DNA of 58,281 nt from Planctomycetota bacterium. GTDB lineage: Bacteria > Planctomycetota > Planctomycetia > Gemmatales > Gemmataceae. The translations under genes and the position numbers were made by a program. The stretch lies in NCBI GenBank assembly GCA_003669555.1, contig QWOS01000043.1:1-58281 (forward strand), in the 5' to 3' direction. Below, piece after piece: positions 1 through 58,281 of the stretch. Numbering within the stretch: position 1 is the stretch's first letter; every line of letters begins with the position of its first letter. The notes under the pieces were generated by a model. It saw nothing but the letters and a program-made list of their open reading frames with translations, was not told the origin of the DNA and searched no databases.

Positions 1-648
1 AATCCGCTCCGCGCCCAGCAGGTCGATGGCCTGGCGGATGTAGTCGGGTGGGCCTTCCTCGCCAGCATGGGCCACGACCTTCAGTCCAGCATCGCGCACC
101 CTCTGGAAAGCCCGGGTAAATTTTTGCGGCGGGTTCCCTTGCTCGCTGGAATCGAGGCCCACCGCGGCGATCCTGTCCCGGTGTGGCAACATTTCGTCCA
201 CCAGCCGCAAAGCGGAGTCTTCCCTCAGGTGCCGTAAAATACAGGGAATGATCCGCGAGGTGAGACCCAGCTGGGATGCGGCTTCCCGGCAAGCCAATTC
301 GATTCCCTCCAGCAACGGCAGAAATGCCAGGCCCTTGCCCTGATGGGCCTGGGGATCAAAAAACAGTTCGGCATGGCGTACGCCCTGACTGGCTACCCGG
401 GTGAAATAGGCCAAGGCCAGGGCGGTGAAATCGGCGGGTTGCCGCAAGACGGCCATGCCTGCGTAATAGAGTTTCAGGAAGTCGTCGAGCGAGCCAAAGT
501 GGTAGGCCGCCAGCACCTCGTCCCGGCTGGAATAGGGCAGTGAAATGCCGTGGATTTGCGCCAGGGCCAGCAACATGTCAGGCTCGAGCGTGCCCTCGAG
601 ATGCACATGCAACTCCGCTTTGGGCAGATGCATCAGGTTTAGGGGCAT
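1..648 (-). CDS. Adenine deaminase, type 2 (adenosine deaminase superfamily), C-terminal part outside the window
   Basis: The first 216 residues of a gene that runs off the left edge; the family is usually about 330-340 residues. Metal-dependent purine deaminase of the amidohydrolase fold, expected to convert adenine to hypoxanthine in purine salvage. Seen: the HxH metal motif in HVHLEG (residues 14-19), the block AHAGEEGPP (193-201) with the metal histidine and catalytic glutamate, and GLDSSEQGNPP (164-174). I recall that block as typical of adenine deaminases, where true adenosine deaminases have a different sequence, hence adenine rather than adenosine. The start ATG at 648 has GGGAG about 7 bases upstream. 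Substrate choice remains an inference. Confidence 0.85.
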   Translation of the reverse strand, partial: MPLNLMHLPKAELHVHLEGTLEPDMLLALAQIHGISLPYSSRDEVLAAYHFGSLDDFLKLYYAGMAVLRQPADFTALALAYFTRVASQGVRHAELFFDPQAHQGKGLAFLPLLEGIELACREAASQLGLTSRIIPCILRHLREDSALRLVDEMLPHRDRIAAVGLDSSEQGNPPQKFTRAFQRVRDAGLKVVAHAGEEGPPDYIRQAIDLLGAERI

Positions 649-813
649 GAAATTCTCCCGTCGGGCTCTGATTCAAGGATACCCATACCCGGGCCCCCTG
701 TTCAACGGTCCATCAGGTTGCGAATCCAGGTGAATCAGCCCTGGCCGGGAGGTGACTGGCGTCGGGATGGGGCACCTGCAACAATCAGGCTCAGGAAAAA
801 AGGTGGAAAAATT

Positions 814-2499
814 ATGCTAAAGACCGTGCTCGTCACCCTCCTGACCGGACTTTTCCCTGGGCAGGAGGGCCAGAAGGTCCAGCCTGCCCCGTCCCGCCCC
901 AACATCGTTGTCATCCTCGCCGATGACATGGGTTTTTCAGATATCGGCTGCTACGGCGGGGAAATCCGCACTCCCCACCTCGATGAATTGGCCGCGGGTG
1001 GTTTGCGCTTCAGTCAGTTCTACAACTCCGCCCGCTGCTGCCCCACCCGCGCCAGCCTCCTGACCGGTTTGTATCCGCATCAGGCAGGCGTGGGCCATAT
1101 GGTGCAGGATCTGGGCAAGCCCGGCTACACGGGTGAACTGAACGCCACCTGCCGCACCCTGGGCGAGGTGGCCCAGTCGGCTGGCTACCACACCTGCGCG
1201 GTGGGCAAGTGGCATGTGACTGGTGCCGCCGGGGCAAAAGGGCCCAAAAACAACTGGCCGCTCGGGCGCGGGTTCGACCGTTACTACGGCACCATCCACG
1301 GTGCGGGCAGCTTTTTCGATCCATCGTCGCTGGTGCGTGACAATATCATGGTATCTGCCTTTGACGATCCGGAATACAAGCCGTCCACCTACTATTACAC
1401 CGACGCCATATCCCATCACGCCAGCCGTTTTGTGCGCGAACATGCCGCCAGTCAGTCGGGCAAACCATTTCTGATGTACATGGCCTACACCGCGGCCCAT
1501 TGGCCCATGCACGCTCTGCCGGCTGACATCGCCAGGCAAAAAGGCCGTTACGACAGCGGCTATGAGCCCGTTCGCCAAGCCCGATGGGACAAGGCTGCCG
1601 GTCTGGGACTGATCGACCCGACACAGGGCATGTCGCCGGCGGTGGGCGACTGGAACAAGCAGGACAAAACCTGGGAGGCGGCCGGCATGGAGGTCTACGC
1701 CGCCATGGTCGAGCGTATGGACCTGGGCATTGGCCAGGTGGTTGCGGAGTTGCGCAAAGCAGGCCAGTTTGACAACACCCTGCTCCTCTATCTGCAAGAC
1801 AACGGCGGCTGTGCCGAACCGATGGGGCGCTCACCGGGAAAAAACCATCCGAATATCGCCAGGCCCAAGGCTCCCACCCTGCCCGCCATGAAGGCCACCG
1901 AGTTCATCACCGCTGGTAGTGTGCCGGCACAAACCCGTGACGGTTACCCGGTGCGGATGGGGAATCTGGTGATGCCCGGCCCGGCTGATACCTATGTGGC
2001 CTATGGTCGCAACTGGGCCACAGTGAGCAACACACCCTTCCGAGAATACAAGCATTGGGTCCACGAGGGTGGCATCAGCACGCCCCTGGTGGCGCACTGG
2101 CCCAGGGGGATCAGCGCCCGGGGTGAGCTACGCCATCAGCCTGGCCATCTGATCGACATCATGGCCACCCTGGTGGAGCTGGCTGGGGCCAGCTACCCCG
2201 AAAAAGCAACGCCACTGGTGGGGAGAAGCTTGCTGGGGGCGTTTGCCGGCAAAGTGATCGACCGTGAGGCGCTGTATTGGGAACACGAGGGAAACCGGGC
2301 TGTGCGTCAGGGTAACTGGAAACTGGTGGCCAGACACAAAGGCCCGTGGGAGCTGTATGATATCGCCAAAGACCGTGTGGAAGGCACCGATCTTTCGGCA
2401 AGCCAGCCTGACAAGGTTCGCGAGTTGGCCAAACTATACCAGGCCTATGCCGGTCGCTCCCTGGTGGAACCCTGGCCCGTGACGGGAATTCAGCCCTGA
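814..2499 (+). CDS. Secreted sulfatase (arylsulfatase family)
   Basis: 561-residue formylglycine-dependent sulfatase that hydrolyses sulfate esters, probably on polysaccharides, outside the cytoplasm. Seen: a short hydrophobic leader, then PNIVVILADDMGFSDIG with the metal-binding Asp pair near residues 37-38, and the active-site signature C75-C-P-T-R79, whose cysteine is normally turned into formylglycine. GKWH and DNGG blocks also fit. The reading frame is open back to a TTG at 718, but the ATG at 814 is chosen because AGGTGG sits just upstream and it begins directly at the leader. No sulfatase-modifying enzyme gene lies nearby. The true substrate cannot be read from the sequence. Confidence 0.93.
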   Translation: MLKTVLVTLLTGLFPGQEGQKVQPAPSRPNIVVILADDMGFSDIGCYGGEIRTPHLDELAAGGLRFSQFYNSARCCPTRASLLTGLYPHQAGVGHMVQDLGKPGYTGELNATCRTLGEVAQSAGYHTCAVGKWHVTGAAGAKGPKNNWPLGRGFDRYYGTIHGAGSFFDPSSLVRDNIMVSAFDDPEYKPSTYYYTDAISHHASRFVREHAASQSGKPFLMYMAYTAAHWPMHALPADIARQKGRYDSGYEPVRQARWDKAAGLGLIDPTQGMSPAVGDWNKQDKTWEAAGMEVYAAMVERMDLGIGQVVAELRKAGQFDNTLLLYLQDNGGCAEPMGRSPGKNHPNIARPKAPTLPAMKATEFITAGSVPAQTRDGYPVRMGNLVMPGPADTYVAYGRNWATVSNTPFREYKHWVHEGGISTPLVAHWPRGISARGELRHQPGHLIDIMATLVELAGASYPEKATPLVGRSLLGAFAGKVIDREALYWEHEGNRAVRQGNWKLVARHKGPWELYDIAKDRVEGTDLSASQPDKVRELAKLYQAYAGRSLVEPWPVTGIQP

Positions 2500-2533
2500 A
2501 AAAAACTGCCGGCCCATGAAAACGGGCCGGCAG
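2499..2533 (-). terminator. Intrinsic terminator of the 2TM gene
   Basis: A perfect 10-bp stem CTGCCGGCCC/GGGCCGGCAG (2506-2515 with 2524-2533) and an 8-base loop, followed on the minus strand by seven T residues (2505-2499). It lies right after the stop of the minus-strand 2TM gene and touches the stop codon of the convergent sulfatase gene, so it may also serve that gene. Confidence 0.85.
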
Positions 2534-2561
2534 GTCAGATGGAAAAAAGTGGTAATCTGCC

Positions 2562-2849
2562 TCAGCTGGTGTGCGTGGCGGCAGTGGCCTGCAACTTGTC
2601 GATTTCACCAGCGATCATCCGTTGGCGCATACCGGAGGTACCCGGAAAGCCGAAGACCGAAATGGCATGAAAGGCCAAACCCAGACCCCAACCCAAAAAG
2701 GGGAAGGCGCTCCAGGGGAAACCCGGCTTCATGAGATTGAGGGCGATCAGCCCGGCATTCACCACGGTGAAAATGGTGGCATGAATATAAAAGCCTGTCT
2801 TGGCGGCAACCCGCCTGCGGGCCTGCCTGACGAGAGTGTTTGCGGCCAT
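2562..2849 (-). CDS. Small 2TM-domain membrane protein
   Basis: 95-residue inner-membrane protein with two transmembrane helices. Seen: after a basic start (RQARRRV), a helix with the pattern FYIHATIFTVVNAGLIALN, then FPWSAFPFLGWGLGLAFHA and a short C-terminal tail. This H...F...VN...N / FPW....GWG..L..H arrangement is that of the bacterial 2TM domain family, whose role is unknown; in other proteins the domain sits beside sensor kinases or regulators. The start ATG at 2849 has GGAG about 9 bases upstream; the frame is open further but lacks a better site. It stands alone between two convergent or tandem neighbours and ends at a strong terminator. Confidence 0.8.
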   Translation of the reverse strand: MAANTLVRQARRRVAAKTGFYIHATIFTVVNAGLIALNLMKPGFPWSAFPFLGWGLGLAFHAISVFGFPGTSGMRQRMIAGEIDKLQATAATHTS

Positions 2850-3040
2850 CCATTGAACTCCGTAAGCACCCCGAATCGAGCCGCAACCGCTAGCCAGCAC
2901 AAGGCTGGCCGGCCTGCGGTAGATCCGAGGGCAGTCCTTTCAGGTTAGCGGCAACCAAGGGGCCGGATCAGGTGGTCTGGCTGATATGGGGTAATTTTAA
3001 CTAGGGCGGCCCCGTGTCATCCGTAGTACCGTCACAGGCC

Positions 3041-3832
3041 TCACTTGTCAGGCTTTTTCTCCGCGGGGGGTTTCTCTCCCTCCCAAATATCCTTCAGCAA
3101 CTGGTAGGTTGCCGGCTCGCTTTCCTTCAACTCGCCACGGTTGAAAGGGTAAAAATCGTTGCAACCGAAATAGGCTTCGGTCATCTCGGCGAAGAATTCC
3201 ATGGGAGTGGTCAGGCCATAGTGCTTGACGCGCTGTCCGTTGAACAGCATGGCCTTGTCGCCGTGGCCGCTCTTTTTGAAATCATCGTAGGCTTGCTGGA
3301 TGCGCGGGTTGTCGAAGCCCAGCACCTGGTCGTGGTAAGCGTGTGACAGCTCATGGAGAATCACCCATGGCTGTTCGCTGATATTGCGGGAAGTACGCAC
3401 ATCAGCGGCGCGCGGCAAGTGCACACATCTGGCCAGGTCTTCCGCATAGCCGTTGGCTTTCAGCCAGCCAGCGCTGGGGTGGTATTGCATGGGGCCCAGG
3501 CCACCGTGGGTCAGATCCAGCACGATGGTCACTTTCTGCAACCGCGCCACCTTGTCGGCGGGCAGGACCACGCGGATGTCTGACAACTTGCTTCCCAGAA
3601 AACGCATCGCCTGGGTGCCGAGTTCAGTATCCGGACCGGCAAGCAGCCGGTCATCCACCCGCACGGTCCAGCCCTCGATCTTCTTTTCCGTCCGCGAGGT
3701 GGGTTTGGGGGAGGTGTTGGGCGGTTTCTTCACGGGCGGATCAGCGGCCAGGGCCACGCCGGCCCATAGGGCAAGCACACCAGCCAGTCCTGACGAATAA
3801 CGACAACAATTCGCACGGTTGAGGCACAGCAT
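3041..3832 (-). CDS. Secreted HExxH metallopeptidase-like protein
   Basis: 263-residue exported protein with a zincin signature. Seen: a signal peptide (residues 1 to about 30, ending ALAA), a Pro/Lys/Thr-rich linker, then a domain with H160-E-L-S-H164 (HELSHAYHD) and, about 50 residues later, EFFAEMTEAYFG, whose Glu (about 216) is a good third zinc ligand. A Pro/Lys/Glu-rich tail ends the protein. The layout resembles planctomycete putative zinc metallopeptidases. No substrate can be inferred. The ORF is open upstream by 64 codons, but the ATG at 3832 is preferred: it begins the signal peptide and has GGGG upstream. Confidence 0.72.
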   Translation of the reverse strand: MLCLNRANCCRYSSGLAGVLALWAGVALAADPPVKKPPNTSPKPTSRTEKKIEGWTVRVDDRLLAGPDTELGTQAMRFLGSKLSDIRVVLPADKVARLQKVTIVLDLTHGGLGPMQYHPSAGWLKANGYAEDLARCVHLPRAADVRTSRNISEQPWVILHELSHAYHDQVLGFDNPRIQQAYDDFKKSGHGDKAMLFNGQRVKHYGLTTPMEFFAEMTEAYFGCNDFYPFNRGELKESEPATYQLLKDIWEGEKPPAEKKPDK

Positions 3833-4048
3833 GGCAATCCCCGAAAGAGTGAAAAGAACAGGGACATGGTACAGCAAGGGGCTGCCGCGGAAGAGGTTTT
3901 CCCAACCGGCTGCCTGAAGCCGTTTGACCCATTGGTGCCAGGAGGTGACACTGCCGCAGGCATCAGGGTTTCCAAATGGCCAATCCGGGGCTGTTTCCGG
4001 TCCATTCCTCTTGCCTTGGCACACTCCGATTTGGCATCGGGGTCCGGC

Positions 4049-4486
4049 ATGTCAAAATCAACCGGGCAAAAAAACAGTCGGCAACCTGATGGGCTCCCCC
4101 CGCGCGGGGGAGGGGGCCGCCTGGCCTTTCTTGTGTCTGGAACCTTCCTGGTGGGGCTGGGGCTGCTCTGGACCACTGGCCATGCTCCGTGGTGGGTACC
4201 AGCCGGCTATGCGCTGCTGAGTGCGGTGACGCTGGGTGTGTACGCGCTGGACAAGGCGAGGGCGCGTGACAACCAGTGGCGCATCCCCGAAAAAAACCTG
4301 CACCTTCTCGAGCTTTTCGGAGGCTGGCCCGGTGCCCTGGTCGCCCAGCACTGGCTACGGCACAAAAACCGGACAGTTGCCTACCAGGTGGTCTTCTGGC
4401 TGATTGTGGGGGGCAATCTGGCGGCGCTTGCCCTGGGGGTGTGGCACGGTTTTCCTGGGCACCATCCGGTTTTCCCGGGGGGGTAG
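4049..4486 (+). CDS. DUF1294 family membrane protein
   Basis: 145-residue membrane protein. Seen: a basic, glycine-rich N-terminus, a first helix (LAFLVSGTFLVGLGLLW), a second (GYALLSAVTLGVYALDKARA), the conserved-looking cytoplasmic stretch RIPEKNLHLLELFGGWPGALVAQHWLRHKN, then a final helix (VVFWLIVGGNLAALALG). The YALDKxxA...R.PE..LH...L.GGWPGA...Q...RHK order is the hallmark of DUF1294 as I know it; the function is not established. The ATG at 4049 starts the homologous region; the 61 codons before it overlap the region upstream of the divergent peptidase gene and look non-coding. Confidence 0.85.
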   Translation: MSKSTGQKNSRQPDGLPPRGGGGRLAFLVSGTFLVGLGLLWTTGHAPWWVPAGYALLSAVTLGVYALDKARARDNQWRIPEKNLHLLELFGGWPGALVAQHWLRHKNRTVAYQVVFWLIVGGNLAALALGVWHGFPGHHPVFPGG

Positions 4487-4573
4487 GCCGAAAAGCCTGC
4501 CTCCCGGGCCGGGTTGTCGGGTTTTTCCCCCTTGGGAAAGACCACCGCTCCGTCGGTTGGGTGGCCGGGTTCC

Positions 4574-5377
4574 TCAAATGCGCAGCGATTTCCGCGTTTG
4601 CCGGGCGGCGGAAAGGCCATCCGGGTGTGGAAAGACCTCGGCGGAGCAATACCCTTCATAGTCGATCTCTTGCAGGAATTTCAGGATGGGTTTTTCCAGG
4701 GTGTGGCCGAACCCCATCGCCCGCCGGTTGCTGTCAGCCCAATGCACATGGCCGATCAGGTGGGAATGGTCGCGCAAGGCCTCCAGGATCGAGACTTCTT
4801 CAATATTCATGTGGAACAGGTCGGCCAGAATGACGCAACCTGGCGCTTTTCGCCAGTTGATCAGTTTGGCTGCATCAGCCACCGTCCGCAGCATCACCGT
4901 TTCGTAACGGTTGAGCGGTTCCAGCAGGAAGTGGGTGCCTAGCGCGTGGGCGTGCGCCGTCAACTCTTCCACCGCATCGCCCAGCCACAGCATCGCCTGG
5001 TCGCGGGGCACTTCCAGGGTTACGCCACCTTGCATGCTGCCCAGGATCGCCGGGGCGCCGAATCGGGCCCCGGCGGTGATCATTCCCTTGATGAACTCCA
5101 CAGCCCTGGCCCGGGTGCCAGCCTCTGCGGCCACCAGACTCAGCCGATGCACCACCCAGCCGGCGCCAGTACCAACCGCTGCCAATTTCAGGCGGTGACG
5201 ATCCAGGACTGGGGCCACCAGCTCTTCCGCCAGAGCTTCCGGGCCTGGGGCAAAGATCTCCACGGCATCAAAACCCGCCACGCGAGCCTGAGCGCAGCTG
5301 TCTTCCAGGCTACCATGGAAAACAAACGGACCCTGGGCGGCTTCGGACACCAGGCAAACGGTCACGGCTGGGCGCAT
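4574..5377 (-). CDS. Sugar phosphate isomerase/epimerase-like TIM-barrel protein
   Basis: 267-residue cytoplasmic protein of the xylose isomerase-like TIM-barrel superfamily (AP endonuclease 2 fold). Seen: the DAVEIFAPGPEALAEEL block near the N-terminus, the metal-site region HFLLEPLNRYET (about 150-160), VILADLFHMNIEE, then the SHLIGHVHWADSNRR block and a C-terminal GYCSAEVFPHPDG. These contain the Glu, Asp, His and Glu expected to bind the divalent metal. Members isomerise or epimerise small sugars or hydroxypyruvate; which reaction applies here is unknown. The ATG at 5377 has GGGAG about 6 bases upstream. No pathway partner is adjacent. Confidence 0.8.
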   Translation of the reverse strand: MRPAVTVCLVSEAAQGPFVFHGSLEDSCAQARVAGFDAVEIFAPGPEALAEELVAPVLDRHRLKLAAVGTGAGWVVHRLSLVAAEAGTRARAVEFIKGMITAGARFGAPAILGSMQGGVTLEVPRDQAMLWLGDAVEELTAHAHALGTHFLLEPLNRYETVMLRTVADAAKLINWRKAPGCVILADLFHMNIEEVSILEALRDHSHLIGHVHWADSNRRAMGFGHTLEKPILKFLQEIDYEGYCSAEVFPHPDGLSAARQTRKSLRI

Positions 5378-5556
5378 GCGGATCTCCCTGTGGGGTGTGA
5401 AAGGCAAGGTTAACGGAAAAGGGCGCTGTTTGTCAGCCGAAGGCCTTTTTTCCGGAGGCAAAACGGGCGGAGCCCCGACCCAGGTCAGCCATGGTGGCGT
5501 GAAGGCTGGTTTTTCAGTAAATTTGCAGTTGAACCTTACTTCCGGGCCCCCACCTC

Positions 5557-5913
5557 ATGTCTGAGTCAGTCAAAACGATGGCTTCCAAGGTGGCGGTCCC
5601 GTGCGATCCGGTCACACTGGAAACCGTGCAAACGCGAATTCGTGCGCTATTTGGCGCCAAAGATGCCCGGCGCGGGCTGGATGGTACCTTCATGTGGTTC
5701 ATGGAAGAGGTGGGCGAACTGGCCAGCGGCTTGCGGGGAGGCGATGCCACAGACCAGGTGGCTACCGAGTTTGCCGATGTGCTGGCCTGGTTGGCCACCC
5801 TGGCCAACATCCGGGGTGTGGATTTGGGGCAGGCCTTCCGTGACAAATACGGCTTGGGTTGTCCGGGTTGTCGGCATGAGCCTTGCGACTGCTTGCCCCA
5901 GGAGAAGCCATGA
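5557..5913 (+). CDS. MazG-like nucleotide pyrophosphohydrolase with C-terminal cysteine cluster
   Basis: 118-residue protein of the all-alpha NTP pyrophosphohydrolase (MazG) superfamily, expected to hydrolyse non-canonical or excess nucleoside triphosphates to monophosphate and pyrophosphate. Seen: the EEVGEL motif in FMEEVGELASGL and the second helix EFADVLAWLATLANIRGVDL, giving the metal-binding Glu/Asp set. The C-terminus CPGCRHEPCDC carries four closely spaced cysteines, a likely small metal site not part of the core fold. The stop codon overlaps the next ATG (ATGA at 5910), so translation of the following membrane protein is probably coupled, although no functional link is obvious. Confidence 0.85.
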   Translation: MSESVKTMASKVAVPCDPVTLETVQTRIRALFGAKDARRGLDGTFMWFMEEVGELASGLRGGDATDQVATEFADVLAWLATLANIRGVDLGQAFRDKYGLGCPGCRHEPCDCLPQEKP

Positions 5914-8192
5914 TAGCACTTTGCTTGCTGCTGGCGGTGTTACCCGCCCCAATGGATCTGTCTGATAGCAACCAGAGTTTTCCCCGGCTGGGCACTGCCA
6001 GGCATGGTTTCGCGCTGGCCAGTGGTGGCCGGGTGTTGCGGGCTGGTTTGTGGCATCCGGTGACGGTGGATGTGCATTGTGAAACAGCTCAGGCGGGGGG
6101 TGTTTGGCGGCTTGTGGCTGAAGGGCTTGACCCCTGGGGGGTGCCGGCGCGGTCCGAGAGGGTGCTGCCCGCCCTGATGGCCGGGGACCAGCGGGCTCAG
6201 GTTTTCAGTCCGCTGGCGGGGTCCTGGGCGCGGCCCGTGCAGGTTTGGCTGGAAGAGGTGGCCACCGGCAAAAAAGTTTCCACCGCCAGGGTTGCCGAGG
6301 AGGAGGTCCGTTCGCTTGCCAATGGCGCCACTCTGGTGCTGGTGGTGGGCCGGCCCCTTCCGGAGTTGAACCGGGCGCTGGTATTGATGGAAAAACCCCA
6401 GGCAGCCCGTACCGAGAATACGGAAGCCGAGGTGGAACCTGCCGCCGGGCTGGTGCAAGTGGCCACTGTGGAAAGTTTGCCGGAAAGCCACCTTGGCTAT
6501 GGAGGTGTGGATCTGGTGGTGTTGCAGCCCGATGCGGCCTGGCTGGAAAATTGGCTGGAGCCCCGCAATGCGGGGCGTCGGCAGGCATTGGCCCTGTGGC
6601 TGGCCCGTGGGGGTAATCTGCTGCTGGGCATGGGGCCTGCGGTGGTGGAAAAAATGGAAATTCTTGGGCGTGAACTGGGAGCGGGCGGCGGCAATCCACT
6701 GCCCGTGGTTACCCGGCCTGGCGGGGTGGAGCGTCGCCTGCCTGTGAGTGGCATTTCCCGGTGGGTAGGTGGCAATTTGCCCCCGTTACTGGCCCGCAGC
6801 CTGCCAGCCTGGGACCTGACCGATCCGGCGCATGCCGATACCCTGGCCGCTGAACCGGTTCCCGGTCAGCCTTCCCGGCCGGTGCTGGTGCAGGCTGGGG
6901 CGGGCCGTGGCTGGATCTGCGTGAGTGCGGTGGAGCTGGAATCTCCGGCCAATGACAAAGCCCCGCAGGAGAAAGAGATCTGGCTGGCTTTCTGGCGAAA
7001 ACTGTTGGGAGATCATGGCCTGCCCAGGCCTGCCCAGGTCCAGGGGTCTCCCCTGATGGATGATCTGGCCGATACCGGCATGGGTGTGCTCCCCTTTGGC
7101 TGGGTGGTGCTGTGGAGCCTGATTTTTTTGGGGGTGGCCGGCCCACTCGACTACCTGCTCACCACGCGGGTATTGCAACGACCCGAGGCCACCTGGTGGA
7201 CCTTTCCGATCATGGCCCTGGCGGCTGTGGCGGGCGCTATCGTCCTGACGCGCGGCCTGCATGGCGATCAACCTCGTCACCGGCGGCTGGACCTGGTGGA
7301 TCTGGTGGTGAGCGGCCAGCCGGGCATCACCCCCTCGTGGGCCGGTGGTACCACCCTGGCAGCGGTGGTGGATCCAGCCCGGGGCGTGCGCGACTGGAAT
7401 CTGGCTCTGGAACCTGGTTGGCTGGGTGAGTTGGACGAATCGTGGACTGGCCCGGGTGGCCCCTGGTTGCACGAGGACCGGCCGCGGCCCGGCCCCGTGG
7501 TGCCGGCCCGTGTGGGGTACCGGTTTGGCGTGGAAGCCGCCACAGCCACCGGCCTGGCAGCGGGACCCGGAGCCGAGCGTATTTATCGGGCGGACTGGCT
7601 GGCCCGGATGAGTGAGCCAGCCATCACGGCGCGGCTGGCAATGTCGCGCACCTCCGGCCACCTCGAAGGGGTGATAGAAAGCCAGCTGCCGGTGGATCTG
7701 GAGCAGGTGGTGGTGCTTTATGGTGGCCGGGCGACGCTGGTGGGCGATTTGCCGGGACGCGGCGGGCGGGCGCGGGTTGAGATTCACCGGGTGGGCGACG
7801 CGGGCGAAACGGGCGAAACCTGGCGATTGAAAATCCATCAGGATGCCGGGTATGTGGCGGGGGCGCGTTCGTCAGCGGGTCGCGAGGCTTTCAAGCGTGA
7901 CGCCCTGGCCCGTCTGGAGCCCCTCTTGTTTGCCCGGCCCGAGGCCGAGGATGCCCTGCGTTCCACCGGCCTCGGCTGGGATCAGGCTTGGCGTTTGCGG
8001 CAAGCGGGTGGGAAATGGCGTAACGAAGCGGTTCTGGTGGGTCAGGTGGCGGGGGGTGGTGGTGGACCGGCGCTGATTGGCATGGGTGGCCCGGCGGGCA
8101 TGGATCCATTGCCGGGAGCGGGTGTGTCAGTGACGCTGCTGCGTGCCTTCCTGCCGGTGGAAATGACGGCCCAGGGGGAGTCAAAGCGATGA
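5910..8192 (+). CDS. Large membrane protein, possible partner of the adjacent ABC ATPase
   Basis: 760-residue protein not assigned to a named family. Seen: an N-terminal signal peptide, a long exported region (about 20-390) in which residues 190-240 read like a glutamine-amidotransferase-like Rossmann domain (LVVLQPDAAW, then LALWLARGGNLLLGMGP), two transmembrane helices around 400-450 (FGWVVLWSLIFLGVAGPLDYL and FPIMALAAVAGAIVLT), then a long C-terminal domain. This order recalls proteins encoded beside gliding/ABC-2-type ATPases (GldG-like). The start overlaps the MazG-like stop and the stop overlaps the ABC ATPase start (ATGA at 8189), so the three are probably one transcription unit. The role as ABC partner is inference. 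Confidence 0.7.
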   Translation: MIALCLLLAVLPAPMDLSDSNQSFPRLGTARHGFALASGGRVLRAGLWHPVTVDVHCETAQAGGVWRLVAEGLDPWGVPARSERVLPALMAGDQRAQVFSPLAGSWARPVQVWLEEVATGKKVSTARVAEEEVRSLANGATLVLVVGRPLPELNRALVLMEKPQAARTENTEAEVEPAAGLVQVATVESLPESHLGYGGVDLVVLQPDAAWLENWLEPRNAGRRQALALWLARGGNLLLGMGPAVVEKMEILGRELGAGGGNPLPVVTRPGGVERRLPVSGISRWVGGNLPPLLARSLPAWDLTDPAHADTLAAEPVPGQPSRPVLVQAGAGRGWICVSAVELESPANDKAPQEKEIWLAFWRKLLGDHGLPRPAQVQGSPLMDDLADTGMGVLPFGWVVLWSLIFLGVAGPLDYLLTTRVLQRPEATWWTFPIMALAAVAGAIVLTRGLHGDQPRHRRLDLVDLVVSGQPGITPSWAGGTTLAAVVDPARGVRDWNLALEPGWLGELDESWTGPGGPWLHEDRPRPGPVVPARVGYRFGVEAATATGLAAGPGAERIYRADWLARMSEPAITARLAMSRTSGHLEGVIESQLPVDLEQVVVLYGGRATLVGDLPGRGGRARVEIHRVGDAGETGETWRLKIHQDAGYVAGARSSAGREAFKRDALARLEPLLFARPEAEDALRSTGLGWDQAWRLRQAGGKWRNEAVLVGQVAGGGGGPALIGMGGPAGMDPLPGAGVSVTLLRAFLPVEMTAQGESKR

Positions 8193-9124
8193 TCGAGACC
8201 AACGAACTGACCAAGATGTATGGCGAGTTGTACGCTCTCAACCGTCTGACGATCAAGCTCGGGGCCGGCGATGTGTATGGGTTTATCGGGCCTAACGGCG
8301 CCGGCAAAACCACCACCATGCGCATTCTGGCCACCTTGCTCAACCCTACCTGGGGCGAGGCCTCGGTATGCGGCTATTCCATCCATAACAGCCCCCGGGA
8401 AATCCGGCGGCTGGTCGGCTACATGCCCGATTTTTTCGGCGTCTACGACGACATGAAGGTGATCGAGTACCTGGAATTCTTTGCCGCCTCTTATCGCATC
8501 ACCGGCGATGCCAGGAAGCGCAAATGTGACGAGGTGCTCGATCTGGTTGATCTGGAGTTCAAGCGCAACGCGCTGGTCACCAGCCTGTCGCGGGGCATGA
8601 CCCAGCGTCTGGGCCTGGCCCGGGTGCTGCTGCACGACCCCCAGGTGCTGCTTCTCGACGAACCTGCCAGCGGCCTGGACCCGCGCGCGCGCATCGAGAT
8701 GCGGCGGCTGCTGAAAAAGCTGCGTGGCCTGGGAAAAACCATCATGATCAGTAGCCATATCCTGCCCGAGTTGGCCGACATCTGCAACAAGATCGGCATC
8801 ATCGAGCGTGGTCAACTGCTATTCAACGGCGATGTGGCAACCGCCATCCAGCAGGTGCGCCATGCGCCCGTGGTGCGGGTGGGGGTGGCCCACGACCGTG
8901 AACCCGAGGCTCGCGCCGTGCTGGCTGCGCTACCCGGGGTGACAGGTGTCGAACTCACCGCTGACCCGCCCTGCCTGGTGGTGACGCTTCAGAAAGATAT
9001 CGAAGATATCGCCTTTTTGGCCGACGAACTGATGCGGGCCGGTTTCAGGGTGCGCCTCCTGCAGCCTGAGGAGATTGATCTGGAGGATGTGTTCCTTGGC
9101 ATCACCAAGGGTGTGGTGAGCTGA
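8189..9124 (+). CDS. ABC transporter ATP-binding protein (ABC-2/DrrA type)
   Basis: 311-residue ATPase subunit that would energise an ABC exporter at the inner membrane. Seen: Walker A GPNGAGKTT (34-42), Q-loop region VGYMPDFFG, signature LSRGMTQ (133-139), Walker B LLLDEPASGLDP (154-165) and the switch histidine in ISSHIL. A C-terminal extension of about 100 residues, with an alpha/beta segment ending LEEVFL-like (LEDVFLGIT), matches the ABC-2 subfamily that includes CcmA/DrrA and GldA. No conventional six-helix permease gene is next to it; the only membrane protein in the unit is the 760-residue upstream gene. Start overlaps that gene's stop. Confidence 0.93.
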   Translation: MIETNELTKMYGELYALNRLTIKLGAGDVYGFIGPNGAGKTTTMRILATLLNPTWGEASVCGYSIHNSPREIRRLVGYMPDFFGVYDDMKVIEYLEFFAASYRITGDARKRKCDEVLDLVDLEFKRNALVTSLSRGMTQRLGLARVLLHDPQVLLLDEPASGLDPRARIEMRRLLKKLRGLGKTIMISSHILPELADICNKIGIIERGQLLFNGDVATAIQQVRHAPVVRVGVAHDREPEARAVLAALPGVTGVELTADPPCLVVTLQKDIEDIAFLADELMRAGFRVRLLQPEEIDLEDVFLGITKGVVS

Positions 9125-9146
9125 GTCTTGTCCCGGGAGTGATTTC

Positions 9147-10142
9147 ATGCGTGTACTGGTAACTGGCGGGGCAGGATACATTGGCAGCCACTGCGCGCTG
9201 CTGCTTCATGAACGCGGCCACGAGGTGTGGGTGCTCGATAGCCTGGAGAACGGCCACGCCAAAGCGTTGGCCGGCTTTCTCCCGCCTGAAAGGCTGATCC
9301 GGGCCGATCTGGCTGAGCAGCATCGGGTGGAGCACGCCCTGATGGCCCATCGAGTGGAAGCGGTGCTGCATTTTGCCGCCTTCGCGCTGGTGGGCGAAAG
9401 TGTGATCCGGCCCGACAAGTACTGGAACAACAATGTGGCTGGCACACTATCCCTGTTGGGGGCGATGCGCCGGGCGGGCGTGGGGCGGCTGGTCTTTTCA
9501 TCCACCGCGGCGGTGTATGGGGAACCTCAGCAGGTTCCTATTCCCGAGAACCATCCCAAGGCCCCTTGCAACCCCTACGGGCGCACCAAGCTGGTGATGG
9601 AGGAGGCGCTGGCCGACCATGCCGCGGCCTTTGATATGGGCGTGACCGCCCTGCGCTATTTCAACGCTGCCGGCTGTGACCCCGAGGGGCGCCTGGGCGA
9701 GGATCACGAACCCGAGACGCACCTGGTGCCTTTGGCGGTGCGCGCCGTTCTCAATCCGGGCAAGCCATTCCGCATCTTTGGCGATGACTGGTCCACGCCC
9801 GATGGCACCTGTATCCGTGACCTGGTGCATGTGACCGACCTGGCCGAGGCCCATGTGCTGGCCCTCGATGCCATCCGGCCGGGAACGATGCGGCGGTACA
9901 ACCTGGGCAATGGCGAGGGACACTCGGTTCGCCAGGTGCTGGATGCGGTGGGCCGGGTGGCTGGGCGGCCGGTGCCCGCCGAGGTGGCACCGCGACGGGC
10001 GGGTGACCCTGCGGTGCTGGTGGCCGATTCATCGCTGGTCCGGGCCGAGCTGGGCTGGAAGCCACGCTATCCCGACCTGGACAGCATGGTTGGCACGGCC
10101 TGGAAGTGGCTGAGCACCCATCCCCGTGGCTATGCCAACTGA
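9147..10142 (+). CDS. galE: UDP-glucose 4-epimerase
   Basis: 331-residue short-chain dehydrogenase/reductase that interconverts UDP-glucose and UDP-galactose with bound NAD, feeding polysaccharide synthesis. Seen: the NAD-binding VTGGAGYIGSH (5-15), catalytic Ser-Ser-Thr near 118-120 (FSSTAAVYG) and Y144-x-x-x-K148, the family block RYFNAAGCDPEG, and C-terminal TCIRDLVHVTDLAEAH. Length is normal for GalE. It follows the ABC ATPase by 22 bases on the same strand, and GGGAG lies about 9 bases before the ATG. Confidence 0.95.
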   Translation: MRVLVTGGAGYIGSHCALLLHERGHEVWVLDSLENGHAKALAGFLPPERLIRADLAEQHRVEHALMAHRVEAVLHFAAFALVGESVIRPDKYWNNNVAGTLSLLGAMRRAGVGRLVFSSTAAVYGEPQQVPIPENHPKAPCNPYGRTKLVMEEALADHAAAFDMGVTALRYFNAAGCDPEGRLGEDHEPETHLVPLAVRAVLNPGKPFRIFGDDWSTPDGTCIRDLVHVTDLAEAHVLALDAIRPGTMRRYNLGNGEGHSVRQVLDAVGRVAGRPVPAEVAPRRAGDPAVLVADSSLVRAELGWKPRYPDLDSMVGTAWKWLSTHPRGYAN

Positions 10143-10160
10143 CAAACCGGAGTGCGACGC

Positions 10161-11657
10161 ATGGCCACGCCTTGCCTGGTGGCGCTGCTTCTGATCGGCC
10201 TGATGGGGCAGGGGGCCGGGTCGCCTGATGACCGGGCCCGTTTGCGATCGCTGGCCTGGCGTGCCGACCGGGTGGTGCTGGTTTCGGTGCCGGAGCCGGG
10301 CGCGGGTAGTGTCACCCTGATGGAATCGCTGTGGGGTATGCCGGGCCGGCCCGGCAACAAGGTATTGCTCAACGGCCCGGGGGACTGGTCGCTACCCGGC
10401 GCGTCCTCCTGGCCTATGGCGCTGCTGTTCCTCCAGGCGGGCGATCCGGATAAAGAAAAAGATCCGCCATGGTCTGTTTTGCCGGGGGGGTGGCGAGCTT
10501 CTCAGGATGGCGAGGCTGTCTATGGGCCCAACCCTGCGGGCGGTGTTCCCCGCATTCTGGCCCCGGAAGCCCTCCGCTGGGACTCACTGGTCAGGCGGTT
10601 ACGGGCCGATCTGGTCACTCTGGGCCCGCTGCGTGTCGCCTTCAAACTGCCGGCCGGTGCTGACCGCGATGAGGCCCTGGTCGAGTGGCTTTCGCGCCAT
10701 GCCCGGGGCCTGGAGCATCCTGAATCGCTCTGGCCGGCGGCTGCCACTTCGGCACTGGATGTCCTCTATGCTTCCAGCCAGCCAGGCACAGCGTGGAAGG
10801 CGGCCCGCCTGGAGGGCGAATCCTCTCCTGGCGCCGTGTATCGCAAGGGGGCGGCTTTCGCCTCAGCCGGGGGAATCAGCCACTTGCTCGATCGTCTGGG
10901 TTCGCCGGCTGCCATACCCTTCGAGCGAGTACTGGCGCTGCAGGCCCTTTCCGGCGCCTTGCGGGAGGCCAGGGGCCTGGATATGCCTTTGCTGCTGCGG
11001 GTGGAAACCATGCTCCCTGTTGCCCTGGAGCCAGCCTTCATGCGTGAGGCTGCCCTGGTCGCCATGCTTGCTTACCTCGATGGCGCCGGGGCCAGCAGGC
11101 TGGAAGAGTTGCGGAAGCCCTGGGGAGAGCCGGTCAGCCGCTGGTATGCGTTGGCCGTGCGGGGCGCTGAGCGCGGGTTGCTGGCGCAAGCGCTGGCGGT
11201 GCTGGGGGGTGTTGAGGTCTACGCCCGCGAGCGGGGCAATCCCGAGGGCGTGGTGCTGCTGGTGGAGGGGTTGCAGGCCGAGGGCCTGAGGCTGCGGGGT
11301 TGGCTGGCGCAGCCGAGGGTGCGGGTGAAATTCGGATACCTGCCCACTGTTTTGCTGGAGAGGCTGGGCACGACTGGCAAGACCACCCTGCGCCGGGAAG
11401 AACCTTTGAAAACGGTCGCTCAGGCTGATCCCTGGTCTGTGGGGTGGTCTGGGGTGCGGCCGGTATTTTTTGAACTGGAGATGCGGGGGCTGGAGCCGGG
11501 GCGCTGGCGGCTGAGTGTTCGGGCCAAGCGGGGCGAGGGGACCTTTTGGGTGTCAGAACCCTGGTATGTGGATGTGCGCCCCGCCAACAACCCCCAGGGC
11601 AAGTTGGAAACCGAAGTGCTGCTTGTAGACCCTTTCAAGCCCGGGGAGAAACCCTGA
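10161..11657 (+). CDS. Secreted protein of unknown function
   Basis: 498-residue protein I do not recognise. Seen: a signal peptide (PCLVALLLIGLMGQGAGS), a region resembling a beta-rich domain that mentions no catalytic motif, then an alpha-helical stretch (about 170-400) of Leu/Ala-rich helices that could be HEAT-like, and a C-terminal beta segment (WRLSVRAKRGEGTFWVSEPWYVDV). The ATG at 10161 is chosen over the GTG at 10152 because GGAG lies 8 bases upstream. It sits 18 bases after galE, and its TGA overlaps the next ATG (TGATG at 11655-11659), so it is co-translated with the phosphodiesterase-like gene. Confidence 0.6.
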   Translation: MATPCLVALLLIGLMGQGAGSPDDRARLRSLAWRADRVVLVSVPEPGAGSVTLMESLWGMPGRPGNKVLLNGPGDWSLPGASSWPMALLFLQAGDPDKEKDPPWSVLPGGWRASQDGEAVYGPNPAGGVPRILAPEALRWDSLVRRLRADLVTLGPLRVAFKLPAGADRDEALVEWLSRHARGLEHPESLWPAAATSALDVLYASSQPGTAWKAARLEGESSPGAVYRKGAAFASAGGISHLLDRLGSPAAIPFERVLALQALSGALREARGLDMPLLLRVETMLPVALEPAFMREAALVAMLAYLDGAGASRLEELRKPWGEPVSRWYALAVRGAERGLLAQALAVLGGVEVYARERGNPEGVVLLVEGLQAEGLRLRGWLAQPRVRVKFGYLPTVLLERLGTTGKTTLRREEPLKTVAQADPWSVGWSGVRPVFFELEMRGLEPGRWRLSVRAKRGEGTFWVSEPWYVDVRPANNPQGKLETEVLLVDPFKPGEKP

Positions 11658-12442
11658 TGCTGTCGAACCTGTTGCTGCTTTTACCCCTGGTTGCCACACC
11701 CTGCCAGGTGTCACCCCCGTGCCTGGAGAGGGCCCACGCCCACAACGACTACCTGCACAAACGCCCGCTGATCGATGCGCTGGAGAAGGGTTTCACCAGT
11801 GTGGAGGCGGATGTTTTTTCGGTTGGCGACAAGCTGCTGGTGGCGCATTCCGCCCTGGAATTATTGTCGCCGCGCACGCTGGAAGCCCTCTACCTGGACC
11901 CGCTGGAGAAGCTGGCGGCGGCAAGGGCTGGCAAGTTGCGCCCCGATGGCAAGCCGTTGTGGCTATTGGTGGACATCAAGAACGATCCGGAAAAGACCTG
12001 GGAGCTGTTGCGAATCCGCCTCGAGGCCCGTCCCGGCCTGTTTTGCCGGTGGGAGAAGGGTAAACGCATCAATGGGCCGGTGTGGGTGGTGGTTTCGGGA
12101 TCGGTGCCGAGGAAAGCGATCCTCGAAGCCGAGCCGCGGTTGGCCAGCGTAGATGGCCGGTTGGCTGATCTGGGGAAAAAGACCGACCCCGAGGCAATCC
12201 CCTGGATTTCGGATGCATGGAGTGGTCAGTTCAGATGGCGGGGCAATGGGCTTATTCCCAAGGCTGATCAGGAAAAGATGCGCGAAATGGTGCGGCAGGC
12301 CCAGGCCGAGGGGAAACAGTTGCGCTTTTGGGGCGCACCCGACAACGCTCCAGGCTGGCAGGCCCAGCGGGATGCTGGGGTGCACCGCCTGGGAACCGAC
12401 AAGCTGGCTGATCTGGCTGAATTCCTTAAACCGCAGCAGTAG
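11657..12442 (+). CDS. Secreted PI-PLC/GDPD-like phosphodiesterase (AIM6-like)
   Basis: 261-residue exported protein with a TIM-barrel phosphodiesterase signature. Seen: a signal peptide ending near residue 22, then RAHAHNDYLHKRPL (first catalytic His region), LEKGFTSVEADVF with the Glu and Asp that bind calcium in this superfamily, KLLVAHSALEL (second His), the LLVDIKN strand and a C-terminal RFWGAPDN segment. The pattern matches the glycerophosphodiester phosphodiesterase/PI-PLC superfamily and specifically AIM6-like proteins. The ligand is unknown. Translation is coupled to the upstream gene through TGATG. Confidence 0.78.
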   Translation: MLSNLLLLLPLVATPCQVSPPCLERAHAHNDYLHKRPLIDALEKGFTSVEADVFSVGDKLLVAHSALELLSPRTLEALYLDPLEKLAAARAGKLRPDGKPLWLLVDIKNDPEKTWELLRIRLEARPGLFCRWEKGKRINGPVWVVVSGSVPRKAILEAEPRLASVDGRLADLGKKTDPEAIPWISDAWSGQFRWRGNGLIPKADQEKMREMVRQAQAEGKQLRFWGAPDNAPGWQAQRDAGVHRLGTDKLADLAEFLKPQQ

Positions 12443-12588
12443 AGGCACGGGCCAACAGGTCGGGTCCGGGCAATTCCAGACCGATCAACGCGGAGGCGAA
12501 GCCGGCCGGTTTCCGGTGGTAGTTCTACGCCGCCGCAAAATTCCCACCCGCTCTTGTTTTTTGCCGGCACTCTGGTTAACAGGCCGGA

Positions 12589-14598
12589 GTGATCAACTTT
12601 CATGCACCAAGGCGCTGGCCGCCACTGATTTTCCTGGCCCTGCTTCTGGCGGGTGTGGGAGGGTGTCTGTCGCTGCGGCTGGAGGAGGTGGGCCCTGCCG
12701 CCTTGCTGGCGGGGTTGCCCCATGATTTTGCCAGCGGCAAGCTCTCCACCCAGGCCCAGGAGAACCTCCGCACTGAAAAACTGGATGAGTTGTGGCACCG
12801 CTCGCCCGAGGCAGCCTGCCGCGAGCTATCCACCCGCATGCTGGCCGAGGAGAACCAGTCACCTGACAAGCGGGTCAGCCACCTGCTGACTCTGGCGGAG
12901 ATGTATCACCATCTGGCCAAAGGCAGCACCCCAGGGGTTACCCTGCATCCGGATCGATGGCAGGACTTGCAGGCCCTGTTCTACGCCCGCTGTGCCGCTT
13001 ATTCCGCCCATGCGATGGCCGGCCTGCTGCGGGAGCCCGAAGACCAGTCTTCCCGGATGGTTGGGTCGTTGCGAACTGTGGATCTGGCCATGGACATGCA
13101 CAACAATGCCTGTCTGGAGCTGACCCGGCTGGCCCGCAACCGGGGTAAGCTGGTCCCCGGCGGCACCCTGACCCTGAAGGGCCCCTCAGCTACCCGACCC
13201 AGCGAAAATGGTAGTCTGGAGATTGTCGATGTGGGAATTCCATTGCCCCTTCAGGAGTTTGGCAAGCTGACTCCAGCCGGCGAACTGCGGGTGGTGGGGC
13301 TCGACTGCAAGCACGATCGCCCCGGGCTGGGCGTGCCCCTGCTGGCTCACCTTCGGCCCGTCGCCGATGGCAGCAAGTCGATCTATCTGGATGGGCTGAA
13401 AGTGCCAGTCTCGGCGCATCTGGTGATTCCAGCCAGGCTGGCGGAAGTGCCCGACTGGACCCGTCTCGAGTTGCGGCTGGTAGACCCACACCGGCTGGAA
13501 ACAGTGGATATCGCCGGGCAGGCGGTCCCCCTGGCGGCTGATTTCACCACGCCTTTGGCGGCCTCGCTGGTGGACAGCGGCCTGGAAAAATTGTCGGAAA
13601 AGGCTTTCTTCAAGGGCGATCTGGCCGACAAAAAACGCGGTCTGTTCCTGCTGGAGCCATACCGTGCAGGCAAGATTCCGGTGGTGCTGGTGCATGGCTT
13701 GCTGAGTTCGCCCGTGACCTGGGCGATGTTGGTGAACGACCTGCGGGCCGACCCGGTGCTGCGCGACAAATACCAGTTCTGGACATTTTTCTACCCGTCA
13801 TCGCAACCCATTGTTGTCTCGGCGAGCGAACTGCGATCATCGCTGCGCGCCACGCGCGATATGCTGGATGCGAATCATGAAGACCTGGCGATGGATCGGA
13901 TGGTTCTGGTGGGCCACAGCATGGGTGGGCTACTCTCGCGGCTACAGGCCGTCGACAGTGGCGAGGCTGTCTGGCGGGAGTTCAGCCACGCCAATTTTGA
14001 TTCCCTGAAACTGAGCGCAACCACCCGGGAAATGGTGCGGGGCATCTTTTTCTTCAAGAAAATCCCTGAGGTGAGCCGTGTGATTTTTCTGGCCACTCCC
14101 CATGCGGGCAGCCCGATTGGCAATACTTTTCTGGGACAACTCGGGGCGACTTTTGCCTCGACACCCTCCGGTTTGCGCAAGCTGTGCCTGGAGGTGTTGC
14201 GCGACAATCCCAAAGCCTTTGATCTGGAGGCCAGCGCCACCAACAGCGTCATGGCCTTGCGCCCCGGTTCACCTGGCCTGCGCGCCATCAAGGCCTGTGG
14301 TCCACCCAGGGTGCCTTTTCACACCATCGCTGGAGCGCTGGAAGAAAAAAGCAGTTTGATCTCTCTGGAACACTGGCTCCACGACCTGCCGCCGGGCATA
14401 CGGACAGACGGCGTGGTGGAACTTGAAAGCGCCCGGCTGGCCGGCGCGGTGAGTGAACTGGTCTACCCCGCCGAGCACACCCGGGTGCACCAGGACAATC
14501 CCGGTGTGTCTGAGGTGCGACGCATCCTGCTAGAACATCTGGACGCACCCTCGGATCCCAAGCCCGATCCACCCGCACCCACCGCCCCCGGAAACTAA
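12589..14598 (+). CDS. Lipoprotein with alpha/beta-hydrolase (lipase/esterase) domain
   Basis: 669-residue protein. Seen: a short leader with a lipobox-like AGVGGC, so probably membrane anchored; a region without recognised motifs (about 25-330); then a lipase-type alpha/beta hydrolase: VVLVHGLLSSPVTW (oxyanion region), the nucleophile elbow GHSMGG (Ser in G-x-S-x-G), FLATPHAGSP, and a likely catalytic His in YPAEHTRVHQ near residue 625. The C-terminus is Pro/Asp rich. Substrate is unknown; triacylglycerol-lipase-like or PGAP1-like esterases share these motifs. The start is a GTG at 12589 that overlaps its GGAG, which is too close, so the exact start is unsure, but the leader begins immediately after it. 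Confidence 0.8.
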   Translation: MINFHAPRRWPPLIFLALLLAGVGGCLSLRLEEVGPAALLAGLPHDFASGKLSTQAQENLRTEKLDELWHRSPEAACRELSTRMLAEENQSPDKRVSHLLTLAEMYHHLAKGSTPGVTLHPDRWQDLQALFYARCAAYSAHAMAGLLREPEDQSSRMVGSLRTVDLAMDMHNNACLELTRLARNRGKLVPGGTLTLKGPSATRPSENGSLEIVDVGIPLPLQEFGKLTPAGELRVVGLDCKHDRPGLGVPLLAHLRPVADGSKSIYLDGLKVPVSAHLVIPARLAEVPDWTRLELRLVDPHRLETVDIAGQAVPLAADFTTPLAASLVDSGLEKLSEKAFFKGDLADKKRGLFLLEPYRAGKIPVVLVHGLLSSPVTWAMLVNDLRADPVLRDKYQFWTFFYPSSQPIVVSASELRSSLRATRDMLDANHEDLAMDRMVLVGHSMGGLLSRLQAVDSGEAVWREFSHANFDSLKLSATTREMVRGIFFFKKIPEVSRVIFLATPHAGSPIGNTFLGQLGATFASTPSGLRKLCLEVLRDNPKAFDLEASATNSVMALRPGSPGLRAIKACGPPRVPFHTIAGALEEKSSLISLEHWLHDLPPGIRTDGVVELESARLAGAVSELVYPAEHTRVHQDNPGVSEVRRILLEHLDAPSDPKPDPPAPTAPGN

Positions 14599-15045
14599 CG
14601 CCAGGCCGGCAGTCTACAGGGAATCCATCTGATTGGTGTGGTGATCAGGCCCCGGGCAGGGTCAGTTACCCCAGTCATCCGATCCAGCCTGCTGGGCCAC
14701 CTGGCGCGGTAACGATGAGAAGGGCATTCCCTGCGAAAGGCCGATGACGCTTGTGGGTGATTCCTCGTCGCGAATGCCCCGGCGCCCCTTTCGCCAAACC
14801 CAGCCGTAGGCTATCTGCCCGCCCAATACACCGGTCCAAGGTGTGGCTATTGGCCTTGCTGCATATACAGGCGACCCTGCCAGATCTTCCCCACCAAAGG
14901 GCAAGACAACGCAGCCACAGATCCAGAAAGCGGCACCGATCTGCGGGAACCGGCCCTGTTGCCACTATTCCCCAGGAGAATCCGCATCAGCAGGGGGAAG
15001 CCGATTCTTGTCAACCAGTGCCGGCGTGGAGTGATGCCTGGCATC
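14599..15045. other. Gene-poor stretch, possible degraded coding sequence
   Basis: No convincing gene. A minus-strand frame from a TTG at 14904 to 14662 (80 residues, with PWTGVLGGQIAYGWVWRKG) looks somewhat protein-like, and the same frame stays open another 20 codons upstream into a hydrophobic segment (AAFWICGCVVLPFGG), but there is no start codon or ribosome site there. Two other minus-strand frames also stay open over parts of the region. It may be a frameshifted remnant or simply non-coding. Confidence 0.35.
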
Positions 15046-15207
15046 TTATATATAGTAGGTGGGCCTGAACCATCTGCGGAAGCGGAGATTGCAACTGTTG
15101 CACCGCACCGTGCCCTTCAGGACAAGGCGGAAAAGCCAATCCCCGGCATGGGGCGCCGCCTGCCGGATGCGGTTGGATTTACAGTGTGGGCATTGCAATT
15201 GGTTCAA
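15046..15207 (-). CDS. Small zinc-ribbon protein starting at TTG
   Basis: 53-residue protein with two cysteine pairs, CPHC near the N-terminus and CNSC about 28 residues later (KGTVRCNSCNLRFRRWF), the spacing of a zinc ribbon; the tail is basic and aromatic. Function unknown; such proteins may bind nucleic acid or other proteins. The start is chosen as TTG at 15207 because a full AAGGAGG sits 7 bases upstream, whereas a longer frame (to 15255) has none and puts the Shine-Dalgarno inside the coding sequence. The gene is isolated between a gene-poor stretch and an AT-rich island. Confidence 0.62.
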   Translation of the reverse strand: MNQLQCPHCKSNRIRQAAPHAGDWLFRLVLKGTVRCNSCNLRFRRWFRPTYYI

Positions 15208-15269
15208 ACTGCCACCTCCTTCACCATCCGGCGCCTTGGCCAGAAAAAATCCCAACCATTCACGACACC

Positions 15270-15720
15270 CAAAAAATCCAGCGCAATAATTAGCAGTTAA
15301 ATAACATCGAAAATAATTTAATAGCGATGGAAAGAGAAAATAAATTCAGTGTCAAGTACAATCAATGCGGCAATTGGAGTATTTCATGCGCTGTATGATA
15401 GTCAAGTGCGTCGACCTTCGGGATTTTATGTATCAATTGGGCTGTATTGGTATTCAAGCGCACTTGCCAAGTAATTCAAAGATATCTTGTCAGGTTTTTT
15501 TGCCTGCCATTTGGATGAATAGTGTGGTGTTTTTGTTAAATCCCTTCATAAAAACCAGAAAAAGCGTACTGAAATCCATTGATCAGGTGCCATTTCTGTT
15601 ATCTAAATAGTGCTGCAGTAAATACTAAGGCAGCAAGAAGTGTCATAAAAAATCGATAAAATAGTTCAGATTGGTTGAAATATTTTATCGGAATTCGCCA
15701 TTTTTTTCTTCCCCGCTGGT
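15270..15720. other. AT-rich island without a recognisable gene
   Basis: About 450 bases with base composition clearly richer in A and T than everything around it (runs such as AATAATTTAATAG and AAAAATCGATAAAATAG). The longest frame, 15365-15610 on the plus strand, codes for 81 residues (MRQLEYFMRCMIVKCVDL...) that resemble no family I know and has no ribosome site. It could be transferred DNA, a decayed gene or a promoter-rich spacer before the hydrolase gene at 15983. Confidence 0.5.
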
Positions 15721-15982
15721 TTTGGCCCGGTATGCCCAGTGAGTGCCAGGACGGGTTGAAGTGATGGGCGGGGTTCTGGGCCTTGGGCACTACCCCCGGA
15801 AGTTCTTGCCTGGGGTTGAAAAGGGTGGCCCCTGTCTCCCGGGCGGGCAGGGGTTTCTTTGGTCGGGGTGATTTTATGCAGCCCGGCGTTATCCCTGTTA
15901 AGATTGCTGCCTGAATGCCCGGACGGCTGGTGGGACCGGCATCTGAAGCCATCATTTTTTTCCACTGAAAGGGTTTTGCCAG

Positions 15983-17188
15983 ATGCCTGCATCAGCTTTG
16001 CTGGTTTTCGTCGCGCTGGGCACCCTGGGGATGCCGCTGGTTGCGCCCATGGCGCCTTTCCTGGGTGGTGCGGCGGTTTTTCAGGGAGTGTCCACCGGTG
16101 AGCCGGCGGGCGGGCAATTGCCTTTCAAGACCTTGCAACCCTTTATCGACCGGCAGGAATTGGCCGGCGCGGTCTATCTGGTAGCCAACAAGGAACGGGT
16201 GCTGACCCTGGGCGCGGCGGGCTTTGCTGACATCAGCAAAAAAAAGCCGATGCGGGCCGATTCCCTGTTCTGGATCGCCTCCCAGTCCAAGCCCATCACC
16301 GCCGCGGCCCTGATGCTCCTGGTGGATGATGGCAAAGTGAAGGTCGAGGACCCTGTGGAGAAATACCTGCCCGAATTCCGTGGCCAGATGGTCGTGGTGG
16401 AAAAAGATGGTGGGCATGTGTTGCTGAAAAAACCGTCCCACCCCATCACGGTGGCCAATGTGCTGTCGCACACCAGCGGCCTGCCTTTCCGGTCTGCTCT
16501 GGAGCAGCCGACGCTGGATCGCCTGTCCCTGGCCGACAGGGTACGCACCTATGCCATGACACCGCTCGATTTCGAGCCCGATAGCCGGTACCAGTACAGC
16601 AACGCCGGGATCAACATAGCGGGGCGGATCATCGAGGTGGTCAGCGGGCTGAGCTTTGAGCGTTTTCTGGACGAGCGTCTGCTCAAACCGCTGGGCATGA
16701 GCGACACAACCTTCTGGCCCGACCAGGACCAGACCGCGCGGATCGCCAAATCATACCGGCCAGGGCCAGGCAAAATGGGCCTGGAAGAAACTACTGTTGG
16801 CCAGCTCCAGTATCCGTTATCAGACAGGGTCAATCGCCAGTCGATGCCGGCGGGTGGCCTGTTCTCGTCGGCCGCCGATCTGGCCCGGTTTTACCGGATG
16901 GTTGCCGGCGGTGGGCAACTTGACGGGCGCCGGTTGCTGTCCGAGGCCGCAGTCAGGCAAATGACCAGCCGCCAGACACGGTCGGATCTGTCCACCAGTT
17001 ATGGCTTTGGGTTCTCAACCGGCGGCAAGCAGATCGGCCATGGCGGAGCCTTTTCGACCAACTCGTACCACGACACCCAGGCGGGGCTGATCCTGATCTG
17101 GCTGGTCCAGCACGATGGTTTCCCCGGTGCGGGCGGCTCCAGCCAGGAGGCGTTCCGCCGCGAGGCCCTTGCCCGGTTTGGCAAATGA
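15983..17188 (+). CDS. Serine beta-lactamase-fold hydrolase (class C / EstB-like)
   Basis: 401-residue exported protein of the penicillin-binding/class C beta-lactamase superfamily. Seen: a hydrophobic N-terminus, the nucleophile S100-Q-S-K103 (SxxK), Y205-S-N207 (YxN), and H353-G-G355 in place of the KTG box, the triad arrangement of esterase-type members. LSHTSGLP and GGLFSSAADLARF blocks are also typical. The reaction may be esterase, D-amino-peptidase or transesterase; a true beta-lactamase role is not implied. The ATG at 15983 starts right at the leader; the ribosome site is weak. Confidence 0.9.
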   Translation: MPASALLVFVALGTLGMPLVAPMAPFLGGAAVFQGVSTGEPAGGQLPFKTLQPFIDRQELAGAVYLVANKERVLTLGAAGFADISKKKPMRADSLFWIASQSKPITAAALMLLVDDGKVKVEDPVEKYLPEFRGQMVVVEKDGGHVLLKKPSHPITVANVLSHTSGLPFRSALEQPTLDRLSLADRVRTYAMTPLDFEPDSRYQYSNAGINIAGRIIEVVSGLSFERFLDERLLKPLGMSDTTFWPDQDQTARIAKSYRPGPGKMGLEETTVGQLQYPLSDRVNRQSMPAGGLFSSAADLARFYRMVAGGGQLDGRRLLSEAAVRQMTSRQTRSDLSTSYGFGFSTGGKQIGHGGAFSTNSYHDTQAGLILIWLVQHDGFPGAGGSSQEAFRREALARFGK

Positions 17189-17263
17189 ACCTCCCGGGCA
17201 GAGTGGGAAGACGATGACGGGATGGCAGGCAAGGTGGTCAACGGAAAGGCACTCTGGGTGTCC

Positions 17264-18124
17264 TCACCCGGAAGCCAGCGACCGGAAGGCCGCTGGCAGG
17301 CAGTCCACCAGATCGGTGGCGATCATGCCGACTTCCCCCAGGCGGTCCCGGGCCAGGTCGCCGGCCAGGCCATGGGTATGGGCACCCAGCACCGCCGCCT
17401 CGTAGGGGTGCATGCCCTGGCACAACAATGCGGTGATCAGTCCGGTGAGCACATCGCCCGATCCGCCCCGTGCCATGCCCGGGTTGCCGGTGGTGTTCAC
17501 CGTTAGCCGTTCACCATCGGTGACGACCGTGCCATGCCCCTTCAGCAACACCACAGCCCCCAGCTTGTGGGCCAGGGTGCGGGCGTGGCTTTGGCGGTCG
17601 GCTTGCACCTGGGCGATGGTCAGGCCGCTGAGGCGGGCAAATTCACCCGGGTGGGGCGTGAGAACCGGGGGCAGGGAACGGGGCGGCAGACTGGGGACTG
17701 CCCCGAGACTGTTCAGCGCGTCGGCATCCAGCACCATCGGCCCGGCAAAACGCTCCAGCAACAGCAGCACCAGGCGCGCCAGAATTGCCGATGTGCCGCA
17801 ACCCGGACCCACCGCCACCACATCCCGCGCCAGCGCCAGGGACAGTGCCGGGCCCAGGGCAGCCTGCGACAGCATGCCCGTTTCGGCATCTTCTGGCAGT
17901 GGAACGGTCATATAGCAGGGGTTGCCCAGAGCGATAATCGTTTGCGATGGGCGCGGCATTGCCACCGTCACCAAACCCGCTCCAGAGCGAAGCATGGCAG
18001 TGCCGGCCAGGATGGCGGCCCCGGTCATGCCAGGGCCGCCGGCGATGAGCAAACCTTTGCCGTGGCTGCCCTTGTTGCTGTCGACCAGGCGGGCAGGCAA
18101 TCGGGGAATGGCCTCGCCACTCAT
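17264..18124 (-). CDS. nnrD: ADP-dependent NAD(P)H-hydrate dehydratase
   Basis: 286-residue ribokinase-fold enzyme that repairs hydrated NADH/NADPH (NADHX) using ADP. Seen: the N-terminal HGKGLLIAGGPGMTGAAILAG, AMLRSGAGLVTV, VGPGCG, LDADALN, LTPHPGEFARL, LLKGHGTVVTDG, and the catalytic N-x-G-x-x-x-G-G-x-G-D-V-L-x-G block (GNPGMARGGSGDVLTG). Only the dehydratase half is present; the epimerase domain often fused to it is missing here. The ATG at 18124 overlaps the stop of the upstream HEAT-like gene (ATGA), so the two are translated together, although they have no known link. Confidence 0.93.
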   Translation of the reverse strand: MSGEAIPRLPARLVDSNKGSHGKGLLIAGGPGMTGAAILAGTAMLRSGAGLVTVAMPRPSQTIIALGNPCYMTVPLPEDAETGMLSQAALGPALSLALARDVVAVGPGCGTSAILARLVLLLLERFAGPMVLDADALNSLGAVPSLPPRSLPPVLTPHPGEFARLSGLTIAQVQADRQSHARTLAHKLGAVVLLKGHGTVVTDGERLTVNTTGNPGMARGGSGDVLTGLITALLCQGMHPYEAAVLGAHTHGLAGDLARDRLGEVGMIATDLVDCLPAAFRSLASG

Positions 18125-20973
18125 GGCTGGGGATTTTCAGGAGGAGCCTTTTCAGCGGGTGGCTTTTGCTCGCCTTCTCCGGGAGGCTTTTCCCCCTGGG
18201 GTTCAGCCGCCCGGGGTTCTGCCACCCGGGGTTTATAGTCGAGCAGCTTTTTGTCCCCACCCGGCCGGGAGAGCATGGTGAGGGCACCGGAAACCCTGGC
18301 GCGCACTTGCGGGTCCTGGATTTCTGGCAAAGAGTCTTCCAGCGCCTTCACCTGGGCATTGGTGGTCAGGCGTCCGTTGCGTTGCACATGGCGGGCCAGA
18401 GCTTCGGCGGCCGCAAAGCGTTCGGGGGCGGGGCGGGCCGGGTCGGCGGCCATGCCCATCAGGCGGGCCTGGGCGCTGCCACCCGGCAGGGAGGCGATGG
18501 CCTGGGTGATGGCGATCCGGCTTGGCGGCGTGAGAATATCGCCACCCAAAGCCACCTCCATGGCCTTGCCGGCGGGACGGATGTCGTAGCCGTGGATACG
18601 GCCCGAAGCCATGCCAGCGAGCAGTTCCGCCGCCTGATTGGCCAGCAGGATCTGCTCCTGGGGGCCAAGCGGTATTTGCCGGGTCTCGTTCAGGGTGGCC
18701 GAGATGGTGCGCACGGCCGCACCCGGTTTGCCCAGGGCACCGGGCCGGATGACATGGACCCGCTTGTCCGGGGCCAGGTGACGGGTCAGCTTGTCTTCGC
18801 GCTCGCGGCTGGCGATGACAAAATCGGTCTGCACAGCCGTCAGGCCCCGGCGCACGGTGGCCAGCTCCCCCTCCAACTGAAACTGGGGCAGAAAACGGAT
18901 CTGGAAGGCCTTGTCCTCGTCCTTCTGGCGCTCAAGTATCTGCTCACGGCTGGTGTCGTAGTTCTCCTTGCTGCCAGCATCGAGCGTGCCCTTGTTCCGC
19001 TTGCGAATCGTTTCGTACAAGGCGTCGAGTTCGGCCAACTCCGCCTGCTGGCGCGTGTTTTTCGCCTTTTGCTCAATGTGGTACTGGCGCAGCTCCTGCT
19101 CGATAGCCACCCGCCGGGCCTCCAGATCCTGGAAGCGCACGCTCAGGCATGAATGCTGGCGCGGGCTGGGCATGGCGATCACCAGCACCGGCATCCGGCT
19201 GAGGGGCCCTTCTGCCCCCATCTGCGCCAGTAAATGATTCAGGTCGATGTCGGCAATGTTCCCGTCCACCACCAGCAGGTCGTGATCGGGCCCGCGTAGC
19301 AGCCGCTGCATGGTCTCGCGGGCGGTCACGGCGCCATCCACCTGGTAGCGGGCCGCCACCAGCGAGTGGCTCAACTCGTCGAGAAGATCGGGTGAATCCA
19401 TGCTCATCAGCACCCGCGCCCGCACCTGGCCATCTTGGGGCTTGCCTTGCGTGAGGAAGCCAGCCAGCACATGCACCACCCGGGCCGCCACGCGTGCCGA
19501 AGGGGGCTTGGGCAAGCGGGCAATGGCCATCGCAGCGGCCAGTCGCAGGCGGGGCTCACCCGATTCGAGGGCCATCTCATAGGCCGAGATGGTGTTGCCC
19601 CGCTCCAGACCGGCCATTTCGTCACCCCGTGAAGCCAGGGCCTCCAGCAAGCCCAGGGCCACCGCCTGGCGGTCGTTCGTCAGCGCTTCGCGGAGCAGTT
19701 CCACCAGCATGGGTGAATCCTGCCCGGTGAGCAGTTCCAGCAGGGCCGGCTGGGATACCGCCAGCAACTGGAATGGCTTGCCGCTGGCCTTTTGCCGGGC
19801 CGCTTCATTCTCCAGCCACAGGCCCAGCAAGGCATGACGGGCCTGGCGGGAGCCAGACTGGATTTCCAGGGCCTTCCGGGCTGCCCGCATACCCCAGTAC
19901 TGCTCGGCTTCGGCAGGGCTCACCACGGGGGTGGTGGCACCATCCACGGCCCCGGGAACCAGCCCCTTGCCTTTTTGCCAGTGGAAGATCTGCAGGTGGG
20001 AATCTTTCTCCAGAGGCACCTGGTGACGATAAAGCCGTAGGGCCGTGTCAGCCAGCATGTCGGCCGCCGGGGGCAGGTTCTTGCCATGCGTCTTGCGGAG
20101 GTTGGCAACCACGGCGGTCACCCCGATCCGGGTGTCTACCGGCAGGCCGTCGTCTGCCAGCAGCAGCTCCAGGGCTGGCAGGGCGGATTTCATGTCATCG
20201 CCAATCTCGGCGCGAAAGGCAATAACCCGGGCCACCCGTCGCTGCCAATCGCGGTCGGGTACATCGAGGGCACCAATCAGGCCGGGCAGACTGGCGGGCG
20301 GCAGCTCCAGCAGGGCGCGGGTCACATCCCGGGCCTGGGTCTCGTCAGTGGTGCGGCGGCCCAGATCCAGCAACGGCTTGACCGCAAAACCACCCTTGTT
20401 GGACAGTTCTTTCATGACTGCCTTGAAGGCCGTGGGCCCTTCGAGCAGGCGGTCGGTGAACTCCTGCAACTTTTCGGGTGATTGCTGGGCGCGCAGATGG
20501 TCCTGCAAGGTGGCGGCGAAAGTGTCGAGCCCTTTGCGCAGTTTTTTTGACAGATCAGGATCACCCGAATCCAGCACCACAACCGGCAAGCCTTGCAGGC
20601 TTTGCAGTTTGGTGAAATCGGCGGTTTTCAGCAGGACATCCAGCTCCCGCTGACGCGTGGCCGGATCCATGGAAGCAAGCAGGGTGTTGATCCGGTCGAC
20701 ATACAACAGCACATTGTCGTGGGCACCCACCTCGCGCTCGTACTCCAGGTTGTCCCACAGCTCAGACAGCGAGCGGGCCTCGTTGAACATGCGGCGCAGC
20801 CCTTCGCGGGGCCGCTCGGCGGGTTCATCAGTCGCTCCGGCGGCCTTGGGGGCACCGCCTGGCGCGGGCGGTTGCAGCGCCAGCAGGCGTGGCGGCTGCT
20901 GTGCCAGCACGGCCTCCAGGGCCGCCAGGGCCGCCCACGAAACCATCCCACCCATGCGCATGCGACGACCCAT
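18121..20973 (-). CDS. 950-residue HEAT-like protein with receiver-like segment
   Basis: Large exported or membrane-anchored protein, not assignable to a named family. Seen: an N-terminal hydrophobic leader (VSWAALAALEAVLA), an alpha-helical region with HEAT-like repeats across most of residues 60-530, a segment near 540-620 that reads like a response-regulator receiver fold (DLLVVDGNIADID, then RMPVLVIAMPSP), a charged coiled coil (about 625-690), a further helical-repeat region, and a Pro/Glu/Lys-rich tail. The Asp in VVDGN sits where a phosphoacceptor would be, but other receiver residues are unclear. The start ATG has AGGGGGA upstream. It is followed by nnrD with a 4-base overlap. Confidence 0.75.
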   Translation of the reverse strand: MGRRMRMGGMVSWAALAALEAVLAQQPPRLLALQPPAPGGAPKAAGATDEPAERPREGLRRMFNEARSLSELWDNLEYEREVGAHDNVLLYVDRINTLLASMDPATRQRELDVLLKTADFTKLQSLQGLPVVVLDSGDPDLSKKLRKGLDTFAATLQDHLRAQQSPEKLQEFTDRLLEGPTAFKAVMKELSNKGGFAVKPLLDLGRRTTDETQARDVTRALLELPPASLPGLIGALDVPDRDWQRRVARVIAFRAEIGDDMKSALPALELLLADDGLPVDTRIGVTAVVANLRKTHGKNLPPAADMLADTALRLYRHQVPLEKDSHLQIFHWQKGKGLVPGAVDGATTPVVSPAEAEQYWGMRAARKALEIQSGSRQARHALLGLWLENEAARQKASGKPFQLLAVSQPALLELLTGQDSPMLVELLREALTNDRQAVALGLLEALASRGDEMAGLERGNTISAYEMALESGEPRLRLAAAMAIARLPKPPSARVAARVVHVLAGFLTQGKPQDGQVRARVLMSMDSPDLLDELSHSLVAARYQVDGAVTARETMQRLLRGPDHDLLVVDGNIADIDLNHLLAQMGAEGPLSRMPVLVIAMPSPRQHSCLSVRFQDLEARRVAIEQELRQYHIEQKAKNTRQQAELAELDALYETIRKRNKGTLDAGSKENYDTSREQILERQKDEDKAFQIRFLPQFQLEGELATVRRGLTAVQTDFVIASREREDKLTRHLAPDKRVHVIRPGALGKPGAAVRTISATLNETRQIPLGPQEQILLANQAAELLAGMASGRIHGYDIRPAGKAMEVALGGDILTPPSRIAITQAIASLPGGSAQARLMGMAADPARPAPERFAAAEALARHVQRNGRLTTNAQVKALEDSLPEIQDPQVRARVSGALTMLSRPGGDKKLLDYKPRVAEPRAAEPQGEKPPGEGEQKPPAEKAPPENPQP

Positions 20974-21083
20974 ATGCCGTCCCCCTGTTCCTGCCGGGCC
21001 CGCGCCCCTGTTTTCAACCCTGTTGCTCTTGCCAACGATTCGTCTGGCGCGGCTTCAGGGGCCGCGCCATGACCCGAAAATCA

Positions 21084-22379
21084 TCACCAGCCCGCCATGG
21101 CATCCAGCTCTGGCGCCACCAGATCATGCAGCGTTTCCCGGCGACGGATCAGGCGGAAAGCCGAGCCGTCCACCAGCACCTCGGCGGCGCGTGGCCGCGA
21201 GTTGTAGTTGCTGGCCATGGCCATGCCGTAGGCCCCCGCCGAGAACACCGCCAGCAGGTCCCCCTGCAGCAAGGGCGGCAACGCCCGTTGCCGGGCCAGG
21301 AAGTCACCCGATTCGCAAACGGGCCCCACCACATCCACGGCGACAGTTCCGGGAATATCGGCCTCATAGTCCTCGGGAGGACTGGTTGCCCCGGCCGGGA
21401 GCTTCACCGGCCAGATCCGGTGGAAGGCATCGTACAAAGAGGGACGGATCAGGTCGTTCATGGCGGCATCCTGGATGATGAACCGTTTGCCGCCAGACTC
21501 CTTGCGGTACAGCACCCGGCTCACCAGGATGCCAGCGTTGCCCACGATGAAGCGTCCCGGTTCCAGTACCAGCCGGCACCCCAGCCGCTTGACGACAGGC
21601 AGGATCTCGGCCGCGAAAGCATGGGCGGGGAGGGCTTCCTGCTTGCGATAGTGGATACCAAAACCACCACCCATGTTGAGCACATCGATAGGGTGGCCCA
21701 TGCGGCGCAGTTCGCCCACCAGCATTTCTGCCTTGGCCGCCCCCTGCCGATAAGGCTCGGCGGAAAGTATCGGGGAGCCGAGATGCATGTGCAGGCCAAT
21801 CACCCGCAAATGTGCGTGGCCCAGCACGCCACGGGCAACATCCAGCACGGTCTCGATATCGAGGCCAAACTTCACGCCCTTCACGCTGGTGTCGGTGCGA
21901 GCGTGGGTCTTTGGGGGCAGGTCCGGGTTCACCCGCAGTGCCACCGAGGCAGGCAGGTCCAGTTCGCGGGCCACATCTCCCAGGAAGTGCAGCTCTTCCT
22001 CACTCTCCACATTGAAGAGGAACACCCCCACTTGCAGGGCCCGCACCAGCTCTTCCCGGGATTTTCCCACGCCGGCGAAAACGATTTTGCGGCCCGGTGC
22101 GCCAGCCAGCACCGCCCGGTGCAGCTCGCCGGCGCTGGTAACATCAAAACCGGAGCCATGCCGCGCCATCAGCCGGCAGAGCGCCAGGTTGCCGTTGCTC
22201 TTCACCGAATAACAGATCAGGGGGTTCGCCTCGGCGAACGCCTCCTGGATTTGCCCCAGATGCCGAAGCAGGGTCGCCTGGCTGTAGACATACAAAGGCG
22301 TGCCGAACTGTTCGGCCAGAAGTTCGACTGGCACACCCTCGGCGTGCAACTCGCCACCCTGATACTGAAAATGATCCAT
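21084..22379 (-). CDS. lysA: Diaminopimelate decarboxylase
   Basis: 431-residue PLP enzyme catalysing the last step of lysine synthesis, meso-diaminopimelate to lysine plus CO2. Seen: an alanine racemase-like N-terminal barrel with the PLP lysine K60 in YSVKSNGN, the GLHMHLGS and GGGFGIHY blocks, EPGRFIVGNAG for phosphate binding, and the C-terminal GPVCESGDFLA with the active-site Cys/Glu, then GAYGMAMASNYNSRPRAAEVLV. Length is normal. The frame is open 65 codons further upstream into argH, but the ATG at 22379 begins the family's N-terminus. It follows argH by 40 bases and is probably co-transcribed. Confidence 0.96.
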   Translation of the reverse strand: MDHFQYQGGELHAEGVPVELLAEQFGTPLYVYSQATLLRHLGQIQEAFAEANPLICYSVKSNGNLALCRLMARHGSGFDVTSAGELHRAVLAGAPGRKIVFAGVGKSREELVRALQVGVFLFNVESEEELHFLGDVARELDLPASVALRVNPDLPPKTHARTDTSVKGVKFGLDIETVLDVARGVLGHAHLRVIGLHMHLGSPILSAEPYRQGAAKAEMLVGELRRMGHPIDVLNMGGGFGIHYRKQEALPAHAFAAEILPVVKRLGCRLVLEPGRFIVGNAGILVSRVLYRKESGGKRFIIQDAAMNDLIRPSLYDAFHRIWPVKLPAGATSPPEDYEADIPGTVAVDVVGPVCESGDFLARQRALPPLLQGDLLAVFSAGAYGMAMASNYNSRPRAAEVLVDGSAFRLIRRRETLHDLVAPELDAMAGW

Positions 22380-22419
22380 GCTTGTCCGCCTGCCTCCTGC
22401 CCCGTTTGGGGTGGCCGGC

Positions 22420-23826
22420 TCAGGCGGAGGGCGACAGCCTTTCCCGCCAGACGGCCACCTGTTCGCGAACCCGTTCCGGGCCCGTCGAACCCACCGTGAC
22501 GAACGCCTGCACAGCGCGCGCCACACCCACTTGATCGTAGACACCCGGCGCCAGCCCGGGTACCACCTGCTCATAACCCTCGGCGGGCAATTCGCTCAGC
22601 TTGCAGCCCCGCTCCTCACAGAGCCGAACCAGCTGACCCACACACTCATGCGCGGTGCGCATGGGCATGCCGAGACGCACCAGATGCTCCAGCAGGGTGG
22701 TGGCATCGAGGAACCCCTCGTCGAGCCTCCGCTCAATACGCTCACGATTGAGGCGCGTGCGCGAAACGAGGGCCCCTGCAACTTCCAACGAGCGGGAGAC
22801 GGTATCAACTGCATCAAAAACCGCTTCTTTGTCTTCCTGCAGGTCGCGGTTGTATGCCAGCGGCAGACCCTTGAGCAAAATCAGCAACCTCTGCAAGTCC
22901 GCCACCACCCGCGCGGTCCTCCCACGCATCAATTCCAGAACATCGGGGTTCTTTTTCTGGGGCATCAGGCTACTTCCGGTGCAGAAAGAGTCAGGCAGCC
23001 GCAAGAAGCCGAACTCGGTGGTGGACCAGATCACCCACTCTTCGGCCCAGCCGCCCAGGTGGATTGAGGTCAGGGCCAGGCAGCTGACGAACTCGACCAA
23101 AAAGTCACGATCGCTGGAAACATCCAGGCTATTGGCGGCCACCCCGTCGAAGCCTAGTTCGCGGGCCACAAAGTCGCGGTCCAGCGGCAAACTGGAGCCC
23201 GCCAGGGCACCCGAGCCAAGCGGCAGCTTGTTCAGGCGGGCCCGGCAGTCCAACAGCCGGCTATGGTCCCGTTCCAGCTTTTCCACATAGGCAAGGAAGT
23301 AATGCGCCGCCAGCACCGGCTGGGCCCGTTGCAAATGGGTGTAACCGGGGATGATCACCCCCTCTTCCCGTTCCGCTGATTCCAGAAAAGCCCGCTGCAG
23401 ATCACGCACCAGACCGGCCACGCCGTCGAGGGCGTCGCGGGTCCACAGCTTCATGGTGGTGGCCACCTGATCGTTGCGGCTGCGGCCCGTGTGCAGTTTG
23501 CGGCCCGTGTCGCCCAGGCGGGCAATCAGTGCCTGCTCGATGTGGGTATGAATATCTTCCAGCTCCAGGCGAAAAACCATCTTTCCCTGGCTGATCTCGT
23601 CGCCAATGTCATCAAGGGCCGCCACCAGGGCGACAGCCTCTTCAGGGCTGACCAGCCCCACTTTTCCCAACATCCGCGCCTGCGCCTGACTGCCCAGAAT
23701 GTCGTGCCGGGCCAGGCGACTGTCGAACGAGATGCTCTCGGTGTATTTCACCACCAACTCATTGGTGGCCTCGGCGAAGCGCCCGCCCCAGGTTTTGCCG
23801 CTCTGTTCGCCCTTGTTTACTGACAT
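22420..23826 (-). CDS. argH: Argininosuccinate lyase
   Basis: 468-residue enzyme of the fumarase/aspartase superfamily that splits argininosuccinate into arginine and fumarate in the cytoplasm. Seen: KTWGGRF near the N-terminus, HTGRSRNDQVAT, PGYTHLQRAQPV, and the superfamily signature GSSLMPQKKNPD (about residues 284-295) with the catalytic serine. Length is typical. The ATG at 23826 has GGAAGG about 7 bases upstream; 21 further open codons are ignored. It leads a two-gene unit with lysA, joining two aspartate-family/glutamate-family amino acid end steps. Confidence 0.97.
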   Translation of the reverse strand: MSVNKGEQSGKTWGGRFAEATNELVVKYTESISFDSRLARHDILGSQAQARMLGKVGLVSPEEAVALVAALDDIGDEISQGKMVFRLELEDIHTHIEQALIARLGDTGRKLHTGRSRNDQVATTMKLWTRDALDGVAGLVRDLQRAFLESAEREEGVIIPGYTHLQRAQPVLAAHYFLAYVEKLERDHSRLLDCRARLNKLPLGSGALAGSSLPLDRDFVARELGFDGVAANSLDVSSDRDFLVEFVSCLALTSIHLGGWAEEWVIWSTTEFGFLRLPDSFCTGSSLMPQKKNPDVLELMRGRTARVVADLQRLLILLKGLPLAYNRDLQEDKEAVFDAVDTVSRSLEVAGALVSRTRLNRERIERRLDEGFLDATTLLEHLVRLGMPMRTAHECVGQLVRLCEERGCKLSELPAEGYEQVVPGLAPGVYDQVGVARAVQAFVTVGSTGPERVREQVAVWRERLSPSA

Positions 23827-24000
23827 CGATGGCCCTTCCACGACATTTTTCCACTTTTCCGGCACAAAACCCGTTCGGGACCCACCCATTCCGGGAGCCC
23901 TCAGAGAAACCTTACCAATTTATCGAAATCAGCAGGAGGCCCGAAACCGGCGGGAGAATTCCCGGCGCCGCATTTCAAAGGGGGACAAATCGCCTCAAAG

Positions 24001-25077
24001 ATGCGCTTCTGCCCGGTTTTTTTGGGGAAAAAAAGCAAGGCCGGGCGAATTGGAGGGGGGGGGATGCCATCCGGGCAGCGGGTCTTGCCGCCTGGAAACG
24101 ACCCAGCCATTGGCTGGGGAAACCGGAAACAACCCTGTTTCCTGCCAGAGTGTGGAGTCAGCCAATGGTTGCTCGATTTGCTGCGCGATGCCGGTTGGTT
24201 ATCCGAACTGGCCTTACTGAACCTGGCCAAAAACCCGGAGCTGAACAATTTTTCCAGTGTGGTGGCCGGCTTGCGAAGGGCTCTGGAAAGTCTCGACCTG
24301 ACCGCTTGCAGGATGGGGGGCGCTGACCTGACTTCCCTGCTGGAATGTGGCCCGTTTGAGCGTCTGGGCCAACTGTCACTGGGCAGCAACCCTCTGGGGG
24401 ATACCGGGGCAATGCTGCTGGCCAGCACCAAGGCTCTGCCATGCCTGCGGATTCTTGACCTGAGAAACACCGGTTTGACTGGCGAAGGTTTATTCAGCCT
24501 GGCGTCTAAAAGCCTGCTGGCCGGACTGGAGCGGCTCAACCTTTCGAGCCAAAAGCCCCTCGCAAAATGGCGGATTCAGATGAACCGCGCCAACGACTCC
24601 GATTCATCCACTTCAGTCGGAGAGGTGTCCATCCTGGAGAAATTGCTGCACAGTCCGGCCGCGGCCAACCTGCGACAAATCCGGGCCGAGGGAAGGCTGT
24701 CACGGCTCCGGTTGATGCTGGGGGAAGGCTGCGCGCTAAACAGCCGGGCCATCAAGGATTTTTCGGAATTGATCCGCAATCGCCAAGCTCCGGCTCAGGA
24801 AGTGATCCGGCAGCCCGTTGACATGGGGGCCGATCATCGAAAAAACCAGGCACTCATGAACTGGTGCACCCGGCCCCGCACCCCGCCCCCGCACCCCGCC
24901 CCCGGCACTACTGCAACCGGCCAGCGTGCGCCTGCCAGATTCCCTGGGCAGGACAGGGGATGGTGCCGTGGTGGCCCAGTGGGAAGAGTTGGTGGTTGGC
25001 GAGGAACCCGCCAATCACCCGGACCCGACAGACCCCGCTGGCCGGGCCAATTGACTCGGGCAGCAGAGCGGAAAAAA
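24001..25077 (+). pseudogene. Leucine-rich-repeat (RNI-like) remnant, ends undefined
   Basis: Residues from about 50 to 190 of this frame show leucine-rich repeats of the planctomycete RNI-like kind (LESLDLTACRMGGADLTSLL, LGQLSLGSNPLGDTGAMLLA, LRILDLRNTGLTGEGLFSLA). Neither end looks genuine. The ATG at 24001 has no ribosome site and the first 50 residues are low-complexity, while the frame has no stop until 26652, running antisense through two real minus-strand genes. After about residue 290 it becomes Pro/Arg-rich over a repeated GCACCCCGCCCCC tract (24880-24903). I read it as a gene fragment that lost its stop codon; the right boundary given is simply the stop of the next minus-strand gene. 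Confidence 0.5.
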
Positions 25078-25983
25078 TCACTTCAGCGGGCTGAAGCCCT
25101 CGCTGGCTCCGTTGGTGTCGAGGATCTGGAAGTGGTGGATTCCCGATTTGCGGTCGTCGGTGTGCTTCCACGCAATCTTCTTGTCGCGTGTCACCTCGGT
25201 GAGCTTGGTCTGGCCCGCCGAATTGTGGTGGCTGGTGATGACGGTGTTGCCGCTCTTCAGCCGCTGCACGCCACAGGCATCGTTGATGGGACGGCCAGGC
25301 AGGTCGTCGTTGGTCACGCGCCACACCTCTTTGCCGGCCGGATCGACTTCGATCACCAGGTCGCCCAATGTGCAGCCGATGAGGGTGTTGCCATCTGGCA
25401 ACCGGATGGCTGTGAAAGGCATGTGGGGCGTTTTCACTTCCCAGACAATCTTCCCTTCGGGGGTGTATTCCCGCACCACGCGGTCGAGGAGTTGCGGCAC
25501 CAGGTAGTTGCCGTTGGCCAATTTGCGCGACATGCGGGTTTGCAGGTGATGATCCTTGGTCTGAGCCTGCAGGGCCACCTCGACGACCACTTTGCCGGTG
25601 CGGTCGACCTCCACCAGGCGGGGCCTGGGCCCAGCTTCACCCAGGAGAACCCTGCCGCCGGGGAGTGCCTGCACGGTGTTCACCTCAGACTGCGTGCCCA
25701 TGAACTCGAACAGCACAGTGCCGGCCTTGTCAATTTCGCGGACGCCGCCACCAGGAAATTTGGGCCCCTTCGACATAGCCAGCAGCAGGTTGCCATTCTC
25801 CAGCACCCAGCCATCCCGGGTGGATTCAGGCAGGTTCCAAACGGTTTTTCCATCGGCGCCAGTGATGTAAGTCTGGCCACCGGTGGCCAGAAAGGAATGG
25901 GTGATGGGCTCGGCGGCCTGGGTGAGGCTGGAGGCGATTGCGCAACCCAGCAAGGCTGCCAGCGCGCGGGTGAAACGGTTCAT
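25078..25983 (-). CDS. Secreted beta-propeller protein (PQQ-like repeats)
   Basis: 301-residue exported protein. Seen: a signal peptide (RALAALLGCAIASSLTQA), then repeated blades of the form T/R-LPDGNTLI / EVDPAGKEVWR and ALPGGRVLL / EVDRTGKVVVE, a layout of PQQ-like or arylsulfotransferase-like six- to seven-bladed propellers; a conserved-looking HHFQIL ends the repeats. No enzyme motif is evident, so it is more likely a binding or scaffold protein. The LPDGNTL blade also occurs in the two HEAT plus propeller proteins at 44.8-48.3 kb. The start is either ATG at 25983 or 25995; neither has a clear ribosome site. Confidence 0.72.
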   Translation of the reverse strand: MNRFTRALAALLGCAIASSLTQAAEPITHSFLATGGQTYITGADGKTVWNLPESTRDGWVLENGNLLLAMSKGPKFPGGGVREIDKAGTVLFEFMGTQSEVNTVQALPGGRVLLGEAGPRPRLVEVDRTGKVVVEVALQAQTKDHHLQTRMSRKLANGNYLVPQLLDRVVREYTPEGKIVWEVKTPHMPFTAIRLPDGNTLIGCTLGDLVIEVDPAGKEVWRVTNDDLPGRPINDACGVQRLKSGNTVITSHHNSAGQTKLTEVTRDKKIAWKHTDDRKSGIHHFQILDTNGASEGFSPLK

Positions 25984-26085
25984 CGGTTTTCTCATACGGT
26001 CAGGGAGGGAGAGCAACAGGTGAGGGCCACTACCTCCGATTCTCACATCCCCATCCGGGGTGCGCAAGGGAGGGGGTGTTCAGAC

Positions 26086-26610
26086 TCAGGTGGAGGGGCG
26101 CAGGATTTCTTTACAAACGGTGCACTTGTAGTATCCGGGCGCCTTGATCATGCGCCGGTGACGAATGATGGTCATTTGGCGCACCCGGCAGCGGCAGCGG
26201 TAAGGGAAGGTTTGCAAAGGTTTGCGGGCGGCACTTCTGGCTGTGTCGTAGGAATGGCAGCGATCGGCGGGCAGACCAAATACGCCCATGATTTGCCGCC
26301 ATTCGGGGCCATGGGCGCGCACTCGCATACCATGAACATGCCAGCAAACCAGATGGGCCAGCTCGTGCCCCACGGTTTGCTGGACAAAATGGTCGAGATT
26401 CTCCGTCATCAAAACCCGATTGATGCGAATCCGGTTGTCCCGGCAGCGGGCCTGACCAGCGGACCGGCCACGCAAATCGTAAGTGACCACTGGCAGCGGG
26501 AAAACCCGGCCCCACTGTTTCTGGGCCACAGCAAGAAGGGTGGTGAGCCGAGCCATCACCTGATCGGGGGCAGAAGTCAGATCGCATGGAATGCAAGGGT
26601 CGTCTGCCAT
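26086..26610 (-). CDS. SprT-like zinc protein
   Basis: 174-residue member of the SprT/Spartan-like family. Seen: the zincin motif H82-E-L-A-H86 in VGHELAHLVCWH, a third histidine in RAHGPEW (about residue 100), and a C-terminal zinc ribbon (YRCRCRV ... YYKCTVCKEIL). The eukaryotic relative digests DNA-protein crosslinks; the bacterial role is not settled. The ATG at 26610 is preferred over one at 26643 because GGGTGA lies nearer. The neighbours (propeller protein, tRNA) give no functional clue. Confidence 0.87.
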   Translation of the reverse strand: MADDPCIPCDLTSAPDQVMARLTTLLAVAQKQWGRVFPLPVVTYDLRGRSAGQARCRDNRIRINRVLMTENLDHFVQQTVGHELAHLVCWHVHGMRVRAHGPEWRQIMGVFGLPADRCHSYDTARSAARKPLQTFPYRCRCRVRQMTIIRHRRMIKAPGYYKCTVCKEILRPST

Positions 26611-26795
26611 AGTCACCCAGCCCCGCTCAATGCCCATGCCCACAACATATAGCAGATGCCCCGGTCATATCAAGCCGGAGCGCATCCAGGAAAAACCGGA
26701 ATCGAAGCCGCGTCTGTCGGGCTTTCGAAACACCCGATTTCACCTTCGGGCCGATCCTGGCAAACAGGGTCCAGCAAATCGACAAACTGGAAGAA

Positions 26796-26869
26796 TACCC
26801 CCGACAGGACTTGAACCTGTAACCTACAGAGTAGAAATCTGTTGCTCTATCCAGTTGAGCTACGGGGGC
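26796..26869 (-). tRNA. tRNA-Arg (anticodon UCU)
   Basis: Complete cloverleaf on the minus strand: acceptor GCCCCCG pairing CGGGGGU (one G-U at 1-72), D stem GCTC/GAGC, anticodon stem ACAGA/TCTGT around loop TTTCTAC giving anticodon TCT, five-base variable loop, and T arm ACAGG-TTCAAGT-CCTGT. CCA is not encoded. Its 5' end abuts the stop codon of the MlaE gene with no gap, so it may be processed from that transcript or its promoter lies inside the gene. It reads AGA and AGG codons. Confidence 0.95.
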
Positions 26870-27643
26870 TTAGCCAGGAAAAACTGCCTGAATCAAACGC
26901 ACCAAAAACACATTGGCGAGTAGCACCGCCAGGATGCCACTCACCACGCCGCGCGTCGCCGCCCGGCCCACGCCTTCGGTGCCCTCTCCGGCATGGGTGC
27001 CATGATAGCAGGCGAACAGTGCCACCAGCCAGCCAAAAATCACAGTCTTGCCCAGGGCGGGTAGCAAGTCCCGCAGGTGTACCACCCGCCAGGCCTCGTC
27101 CCAGAAACGCGTCAGGGTGAGGCCGCCTGAAAGAGATTCGGCCAATCCGGCCGCACCCAATGCCCCCAGGGCGATTACTCCGGTCAGGAGCGGCAGCGCC
27201 AGCATTTGCGCCGCCAGTCGCGGTGCCACCAGCACCCGCTCTGGCTCCTGCCCCAGCACACTCAAGGCGTCCAGCTGCTCGCTCACCCGCATGGCAGCCA
27301 ATTCCGCGGCCAAATTGGCACCCGATCTCCCCGCCGCCATCAAGCCGGCGGTGAGGGGGGCCAGCTCCAGCACCACCGCCAGGGCCAGACCCTGTGGCAG
27401 GTACATGGCGGCCCCTGGACCCGCCACCCGCACCAAAGCGTCACGCACATGGATCCAGATCACCACACCAATTGCCGCACCTGCTACCAGGGCCAGGGGC
27501 ATGGCTTTTACCAAGGCTGATTCCAGAGGTGTCGCCAGCCAGGCAGGCTGGCGTGCCACACCACCCAAAGCCTGGGTGGATCGCCATGCCATACGGAAAA
27601 AGGGCAGGGTGGATACCACCAGCGAGGCCCCGGGAATGGCCAT
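26870..27643 (-). CDS. MlaE-family ABC transporter permease
   Basis: 257-residue integral membrane protein of the MlaE/YrbE family, the permease of phospholipid or sterol transport systems between the two membranes. Seen: the hydrophobic N-terminus, the family block LAPLTAGLMAAGRSGANLAAELAAMRVSEQLDAL, where the AAGRSGA/AxELxxMxVxEQIDAL pattern is diagnostic, then four further hydrophobic segments ending FLVRLIQAVF. The matching ATPase (MlaF) and MCE protein (MlaD) are not in this window. The ATG at 27643 overlaps the stop of the upstream methyltransferase (TGATG), so the two are coupled. Confidence 0.9.
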   Translation of the reverse strand: MAIPGASLVVSTLPFFRMAWRSTQALGGVARQPAWLATPLESALVKAMPLALVAGAAIGVVIWIHVRDALVRVAGPGAAMYLPQGLALAVVLELAPLTAGLMAAGRSGANLAAELAAMRVSEQLDALSVLGQEPERVLVAPRLAAQMLALPLLTGVIALGALGAAGLAESLSGGLTLTRFWDEAWRVVHLRDLLPALGKTVIFGWLVALFACYHGTHAGEGTEGVGRAATRGVVSGILAVLLANVFLVRLIQAVFPG

Positions 27644-28317
27644 CAGTGGACCCCCTGAAGCCAAGGTTTGCGGCAGCACCAGGTCCAGTGCCTGTCAGAG
27701 TTGGCCCACACCGTTGCGGGTGGGGCACCCAGCCTGGCCACACTCGCCCGCACTTCGTCGAGCGTCAGGGCGGCATGGAGACTGTCGGCGAACAGACGCC
27801 TGGCAGTAGCGGATTCGCCAGTCGCATGCAAGGCTACCAGGTTTTCCAGTTCTCCCAGGTCGTCGGGGCGGGCCAGGTCGCGCATGAAAATCCAGCCCCC
27901 CGGTGCGAGGGCCCGCCAGGCCTCGGACAAGACTGACCAGGGGTCTGGCACATGGTGGATCAGGCTGTTGGAGACGACCAGGCTAAATGCCCCGTCAGCG
28001 CAGGGAAGAGACTGGGCTCTGGCACGCAAGAAATCCGGGAAGGCCTTTTGGCTACGGGCATGGGCACAGGCCAGACGCAGCATCGACTGGGCTGCGTCCA
28101 CTGCCACTACGCAGCTACCTGGCAAGGCTTTTTCCAGCAACAGGGGAATCAGGCCCGTGCCAGCCCCCAGATCGAGAACCGGGCCGTGGCAGCCCGGACA
28201 AAAATGCAGCAAGTCGGCCACAAACCGGGAATTGACCTCACGATGATCCATGGCATCGTATTCAGCGGCCTCGGCGGGGTCGTCCATCACCTCAGGCTCG
28301 AGGAGCCGGGTCAGCAC
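27643..28317 (-). CDS. Class I SAM-dependent methyltransferase
   Basis: 224-residue Rossmann-fold methyltransferase. Seen: motif I LDLGAGTGLIPLLLEKALPG, VVAVDAAQSMLRLA (motif II acid), the DGAFSLVVSNSLIHHVPDP motif IV/V region and WRALAPGGWIFMRDL (post-motif). The N-terminus MLTRLLEPEVMDDPAEAAEYDAMDH is shared, as I recall, by a set of planctomycete methyltransferases; the substrate is unknown. The GTG at 28317 is used because AGGGGA precedes it by 8 bases; an ATG at 28287 is the alternative. Start overlaps the upstream gene by 7 bases and stop overlaps mlaE, so all three are in one unit. Confidence 0.85.
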   Translation of the reverse strand: MLTRLLEPEVMDDPAEAAEYDAMDHREVNSRFVADLLHFCPGCHGPVLDLGAGTGLIPLLLEKALPGSCVVAVDAAQSMLRLACAHARSQKAFPDFLRARAQSLPCADGAFSLVVSNSLIHHVPDPWSVLSEAWRALAPGGWIFMRDLARPDDLGELENLVALHATGESATARRLFADSLHAALTLDEVRASVARLGAPPATVWANSDRHWTWCCRKPWLQGVH

Positions 28318-28724
28318 ACCGTCGTCCCCTGAAAGGCTGCCCGAAGAGTGGGTCTTCCCTGCTGTCGCCGGTGCCGCTCAGCGCGGAATTCGTCGAGCAG
28401 GAAGTGGCGGTAGGCCAGGTCGTTGGCACCGCGGGCATCCCAAAAAGTGAGCACCGTTGAGGTAACGGGGGAAAGATTGGCAACCCTGTCGAGCCAGACG
28501 ATTCCGGAATCTTGGGCGAGATGGGCTGTTTTTGGGTGGTGCCAGGCTATCTGGGTCGCCAGGCAGCCCTGAGGGGGCATTTTGCTGAAGTAACCACTGA
28601 CCAGCAAAGGACTTGCTGACTCGAGGAGGTGGACAAGATGGGCCACAGCTCCATCCGTGGACCCTGGGAACCAGCGCTGATGCAGTTCGTCCAACACAGA
28701 TTGTGGGGGGTCCAGAATCAACAT
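28311..28724 (-). CDS. Protein of unknown function, first gene of the MlaE/methyltransferase cluster
   Basis: 137-residue protein I do not recognise. Seen: a predicted alpha/beta pattern (MLILDPPQSVLDELHQRWFPGS, LLVSGYFSKMPPQGCLATQIAWHH) and an Arg-rich region near the C-terminus (RAERHRRQQGRP). No signal peptide or membrane helix. The ATG at 28724 has GGAGAA about 8 bases upstream; the frame is open 51 codons further but without a site. Its last 7 bases overlap the methyltransferase start, so it probably works with that enzyme or is only coupled to it. Confidence 0.68.
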   Translation of the reverse strand: MLILDPPQSVLDELHQRWFPGSTDGAVAHLVHLLESASPLLVSGYFSKMPPQGCLATQIAWHHPKTAHLAQDSGIVWLDRVANLSPVTSTVLTFWDARGANDLAYRHFLLDEFRAERHRRQQGRPTLRAAFQGTTVC

Positions 28725-28940
28725 GGCCGGTTCTCCGGGTTGTGAGAGTGATTCTACCTCGGAGGTGGCTTGAACGGAAGACCAGCGTGGGAGAAAATGT
28801 CGGTTAATCACGCAACCTGAGGCCCCGTATGGGGAAAGAGTTTTTCTGAATTTTCCGCAAGGTTTGAATGCCGACAAAATTTCGTTGTTGATGGGCCAGA
28901 GTGGCCATCCAGAAGGATTTTATTGGGGGGGGAATAAAGA

Positions 28941-28973
28941 AACCCGCCAGGGGTGCGTGCCCCAGCGGGTTTT
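28941..28973. terminator. Hairpin between divergent units
   Basis: Stem AACCCGC/GCGGGTT (28941-28947 with 28965-28971) with inner GGGG/CCCC, followed by T residues on both strands (TTTC on plus, TTTCTTTATT on minus). It lies in the spacer between the divergent minus-strand cluster and infC, so it is either a terminator for an unseen transcript or an upstream structure of infC. Confidence 0.5.
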
Positions 28974-29217
28974 CGGAACTTGCGTGAAGACGGTCACACT
29001 ATTGCCTGGAGTTGCGGGATGGGTCAAGCCCAGGCCGGTAATAATTCCATAAAACTGAAAACTTTGCTGGCAAACTTTACAAAAGCCGCCCGAATTGCCT
29101 GCGTCTCCTGTTTTTAGGCATTTTTGGGGTCGATTCTTCGGAATTTTTATCGAAAACAGATCGCCCGGGCCAAAAAAGGGCCAAAAAGTTGTCCGGGATC
29201 GCTTGGTCTCTCTTTCC

Positions 29218-29246
29218 TTGACGCAAGCTGCCAAGTACCATACAGT
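29218..29246 (+). promoter_or_regulatory. Sigma-70-type promoter of infC
   Basis: TTGACG (29218-29223), a 17-base spacer and TACAGT (29241-29246), close to the TTGACA/TATAAT consensus. The predicted start near 29253 leaves a leader of about 120 bases before the infC start codon. Confidence 0.55.
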
Positions 29247-29374
29247 TGCGATCCGTTGACTTCCGGCCCGGATGGCGCCATGGCACTCTCAAATTGTCAT
29301 GGTTGGCAGGTTGGGTTCCCTACCTTGATCTTGCCAGGTGGCCAAAATGCAGTTTCCAAAAAGGAGGCGGGATT

Positions 29375-29911
29375 ATTCGTCCACCATTTGACCGCAGCGT
29401 GCCAGCCCCGCAAGACAGGGGCCATCGCGTCAATGACCAGATTCGTATCAGCCCCATTCGCCTGATTGGTGCGGAAAGCGAGCCCATCGGGGTAGTCCCC
29501 ACCTCGCAAGCCATGGACATGGCCCGCGAAGCCGGACTGGATCTGGTGGAGGTGGCTCCCAACGAGCGCCCACCGGTTTGCAAGATCCTCGACTATGGGA
29601 AGTTCCGCTACGAGCAGTCGCGCAAAGCGAACCGCTCGAAAGTGCATCAGCAAAAGCTCAAGGAAGTGCGCGTGCGGCCCAAGACCGGCGATCACGATGT
29701 GGAGGTGAAGGTCAACGCCGCCCGCAAGTTCCTCGAGAACAAAGACAAAGTCCTCATTCTGGTGCAATTCCGTGGCCGGGAAATGCAGCATTTGCAGGAA
29801 GGCAAGAAAGTCCTCGACCAGGTGCTGGAGCGCCTTGCCGATGTGGCCAAGGTGGAGCGGGGTGCCAGTATGGAAGGCAAACGCATGTCAGCCATGCTTG
29901 CCCCCAAATGA
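29375..29911 (+). CDS. infC: Translation initiation factor IF-3, AUU start
   Basis: 178-residue IF-3, which binds the 30S subunit and checks the start codon/initiator tRNA pairing. Seen: the N-terminal RVNDQIRISPIRLIGAESE, linker PVCKILDYGKFRYEQ, and the C-terminal domain KEVRVRPKTGDHDVEVKVNAARKFLENKDKVLILVQFRGRE. No in-frame ATG or GTG precedes this sequence closely; the first codon is one of two consecutive ATT triplets (29372 or 29375), 4 or 7 bases after a perfect AAGGAGG, and the second gives the better spacing. A non-AUG AUU start is the known autoregulation device of infC in E. coli. rpmI and rplT do not follow, unlike in most bacteria. Confidence 0.93.
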   Translation: MRPPFDRSVPAPQDRGHRVNDQIRISPIRLIGAESEPIGVVPTSQAMDMAREAGLDLVEVAPNERPPVCKILDYGKFRYEQSRKANRSKVHQQKLKEVRVRPKTGDHDVEVKVNAARKFLENKDKVLILVQFRGREMQHLQEGKKVLDQVLERLADVAKVERGASMEGKRMSAMLAPK

Positions 29912-29942
29912 CTTGACGCGCCCGTTTTTCCTCTCTACCGCT

Positions 29943-29980
29943 CAAGTGCGTGGCTGGGCCAAGGGCCCGCTGCGCACTTG
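29943..29980 (+). terminator. Hairpin after infC
   Basis: An 8-bp stem CAAGTGCG/CGCACTTG (29943-29950 with 29973-29980) enclosing a second stem GGGCC/GGCCC. Only a short T-run follows, so termination would be weak or factor-assisted. It separates infC from the oxidoreductase. Confidence 0.4.
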
Positions 29981-30022
29981 TTCCAAAGCCAACGGATCGT
30001 TTTTTCAACCGGGAGAACAGCC

Positions 30023-31585
30023 ATGGGTCGTCGCAGTCCGCAGCGTCGTCAGTTTCTTGCCACCACCGCCGGAGCCGCCATGGCCCTGCCCGCCGCCAGC
30101 TACAACAAGGTTCTCGGTGCCAACGAGCGCCTTGGAGTAGCCTTTGTTGGAGTGGGTGGCAGGTGCCAGGCGCACCTTTTGGTGGTGAACGAACTGGCCA
30201 AATCGCGCAAGGATGTCGCCCCGGTGGCGGTCTGCGATGTGTGGGACGGTCATCAGGGCAAGTACACCCGGATGAATGGCGGCGTGAAAGAAGAGAAGGT
30301 CTACAACCAGGGGCTTTACCCCTCGGCCCGGGTGGTGGGACTGGATCCCGAAGACAAGCGGCATGTGGTGAAGGACTACCGCCGCATTCTCGACCTGCCT
30401 GAGGTGGATGTGGTTTGCATTGCCACTCCTGACCATTGGCATGCCAAGATCAGCATCGACGCCGCCGATGCCGGCAAGCATGTCTATTGCGAAAAGCCGA
30501 TGGTGCGTACCATCGATGAGGCCCACGCGGTGGTTGACACCATGCAAAAGCGTAACCGTGTGATGACGGTGGGCGTGCAGTCGATGGCCGACCCCACCTG
30601 GCGTATGGCCAATCAGGCTGTGAAAGCTGGCAAAATTGGCCACATTGCCCAGGGCCAGACCAGCTATTACCGCAACAGCCTGGAAGGCCAGTGGCGCTAC
30701 TACCGTCTCTACCGTCAGATGAACCCCAAAACCATCGACTGGAAGATGTTTCTGGGAAACGACTTCAGCGTCATTCCTGGCGTGCCACTCGGCCCTGTTG
30801 TTCCCTTCGACCGGTCCACCTTCGCCCAGTGGCGCTGCCTGTGGCCCTTTGGCGGTGGCATGTTCACGGACCTTTTTGTTCACCAGACCACCCACATGCT
30901 TGAAGCCATGGGTATCCGCTACCCTGGCCGCGTGGTGGGCTCGGGCGGGTTGTACCTCGAATACGATGGTCGCGATGTGCCCGATGTGGCCACCATCGTC
31001 GCTGATTTTCATGAAGGGTGCCAACTGAGTATCAGCGCCACCATGATCAGCTCGTATCCCGTTGAAGAGGTGATCCGCGGCCGTTTGGGTACCATCAAGT
31101 TTGTCAAAAATGGTTACCAGATCATCCGCGACGATCCCGATAAGCGCGCCGGCATTCCTGCCCGGCTTGAACAGGCTATCCCCGGTGAGCTGGTTGAATC
31201 GAACACCGGCTTTGTCGACAAGAACGATGACACCAAAGCGTTGTGGAACAATTTCCTCGACTGCGTCAAAAAGGGCGACCGCAACACCTGGAGTACCCCT
31301 GAACTGGGTGCGGCCGCATTCACCACTGTGGCTTTGGGTGTGCAGAGCTACCGCACCGGGAAGGTGCTGTTCTGGGATCCCGAGGCGCGCAAGCCGGTGG
31401 AAGCTGATGGTTCCTGGGCGGCAAGGCTCGAAAAGCGCAGCAAAGAGCGCGGCAGGCCAAACCAGATTCAGGGCTGGACGGGTGGCGACCGCGGCAGCGT
31501 GGTCATCCCCAACGACTACATGAAGCTGGCCGGTCCCTGGACCGATGGCAAGGACCCCGCTCCCGAGGGCGCTGTGGGTGATTGA
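30023..31585 (+). CDS. Gfo/Idh/MocA oxidoreductase with twin-arginine leader
   Basis: 520-residue NAD(P)-dependent oxidoreductase, probably acting on a sugar or sugar derivative. Seen: a twin-arginine export leader (RRQFLATTAGAAMALPAASY), then the Rossmann domain GVAFVGVGGRCQAHL, AVCDVWDG, CIATPDHWHAKISIDAADAGKHVYCEKPM with the catalytic-region EKP, and a long C-terminal alpha/beta domain. The exported version with a Tat leader is very common in planctomycetes and acts in the periplasm. The ATG at 30023 has GGGAGAA about 6 bases upstream; a few open codons before it lack a site. Confidence 0.95.
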   Translation: MGRRSPQRRQFLATTAGAAMALPAASYNKVLGANERLGVAFVGVGGRCQAHLLVVNELAKSRKDVAPVAVCDVWDGHQGKYTRMNGGVKEEKVYNQGLYPSARVVGLDPEDKRHVVKDYRRILDLPEVDVVCIATPDHWHAKISIDAADAGKHVYCEKPMVRTIDEAHAVVDTMQKRNRVMTVGVQSMADPTWRMANQAVKAGKIGHIAQGQTSYYRNSLEGQWRYYRLYRQMNPKTIDWKMFLGNDFSVIPGVPLGPVVPFDRSTFAQWRCLWPFGGGMFTDLFVHQTTHMLEAMGIRYPGRVVGSGGLYLEYDGRDVPDVATIVADFHEGCQLSISATMISSYPVEEVIRGRLGTIKFVKNGYQIIRDDPDKRAGIPARLEQAIPGELVESNTGFVDKNDDTKALWNNFLDCVKKGDRNTWSTPELGAAAFTTVALGVQSYRTGKVLFWDPEARKPVEADGSWAARLEKRSKERGRPNQIQGWTGGDRGSVVIPNDYMKLAGPWTDGKDPAPEGAVGD

Positions 31586-31612
31586 TTTTTGCCACCGCTC
31601 CTGATCCCTTGA

Positions 31613-31646
31613 AACCCGGCGGTTCCTGATGGCCCGCCGGGTTTTT
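31613..31646 (+). terminator. Intrinsic terminator of the oxidoreductase gene
   Basis: 10-bp stem AACCCGGCGG/CCGCCGGGTT (31613-31622 with 31634-31643), 11-base loop and a T-run ending at 31646, 28 bases after the stop codon. Confidence 0.85.
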
Positions 31647-31810
31647 CCGTTCGCACCGTGTGGGTGATTCGTGCCGGTTGCTCGTTTCAGGACCAGCCCA
31701 GTCGTCAAGGGGCCATCGAAAGAGGCGCTTACGGTTACCCTTTCTCATGCTTTCCGCCCGATGCAAAACCTACGGCGCACCTCGAAAGGCGCCGCAAGCG
31801 GATACTGCCT

Positions 31811-33091
31811 GTGGGTCATGCCTTCCATTCCTGGAACTCTTGCCGTCCAGCCTGGTTGCTGGCGTTGTCCCTCTGCATGCTGGTTGTCGGCTGCAAACTG
31901 ACAAAAAAGGGCTCGCAAACACCCACCGATCAGGGTATCGATCCGACCCATCTGGTGGACCTGGAAGCCCGCGCCCAAAAAAAGAGCGGCCTCGAATTTT
32001 CCGACCTGTTTGCCGAGGCGGAGGTGTTGCGCAAAAGCAAAGTGGCCATGGCAACCGGGCCCAAACGCTCCATCCTGGTGCTATCTGGTGGCGGTAGCTA
32101 TGGGGCTTTCCAGGCGGGTGTGTTGCGCGGCTGGGGCGACACAGGGACCCGACCAGAATTTGCGGTCATCACCGGAGTGAGCACCGGTGCACTTCTGGCG
32201 GCCACCACTTTTCCTGGGCCTGATCGTGACAATGTCTTCGAGGCTGTCTTCACCTCGGTTTCCAATAAAGACATCTTTCGGAAAAAGAATGTTTTTGCCG
32301 GGATCGCTACAGGTTCCATGGCCAATACTGCGCCATTGCGCGAACTGGTAGACGCGACAGTCAACCCTGAATATCTGGACCGCGTGGCCGGGGAGCATGC
32401 CCGTGGCCGGCGATTGTATATTGGCACCACCAATCTCGAAACAAAGCGCCAGGTGATCTGGGACATGGGAGCTATCGCCAGCAGGCATCGCACTGATCCC
32501 GGCAGCCAGGAACTATTCCGGCGGCTGCTGATGGCCTCCACCGCCATTCCCGGATTTTTTCCGGCGGTGGAGATCCCCATCACGGTGGACGGCAAGCAAC
32601 TGATCGAGAAGCATGTGGACGGTGGAGTGACTGCCGGTCTGTTCTTGCGCCCACCCAACCTGGGCGGCAGCAATCCCAAAGCGGATCTGGCAGGCAATGA
32701 CTTGTACTGCCTGCTGGCGGGGAAGCTCTTCGCTGATCCTGGCCCTCCCGGCAATGATCTGGTGAGCCTGGGTTCCAGCACCCTCGCAGCGTTGCTAACC
32801 GGCCAGGTGCGGGATGAATTGTCCGAGATTTACGCTATTTGTGTCTTTCAGGGTCTGAATTTTCATCTGGGCGTCATTCCCAAGGAATACCCTGTAACCA
32901 TGAAGTCTGCAGAGTTTAACAAAGAACAGATGCGCGATATCTTCAATATGGGGCGGCGGATCGGGCAGACCGGCCAGGTCTGGCGCGACACCCCCCCCGG
33001 CTCCAATCCCGGCGAACGCCCGGAAGTGCGTGGCAGCAATCATCTGCACCAGATGCCGCCCCAGTCCACGGCGCCTTCCGGCCTCCGCTAA
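31811..33091 (+). CDS. Patatin-like phospholipase lipoprotein
   Basis: About 426 residues, a membrane-anchored lipid acyl hydrolase. Seen: a leader ending in the lipobox LVVGC (Cys about residue 28), the oxyanion block GGGSYGAFQAG, the nucleophile elbow G-V-S124-T-G, and the catalytic-dyad Asp in VDGGV (Asp about 270); Ser-Asp dyads of this kind are the patatin mechanism. The tail is Pro/Gly-rich. The start is uncertain: the frame is open from 31658, and GTG at 31811 is chosen because it directly precedes the leader; only a weak AGCGGA lies upstream. Effectors or housekeeping lipases share the fold. Confidence 0.85.
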   Translation: MGHAFHSWNSCRPAWLLALSLCMLVVGCKLTKKGSQTPTDQGIDPTHLVDLEARAQKKSGLEFSDLFAEAEVLRKSKVAMATGPKRSILVLSGGGSYGAFQAGVLRGWGDTGTRPEFAVITGVSTGALLAATTFPGPDRDNVFEAVFTSVSNKDIFRKKNVFAGIATGSMANTAPLRELVDATVNPEYLDRVAGEHARGRRLYIGTTNLETKRQVIWDMGAIASRHRTDPGSQELFRRLLMASTAIPGFFPAVEIPITVDGKQLIEKHVDGGVTAGLFLRPPNLGGSNPKADLAGNDLYCLLAGKLFADPGPPGNDLVSLGSSTLAALLTGQVRDELSEIYAICVFQGLNFHLGVIPKEYPVTMKSAEFNKEQMRDIFNMGRRIGQTGQVWRDTPPGSNPGERPEVRGSNHLHQMPPQSTAPSGLR

Positions 33092-33191
33092 GGCCCAGGC
33101 AATCTTTTCCGGGTGCCAGGCCGATCAGGCCAGACTTTTCGCAGGCATCATGCTATTCTCGAGGGCTATTCCCTCACGGAACCAGGTCCTC

Positions 33192-33623
33192 ATGAGTCAT
33201 TTTCTGGCCAGGTGCCTGTTTGTTTGCGGCACGCTCTGGACACTGCCCAACACGCTGCTGGGGCTGACGGTTTGGGTCACGCTGGCCCCTTGGGGGGCGC
33301 GTGCCCGTGTCGTCACCGGGGTGGTGGAGATCGCCGGAGCGCCGGTGCGCGGCTTCCTTTCCCGCTTTTGCGGTGGTGCCATCGGCCTGACCCTGGGCCA
33401 GACGGTTTTATCCTGGACGCCAGCCACCCATGCCAGGGCCCGCGACCATGAGAGGGTGCATGTGCGCCAGTATCTGCTCTGGGGGCCGCTTTTTTTACCT
33501 GCCTATTGTCTGGCCTCAGCCTGGATCTGGTTGCGGGGTGGCGATCCGTACCATGGCAACCCTTTTGAAAAGCAGGCCTATGCGGTTGCCTGCATTGATC
33601 CGGCGGTGGATGATGGGCTGTAA
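33192..33623 (+). CDS. Small membrane protein with HExxH motif
   Basis: 143-residue protein with two or three hydrophobic segments and no named family that I recognise. Seen: N-terminal helix (FLARCLFVCGTLWTLPNTLLGLTVW), a polar stretch, then H86-E-R-V-H90 followed by VRQYLLWGPLFLPAYCLASAWIW, a helix that begins immediately after the motif, and NPFEKQAYA whose Glu126 could be a third metal ligand. HExxH followed at a distance by E is the gluzincin pattern, so a membrane-embedded peptidase is possible but unproved. ATG at 33192 with CCAGG upstream. It lies between the patatin gene and a sulfatase on the same strand. Confidence 0.68.
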   Translation: MSHFLARCLFVCGTLWTLPNTLLGLTVWVTLAPWGARARVVTGVVEIAGAPVRGFLSRFCGGAIGLTLGQTVLSWTPATHARARDHERVHVRQYLLWGPLFLPAYCLASAWIWLRGGDPYHGNPFEKQAYAVACIDPAVDDGL

Positions 33624-33658
33624 AGTAGTTGGCCGGAATAGGCTGAGGGAAAATAACC

Positions 33659-35080
33659 ATGGTGGTTTCTTGTCTGCTCGTGGCTATCAGCCTGGCGGTT
33701 GCCGAAGTTTCGGCTCACCCCAATATTGTGGTGATCCTCACCGATGACCAGGGTTATGGCGACATCGGGGCGCATGGTAATCCCGTACTGAAAACCCCCC
33801 ATCTCGATCGCCTGCATCGCCAAAGCGCCCGCTTCACCGATTTCCTCATCTCGCCCACCTGCGCACCCACCCGCTCGGCGCTGATGACCGGCCGCCATGA
33901 GTTCCGTAATGGAGTTACCCACACCATTTTTGAGCGGGAGCGCTTGACGCCCGGCGCCACCATCCTGCCCCAACTGCTGCGGGGGGGTGGTTACACTACT
34001 GGTATCTTTGGCAAGTGGCATCTGGGGGATGAAGAGGCCTACCTGCCAGGAATGCGTGGCTTTGACTCAGTCTGCATCCATGGTGCGGGGGGCATCGGCC
34101 AAACCTTCCCGGGCAGTTGCGGTGACGCTCCCGGGAACCAGTACACCGATCCGGCGCTATGGTGCGATGGTGCCTTTGTGAAGGAGAAGGGTTACTGCAC
34201 CGATATTTTTTTCCGGCGGGCGATGGACTGGATCGACAAAACGGCGGGCAAAAAACCTTTTTTTTGCTGGATCGCCCCCAATGCGCCACACGCTCCGCTC
34301 CAGGTGCGCCCCGAAGATGAAGCCCGCTACGCCGGCAAAGCAAGCGCCGGGCAGGCCAGGTTTTTCGGGATGGTGGCAAACATTGACGACAACATCGGCC
34401 GTCTCACCACTTTTCTGGCTGAAAAGGGCCTTGACCAGAACACCCTGGTGGTCTTCCTCACTGACAATGGCGGTACTGAGGGGGTGCCCGTGTTCAACGC
34501 GGGCATGCGAGGCGCCAAAGGAAGCGTTTGGCGGGGGGGAACCCGTGGGTGTTCGTTCTGGCGCCTGCCAGGTGTGATCAAACCCGGTGATGTGACCAGG
34601 CTGGCTGCCCATGTGGATGTGCTGCCCACCCTCCTCGAACTGGCTGGGGTCCCTTGCCCCGCCCCTGTGAAGCCCCAGGTGGAAGGCCGCAGCCTGCTGC
34701 CCCTGTTGCAGGATCCCCAGGCCGCCTGGGAGGAGCGCATGCTGGTCAGTCATCTGGGGCGCTGGCCGAAAGGCCAGGCCGAGGCATATGCCCGGCGGGT
34801 GACAGCGGTGCGGGGAAGTCGCTGGAAACTGATCCAGCCCCTGATGGACCGGGATGCCCCCTGGCAACTCTATGACCTGGTTGCCGACCCTGCCGAGAAG
34901 AGCGATGTTGCCAACGAGTACCCGGATCGGGTGCGGGAATTATCGGCGCACCACAGCAGCTGGTGGGAGTCGATCCGCCCTGGCCTGGTCAACGAGAATG
35001 TCACCGGACCGGCGGTGAATCCCTTCAAGGAGCGCTACTGGCAGCAGTTTCCCCTGGAAAAACCGGCCGCGAAACCGTGA
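33659..35080 (+). CDS. Secreted sulfatase (second copy)
   Basis: 473-residue formylglycine sulfatase, about 90 residues shorter than the one at 0.8 kb and clearly a separate subfamily. Seen: signal peptide (VVSCLLVAISLAVAEVSA), PNIVVILTDDQGYGDIG with the metal Asp pair, active-site C68-A-P-T-R72, GKWHLGDE, and DNGGTEG. The C-terminus has the usual PWQLYDLVADPAE segment. The substrate is unknown; sulfated polysaccharides are typical for these bacteria. ATG at 33659 has GAGGGAA about 7 bases upstream. A terminator overlaps its stop codon. Confidence 0.94.
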   Translation: MVVSCLLVAISLAVAEVSAHPNIVVILTDDQGYGDIGAHGNPVLKTPHLDRLHRQSARFTDFLISPTCAPTRSALMTGRHEFRNGVTHTIFERERLTPGATILPQLLRGGGYTTGIFGKWHLGDEEAYLPGMRGFDSVCIHGAGGIGQTFPGSCGDAPGNQYTDPALWCDGAFVKEKGYCTDIFFRRAMDWIDKTAGKKPFFCWIAPNAPHAPLQVRPEDEARYAGKASAGQARFFGMVANIDDNIGRLTTFLAEKGLDQNTLVVFLTDNGGTEGVPVFNAGMRGAKGSVWRGGTRGCSFWRLPGVIKPGDVTRLAAHVDVLPTLLELAGVPCPAPVKPQVEGRSLLPLLQDPQAAWEERMLVSHLGRWPKGQAEAYARRVTAVRGSRWKLIQPLMDRDAPWQLYDLVADPAEKSDVANEYPDRVRELSAHHSSWWESIRPGLVNENVTGPAVNPFKERYWQQFPLEKPAAKP

Positions 35081-35095
35081 CCCTCCGGTTTTTTT
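35058..35095 (+). terminator. Terminator overlapping the sulfatase stop
   Basis: Stem AAAAACCGG/CCGGTTTTT (35058-35066 with 35085-35093) with continuing T residues. The stop codon of the sulfatase lies in the loop. It separates that gene from the convergent ung. Confidence 0.65.
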
Positions 35096-35775
35096 CACAG
35101 GGACCAGTCCACCGTCGGCTGGCCGTGCTCAGCCAGCCAGGCGTTGGCTTTGGAAAAGGGTTTTGAGCCCAAAAAACCCCGATAGGCCGATAACGGGGAC
35201 GGGTGGGCTGAATACAAGGCCCCGTGCGGCGGACAGAGTAAGGGGTCGGCCAGTTTGCGGGCGTGTGATCCCCACAAAATGAACAGGGTAGGGCGTTCGC
35301 TGGCTACCACCACCCGCAGCACCGCCGCCACCACCAGTTCCCAGCCATTACCGGCATGGGAATGCGCTTCTCCCAGACGAACCGTCAGGGCGGTGTTGAG
35401 GAGCAGCACACCTGACCGTGCCCATGCCTCAAGGCCGCCATGATCCGGAATGGCGTGTCCAAGGTCATTGTGCCATTCCTTGAAAATATTGCGCAGGGAG
35501 GGGGGAAGCCGGATCCCCTGACCCACCGAAAAGGCCAGCCCATGGGCTTGACCCGGCCCGTGGTAAGGGTCCTGGCCCACAATCACCACACGCACCCCAT
35601 CTGGTGGCGTCAGTTCCAGAGATTTGAACCATTCAGCCTGGGGTGGCAAAACGGTATGGCTCGCTTGCTCATGGTGCAAAAAATGAGCTAATCCTGTTAA
35701 ATGGGTGGGCTTCAGGTCAAAAGCAGGGTGGCCACGCCACGGGGACGGGATTCGGTGGAAAAGCTGGGTTGGCAA
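35095..35775 (-). CDS. ung: Uracil-DNA glycosylase (family 1)
   Basis: 226-residue base-excision repair enzyme that removes uracil from DNA. Seen: the catalytic water-activating motif GQD69PYHGPGQAHGLAFS (67-83), LLLNTALTVR, and the DNA-intercalating loop H191PSPLSAYRG. Length fits. The start is the TTG at 35775 with AGGGG 8 bases upstream; the N-terminus lacks the usual long tail, so a slightly different start is possible. Convergent with the sulfatase. Confidence 0.95.
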   Translation of the reverse strand: MPTQLFHRIPSPWRGHPAFDLKPTHLTGLAHFLHHEQASHTVLPPQAEWFKSLELTPPDGVRVVIVGQDPYHGPGQAHGLAFSVGQGIRLPPSLRNIFKEWHNDLGHAIPDHGGLEAWARSGVLLLNTALTVRLGEAHSHAGNGWELVVAAVLRVVVASERPTLFILWGSHARKLADPLLCPPHGALYSAHPSPLSAYRGFLGSKPFSKANAWLAEHGQPTVDWSL

Positions 35776-35855
35776 ATGATTTCCCCTGGATGTGTTAGGT
35801 GGCGGTAGTGATATCTGCCGGCCGGGTTATCATGACGCACCGGGGTTTCCACCGG

Positions 35856-35884
35856 TTGGCAAAAACCGTCATTTGCCCTATTAT
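35856..35884 (+). promoter_or_regulatory. Strong sigma-70-type promoter of ilvC
   Basis: TTGGCA (35856-35861), exactly 17 bases of spacer, and TATTAT (35879-35884), very close to consensus. The predicted transcript starts near 35891 and has a leader of about 135 bases. Confidence 0.65.
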
Positions 35885-35959
35885 GCACTCTTCACGCTAT
35901 CCATCCGGGCCGCACTGTTATTGAGGGCTTCAGGGTGGTCCCGCGCGCATCGTGGGCAG

Positions 35960-35984
35960 AGGTGCCAAGCCCCGCGGCACTTTT
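35960..35984 (+). promoter_or_regulatory. Leader hairpin with T-run before ilvC
   Basis: Stem AGGTGCC/GGCACTT (one G-U) around a 9-base C-rich loop, with four T residues overlapping its 3' end. Positioned inside the ilvC leader, about 40 bases before the start codon, it could act as an attenuator. No leucine/valine/isoleucine leader peptide was seen. Confidence 0.35.
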
Positions 35985-36024
35985 CGGTATTGGAGCGTTC
36001 AACAGGGGAGGTTCAGAGGCCAGC

Positions 36025-37074
36025 ATGAAGGAAATTGTTGTCGACGACTCGCGCGAAGTGGTTTACGAACGATCAGATTACCCCATCGACAAGATCCGTT
36101 CCATCCTGAAGGACGAGACGGTGGCAGTGCTGGGCTATGGCGTGCAAGGGCGCGGCCAATCGCTGAACATGCGCGATAATGGTATTCCCGTCATCATTGG
36201 CCTGCGCCGGGAGGGGCGGTCGTGGGATCTGGCCATCAGCGATGGCTGGGTGCCAGGCAAAACCCTGTTCAGCTACGAGGATGCTGCCGACAAGGGCACC
36301 GTTATCCAGTACCTGCTTTCCGATGCCGGGCAGAAAGAGTTCTGGCCAAAAATCAAGCCTTTCCTGACCAAGGGCAAGGCGCTTTATTTTTCGCACGGCT
36401 TCAGCATCGTCTACGCCGACCAGACTGGTGTGGTGCCACCCAAGGATATCGATGTGATACTTGCCGCCCCCAAGGGATCCGGGACCTCGGTGCGCCGGCT
36501 GTTCCTGGAAGGCAAGGGGATCAACTCGAGCTTTGCGGTGCATCAGGACGCCACCGGGCGGGCCGCCGAGCGGGCTCGCGCGCTGGGTTTTGCCATCGGC
36601 TCAGGCTACCTCTTCGAAACCACCTTCACCAAAGAGGTTTACAGTGACCTGACGGGTGAGCGCGGGGTGCTGATGGGTGCCATTTACGGCTTGTGGCTCG
36701 CCCAGTACGAAGTGCTGCGCGCCAATGGCCACTCCGCTTCCGAGGCCTTCAATGAGACAGTAGAGGAGGCGACCCAGAGCCTTTATCCCCTCATTGCCGA
36801 GAATGGCATGGACTGGATGTATGCCAACTGCTCCACCACCGCCCAGCGCGGCGCGCTGGACTGGTTCAAAAAGTTCCGCGACGCCAGCAAACCGGTGTTC
36901 GAGGACCTGTACCACAGCGTCAAGACTGGCGAGGAAACCCGCCGTACCCTTGAAGTGAACAGCCGCACCGATTACCGCGAGCAGCTTGAGAAAGAGCTGG
37001 CGGAAATCCGTGATAGCGAGATGTGGCGCGCTGGTAAGGCCGTCCGTTCGTTGCGTCCCGAGAATCAGGTCTGA
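36025..37074 (+). CDS. ilvC: Ketol-acid reductoisomerase, fungal-like type
   Basis: 349-residue enzyme that converts acetohydroxy acids to dihydroxy acids in valine, leucine and isoleucine synthesis, using NADPH and Mg. Seen: Rossmann motif GYGVQGRG (37-44), GLRREGRSWDLAISDGWVPG, SHGFS, the metal-binding EVYSDLTGERG and EAFNETVEEATQSLYPL, and C-terminal RTLEVNSRTDY. In wording and length it follows fungal mitochondrial Ilv5 as I remember it (SHGFS, DVILAAPKGSG, GERGVLMG, EATQSLYPLI, WMYANCSTTAQRGALDW) much more closely than the common class I bacterial enzyme. The ATG at 36025 has AGAGG upstream. ilvB/ilvN are not adjacent. Confidence 0.95.
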   Translation: MKEIVVDDSREVVYERSDYPIDKIRSILKDETVAVLGYGVQGRGQSLNMRDNGIPVIIGLRREGRSWDLAISDGWVPGKTLFSYEDAADKGTVIQYLLSDAGQKEFWPKIKPFLTKGKALYFSHGFSIVYADQTGVVPPKDIDVILAAPKGSGTSVRRLFLEGKGINSSFAVHQDATGRAAERARALGFAIGSGYLFETTFTKEVYSDLTGERGVLMGAIYGLWLAQYEVLRANGHSASEAFNETVEEATQSLYPLIAENGMDWMYANCSTTAQRGALDWFKKFRDASKPVFEDLYHSVKTGEETRRTLEVNSRTDYREQLEKELAEIRDSEMWRAGKAVRSLRPENQV

Positions 37075-37098
37075 TCTGTTTTTCACCGGTAATCAGCC

Positions 37099-37133
37099 AG
37101 GGCCCGCTTCATCCCCAAGATGAAGCGGGCCCT
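37099..37133. terminator. 15-bp perfect hairpin between convergent ilvC and ftsK
   Basis: Stem 37099-37113 pairs completely with 37119-37133 (AGGGCCCGCTTCATC and its complement) around loop CCCAA. No T-run follows on either strand, so it may work as a bidirectional or factor-dependent terminator, or protect the 3' end. Confidence 0.6.
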
Positions 37134-37164
37134 GTGCGTGAGGTCGTGTGATGAGGTTGGGCCG

Positions 37165-39516
37165 TCAGCGCAAGGCGGCGGCGCATCGGCTTTCCCATTC
37201 TTCCGCTGTTATGAGCACTTCGCGGGCAGAGGATCCGTTGAATGATCCCACTACCCCCTCCTCGGCCATCTGGTCGATGAGCCTGGCGGCCCGGCCATAG
37301 CCAATTCCCAGGGCTCGCTGCAACAGGGAGGTACTGCCCCGTCCCTCGCGCACCACAATTTCCACGGCCGCATCGAAGACGGCGTCGCGCTCTTTTTTCT
37401 CGCCGTTTTCGCCCTTCTTGCCATCGCTGCGGTCCACCGGCAACTGCACCAGCTCCTGAATATAGCTGGGCGCCACCTGCTCCACGCCGGCCACGATTCG
37501 CCGGATCTCGCCATCGGAGGCGAAGGTGCCCTGGGCTCGCGCCACCACGCTGGTGCCAGGCGGGAGGAAAAGCATGTCACCCTTGCCCAGCAGACGGTCG
37601 GCGCCCATCTCGTCCAGGACCACCCGGCTATCGCTCTTGTTCACCACCTTAAAGCAAATACGGGAAGGCAGATTACTCTTGATCAGGCCCGTGATTACAT
37701 CAACCGTCGGCTTCTGGGTGGCCACCACCAGGTGGATACCCGCTGCCCGCGATTTTTGGGCCAGGCGAATGATATGGCCTTCCACTTCCTTGCGCATGGT
37801 CATCATCAGGTCGGCCATCTCATCGATGAAGACAACAATGTAGGGCATGCGGCGGGGCAACTTTTCGCGCTCCTCATCCGTTGCCGGTTCCACTCGCTCG
37901 AGCAGGGTTTTTTCATCCAGCTCGTTGTAACCTGCCAGGTTGCGCACGCGGGCACGGCGGAAGCACTCGTAGCGCTCCTCCATCTTGTCCACCGCCCAGG
38001 CCAGAATGGCCTCCGCTTTTTTCATGTCATGCACCACCGGGTGCATCAAATGAGGGATTCTGGCATAGTCGGTCAGTTCCACTACTTTGGGGTCGATCAT
38101 GATCATCCGGACCTGATCGGGCCGGCGCGTCATCAGCATGCTGAGGATGATGCTGTTCATGCATACCGATTTACCCGTGCCGGTGCTGCCAGCGATGAGC
38201 AGGTGGGGCATATCGGCCAGATCATGCACCAGAGGGCGCCCTTCATTGTCCTTGCCCAAAAAGAGCGGGATCTTCATGGCGTCGACCTTGCGCCCGCAGG
38301 CGCCGATCACTTCCTTCAGACGCACTGTGGCGCGCAATTCGTTGGGGATTTCCACACCCACCGTGTTTTTGCCGGGAATAGGGGCCACCATGCGAACGCT
38401 TGACACGCGCAGATTGAGGGCGATATCCTCGCCCAGACGGGTGACCTTATTAAGGCGAAGACCGGTCTCGAGGGAAATCTCAAACTGGGTGATCACCGGG
38501 CCGGTGTTGATTCCAACCACTTTCACATGGATGCCATAATCGCGGAATGCCTGCTCCAGCAGCGTGGCCCGGTCCCGCAGCAACTCCTCGTGGCGGTCCA
38601 CCTGGAAGGCTTCAGGCTCATCGAGGATCTCAAGACCCGGCACCTCGTAGCCAGCAAACTCCACAGCCGGTGATGCGTCTTTGGGGCGCTGAGCGGCAGG
38701 TGGCTCGGGTGGCGGGGGTTCCACGACCCGGGTGGCGTGGTGATGGATGGGGATGGATGGTTCTTCTGTGGTTTTGCCTTTCGGCCGTAGTTTGACAACC
38801 GGAACGGGCGGCGATACTACCACGGGATCCGGGCCGGGCGGATCGCTTTCGGGGACCTTGCTGATAGGCGAACAAGCCGGACTGATAATCAGCGGGATGG
38901 GGGTATCCAAGGGAATAAGCAACTTGTCGGGTACCCGCACAGCCTCGGGTTGGGCTGGTCTGGGTGCCAGATTCAGCAGGCTACCCAGGCATTCCATCAG
39001 ATAGAGAGGCAACGCCGGGCCCACAAGAAAGAGCATGCAGCAGCCCAGCCATACCCACAGGGCCAATTCGCCCAGCTTGCCGGTGGGAAGATCGTGGAGC
39101 ACCAGCCAGGCACCCAGGGAGCCTCCCGCCCCGGCCACCGGCCCGGAAAGATTCCAGCCACCCAGCGCCATGGCCAGACTTGCAGCGGGAATGAGCGCCG
39201 TGGCAGCCAGAAAGCGCACCACCCAACCCCAGCGCGCTGTCCAGAAAGTGGCGGCAAGTACCAGTAAGAGAGCGGGTAGCAGCGGTGCCGCAAATCCCAG
39301 GGTTTGCCAGGTGGTTCGGGCCAGAATGCCACCGGGGGCACCCAGCCAGTTGCTGGAGGCGGTTGGCGGCCAGAGGGTGGACCGCCAGTAAGCCTTGTTT
39401 TCACTCAAGAGGGCGACCAGGCCAGCCAGGCTACCCATGACTAATACAATAGCCAGTTTGCGCCGGTTGGCGAGGGGTGGCCGCAAAGCCTCGGTGTGCG
39501 ATTTTGGTTGGCCCAT
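37165..39516 (-). CDS. ftsK: DNA translocase FtsK/SpoIIIE
   Basis: About 783 residues, the septal motor that pumps chromosomal DNA into daughter compartments. Seen: four N-terminal transmembrane helices (about 20-37, 71-89, 100-118, 151-173), a Pro-rich linker, the alpha/beta motor with Walker A GSTGTGKS (443-450), Walker B VVFIDEMADLMM, and a C-terminal gamma winged-helix (QRALGIGYGRAARLIDQME-like) that reads KOPS sites. The linker is short compared with E. coli FtsK. The start is unsure: the frame is open to 39783; ATG at 39516 with AAGGACAG upstream is chosen, with 39534 and 39582 as alternatives. Divergent from trmL. Confidence 0.95.
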   Translation of the reverse strand: MGQPKSHTEALRPPLANRRKLAIVLVMGSLAGLVALLSENKAYWRSTLWPPTASSNWLGAPGGILARTTWQTLGFAAPLLPALLLVLAATFWTARWGWVVRFLAATALIPAASLAMALGGWNLSGPVAGAGGSLGAWLVLHDLPTGKLGELALWVWLGCCMLFLVGPALPLYLMECLGSLLNLAPRPAQPEAVRVPDKLLIPLDTPIPLIISPACSPISKVPESDPPGPDPVVVSPPVPVVKLRPKGKTTEEPSIPIHHHATRVVEPPPPEPPAAQRPKDASPAVEFAGYEVPGLEILDEPEAFQVDRHEELLRDRATLLEQAFRDYGIHVKVVGINTGPVITQFEISLETGLRLNKVTRLGEDIALNLRVSSVRMVAPIPGKNTVGVEIPNELRATVRLKEVIGACGRKVDAMKIPLFLGKDNEGRPLVHDLADMPHLLIAGSTGTGKSVCMNSIILSMLMTRRPDQVRMIMIDPKVVELTDYARIPHLMHPVVHDMKKAEAILAWAVDKMEERYECFRRARVRNLAGYNELDEKTLLERVEPATDEEREKLPRRMPYIVVFIDEMADLMMTMRKEVEGHIIRLAQKSRAAGIHLVVATQKPTVDVITGLIKSNLPSRICFKVVNKSDSRVVLDEMGADRLLGKGDMLFLPPGTSVVARAQGTFASDGEIRRIVAGVEQVAPSYIQELVQLPVDRSDGKKGENGEKKERDAVFDAAVEIVVREGRGSTSLLQRALGIGYGRAARLIDQMAEEGVVGSFNGSSAREVLITAEEWESRCAAALR

Positions 39517-39603
39517 GGCGGCCTGTCCTTGCATGAGAAGTGCCGGAACCTGCAGGATATTACTGGGCTCAACTGACATCATGACACTTAAAAGGGGCCT
39601 CGG

Positions 39604-40095
39604 ATGATCCAAGTGGCACTGGTGGAACCGGAAATTCCTCCTAATACGGGTAATGTGGGACGATTGTGCGTGGCAACGGGGTCGTGCCTGCATCTGGTGG
39701 GGCGTCTGGGTTTCCAGATTGATGACAAATCGCTGCGGCGGGCAGGCATGGATTACTGGGACCATCTGAAATTGCGCCGCCATGCCACCTTTGCCGATCT
39801 GGAGGCATTTCTGGGTCAGGCTGGGTCGCCGGGCCGATTGATTTGCTTCAGCACCAAGGCTAGCCGTCCTTATAGTGCCATCCGTTATCAGCCGGGTGAC
39901 TGTCTGGTGTTTGGGTCCGAAGGGCGTGGGTTAGCCCCGGAAATCCTGGCCAGGCACGGGGAACATGCGGTTACCCTGCCAATGCCGGGAGGGGGGAATG
40001 GGGCGATGGTGCGCAGCCTGAATCTGGCAACAACAGTGGCTGTGGGATTGTATGAGGCACTCAGACAGATCCATGGCTGGGAAGGTCCGGGTTGA
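39604..40095 (+). CDS. trmL: tRNA (cytidine/uridine-34-2'-O)-methyltransferase TrmL
   Basis: 163-residue SPOUT-fold methyltransferase that methylates the wobble nucleotide of leucine tRNAs. Seen: the conserved start MIQVALVEPEIPPNTGNVGRLC, LHLVGRLGF, RAGMDYWD, the knot motifs LVFGSEGRGL, LPMPGGGNGAMVRSLNLATTVAVGLYEALRQ with the SAM-binding Asn/Ser. Length is typical. ATG at 39604 preceded by GGGGCC. It lies divergent to ftsK; a small protein follows immediately. Confidence 0.95.
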   Translation: MIQVALVEPEIPPNTGNVGRLCVATGSCLHLVGRLGFQIDDKSLRRAGMDYWDHLKLRRHATFADLEAFLGQAGSPGRLICFSTKASRPYSAIRYQPGDCLVFGSEGRGLAPEILARHGEHAVTLPMPGGGNGAMVRSLNLATTVAVGLYEALRQIHGWEGPG

Positions 40096-40121
40096 CTCAA
40101 CCACTGGAGTGTGAAGGCCCG

Positions 40122-40496
40122 ATGAAAAGGGCACACCACTGCGATTTGCACCAGGCTTGTCACCACGAGAAAAGCACCATGAGGGTTCGGCTGTCCATTC
40201 CTGATTTTTGGCAATTGCGTGTTTATGTTCTGGAGAAACTGTGTGAGGCCGAGGGTCTGGAGACCAGCCAGGTTGTGCTGGCAGAGATGCCTTTGCGGAA
40301 ACGGCAACGGGTGTGCGGCCTGTTGCTGGAGATGCAGGGGCCCCGCCAGCTAAGGAAGCAGGCTGTGTGGTCGGCTGAGGAAGACCGGGTGCTCTTCTAC
40401 GATGGCATAGGCCGTCGCTTTCTGGAGGCTGAACTCTGCCCCGGCCCGGGGCTGGAAGGTTTGCGGCTGGCTCTGGAAAGCAAGCGGGTGGCCTGA
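40122..40496 (+). CDS. Small protein of unknown function after trmL
   Basis: 124-residue protein I do not recognise. Seen: a His/Cys-rich N-terminal stretch (KRAHHCDLHQACHHEK) that could bind metal, then a mixed alpha/beta region with many charged residues. No signal peptide or membrane helix. The ATG at 40122 has GAAGG about 5 bases upstream; a TTG at 40092 overlapping the trmL stop and an ATG at 40179 are alternatives. Probably in the trmL transcription unit. Confidence 0.62.
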   Translation: MKRAHHCDLHQACHHEKSTMRVRLSIPDFWQLRVYVLEKLCEAEGLETSQVVLAEMPLRKRQRVCGLLLEMQGPRQLRKQAVWSAEEDRVLFYDGIGRRFLEAELCPGPGLEGLRLALESKRVA

Positions 40497-40597
40497 GCCA
40501 CCAGGTTGCCGGATTGTCCTGTCATTTCCCCCATTCATTTTTTGATGCCAAACGGTATGATGACCCGGATGCGCTTGTGGGCGCATCGGGGCCATTC

Positions 40598-41113
40598 ATG
40601 CCGTATCAACCCATCCTTGCCACACTTGGCTATGTATTCGACCCCTCCGGGGAGCGGGTTCTGTTGATCCATCGCAACAAACGAAGCGATGATGCCCATT
40701 TGGGCAAGTTCAACGGTTTGGGGGGGAAACTCGAGCCCCATGAGGACCCGGTCACCTGCATGCGGCGCGAGTTGCACGAGGAGAGTGGCCTCTTCGCCAC
40801 CCGGATGGAGCTGCGTGGCACCATCAACTGGCCCGGTTTTGGCAAGAATGGCGAAAGCTGGTTTGGTTTTCTTTTTCGCATCACAGCATTTACAGGCGAC
40901 TTGCGGGCTGACAATCCTGAAGGGGATTTGTCCTGGCATGCGCTGGATGCGCTGGGAGACCTGCCCATGTGGCCCGGGGACAGGGACTTCCTGCCCCTGG
41001 TGCTTGCCGGGTCGGGCCCCTGTTTTCATGGGGTGATGCCCTATTCGAATGGAATGCCAGTTTCCTGGCAGTATCAGATTCTCGAAACGGAGGCCTCAAT
41101 TGCGGGCGGCTAA
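40598..41113 (+). CDS. Nudix hydrolase (8-oxo-dGTP diphosphatase-like)
   Basis: 171-residue Nudix enzyme hydrolysing nucleoside diphosphate derivatives; the layout is that of MutT-like 8-oxo-dGTPases or related housecleaning enzymes. Seen: complete Nudix box starting at G43 (GKLEPHE...RRELHEESGL, residues 43-65) with the metal-binding Glu set. HRNKRSDDAHLGKFNGLGG precedes it as in oxidised-purine phosphatases. ATG at 40598 is used; the 28 codons before it belong to the small-gene spacer. Substrate inference is tentative. Confidence 0.88.
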   Translation: MPYQPILATLGYVFDPSGERVLLIHRNKRSDDAHLGKFNGLGGKLEPHEDPVTCMRRELHEESGLFATRMELRGTINWPGFGKNGESWFGFLFRITAFTGDLRADNPEGDLSWHALDALGDLPMWPGDRDFLPLVLAGSGPCFHGVMPYSNGMPVSWQYQILETEASIAGG

Positions 41114-41243
41114 TTGGCTTGTTAGCATGATCAAGCGTACCTTTTCGGATGGTTCCGCAGGTGCGCCAGATGCCGTTGATGAAACATCCGGCAACAAGAA
41201 CATAGCAAAGAAACGACATACATCTGGCAAGAATGAGGGCAAG

Positions 41244-41861
41244 ATGACTGATTCCCAAGGAAAAAAGAATGAAAATCACCTCGAATCCCTTCTGGAAGGG
41301 TTCGGGTTGCCCATGGAAGAACAGCAAGGTGGTGTCAACGACGAACCTGCCGAGCCGGAGGAGGCCCCCGAAGGTAGTCTCACTTTCTCCCGGGTGATGG
41401 TTGATACTTCAGTCAAGCTGGTTTCCGAGCGGCCGGCGGAAGTTTCCGGGTTGGCCGGAACGGCTGAGCCCACGGGGGACATGAACGACTTCGACCGCCG
41501 TCGCCGTCGCCGCCGCCGCCGGCCTGATGAAGAGGGTGCTGAGCCAGGTGATGTGATTGAGGTCAAGGAACCGCGTGAGCCCCGGGAACCACGGGAAGCC
41601 CGTGAGCCGCGTGAGCCCCGCCAGCCCCGACCTGTCAGCGAGCCTCGTGAAGCCCGCGAGCCGCGTCCAAGGCGTGATCGTCGTCGCGACGAGGACGAGG
41701 AAGAAGGCGAGCGCGCCGAGCGTATCGACCGCGATGCCTTCGATGAACCAGAGGCCGGTCCCGAAGAGCCTTTTGTGCTTGAGGATTTGTCGAGCCTGCA
41801 ATTTCCGGCCTGGGATGACCTGATTGGTGGGCTGTATCGGCCACAAAATGACCACCGCTAA
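41244..41861 (+). CDS. Disordered Arg/Glu/Pro-rich protein
   Basis: 205-residue acidic/basic low-complexity protein. Seen: an N-terminal segment (NENHLESLLEGFGLPMEEQ), a nine-arginine run (DFDRRRRRRRRR), a repeat region of the form EPREPREPREAREPREPR, an RRDRRRDEDEEEGERAER stretch and a hydrophobic C-terminal tail (EDLSSLQFPAWDDLIGGLY). Such patterns occur in RNA-binding or RNase E-like scaffold segments, but no catalytic domain is present. The ATG at 41244 follows GAGGG by about 6 bases; an ATG at 41127 would add 39 residues. It ends 34 bases before a strong terminator. Confidence 0.7.
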   Translation: MTDSQGKKNENHLESLLEGFGLPMEEQQGGVNDEPAEPEEAPEGSLTFSRVMVDTSVKLVSERPAEVSGLAGTAEPTGDMNDFDRRRRRRRRRPDEEGAEPGDVIEVKEPREPREPREAREPREPRQPRPVSEPREAREPRPRRDRRRDEDEEEGERAERIDRDAFDEPEAGPEEPFVLEDLSSLQFPAWDDLIGGLYRPQNDHR

Positions 41862-41894
41862 GTCCGGTTTTGGTGGGGCGTTGATCCAGTGAAG

Positions 41895-41920
41895 GCCCGG
41901 GGTTTTACCCCGGGCTTTTT
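41895..41920 (+). terminator. Intrinsic terminator of the trmL-to-disordered-protein unit
   Basis: Stem GCCCGGGG/CCCCGGGC (41895-41902 with 41908-41915), loop TTTTA, then five T residues. Placed just downstream of the disordered-protein gene. Confidence 0.9.
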
Positions 41921-41962
41921 GTTACCCCGGACAAAACCAGGCCACCTGGGCCGGGTGGGTAG

Positions 41963-42652
41963 TCAGCCCGGAATGGGCCGTTCGAAGCTGTGCAGTTTCC
42001 CTTTTTCATTGGCCTGGTAAACCCTGCCTGTGGTCAGATCCAGTGCTGTAAGCCAGCCCCCCTGGCAGCAGCCTGTATCGATCAGGGTCACGAAGCCGAG
42101 ATCCAGTATGTCACCATCCGGCTGCGTAGTGTGTCCCAGGACCACCGCCTTGCCAGAACAGTGTGGCTGCAGTTCCCCGGGATTGGCGAATTCCCACAGC
42201 AGCACCTCTCGTGGCGTTTTGGCCAAAGGACATTGAGGCAAGTAGCAGGCGTGCGCGAAGAGGTGGCTTCCTTGTTCATGGAAAAGCTGGGCTGATCGCA
42301 GGAAATCCAGATGCTGGCGGGGGATTTGCGCGGGGTGGTCCACGCCATAGCTGGTGAGAACCTGCTTCCCGCCATGGCGTGTCCAGGTGGTCGGGGACAA
42401 GTGGCCATCCGCCACGGCCAGTAACATCTCCTCGTGGTTTCCCAGCAGAGGAATCAGGGTGGTTTTCCCCTGCAAGGCCAGGAGCTGTTGGATCACCTTT
42501 TCGGAATCCGGGCCACGGTCCACCATGTCACCCAGAACCACCAGGGTGTCGGCAGGCCCGGGAGCCAGTTTTTCAAGCATGGTCTGCAAGGCGCGGGAGC
42601 AACCGTGGATATCGCCGATGGCGATAAGCCGTCCCGTGGATTCAGTAGTCAT
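41963..42652 (-). CDS. PPP-family serine/threonine protein phosphatase
   Basis: 229-residue metallophosphoesterase of the bacterial PP1/PP2A-like group (related to PrpA and bacteriophage lambda phosphatase), which removes phosphate from serine, threonine or other substrates using two metals. Seen: GDIHG (13-17), GDMVDRG (41-47) and GNHEE (71-75), plus VVLGHTT and LIDTGCCQGGW. Hanks-type kinase genes are not in this window. The ATG at 42652 has a weak ribosome site. It is convergent with the plus-strand disordered-protein unit. Confidence 0.9.
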   Translation of the reverse strand: MTTESTGRLIAIGDIHGCSRALQTMLEKLAPGPADTLVVLGDMVDRGPDSEKVIQQLLALQGKTTLIPLLGNHEEMLLAVADGHLSPTTWTRHGGKQVLTSYGVDHPAQIPRQHLDFLRSAQLFHEQGSHLFAHACYLPQCPLAKTPREVLLWEFANPGELQPHCSGKAVVLGHTTQPDGDILDLGFVTLIDTGCCQGGWLTALDLTTGRVYQANEKGKLHSFERPIPG

Positions 42653-42840
42653 GAACAGGGTTTCCTGGGGGCTTACCTCTCAGACAATGAAGGTAACGAG
42701 GTGGTTGCCTGGCCACCATGACCGATCCGCCCCTCTCCGGCATCGGGGATGGGATACCCAGGCAAATGATTACCCTTACCCCTATGTGCGGGGCAGGTTG
42801 GTCTGGTGAGGAGGCAGCTTGGAAAACGCATGCCTGTTAC

Positions 42841-44514
42841 TCAGATATTCGCCACCACCGGGTAGTACTCGTCGTCTTCATTCTTGCCGCCGTAACCCTT
42901 GCCCACTTCCTTCTCCGAAACGACGAACTCCACGCTCTTGATCCATTTGACCATTTTGTAGCCCAACTGGTTTTCGACGCGCAGACGCAACGGGGCGCCG
43001 TGCAGGTCAGTGAGTGGCTTGTCATTCATTTCCCAGGCGAGGAGTGTCTCGGGATGGTTGGCGTTTTCGAGTGTGAGGGTGTCGTAGTATTCACCGCCAT
43101 AATGTCCGTCGCCGAACGAATGGAACACCACCGCCTTGACCTCGGGTAACGGTTTGACCAGCTCAATCAATTGCACCAGGGTGATTCCACCCCATTGCGC
43201 CACGCCCGACCAGCCCTGGATGCAGTGGTGGAGGGTGATCTGTTCCCGTCTGCCCAGCCGCTGCAATTCGTCGATTCCCAGCTCCACCGGGTTTTTTACC
43301 TGGCCAAAAATCTTGAGCTTGAAGCCCTGCCGCCGCAGATTGCCCAGTTTCTCCCATTCGGGGTCGTGAGGCATTTTTCCATTGGGCCAGAAGTAGGGGG
43401 AAATGTCGGCTCGGGTATACTGCCGGCGGCTGGGGAGGCGATTGAGGAGCTGCCTCTGGAAAGGCCCAAGGATACGCCGGAAACCCACCTGCACCCATCG
43501 TGGTCGCTGCCAGGATATCCAGTGCGCTGCCCAGCAGATGGCAATGATGCCCGCAACGGCTGTGAAAAAAACCACCAACCCTCCAGGGCTGGTATCATCG
43601 GTGCCGAAAATGATGTGATTCATGTTCTGGGCGAAGCCAGTGATGACCACCATGCCCACATGCGGTACCAGGAATGCCAGGTAGCCGCACACTGCCAGAA
43701 AGTGGATGGAGCGGGCCGCCTGCCTGCCGCCAAACAGGCGTGGATACCAACCAGCCCAGTTATCGATGGCTGGCGACATGGCCAGGCCAGTGAGGACTGA
43801 AACCGGGGCAACCACAAAGACAATGCCAAAATATGAGAGTTGCTGCAAAGGGTTGTAGCGATAGAAACCATCGGGCTCCACCGGCAGGTTGAAGGTGGCA
43901 TAATGCACCATCACTTTCCAGGCATCGGTGAAAATCGACAAATCGGTGGGAACCAGCCTTTTCCACTGGTTGGTGAAGAAAAGAAAAGCCACGAAAATCA
44001 GGCCGTTGGCGAGCCAGAAAAAGGCACTGAGGAAATGCCAATGACGGGCAATGCCGATCGTATGCCGGAAGCCGGGCAAGCCGATCCAGGGAGAGATGTA
44101 CCGGCTATCGTCTTTGGCCGTCCACACCGTGTTACGGTCGACGATGACTGGCGTGAAGCGGATCCACTCGGAGTCCAGAGTGCAGTGGTCGTTCCAGTAA
44201 AGCCGCGGGTGATCCATCAAAATGGACAGACCACTGCGTATTAGCAGCACCATCATCAGCAAGTTCACAAAATGGGCCAGGCGCAGCCAGACCGGGAAAC
44301 CGCTGGGGTCGCTGGCGGAAGGCTCTATCAGGCGCGGGCTGGCGGCCATTTCCGGCAGGCCAAACAGCAGCCACCAGGTCCAGGCTGCCAGCACGGGGGT
44401 CACGGCCAGAATAAACCCCGCCACCAGAAACGGCAGCTTCACATGCACTCGTATCCGCCGGTCGGCTGGATAAGCCAGAGAGTTTTCAAGGACATTTTTT
44501 GCCATCTCACCCAT
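42841..44514 (-). CDS. Fused cytochrome b / molybdopterin (sulfite oxidase-fold) oxidoreductase
   Basis: 557-residue membrane protein. Seen: an N-terminal part with about six transmembrane helices and histidines suited to heme b (H81, H158/H160, H271, H285), followed from residue 360 by a soluble domain with the sulfite oxidase/nitrate reductase pterin-binding fold, whose molybdenum-ligand Cys is about residue 431 (LHHCIQGWSG), then SFGDGHYGGEYYDTL and GAPLRLRVENQLGYKMVKW. The cytochrome comes first, then the pterin domain, in one chain; in MsrP/MsrQ the two are separate. An oxidoreductase of sulfur or other small molecules is likely; the reaction is unknown. ATG at 44514 is chosen over a TTG at 44541. 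Confidence 0.86.
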   Translation of the reverse strand: MGEMAKNVLENSLAYPADRRIRVHVKLPFLVAGFILAVTPVLAAWTWWLLFGLPEMAASPRLIEPSASDPSGFPVWLRLAHFVNLLMMVLLIRSGLSILMDHPRLYWNDHCTLDSEWIRFTPVIVDRNTVWTAKDDSRYISPWIGLPGFRHTIGIARHWHFLSAFFWLANGLIFVAFLFFTNQWKRLVPTDLSIFTDAWKVMVHYATFNLPVEPDGFYRYNPLQQLSYFGIVFVVAPVSVLTGLAMSPAIDNWAGWYPRLFGGRQAARSIHFLAVCGYLAFLVPHVGMVVITGFAQNMNHIIFGTDDTSPGGLVVFFTAVAGIIAICWAAHWISWQRPRWVQVGFRRILGPFQRQLLNRLPSRRQYTRADISPYFWPNGKMPHDPEWEKLGNLRRQGFKLKIFGQVKNPVELGIDELQRLGRREQITLHHCIQGWSGVAQWGGITLVQLIELVKPLPEVKAVVFHSFGDGHYGGEYYDTLTLENANHPETLLAWEMNDKPLTDLHGAPLRLRVENQLGYKMVKWIKSVEFVVSEKEVGKGYGGKNEDDEYYPVVANI

Positions 44515-44543
44515 ACGTTTATTTCCATTCAAAGGATTCAATC

Positions 44544-44572
44544 AGCCTAACCATTCAGCCAGCTTCCGTCAA
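44544..44572 (-). promoter_or_regulatory. Possible promoter of the molybdopterin oxidoreductase
   Basis: On the minus strand TTGACG (44572-44567), 17 bases, then TAGGCT (44549-44544). The -35 is close to consensus; the -10 is weak. Confidence 0.35.
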
Positions 44573-44633
44573 AGTTGCCGGGATTCAAGATTGCCAGTTG
44601 GAATAAAATATGAGGCAACGCGGTGATGTCAGG

Positions 44634-44673
44634 AAAAAAATCCTGAGTCATGGCCGGCATGTTGGCCATGACT
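44634..44673 (-). terminator. Terminator after the HEAT/propeller pair
   Basis: Perfect 10-bp stem AGTCATGGCC/GGCCATGACT (44646-44655 with 44664-44673), 8-base loop; on the minus strand a run of seven T residues begins 5 bases beyond it. It lies downstream of the gene ending at 44804. Confidence 0.6.
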
Positions 44674-44803
44674 GACCAGGCTTGCCAACCCGGCGCTGTC
44701 GTGATCATGGTCAATGTCCGTAGTCGTTGATCCGCAATGGGCAGCTATTGCGGGAAAGAGCTTCTTCAGACCGTGCCTGATTCCCAGAGTGTGTTACATC
44801 CCT

Positions 44804-46525
44804 TTACTTGAGGGCTGTCCTTCGTACCCCCAGGGCGACGGGGAGCCAATCCACCGTCTGGCGGCGGATTGGCTTGTCAGTGGTGTCGAATTCAAGCACC
44901 CCTTCCGGGGTGGCCACCAGGGTATTACCATCAGGCAGACGCAAGGCCGCCAAGGGAGACGGGGCGGCGATGGAACGCACCTCCATACCCGTGCGATCGT
45001 ATTCAGCCACCCGATTCTCGCCGGCCAATGGAGCCAGAATTCGCCGGCCTGGCAACACCTGCATGCCAATACCCACCACCTGGGGTACTGGTATCCGGAA
45101 GGTCGTCATCGGCTGGCCAGTGGCATCGTGCCAGGAAACCGTGCCATCATCCAGCCAAATGGCAAACCACCCATCGCGGGCCAGACAGGCCGCCGAGACC
45201 ACCCGCCTGCCAAAATGATGGAGGGGTTTTCGCTCCCCCTTTTCCAGCAGCAGCAGCTCGTTCCGGGTGGCCGCCAGAAATCCGCCGCCCGGTCGCGAAT
45301 TCAGGGCTACCAGCCGGCCTTCCACCGTCAGCGAGGGCGGTTTCTCGTCACCAATGGCAAACGGCCAGGTGATAGTGCCTGCCACAGCAGTGGAGCGCGC
45401 CAGCCAGGCCCGCCCTTCGCTATCGAAACCGCAAGCAACCACCTCGCCATCAGTGGCCAGCCGCTCACGGATTCGGCCAGTCCGGTCAACAGCGATCAGC
45501 AGGGTCTCATGCTGATCGCTGTTGAGTTGGGCTGCCAGCACCAGGTCTGCTGGTCGGGCCAGGGGTGGCGGACCGCGTTGGACTCCCGGGTGTTCGAGCC
45601 AGCGGGCCCATCCGGTAGCTGCAGGCTGGCGGGTATCCCCACTCCAGGTGGCTATCGCTTCGCCCTCGTTTGCCCAGGCGAGCAAGCGTGCTTCGGCCAG
45701 GCGACACAGAGGTGCCGGGGCATCCGTCAGGCCGGCGGTCAACTCCCCGGGCGCCGGGGCCTTGCCCCGGTCCATCCGGGCCACCAGCGCTCGCAGGGAA
45801 ACGGCGGGATCCCTGTCGGTCACCAGGCGCGCCAGAAGGTCATCCGCCAACACCACTTTGGCATGCAGCAGGCGCAGGGCCATTTCGCGACGGGCCGGAT
45901 CCGTATCGGTCAAACGATTGCGGGCGGCTTGCAGCCCTTCAGCGGTGGCCAGATCTTCAGTGATTTCGCCGGCCAGCATCTCCTCAACAGTGGCATCGGG
46001 GGCCAGGGGAACCAGGCGCCAAAACAGTTCGCGGGCCGAAGCCTGGTCAGTCTTGGCAGTGCGGTCAGCCTGACGGATTACCTGCACAAGGGCCCGGGCC
46101 ATGGCTTGGGAGGGAGCGGAATCCATCAGGGCATCGAGAGTTGCCCGGGCGGTGAGATCGTTCTCCATACTCCGGGACCGCCGAATGAAACCCAGGGCAG
46201 CGGGGCAGGCATCTTCCAGCCGGGCGCGCCCTTCTTCCCGCCTGGCTGAATCGTCGTCAGCCAGCAACTTCACCTGGGCGGGCCAGGTGCGCTCCAGCTC
46301 AGGCCTGGGCAGAAACTTGTCGAGTTCGCGGCGCATCGCCTCGGTGTCGCCTCCGCGGAGAGCATCCCGCAGGGGGGCCAGTTTTTTTGATTGGGGGTGG
46401 TTGGGGTCGTCGGCTTCGTCCTCATGCCAGGCAACGCTGACAGCGCGGCCATGCCAAGCCTGCCAGGCCAGCGACCCCCACAGGCCCAGCCCCAACAGCA
46501 TCATCAGCCAACCCACCCGGTTCAA
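44804..46525 (-). CDS. Secreted or anchored HEAT-repeat plus beta-propeller protein
   Basis: 573 residues. Seen: one N-terminal hydrophobic segment (VGWLMMLLGLGLWGSLAW), an alpha-helical region of Ala/Arg/Leu repeats consistent with HEAT repeats (about 45-300), then a propeller of blades with short loops, ending with LPDGNTLVATPEGVLEFDTT. No enzymatic motif was seen. It is the second of two adjacent proteins with the same overall design and the same length (the other is at 46577-48298). Their order and shared blade pattern suggest duplication. Function unknown; possibly a scaffold for a secreted complex. Confidence 0.75.
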   Translation of the reverse strand: MNRVGWLMMLLGLGLWGSLAWQAWHGRAVSVAWHEDEADDPNHPQSKKLAPLRDALRGGDTEAMRRELDKFLPRPELERTWPAQVKLLADDDSARREEGRARLEDACPAALGFIRRSRSMENDLTARATLDALMDSAPSQAMARALVQVIRQADRTAKTDQASARELFWRLVPLAPDATVEEMLAGEITEDLATAEGLQAARNRLTDTDPARREMALRLLHAKVVLADDLLARLVTDRDPAVSLRALVARMDRGKAPAPGELTAGLTDAPAPLCRLAEARLLAWANEGEAIATWSGDTRQPAATGWARWLEHPGVQRGPPPLARPADLVLAAQLNSDQHETLLIAVDRTGRIRERLATDGEVVACGFDSEGRAWLARSTAVAGTITWPFAIGDEKPPSLTVEGRLVALNSRPGGGFLAATRNELLLLEKGERKPLHHFGRRVVSAACLARDGWFAIWLDDGTVSWHDATGQPMTTFRIPVPQVVGIGMQVLPGRRILAPLAGENRVAEYDRTGMEVRSIAAPSPLAALRLPDGNTLVATPEGVLEFDTTDKPIRRQTVDWLPVALGVRRTALK

Positions 46526-46576
46526 GCGTTAGACCCCCAGAAAAATGGCAAGACGGTCGGGCTTGCCGTGACCATA

Positions 46577-48298
46577 TTAGTGTCGCAGGGCCCGTGTCAC
46601 CCGGCTGAACTGCGACTGATAATCCCAGACCAGGCGGCCTGCGGCGTCGTATTCCATTGCCCGCTGCTCGGCCATACTGGTCATCATGACATGGCCGTTT
46701 GGCAACCGCTGGGCCATGATGGGCTCGTTTACACGGAAACGCCTCAGATCGTGTCCGCCCATGTCCAGTTCCACCACCATGTCCTGATGCATCATAGGCA
46801 CCAGCACCCGCCCATCGGGCGAGACATCGATCCGCCCGCCCGTGGTGCTTACCAGGACGGGGAAGGTGTCAAGGACCTCGCCGGCTGCATTGAGGCGCAT
46901 GAACTTCTGTCTGAGCGTCACAACGCCCAGGCCGCCATCCGGCAGAGCTGTGGCGCGCATATAGACCTCGCCGGCTGGCCGGTTCCAGTCGCGGATGCGG
47001 TTTCCCTGCCGGTCCACCACAAAGAGGTCGGTGCGGGTGGCGATGAAAATGCGCCCACCGGGAAGTGCCTGCGCAGCAATCGGTGAAGTCACCGGATATT
47101 CCCAAAGTACTTTGCCGGTCCTGGAGCGGATGGTAACCCGGTTGCCCTGGTTTTCAGCCAACAGCACCCGGTTGCCGGGTAGAGGTTCGGCGTCGAGCGG
47201 AAAATCTACCTTGTCGAATCGCCATAGATCTTTATCGTCGCTGCCGAGCATGGCGATCTCACCGGCATCGAGGAAGACTATCAGGGTGCGGTCCAGAAAA
47301 GGCCGGGGCGGAATGTGCACATCGCCTAGTCTTTGGGATGCCTGCTTCCACCAGTTTTCCCAGCCCGAAGTAAACGCCAGACGCTCTGCCGCATCAGGGG
47401 CCCAGGCCATGTCCGGGGTATCATCCCCGCCCAACTGGTGCAGGTGCTCGAGCGCATCCTCACGCAATCCCGCCGGAGCAATAGCCATAAGGCTCACCAG
47501 CGACGCCATCCCCTCGCGACGCCCGGCGCGAACCAAAGACCAGGCGGCCTCCACCCGCACCTGGTCGTCGGCGTCATTCAAGAGATCGACAATGCGATCC
47601 GACCAGTCAGCGTTGCCGCCCAGGGCCGAGGCCGCCAGGGCTCTGCGTGGAGCAGCCGCATCGGCCAGGGCGCTACTCAGGGCCGACACTCCCAAACCTG
47701 CGCTTTCCAAACGGGCCACCTGGGCCCGCAGGCTGTGCCAAAGGCGAGGTTCACTTTCCCGGGCCTGTTCACCCAGTGACAGCAATACCTCGGTCGCCCC
47801 GTTGATGCGCCGCGATTCCAGAGACCTGACCATCGCCCCGATCAGGGCCGGTGACCGGCTCCGGCGCACCGCTTCAGCAGAGGATTTGGCCCGCCTGGCC
47901 ACCTCGGGATCCTCGCTGGATTGGGCCTTTTCCAGAAGAGCCAATGCAGCCAGGCCACCATTGGCCAGCACTGTTTGAGCGTTTTCACGCGTCGCAAAAT
48001 CTTCAGCCCCCAAATCAGTCAGGGCATTGTCGAGGAGTTTTTGATTGCGCGGAGAGACCAGCTCACGGAGGTACGATAAAATGGCGCCAGGATTGTCGGA
48101 AATCCCTAGTGCCGCCAGTTGGCCATCCCCAAGCAACTCGTCTCCGAATGTTGCTGGAGTGGCTGTCAGGGAGTTTCCAGGCGGGATCCAGGCGGCTGGT
48201 GCGCCCGGGGCAAACCAGGCAGAGACCCGGAGCACCCCCATGGCCATCAACCCGAGGACCGCCAGTGCCAGCAATTTCACAGGTTGGCAGCATATCAC
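46577..48298 (-). CDS. Secreted or anchored HEAT-repeat plus beta-propeller protein (tandem relative)
   Basis: 573 residues. Seen: N-terminal hydrophobic segment (LLALAVLGLMAMGVL), a helical-repeat region with repeats like RGREGMASLVSLM and AAWSLVRAGRREG (about 80-310), then a beta-propeller with blades ending in GNRVL, GGRIFI, DGRVLVP and NGHVMM. The closing segment MEYDAAGRLVWDYQSQFSR is a typical last blade. The gap to the next gene is 51 bases, so it probably forms an operon with it. No known family is assigned. The C-terminal blades resemble the stand-alone propeller protein at 25.1 kb. Confidence 0.75.
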   Translation of the reverse strand: MICCQPVKLLALAVLGLMAMGVLRVSAWFAPGAPAAWIPPGNSLTATPATFGDELLGDGQLAALGISDNPGAILSYLRELVSPRNQKLLDNALTDLGAEDFATRENAQTVLANGGLAALALLEKAQSSEDPEVARRAKSSAEAVRRSRSPALIGAMVRSLESRRINGATEVLLSLGEQARESEPRLWHSLRAQVARLESAGLGVSALSSALADAAAPRRALAASALGGNADWSDRIVDLLNDADDQVRVEAAWSLVRAGRREGMASLVSLMAIAPAGLREDALEHLHQLGGDDTPDMAWAPDAAERLAFTSGWENWWKQASQRLGDVHIPPRPFLDRTLIVFLDAGEIAMLGSDDKDLWRFDKVDFPLDAEPLPGNRVLLAENQGNRVTIRSRTGKVLWEYPVTSPIAAQALPGGRIFIATRTDLFVVDRQGNRIRDWNRPAGEVYMRATALPDGGLGVVTLRQKFMRLNAAGEVLDTFPVLVSTTGGRIDVSPDGRVLVPMMHQDMVVELDMGGHDLRRFRVNEPIMAQRLPNGHVMMTSMAEQRAMEYDAAGRLVWDYQSQFSRVTRALRH

Positions 48299-48755
48299 GC
48301 GGAAAGTCTCCCTCAGTCTCCCTTCAGGATAGCCGGAAAATCACCCAACCGCATCAGGAGGGAATTTCCGGAAACATTTTATTGTCAAGTGGCATCCTTC
48401 GGGGGCATCGTCCTGAAGTCAAGCAGGGAAGCCGACTGGTGATATTTCTAGATGCGATTGCGATGCCTTTGATTGGTTAAGATATAGCGGCCGGCTTTTC
48501 AGGGTGATCAGCGGTCGGGCCATGGTTTGGATCCTTTGCCCCAGATATACGCCCCTCAGGAACTGTGCATGATCAGTCTTTCCCGCCCCTGCAGATCGTA
48601 CCAAAACCCCTAAACGCACCTGCTGGGCCTCCGGCTGGTTCCAGTACTTTGCCCTGAACTTCCGGATCCGGAATTGGTGAGCTAGAATGAAGAGTCCCCA
48701 CCAGGGCCAAACCTGGCCATACTCCCTGCCACCTGGCTAAGCGGAAGTTGTTTCA
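48299..48755. other. Spacer between divergent units
   Basis: About 460 bases without a credible gene, between divergent units. A TAGAAT hexamer lies about 70 bases before the DUF1549 start but its -35 is poor. I saw no hairpin with a T-run, no repeat and no RNA gene here. Confidence 0.5.
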
Positions 48756-51443
48756 ATGACAGGCCAAGAATTGATTGCTGTGCTGCTGACGAGTCTCCCA
48801 GGCGTGGGCCCTGATGCGGCATTTTTTGAAAGCCGCATCCGTCCCGTCCTGGTGGAACACTGCCAAAAGTGCCATGGTCCTGGCAAACAGCAGGCCGGCT
48901 TGCGGCTCGACGGACCTACCTGGTTGAAAAAGGGGGCAGATTCCGGCCCTGTGGTGGTTGCTGGCCAACCGGCAAAAAGTAGTCTCCACAAGGTTCTCTC
49001 GCACGATGGCGAAGTGAAAATGCCGCCTAAAGGCAAACTGCCTCAGGCGGTGATTGACGATATCGGGCGCTGGATTCTTGATGGTGCATTATGGCCCGAT
49101 GATGGCAAAGCGATTGCCACAGGCCCACCTTCAGCCGAAACAGCCCGCAAAAGTCATTGGGCTTTTCTGCCCATCCGCGATCACGCTCTCCCGGAGGTTC
49201 GCCAAGCCGGCTGGGTACGCGATTCGCTTGACCGCTTTGTTCTCGCCGGCCTGGAAACCGCCAAAGTGTTTCCGGCCCAGGAGGTGGACCGGGCGAAATA
49301 CATCCGCAGGGTGACCTTCGACCTGATCGGCCTGCCACCCACGCCCGCCGAGATCGATGTCTTTGTGGCCGATAAAACCGCTGGTGGCCATGAACGACTG
49401 GTGGATCGCTTGCTGGCGGACCCCCGTCATGGTGAACGCTGGGCCCGTCACTGGATGGATCTGGCCCGCTATGCCGACACCAAGGGCTATGTTTTCACCG
49501 AAGACCGCAACTACCCCTTTGCCTGGACCTACCGCGACTGGGTGATCCAGGCCCTGAATGCCGACATGCCTTACGATCGTTTTGTGTCGCTGCAACTGGC
49601 AGCTGATGCTCTCCCCGGGGTGAAAGCGCCAGACCTTGCCGCCCTGGGATTCCTCACGCTTGGTCGGCGGTTTTTGAATAACACGCATGATATCATCGAT
49701 GACCGGATCGATGTCACCATGCGCGGCCTGCAAGGGCTCACCGTGGGTTGTGCCCGCTGTCATGACCACAAGTTCGATCCAGTGAGCATTGCCGATTATT
49801 ACTCCTTGTATGGTGTTTTCGCTGGCAGCGGCGAAAACCAGCCCGAGCTGGCCGACCCCACCGATCCGGCGGTGATTGCCCGGAAACAGGGCAACTCCCA
49901 ATTTGAGAAAGAGCTGGCCATTCAAAAGGCCAGGGTCGACGAAGTGCTCGCCGATTTGCGCAAGCAGGTCCCTGACCGTTTGCTCAAGCAGGCACACCTT
50001 TACATGGCCGCTGTGCGCGATCAGAAAGCCGGTGAGCGTGGTGGCAGGGGTTCACCCGGACCGTTTGCCGGCAACCTGCGGCGCCCGGTGGTCGACCGCT
50101 GGAAGACCTACCTGGAAAAGGCTGAAAAGGATGACGATGAATTGTTCGCCACCTGGCGCGCTCTGGGCATGCTGAAGCCTGCGACCTGGAAGGAGGAGGG
50201 CCCGGCTGCCCTGCAAAAACTGGCCCAACGCGCTGATGCCAAAAAGTGGCCCCCCAGCTACCGGGCCCTCATCGCCGGATTACCGGAGAATCAGACCGCC
50301 TTGTTGGAACGCTATGCCAGGTTGTTTGAAAATGCCCTGGCCAAGCCGGCGGAAGCCGGGCACGCCCTGGTCATGGCTGCTTTGGTAGGCAAAGATGCCC
50401 CTCCGGATGTGCCCGCCGACCAGATTGAAAAATTCATCGACCGGGCCGAGCGCAATCGTCTGCAAGAGGCGAAAAAGAAGCTCGATGCGTTTATCGCTTC
50501 GCGGGCAGCCGACCAGCCCCGCGCCATGGCGCTGAAGGAAAATGCCCCGCACAATCCACGGGTGTTCCTGCGTGGCAATCCGGGTAATCCTGGCCCGGAG
50601 GTGAAGCGGGGCTTCCCGGCGGTGATTTCCGATGGCAAGCCGTTCACGCAGGGGACGGGGCGGGCCGAACTGGCCCGGGCGATCAGTTCTCAAAACAATC
50701 CCCTCACCGCCCGGGTGCTGGTCAACCGGCTGTGGATGCTGCATGTGGGCATGCCCCTGGTGCGCACCCCGGGTGACTTTGGCCTGCGTGGCGATGCCCC
50801 CACCCATCCGGGCTTGCTGGATCACCTGGCTTTCGGCCTGATGCGGGATGGATGGTCTCTGAAAAAGTTGCACCGCCGCATCGTTTTGTCGGCAACCTAT
50901 CGCCAGGAATGCGAGAATCCCGTCATCCAGGCTGCTGATCCTGAAAACCTGCTGGTGGGCAGGATGAACCGTCGTCGCCTCGAATACGAGGCTTTGCGCG
51001 ATAGCCTGCTGGCCGTCTCTGGCCGCCTCGATGGGAAAAAAGGCGGCCCGTCGGTGGACCTTCTGGCCAAGCCCTTTTCTGGGCGCCGCAGTGTGTTTGG
51101 CTTTATTGATCGCCAAAACCTGCCGGGCACATTCCGCACCTTTGATCTGGCCAGCCCCGATCTGGCCACGCCGCAGCGGCATGCCACCACAGTACCCCAG
51201 CAGGCGCTGTACCTCTTGAATTCACCCTTTGCCCTGGAAATGGCCCGCGCCCTGGCCAACCGTCCTGATTTGGCTCAGTTGGCCCCATCCGAACGGGTGG
51301 AAGCCATGATTCGCCTTGCCTGGGGTCGCCAGGCCACTCCGGCAGAATTGGGCCAGGCTCTATCCATCTGCCAGGATCCAGAGGGATGGACCGCCCTGGC
51401 TCAGGTGTTGTTCTGCTCGAACGAATTCGCTTTTGTGGATTGA
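48756..51443 (+). CDS. DUF1549/DUF1553 protein with planctomycete-type cytochrome c N-terminus
   Basis: 895-residue protein of a family almost confined to planctomycetes and relatives. Seen: heme-binding CQKCH (C36-C39-H40) of the PSCyt1 domain, a second CARCH (C332-C335-H336) that may bind another heme, the DUF1549 domain (about 145-380) and the DUF1553 domain (about 640-890) with NRLWMLHVGMPLVRTPGDFG and RRLEYEALRDSLLAVSG. Role not established; probably periplasmic electron transfer or polysaccharide use. There is little room for a signal peptide in front of the first domain. It is followed by a DUF1501 gene, the usual partner in this group. Confidence 0.93.
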   Translation: MTGQELIAVLLTSLPGVGPDAAFFESRIRPVLVEHCQKCHGPGKQQAGLRLDGPTWLKKGADSGPVVVAGQPAKSSLHKVLSHDGEVKMPPKGKLPQAVIDDIGRWILDGALWPDDGKAIATGPPSAETARKSHWAFLPIRDHALPEVRQAGWVRDSLDRFVLAGLETAKVFPAQEVDRAKYIRRVTFDLIGLPPTPAEIDVFVADKTAGGHERLVDRLLADPRHGERWARHWMDLARYADTKGYVFTEDRNYPFAWTYRDWVIQALNADMPYDRFVSLQLAADALPGVKAPDLAALGFLTLGRRFLNNTHDIIDDRIDVTMRGLQGLTVGCARCHDHKFDPVSIADYYSLYGVFAGSGENQPELADPTDPAVIARKQGNSQFEKELAIQKARVDEVLADLRKQVPDRLLKQAHLYMAAVRDQKAGERGGRGSPGPFAGNLRRPVVDRWKTYLEKAEKDDDELFATWRALGMLKPATWKEEGPAALQKLAQRADAKKWPPSYRALIAGLPENQTALLERYARLFENALAKPAEAGHALVMAALVGKDAPPDVPADQIEKFIDRAERNRLQEAKKKLDAFIASRAADQPRAMALKENAPHNPRVFLRGNPGNPGPEVKRGFPAVISDGKPFTQGTGRAELARAISSQNNPLTARVLVNRLWMLHVGMPLVRTPGDFGLRGDAPTHPGLLDHLAFGLMRDGWSLKKLHRRIVLSATYRQECENPVIQAADPENLLVGRMNRRRLEYEALRDSLLAVSGRLDGKKGGPSVDLLAKPFSGRRSVFGFIDRQNLPGTFRTFDLASPDLATPQRHATTVPQQALYLLNSPFALEMARALANRPDLAQLAPSERVEAMIRLAWGRQATPAELGQALSICQDPEGWTALAQVLFCSNEFAFVD

Positions 51444-51454
51444 GGTTTGTCATC

Positions 51455-52861
51455 ATGCCCGATCGTCGTGAGATTCTTGCCCGGTCTGCTTTGGGAATTG
51501 GTGGCATGGCGCTTTCTGCGCTGCTGGCCGATGAGGCGCGCTCCAGCCCCGATCGGGCCATCGCTCCCCTGGCACCGCGTTCGCCCCATTTTGCTCCCAA
51601 AGCCAAGCGGGTGATTCACCTTTTCATGAACGGTGGTCCCTCGCATGTCGATACTTTCGATCCCAAGCCGCTGCTCACCAAAAATCACGGCAAGGCGCTG
51701 CCCCGCCCCAACCTGCCGACCGAGCGCAAAACCGGCAGCGCTTTCGCATCGCCCTTCAAATTCAGCAAACATGGCCAGTCGGGACTGGAGATCAGCGAGC
51801 TGTTCCCCTATGTGAGCCGCATGGCCGACCATCTGTGCGTGGTCCGCTCGATGCACGCAGATGTGCCCAATCACGAACCATCACTGCTCTTGCTCAACTG
51901 CGGCGACAGCCGTCTGGTGCGGCCCAGCATGGGCAGTTGGGTGACTTACGGCCTGGGAAGCGAGAACCAGAATCTGCCTGGCTTCATCTCCATGTGCCCG
52001 GGGGGCTACCCCATCCAGGAAACACAAAACTGGCAAAGTGCCTTTTTGCCAGGTGTGTATCAGGGCACCTATGTCGACACCCGCCACACCGAGCTGGAAA
52101 AGCTGATTGAAAATGTGCGCCCAGCGCGGCCCCGCGACAAGCAGCGCCAGCAGCTCGACCTGCTGGCCCGGTTCAATCAGACTCACCAGCAGACCCGTCC
52201 CGCCGACCCCAGGCTGGATGCCCGCATCCAGTCGTTCGAGCTCGCCTACCGCATGCAGTCTGACGCGGAGGATGCCTTCGACATCAATCGCGAGCCGAAA
52301 AACATCCGTGAGCTGTATGGTGCCGGGTTGCAGGGGCGGCAGATGCTGATCGCCCGCCGTCTGCTCGAGCGTGGCGTGCGTTTCGTTCAGGTCTGGCACG
52401 GCGAGGGGCAGCCCTGGGACAACCATGACGATATCGAGGTCAACCATCGCCGTCTGGCCAGGGAATGCGACCAGGCCATTGGTGGTTTATTGTTTGACCT
52501 GAAACAGCGTGGCATGCTGGACGATACCCTGGTGCTATGGGGTGGCGAGTTTGGCCGGACCCCCACGGTGGAGATGCCTACCGCAGGCGCCAACGCCGGC
52601 AAGATCAATGGCCGCGACCACAACCATCACGGCTACTCGGTCTGGCTGGCTGGTGGCGGAGTGAAGGGCGGCCTGGCGTATGGTGCCACCGACGATTTTG
52701 GCTTCCAGGCGGTGGAAAAGAAGGTGCATGTGCATGACCTGCAGGCTACCATGCTGCATCTACTGGGCTTTGACCATGAAAAGCTCACCTACCGCCATGC
52801 AGGCCGTGATTTCCGCCTCACCGATGTCCATGGGCAGGTGGTCAGGGATCTGCTGGCCTGA
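51455..52861 (+). CDS. DUF1501 family protein with Tat-like leader
   Basis: 468 residues, always found next to DUF1549/DUF1553 proteins. Seen: the twin-arginine-like start (DRREILARSALGIGGMALSALLA), then the DUF1501 core with HLFMNGGPSHVDTFDPKP, RSMHADVPNHEPS, LWGGEFGRTPTVE, GRDHNHHGYSVWLAGGGVKGG, histidines typical of an alkaline phosphatase-like fold. A metal-dependent hydrolase or sulfatase-like function is plausible but not proved. The ATG at 51455 follows the previous gene's stop by 11 bases, indicating one operon. Confidence 0.95.
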   Translation: MPDRREILARSALGIGGMALSALLADEARSSPDRAIAPLAPRSPHFAPKAKRVIHLFMNGGPSHVDTFDPKPLLTKNHGKALPRPNLPTERKTGSAFASPFKFSKHGQSGLEISELFPYVSRMADHLCVVRSMHADVPNHEPSLLLLNCGDSRLVRPSMGSWVTYGLGSENQNLPGFISMCPGGYPIQETQNWQSAFLPGVYQGTYVDTRHTELEKLIENVRPARPRDKQRQQLDLLARFNQTHQQTRPADPRLDARIQSFELAYRMQSDAEDAFDINREPKNIRELYGAGLQGRQMLIARRLLERGVRFVQVWHGEGQPWDNHDDIEVNHRRLARECDQAIGGLLFDLKQRGMLDDTLVLWGGEFGRTPTVEMPTAGANAGKINGRDHNHHGYSVWLAGGGVKGGLAYGATDDFGFQAVEKKVHVHDLQATMLHLLGFDHEKLTYRHAGRDFRLTDVHGQVVRDLLA

Positions 52862-52904
52862 TGACAGCGACACCTTGGCCACCCGGGGGAGATCCAGACG
52901 ACAG

Positions 52905-52927
52905 GTTCCAGCCACTGGCGCTGGAAC
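52905..52927 (+). terminator. Hairpin between convergent DUF1501 and RtcB genes
   Basis: 8-bp stem GTTCCAGC/GCTGGAAC (52905-52912 with 52920-52927) with a 7-base loop. There is no adjacent T-run, though six T residues occur about 27 bases further on. It may end transcripts from either side. Confidence 0.4.
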
Positions 52928-52964
52928 TTCGGGGATAATTGTGTGAATCCGGATGTTTTTTGGG

Positions 52965-54368
52965 TTAATCTTCCGCTTTGCTGCCATCGCCGCACATCAG
53001 CACCATGCGCGGGTCGAAGCGGGCGATAGCGGTGACCAGGTCTTTCTGGCTTTCCATCACCTGGTGGATATTCTTGTATACTCCGGGCACCTCATCCGAA
53101 CCCGCCGCCAGCACCTCGATGCCAATATGCGCCAGCTCGCGCCGCACCTTGTTCAGGTTGAAAAGCTGCCTGGCCTGGGTGCGACTCATCAGCCGGCCCG
53201 CGCCGTGCGAGGCGCTGTGGAGGCTGTCGGCATGACCCAGCCCCCGCACCACAAAAGCGGGCGAGCCCATCGATCCGGGAATCACCCCCAACACCCCTTT
53301 CCCTGCCGGGGTAGCGCCCTTGCGGTGGACATAAACCTGCTTGCCGGCATGCTCCTCCAGCCAGCAGAAATTGTGGTGGTTCTCGACCCCGGCCATTGGT
53401 TTTTCGCCCAGGAGCCTTGCCACCACTTTGTGGATCACATCGTGGTTGGCAGCGGCATAATCACCCATCAGGTTCATCGCCGCAAAATATTCCTGCCCAG
53501 CCTCGGTGTCCATGGGCAACCAGGCCAGGCGGCCGACATCCGCATGCTTTCGGGGAAGTTTTGCGCGTGCTATTTCACTGTAGGTGGAGCAAACTGCCGC
53601 GCCGGTGCCACGGCTGCCCGAGTGTGACAACAAGGCCATGTACTGCCGCGCCTCCAGCCCCAGATCGGGCTGTTCCAGGGTCAGTGTGCCCCATTCGACA
53701 AAATGGTTGCCACTACCCGAGGTGCCCAGTTGCCGCCAGGCGACATCATGCTTTTCGCGTGTGATACGGCTCACCCCCCAGTCTTGATCCATCACCGGAT
53801 GGTCCACCCGGTGCTTCTGTTCCTTGCCCACACCAAAGACCGTACCCCCTTGCAGGGCCTGACGGAACCGGTCAGCCTGGCGACTGAAATCAGCGGGAGT
53901 CACATCGTAGACGGTCAGTTTCATGCGGCAGGCGATATCCACCCCTACGGCATAAGGGCAAACCGCATTTTCCAGGGCCAGGACGCCGCCGATGGGCAGG
54001 CCATAGCCCACATGGGCATCGGCCATCAGCGCCGCCCCCACCGCACCCGGCAGGGCGCAAGCCTGGCGCATTTGCTCGTGGCAGGGCGCATCAATTCCGT
54101 CAGGCCCCCAGGTGCGGTAAGCAATCGACTGCCGCACTGCGGTCGGGGCCAGAAGGTCTTCCAGCAGTGCCTCAGCCAGCTTGTTCACAAATGGGTCGCT
54201 GCTGAATCCCGCCGGATTTTTCACGCAGGCACCAATCCGCTCGCGGATGTCGATCCGTTCGGTTTTGGCCACTTCCCGGTTGTGATGGGCCAGGCCCTGC
54301 ACAGCCTGCATGGCGACACCCATCGCCCAGGGGGGGACTCCGGCTTCAGTCAGCTTGCGGGTATTCAT
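52965..54368 (-). CDS. RtcB-family RNA ligase
   Basis: 467-residue GTP- and Mn-dependent ligase that joins RNA ends carrying 2',3'-cyclic phosphate or 3'-phosphate with 5'-hydroxyl, used in RNA repair. Seen: MADAHVGYGLPIGGVLA with metal ligands, the Cys of the GVDIACRM motif (about residue 147; consensus GVDIGCGM), GTSGSGNHFVEW (consensus GT-GGGNHFIE), LSHSGSRGTG, VHRKGATPAGKGVLGVIPGSMG with the expected guanylylated His, and the C-terminal GIEVLAAGSDEVPGVYKNI. The two small changes in the metal and GTP motifs suggest a divergent RtcB paralogue. RtcA is not nearby. Confidence 0.9.
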   Translation of the reverse strand: MNTRKLTEAGVPPWAMGVAMQAVQGLAHHNREVAKTERIDIRERIGACVKNPAGFSSDPFVNKLAEALLEDLLAPTAVRQSIAYRTWGPDGIDAPCHEQMRQACALPGAVGAALMADAHVGYGLPIGGVLALENAVCPYAVGVDIACRMKLTVYDVTPADFSRQADRFRQALQGGTVFGVGKEQKHRVDHPVMDQDWGVSRITREKHDVAWRQLGTSGSGNHFVEWGTLTLEQPDLGLEARQYMALLSHSGSRGTGAAVCSTYSEIARAKLPRKHADVGRLAWLPMDTEAGQEYFAAMNLMGDYAAANHDVIHKVVARLLGEKPMAGVENHHNFCWLEEHAGKQVYVHRKGATPAGKGVLGVIPGSMGSPAFVVRGLGHADSLHSASHGAGRLMSRTQARQLFNLNKVRRELAHIGIEVLAAGSDEVPGVYKNIHQVMESQKDLVTAIARFDPRMVLMCGDGSKAED

Positions 54369-54383
54369 CGGATATCTTCAGGG

Positions 54384-56087
54384 TCAGGGAAATTCCACCA
54401 CTTCGCCCCCGGAGCGGGTGATCCACTTCTTCAAAGTCTCCGGCGCCAGGCTTTTTACGATAACCCGCACGCTACCATCCGCCAACAAAACCTGAAAGTA
54501 ATCGCGGATCGGCAGGCCCAGGGCCGGCAAGGCTGCCTTGGGGTTGAAAAACAGCTCATCCGGCGCTGCCCAGGGCACCGCCTCCCCGGCTTCCACCACC
54601 ATCAGGGTGTTGGAAGTGCCATCAGTGATGGCCTCCATGCGGGTGCCCTGGTCATTGGGAAGCACCCCGGCTTTGCCAGCGTTGAACAAGGCATCATTGC
54701 CATAGAATACCCGGAATGGCGTCTTGTTCGAGGCAGGCAGTGCCGGGTCGTTGAACACCTTGATCAGGACCTCCGAAAGTGGCTTGTTGTTGGGGCTGTC
54801 CCAGGCCTCGTCCAGCTTCCATTGGTTATAAATGGCCGCCTGCTCGATATAGGGCAAAATCAGCACCCGCCAGGAGTAGAGCGGCTTGCCCCGCTTGTCC
54901 ACCACAAAGGCGGGCGGAAACTGATTGTAGGTTGAGTGATAATTGTGCAGGGCCAGGCCGATCTGTTTCAGGTTGTTGGAGGCTTCCATGCGCCTGGCCG
55001 CTTCGCGCACCTTCTGCACTGCGGGCAGCAGCATGCCGATCAGCAGCGCCGATTCGGTGGTGCCCATCCGCAGGTGGTTGCCGGCCATTTTACCAACGAC
55101 CGAGACGGTATTTCCATCGCGCTGAAACTCCAGCTTTGCCAGCAGGTCATCGTATTGGGCCAGGGAACCCGCATAATAAGCGAACAGGGCGGTGACCAAT
55201 GGCCCATTCATTCCCGGGGTGTTGAAGTTGCCGATCCCGCCGAAAAGTTCCTTCCCGACATCCTCACCCAAAGCCCCCAGCGCAGGTATGATGCCTGAGA
55301 AACCCTCACCAGCTTTCAGAAAACCGCGTACCACCCGGGTCTGGAGTTGCCAGTTTTCCAGGCTGGCCTCGGCCAGTTTGTCCGTTTGGTACAGAACCGA
55401 GGCCTGTGCCACAGCAGCCCCTTCTGTGAAATGCACGCCCACTCCCGCCAGGCTGGCCCCTTTCAGCGCCTGGAACATTGGTCCATTCAACTGCAACCCC
55501 TGGATCTGGATGCCGGCATCAACGAAAAATGCGCCTGGATCGGCGCTAATCCATGCTGAAACAGCCTCCTTGTTGGCCAAGGCCTGGGCTTGCTTCCATA
55601 CCGGACGATTGTCCCGGGGCAATTTGGCATAGGGCACCAGCGATGACGAAGGCCCCATGGCCACGGTTTCAGGATCCACCTGCATCAGCATCCATGAACC
55701 ATCTCCCAGAAGAGTCACATTCTCGACAATGGTTGCCGGCTTGGTCCAGCCAAACTGTTTGGCAAGGTCACGGATGGAGGTAGGCCTGGAAAAATGGGCC
55801 ACCATCACCTGCCGGGTTTCCTTGTTTTCATCGAGATGAAACAGGATCCCACCCACAGAGACCAGGTCGCCAGGGGCGAATGGCAGCTTTTTTAGAAAAC
55901 CATCGATGGCTTCCTGTCCAGCCGCGTCCCATACCTTGCGGATTGGTTCAACCAGAGGCGAGGTGGCCAAACTGGCAACCGTGGCCTGAAAGAAAGCCAG
56001 GGTTCCTTTGGGAAGACTGATACCCTGGGCCGGAGCCCAGTGGGCGACCATGATCCAGGCCAGAGCGGTCAAAAGGCATTTGCGCAT
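54384..56087 (-). CDS. DUF1559-type protein with long N-terminal domain
   Basis: 567 residues. Seen: a signal peptide (MRKCLLTALAWIMVAHWAPAQG), a long beta-rich N-terminal domain (about 25-355) with no known motif, then a C-terminal DUF1559 core from residue 360: NNLKQIGLALHNYHSTYNQFPP, YSWRVLILPYIEQAAIYNQW, and DGTSNTLMVVEAGEAVPWAAP. DUF1559 proteins normally carry an N-terminal pilin-type helix; here that is replaced by the secreted domain. The neighbouring gene has the same build. Function unknown; extracellular or surface location likely. Confidence 0.85.
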   Translation of the reverse strand: MRKCLLTALAWIMVAHWAPAQGISLPKGTLAFFQATVASLATSPLVEPIRKVWDAAGQEAIDGFLKKLPFAPGDLVSVGGILFHLDENKETRQVMVAHFSRPTSIRDLAKQFGWTKPATIVENVTLLGDGSWMLMQVDPETVAMGPSSSLVPYAKLPRDNRPVWKQAQALANKEAVSAWISADPGAFFVDAGIQIQGLQLNGPMFQALKGASLAGVGVHFTEGAAVAQASVLYQTDKLAEASLENWQLQTRVVRGFLKAGEGFSGIIPALGALGEDVGKELFGGIGNFNTPGMNGPLVTALFAYYAGSLAQYDDLLAKLEFQRDGNTVSVVGKMAGNHLRMGTTESALLIGMLLPAVQKVREAARRMEASNNLKQIGLALHNYHSTYNQFPPAFVVDKRGKPLYSWRVLILPYIEQAAIYNQWKLDEAWDSPNNKPLSEVLIKVFNDPALPASNKTPFRVFYGNDALFNAGKAGVLPNDQGTRMEAITDGTSNTLMVVEAGEAVPWAAPDELFFNPKAALPALGLPIRDYFQVLLADGSVRVIVKSLAPETLKKWITRSGGEVVEFP

Positions 56088-56153
56088 GCTGCGATCTCCG
56101 TGTGCCGTCGTCCTGTATACGAGCGGGCCGCTTGCTGTTTTCTGAAGTTGCGT

Positions 56154-57893
56154 TTATTTGAGCGGCTCGGGGGTGGGCATGCCATCGGCACGCTCGATGT
56201 ACAGCCGCAACAATTTTTCCGCTGTATCTTTGGTGATCTGGCGCACGCTGGCGTCAAACATGACCATTGCGGCAGTTTTTCGTTCCCCCACACCCAGCGC
56301 TGGTAGTGCCTTCTTGCCATCGTAGTCGAAGGCATCGGGGGCTGCCCAGGGCGTGGCCTCTTTGGCCTCCACCACAGCCAGGGTGTTCGACATGCCGTCG
56401 GTGATGGCTGCAAACCCGAACAGGCCTTTTGGGTCAGGCTTGCGGGGATTCCAGCCCGGGGGGCTGGCTGTCCAGCCAGCCTTGTCCCCAACAAAAACGC
56501 GGTAGTGGGTTTTGTTCGACGGATTTTCCGGATCAGCGTACACCTTCACCACCATCGCACTGAGCGCCTTGTTTTCGGGGCTGTCCCACGGCTTGTCCAT
56601 GTTCCACTTCTTGTAAAGAGCCTCTTCTCCGATATAAGGCAGCAACAGCACACGCCATGAATACAACGGCTTGCCGGCCTTATCCAGCACTGCTGCTGGC
56701 GGCAGGAAGGAATGAGTGCCTTCAAAGTGATGGATACCCAGGCCGATCTGTCTCAGGTTGTTCATGCTGCGGGTGCGGCTGGCTAACTCGCGGGGACTGT
56801 CTGGTTTCAATTCTTCAGACATTTCCTCCATTTGTGGTTCCGGCGCCGTGGGAACAGCAGAACCGGCGCGCTGCGAGGGCGGCTGGAGGCTCAACTGGCC
56901 CTGGGCGGCATAGCCATATAAACCCAAGGACAGCAGCGGCCCGAACGGGCTCGCCTGCATGGTATCGATGGTCAGGGTGGCTGTTACCAGCTGGCCCGTT
57001 CGCCTGATTGGGAGCTTTTCAAGCTCCTGACCCAACAGATTCATTCCGCCAAGCCCTAAAACTGCAAAAGCATGCTCCAGCATCTGCTTGTCTGGGAGAG
57101 CCATGTCTTTGCGCAGTTCGGCTTTGCCCTGGTTCAATACTTTCAGACCCAGGTCCTTGGCAGCCCGGGTGGCCCCGATGGCGGCCACTGCTTCCTTTTC
57201 GCTTGCATAGGCCATCTCCAGTTCGCAAGTGATCGACTTGGCATCCACAGCGAGATTCAAATGAAGCGTTGTGGCCTGGACCAAGGGAGTGAACGGTTCA
57301 GGCACCGCACCCACCAGACCATCCGACAAAGGGTTTTTCTCCAGCCGTATTGCCACCTGGCCCTCGAGCAATTTGCCCGGCTTGACCGGGCGTTTTTTTC
57401 GGCTCAGTGCCTGGATCACGGCCTCCCTGCTTCCCAGTAGCAATGCACCATCCAGGGCCGGGGCCACCACGAAAAGGGGCTGCTTTTCATGACTCCAGAT
57501 CACGCCGGCGCCTTCGCGCTCCATTCGGGCGCCATGGCCAAGGAACATCTGGGCCGCCTTATCCAGGTCCACCGTTCCTGTACTGGATATAGCCAGTAAA
57601 AACCGGGGCATGCCATCATGGCCCTGCCACACCGCCCCACTGATTTCCTCAAATTCTTCCAGACGCGGGCTCATCTGCAACTGCAAAAGAGCCTGGGCGG
57701 CCCCGCCCCGCAAAATGGCCTCGCGCATATCGGCGAAGAGGGGGCCGCGCCACAAAGCTTTGAAATCGAACCGCGCGGTGGCAACCGCGTCTTCAGGCAG
57801 CCAGCCCAGGGTGCCATCGCCTGCCTGAACAGGGGAGGCAAATCCAGCCAAAACCAGGCAGCAGCAGCCGGTCAAAAACAAAAGGGGGCGCAT
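56154..57893 (-). CDS. DUF1559-type protein with long N-terminal domain (relative)
   Basis: 579 residues and the same design as the adjacent gene: signal peptide (MRPLLFLTGCCCLVLAGFASPVQA), a unique N-terminal domain (about 25-375), then the DUF1559 core with NNLRQIGLGIHHFEGTHSFLPP, YSWRVLLLPYIGEEALYKKW, and DGMSNTLAVVEAKEATPWAAP. No pilin leader helix is present. The start ATG at 57893 has GGGGAAAG about 7 bases upstream; 25 open codons before it are ignored. The two genes form a tandem pair about 66 bases apart, and the tandem structured repeats lie upstream of this one. Confidence 0.85.
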   Translation of the reverse strand: MRPLLFLTGCCCLVLAGFASPVQAGDGTLGWLPEDAVATARFDFKALWRGPLFADMREAILRGGAAQALLQLQMSPRLEEFEEISGAVWQGHDGMPRFLLAISSTGTVDLDKAAQMFLGHGARMEREGAGVIWSHEKQPLFVVAPALDGALLLGSREAVIQALSRKKRPVKPGKLLEGQVAIRLEKNPLSDGLVGAVPEPFTPLVQATTLHLNLAVDAKSITCELEMAYASEKEAVAAIGATRAAKDLGLKVLNQGKAELRKDMALPDKQMLEHAFAVLGLGGMNLLGQELEKLPIRRTGQLVTATLTIDTMQASPFGPLLSLGLYGYAAQGQLSLQPPSQRAGSAVPTAPEPQMEEMSEELKPDSPRELASRTRSMNNLRQIGLGIHHFEGTHSFLPPAAVLDKAGKPLYSWRVLLLPYIGEEALYKKWNMDKPWDSPENKALSAMVVKVYADPENPSNKTHYRVFVGDKAGWTASPPGWNPRKPDPKGLFGFAAITDGMSNTLAVVEAKEATPWAAPDAFDYDGKKALPALGVGERKTAAMVMFDASVRQITKDTAEKLLRLYIERADGMPTPEPLK

Positions 57894-58013
57894 GGTGTCT
57901 TTCCCCGTGTAAGGGCAGGGTTCACGACTTGATAATCTGGAAGGTAACAGAAATCCCTGGCAGTGCAAAAAGGGCTGCTGCTCAGGGAAAAAGGAGGGTG
58001 AGGCAGCAAAAAG

Positions 58014-58122
58014 AAAACCGGGCTGATGGCGGCAGTGAGTCGTCCCCGTTCACTGTTTCAAACATGCGTGTGTCGTCCCCACACACGCACAACTGTTCCA
58101 TCAGCCCGATTGGTCGGGCATT
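58014..58122 (-). repeat. 109-bp structured repeat, copy 1
   Basis: First of two identical 109-base units. Plus-strand pairing: outer stem GGGCTGATGG (58020-58029) with CCATCAGCCC (58098-58107); inner hairpin CAGTGAGT/GTTCACTG (58033-58040, 58048-58055) and inner hairpin TGCGTGTGT/ACACACGCA (58065-58073, 58081-58089), both with loop CGTCCCC; a third hairpin GCCCGA-TTGG-TCGGGC (58104-58119) shares bases with the outer stem, so the two exclude each other. Read on the minus strand the outer stem is followed by GGTTTTCTTTTT, like a terminator, and the loops read GGGGACG. It lies 121 bases upstream of a DUF1559 gene. Confidence 0.9.
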
Positions 58123-58172
58123 AAAGGTGTTCAAAAAAAGAAGACTAACCAGAAATTTGGGTCAAGGAAGTA

Positions 58173-58281
58173 AAAACCGGGCTGATGGCGGCAGTGAGTC
58201 GTCCCCGTTCACTGTTTCAAACATGCGTGTGTCGTCCCCACACACGCACAACTGTTCCATCAGCCCGATTGGTCGGGCATT
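58173..58281 (-). repeat. 109-bp structured repeat, copy 2, may continue beyond the window
   Basis: Identical at every base to the unit starting at 58014, with the same stems and loops. The start-to-start distance is 159 bases; the 50-base spacer is AT-rich and unrelated. On the minus strand its outer stem is followed by GGTTTTTAC. The unit ends exactly at the window edge, so whether more copies follow is unknown. Confidence 0.9.

Follow-up and report, generated by a model that had tools for sequence, protein, structure and literature searches.

A twin-loop structured element in two genera of Gemmataceae is probably a regulatory RNA holding a single partner at two points

The window analysed here, the entire 58,281-base contig C107 of genome G000, ends in two 109-bp units (58014-58122 and 58173-58281), which raise the question of what is being repeated at this locus and what it might do. 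Comparison of the two units gave 100% identity and a start-to-start distance of 159, just as a sequence-only reading of this DNA had described them (identical over 109 bases, 159 apart). That reading had also proposed extending the sequence to the right to count the copies. The array is cut there by the end of the contig at 58281, eight bases beyond the model match of the second copy, but about 1.5 further copies lie at one end of a second contig of this genome (C95, 18796-19004): one full copy, 90% identical, and a partial copy of 60 bases, 98% identical, in matching orientation. The window species has at least four distinct copies, and at least eight loops. C95 leads into a PPIase gene and C107 into a DUF1559 gene, which is the arrangement seen in relatives; very probably, therefore, the assembler split a single array and the two contig ends are its flanks. 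The spacers between tandem copies resemble each other by eye and contain no good -10 box; the likeness of the window and C95 spacers points to a repeated unit of about 150-160 bp. Only the window species shows this tandem, multi-copy state, the relatives having single copies.

On the minus strand, each unit folds as a three-way junction in which a closing stem carries two hairpins that share one loop sequence, and a T-run follows (Table 1). The predicted fold energy per unit is −50.8 kcal/mol, as against a shuffled mean of −38.5 ± 3.6 (z −3.45). The two inner hairpins with unlike stems are as the sequence-only reading had drawn them, but the closing stem comprises 14 pairs rather than the 10 that it had counted. 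The minus-strand T-runs that it had placed after each unit are real, with TTTTCTTTTT and TTTTTACTT lying behind the closing stem. In hairpin 2 of copy A, A.C and C.A pairs adjoin the loop.

Table 1. Coordinates of the twin-loop RNA copies, their structural parts and neighbouring features in the window
Feature	Coordinates	Strand	Basis and remarks
Copy A, twin-loop RNA	58010..58114 (core 58016-58111)	-	Covariance model R3, cmsearch 105.8 bits, E 1.9e-20 in the window
Copy A, closing stem P1, 5′ arm (14 nt)	58098..58111	-	Folds; covariation helix 1, 96% of cells paired
Copy A, closing stem P1, 3′ arm	58016..58029	-	Folds, covariation; runs into T-run (about 58017-58005, minus strand)
Copy A, hairpin H1, 15-nt arms, loop GGGGACG 58074-58080	58059..58095	-	Folds; covariation helix 2, both partners changed in 10 of 15 pairs
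Copy A, hairpin H2, 8-nt arms, loop GGGGACG 58041-58047	58033..58055	-	Folds; covariation helix 3, both partners changed in 5 of 6 pairs
Copy B, twin-loop RNA	58169..58273 (core 58175-58270)	-	Covariance model R3, cmsearch 105.4 bits, E 2.3e-20; 100% identical to copy A over 109 nt
Copy B, hairpin H1, loop 58233-58239	58218..58254	-	Copy A shifted by 159
Copy B, hairpin H2, loop 58200-58206	58192..58214	-	Copy A shifted by 159
Spacer between copies A and B	58123..58172		Minus strand; by eye resembles the C95 spacer (TTGACCC...GTTA.TCTT...TTTGAA)
Neighbouring DUF1559-domain gene (SBP_bac_10)	56154..57968	-	Pfam PF07596, E 3.9e-25

A DNA search recovered single copies in two congeners, a covariance model built from these reached a second genus, and the rebuilt model added two further species of that genus. 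The carriers comprise six species in two genera of Gemmataceae (G000, G001 and G003 in genus g1; G025, G094 and G095 in genus g23). The covariance search of relatives that the sequence-only reading had recommended did find conservation elsewhere, in the form of single homologues in five other species. No further carrier genus was found among 95 family, 398 class and 392 phylum genomes under strict filters, which very distant copies could escape, and a family search with a broader model gave only two weak additional matches (E 0.18 and 0.28). Other PPIase-downstream regions contained no GGGACGA and no convincing covariance-model match.

For all carrier copies, the unconstrained MFE structure of the RNA strand is the same three-way fold, with closing-stem arms of 14 nt and 12 to 14 standard pairs. 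Covariation was assessed on an alignment of eight distinct rows, which was fitted to the model and hence leans towards the structure. In this alignment, 92.8% of cells are standard pairs, compared with 31-44% when the columns are slid by one to three, and both partners have changed in 22 of the 35 pairs; 500 shuffles never reached these covariation values. The count of further pair types in the same eight rows was not above the 500 shuffles. Arms built by hand agree with the model alignment: 239 of 265 pair positions are standard, with 28 G-U and 10 A-C pairs, eight of the latter falling at the two loop-adjacent pairs of hairpin 2. Since the 28 G-U pairs of the minus strand would be C-A mismatches on the plus strand, the RNA is the minus strand, and the G003 copy folds with −75.1 kcal/mol on the minus strand versus −56.3 kcal/mol on the plus strand. 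The folds, the G-U bias and these strand energies bear out the earlier proposal of a minus-strand structured RNA, and the covariation that had been suggested as its check in relatives is present. As would be looked for in any bacterial structured small RNA, a covarying structure is conserved in other species, and independent folds agree on it.

Identical tandem copies might also be produced by a mobile or REP-like palindromic repeat that has no RNA function, and one relative, G023, does contain dispersed palindromes with a GGGGACGAC core. By contrast, the present element occupies one syntenic place per genome rather than being dispersed, and it was not found in viral contigs (searched with two exact patterns) or in plasmid and phage searches. 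Moreover, the G-U asymmetry and the compensatory changes point to RNA, which leaves a functionless repeat scarcely credible.

In both window copies, both loops read GGGGACG on the minus strand (CGTCCCC on the plus strand). All copies read over their full length show the eight-base core GGGACGAC unchanged in each of their two hairpins; the base before it is G, or U in hairpin 1 of four copies. The stems below the loop have been replaced between genera, being GCGTGTGT/ACACACGC in one and ATCGCG/CGCGAT in the other. Selection on the loop, which had been proposed because differing stems carry it, is upheld by a core that stays constant across carriers while the stems diverge. Identity inside the RNA was 99% between G094 and G095, versus 81% upstream and 79% downstream; 86% between G001 and G003, versus 42% and 50%; and 83% between G025 and G094, versus 46% and 43%. 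Shuffled sequences give a baseline of about 47%, the level of the upstream flanks in the latter two comparisons. These identities also show selection on the RNA relative to its flanks. The loop complement GTCGTCCC occurs once in the window outside the elements, at 28321. If the loops act by base pairing, GUCGUCCC would be the site in 5′ UTRs or other RNAs.

Rfam scans of the window, the homologues and short stretches gave no accepted match. The twin-loop RNA is an RNA family new to Rfam, and the earlier remark that it belongs to no recognised class holds on these scans. Literature searches turned up no such RNA class, and to our knowledge very little is known about small RNAs in these bacteria. 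No tRNA was found. A plus-strand match to Yfr1 reached 17.9 bits against a cutoff of 38 and was set aside as below threshold and on the wrong strand. The idea that UCCCC loops of a plus-strand RNA pair with Shine-Dalgarno sequences was also discarded, as the G-U bias points to the minus strand.

In every carrier, the RNA lies 140-230 nt downstream of a cyclophilin-type PPIase gene (Pfam PF00160), on the same strand. This linkage was read from ORFs, with the G003 gene end read by eye and G095 taken from the homologous region. On the other side of the RNA is a DUF1559 gene, and the sequence-only reading had suggested that each unit might be its leader or attenuator. Its position upstream of that gene on the same strand in the carriers, with the gene following directly on the window contig, fits such a role. 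However, a strong predicted canonical terminator with a 16-bp hairpin and seven T begins within a few bases of the RNA in G025, another, with a 14-bp hairpin, follows about 25 bases behind it in G001, and in G094 and G095 a convergent hemP gene (PF10636) stands between the RNA and DUF1559. The DUF1559 gene also has its own palindrome just upstream, and the conserved neighbour is the PPIase gene. The terminators and the opposed hemP favour a self-contained RNA over a DUF1559 leader. We regard a leader or attenuator as highly improbable, and the DUF1559 gene of the window is probably not controlled by the RNA.

A sigma70 search revealed no promoter consistently shared among the carriers; the RNA might therefore be merely the 3′ end of the PPIase transcript. 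The element could be nothing more than an elaborate intrinsic terminator or 3′-end stabiliser, its loops having no partner in trans. Such a function agrees with its location behind the PPIase stop codon and with the G+C-rich closing stem and T-run found in four species. It accords less well with the poor T-run of G094 and G095 and with the extra canonical terminators behind the RNA in G025 and G001, and termination leaves both the invariant loop on two hairpins and the tandem amplification unexplained. We assign this possibility a small but appreciable probability.

The loop core offers a further comparison. GGGACGAC is also the core of guanidine-II (RF01068, mini-ykkC), which resembles the twin-loop RNA in having two adjacent hairpins with unlike stems and similar spacing. 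In guanidine-II, an ACGR tetraloop is closed by a G-C pair on a G+C-rich helix in both hairpins, and the crystallized hairpins are GCGGGGACGACCCCGC and GGUGGGGACGACCCCACC (PMC5486947). A single loop-pair pattern, searched in the family and order, retrieved the twin-loop RNA together with the true guanidine-II copies of relatives, the remaining matches being mostly coding-repeat-like. Canonical guanidine-II riboswitches are present in four family relatives (L178:1496-1546, L179:1497-1544, L180:1497-1544 and L188:1497-1545), and that of L178 precedes a small multidrug resistance (SMR) exporter gene. In hairpin 2 of the twin-loop RNA, a GGG-ACGA-CYY stem is possible in all species by eye.

Nevertheless, the Rfam model RF01068, which scores the four relatives' copies, as positive controls, at 36.9-47.9 bits, gave no match at E<=10 in L021-L024, L026, L060, L061 or the window element; in L022 it reached 9.4 bits over 10 bases only, against a cutoff of 32. 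The penalty for forming the G-C pair that closes the ACGA tetraloop is 5.6-10.6 kcal/mol for hairpin 1 and 2.2-7.2 kcal/mol for hairpin 2, and in hairpin 1 of all species the C of this pair is instead paired with an upstream G. With no tetraloop stem in hairpin 1, a cost for forcing it and no Rfam match, the twin-loop RNA is not a guanidine-II riboswitch. It also differs in that a 14-bp stem encloses a three-way junction and no G+C stem closes ACGA in hairpin 1. Nor does the RNA precede a gene: what follows its end is a terminator (seen in two species) and not a start codon, and its neighbours are PPIase, DUF1559 and hemP, with no guanidine exporter or carboxylase gene nearby. A guanidine-II-like RNA, derived or converged, whose ACGA loops would kiss via C-G dinucleotides, with guanidinium or a related ligand bound, is accordingly quite unlikely. 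We consider it very unlikely that a stand-alone RNA has come from, or converged on, the guanidine-II core such that its GGGACGAC loops dock mutually or between tandem copies around a small ligand. If it had, a cis-riboswitch module would have been turned into an amplified free RNA. The occurrence of genuine guanidine-II and of the same core in a different fold within one bacterial family makes motif convergence or exaptation testable.

The GGA in the loops had also prompted a guess at CsrA-type binding. A CsrA/Rsm-type sponge would bind both faces of a CsrA dimer through its two GGA loops and thereby titrate it. GGA is found in the loop of both hairpins with an unpaired probability of 0.98-1.00 (one G of G001 has 0.53), the six carrier species have two or three csrA genes each, and a terminator with tandem copies is as expected of a titrator. 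The CsrB/RsmZ sponges are likewise short RNAs with GGA in hairpin loops and a terminator, in hosts that encode CsrA. However, the A(N)GGA core is reported to be not replaceable for CsrA (PMC4005645), and the two bases before GGA are here always G or U, then G, with A never present. Conservation moreover extends past GGA to CGAC, giving the longer core GGGACGAC, there are two GGA loops only per RNA, and the four non-carriers checked have csrA just as the carriers do. The guess keeps an exposed GGA and a csrA gene in every carrier, and is weakened by the missing A in every loop; we deem a CsrA sponge unlikely.

These observations leave a regulatory RNA as the best explanation, and the twin-loop RNA is probably a real one that grips one partner at two points. 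Two identical loops on rigid arms, with at least four repeats in one species, are most simply read as a two-point binder acting in trans, whose copy number would raise the dose by analogy with multicopy sRNAs and RNA sponges. For the specific proposal that each unit is a lineage-specific minus-strand sRNA gene, encoding a two-site titrator or sponge of one partner in trans, we consider the chances evenly balanced; here we infer transcription, action in trans and two-site binding of a single partner. An RNA of about 100 nt would arise behind the PPIase gene, through transcription from a promoter of its own or as a processed PPIase transcript, and would end at an intrinsic terminator, either its own G+C-rich closing stem and T-run or a separate hairpin just behind. 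The three-way junction would show the single-stranded GGGACGAC core on two hairpins, and one partner recognising it, a protein dimer or a complementary RNA, would be held at two points. In the window species, amplification to at least four copies and eight loops would multiply both sites and dose. As the duplicated eight-base core is sharply defined, the partner can be fished for directly.

Related arrangements are known. The alphaproteobacterial alphaR8 sRNAs SisA-D and their sponge CrfA (PMC12559287) include sRNAs tied to the same upstream protein gene across species, with additional copies in some species and a conserved recognition stretch, and CrfA uses a G/A-rich stem loop (PMC12559287). 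They have no shown sequence relation to the twin-loop RNA and, unlike it, have a C-rich, single-stranded core and a known partner (PMC12559287). In Listeria, LhrC1-5 are near-identical copies of an sRNA, four of which share one locus, with repeated recognition motifs; these are CU-rich and pair with AG-rich 5′ UTR sites (PMC13350326), whereas the loops of the twin-loop RNA are G-rich.

Several other features were noted around the locus and in relatives. On C95, the interval from the PPIase gene to the first array copy contains a long imperfect inverted repeat (L005:4700-4800), AATAATGTAGCC ... GGCTATTACATTATTTTTT, which could be a separate terminator. The REP-like palindromes of G023 contain CCGGGGACGACAGTCCCCGG and share the GGGGACGAC core (L175; contigs C54, C123, C147, C150, C163 and C189). 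In the relatives L064, L067, L069, L072 and L081, the PPIase gene is followed by SRP RNA (L064:1093-1311, L067:4872-4968), with dnaX behind it in two relatives (read by eye); this linkage is broken in the twin-loop carriers. The element was rejected as an SRP RNA or a substitute for it: in five of the six carrier species an SRP RNA was found at another locus (none was found in G003), and the element has no RF00169 or RF01854 match. Finally, a palindrome, TGAGACTNAGTCTCA, lies just upstream of DUF1559 in G025 (L027:6311-6325), G094 (L142:4546-4560) and G095 (L143:7217-7231), and in the latter two sits between the divergent hemP and DUF1559 genes. Its likeness to a Fur-type box suggests iron control of the DUF1559 pseudopilin-like gene.
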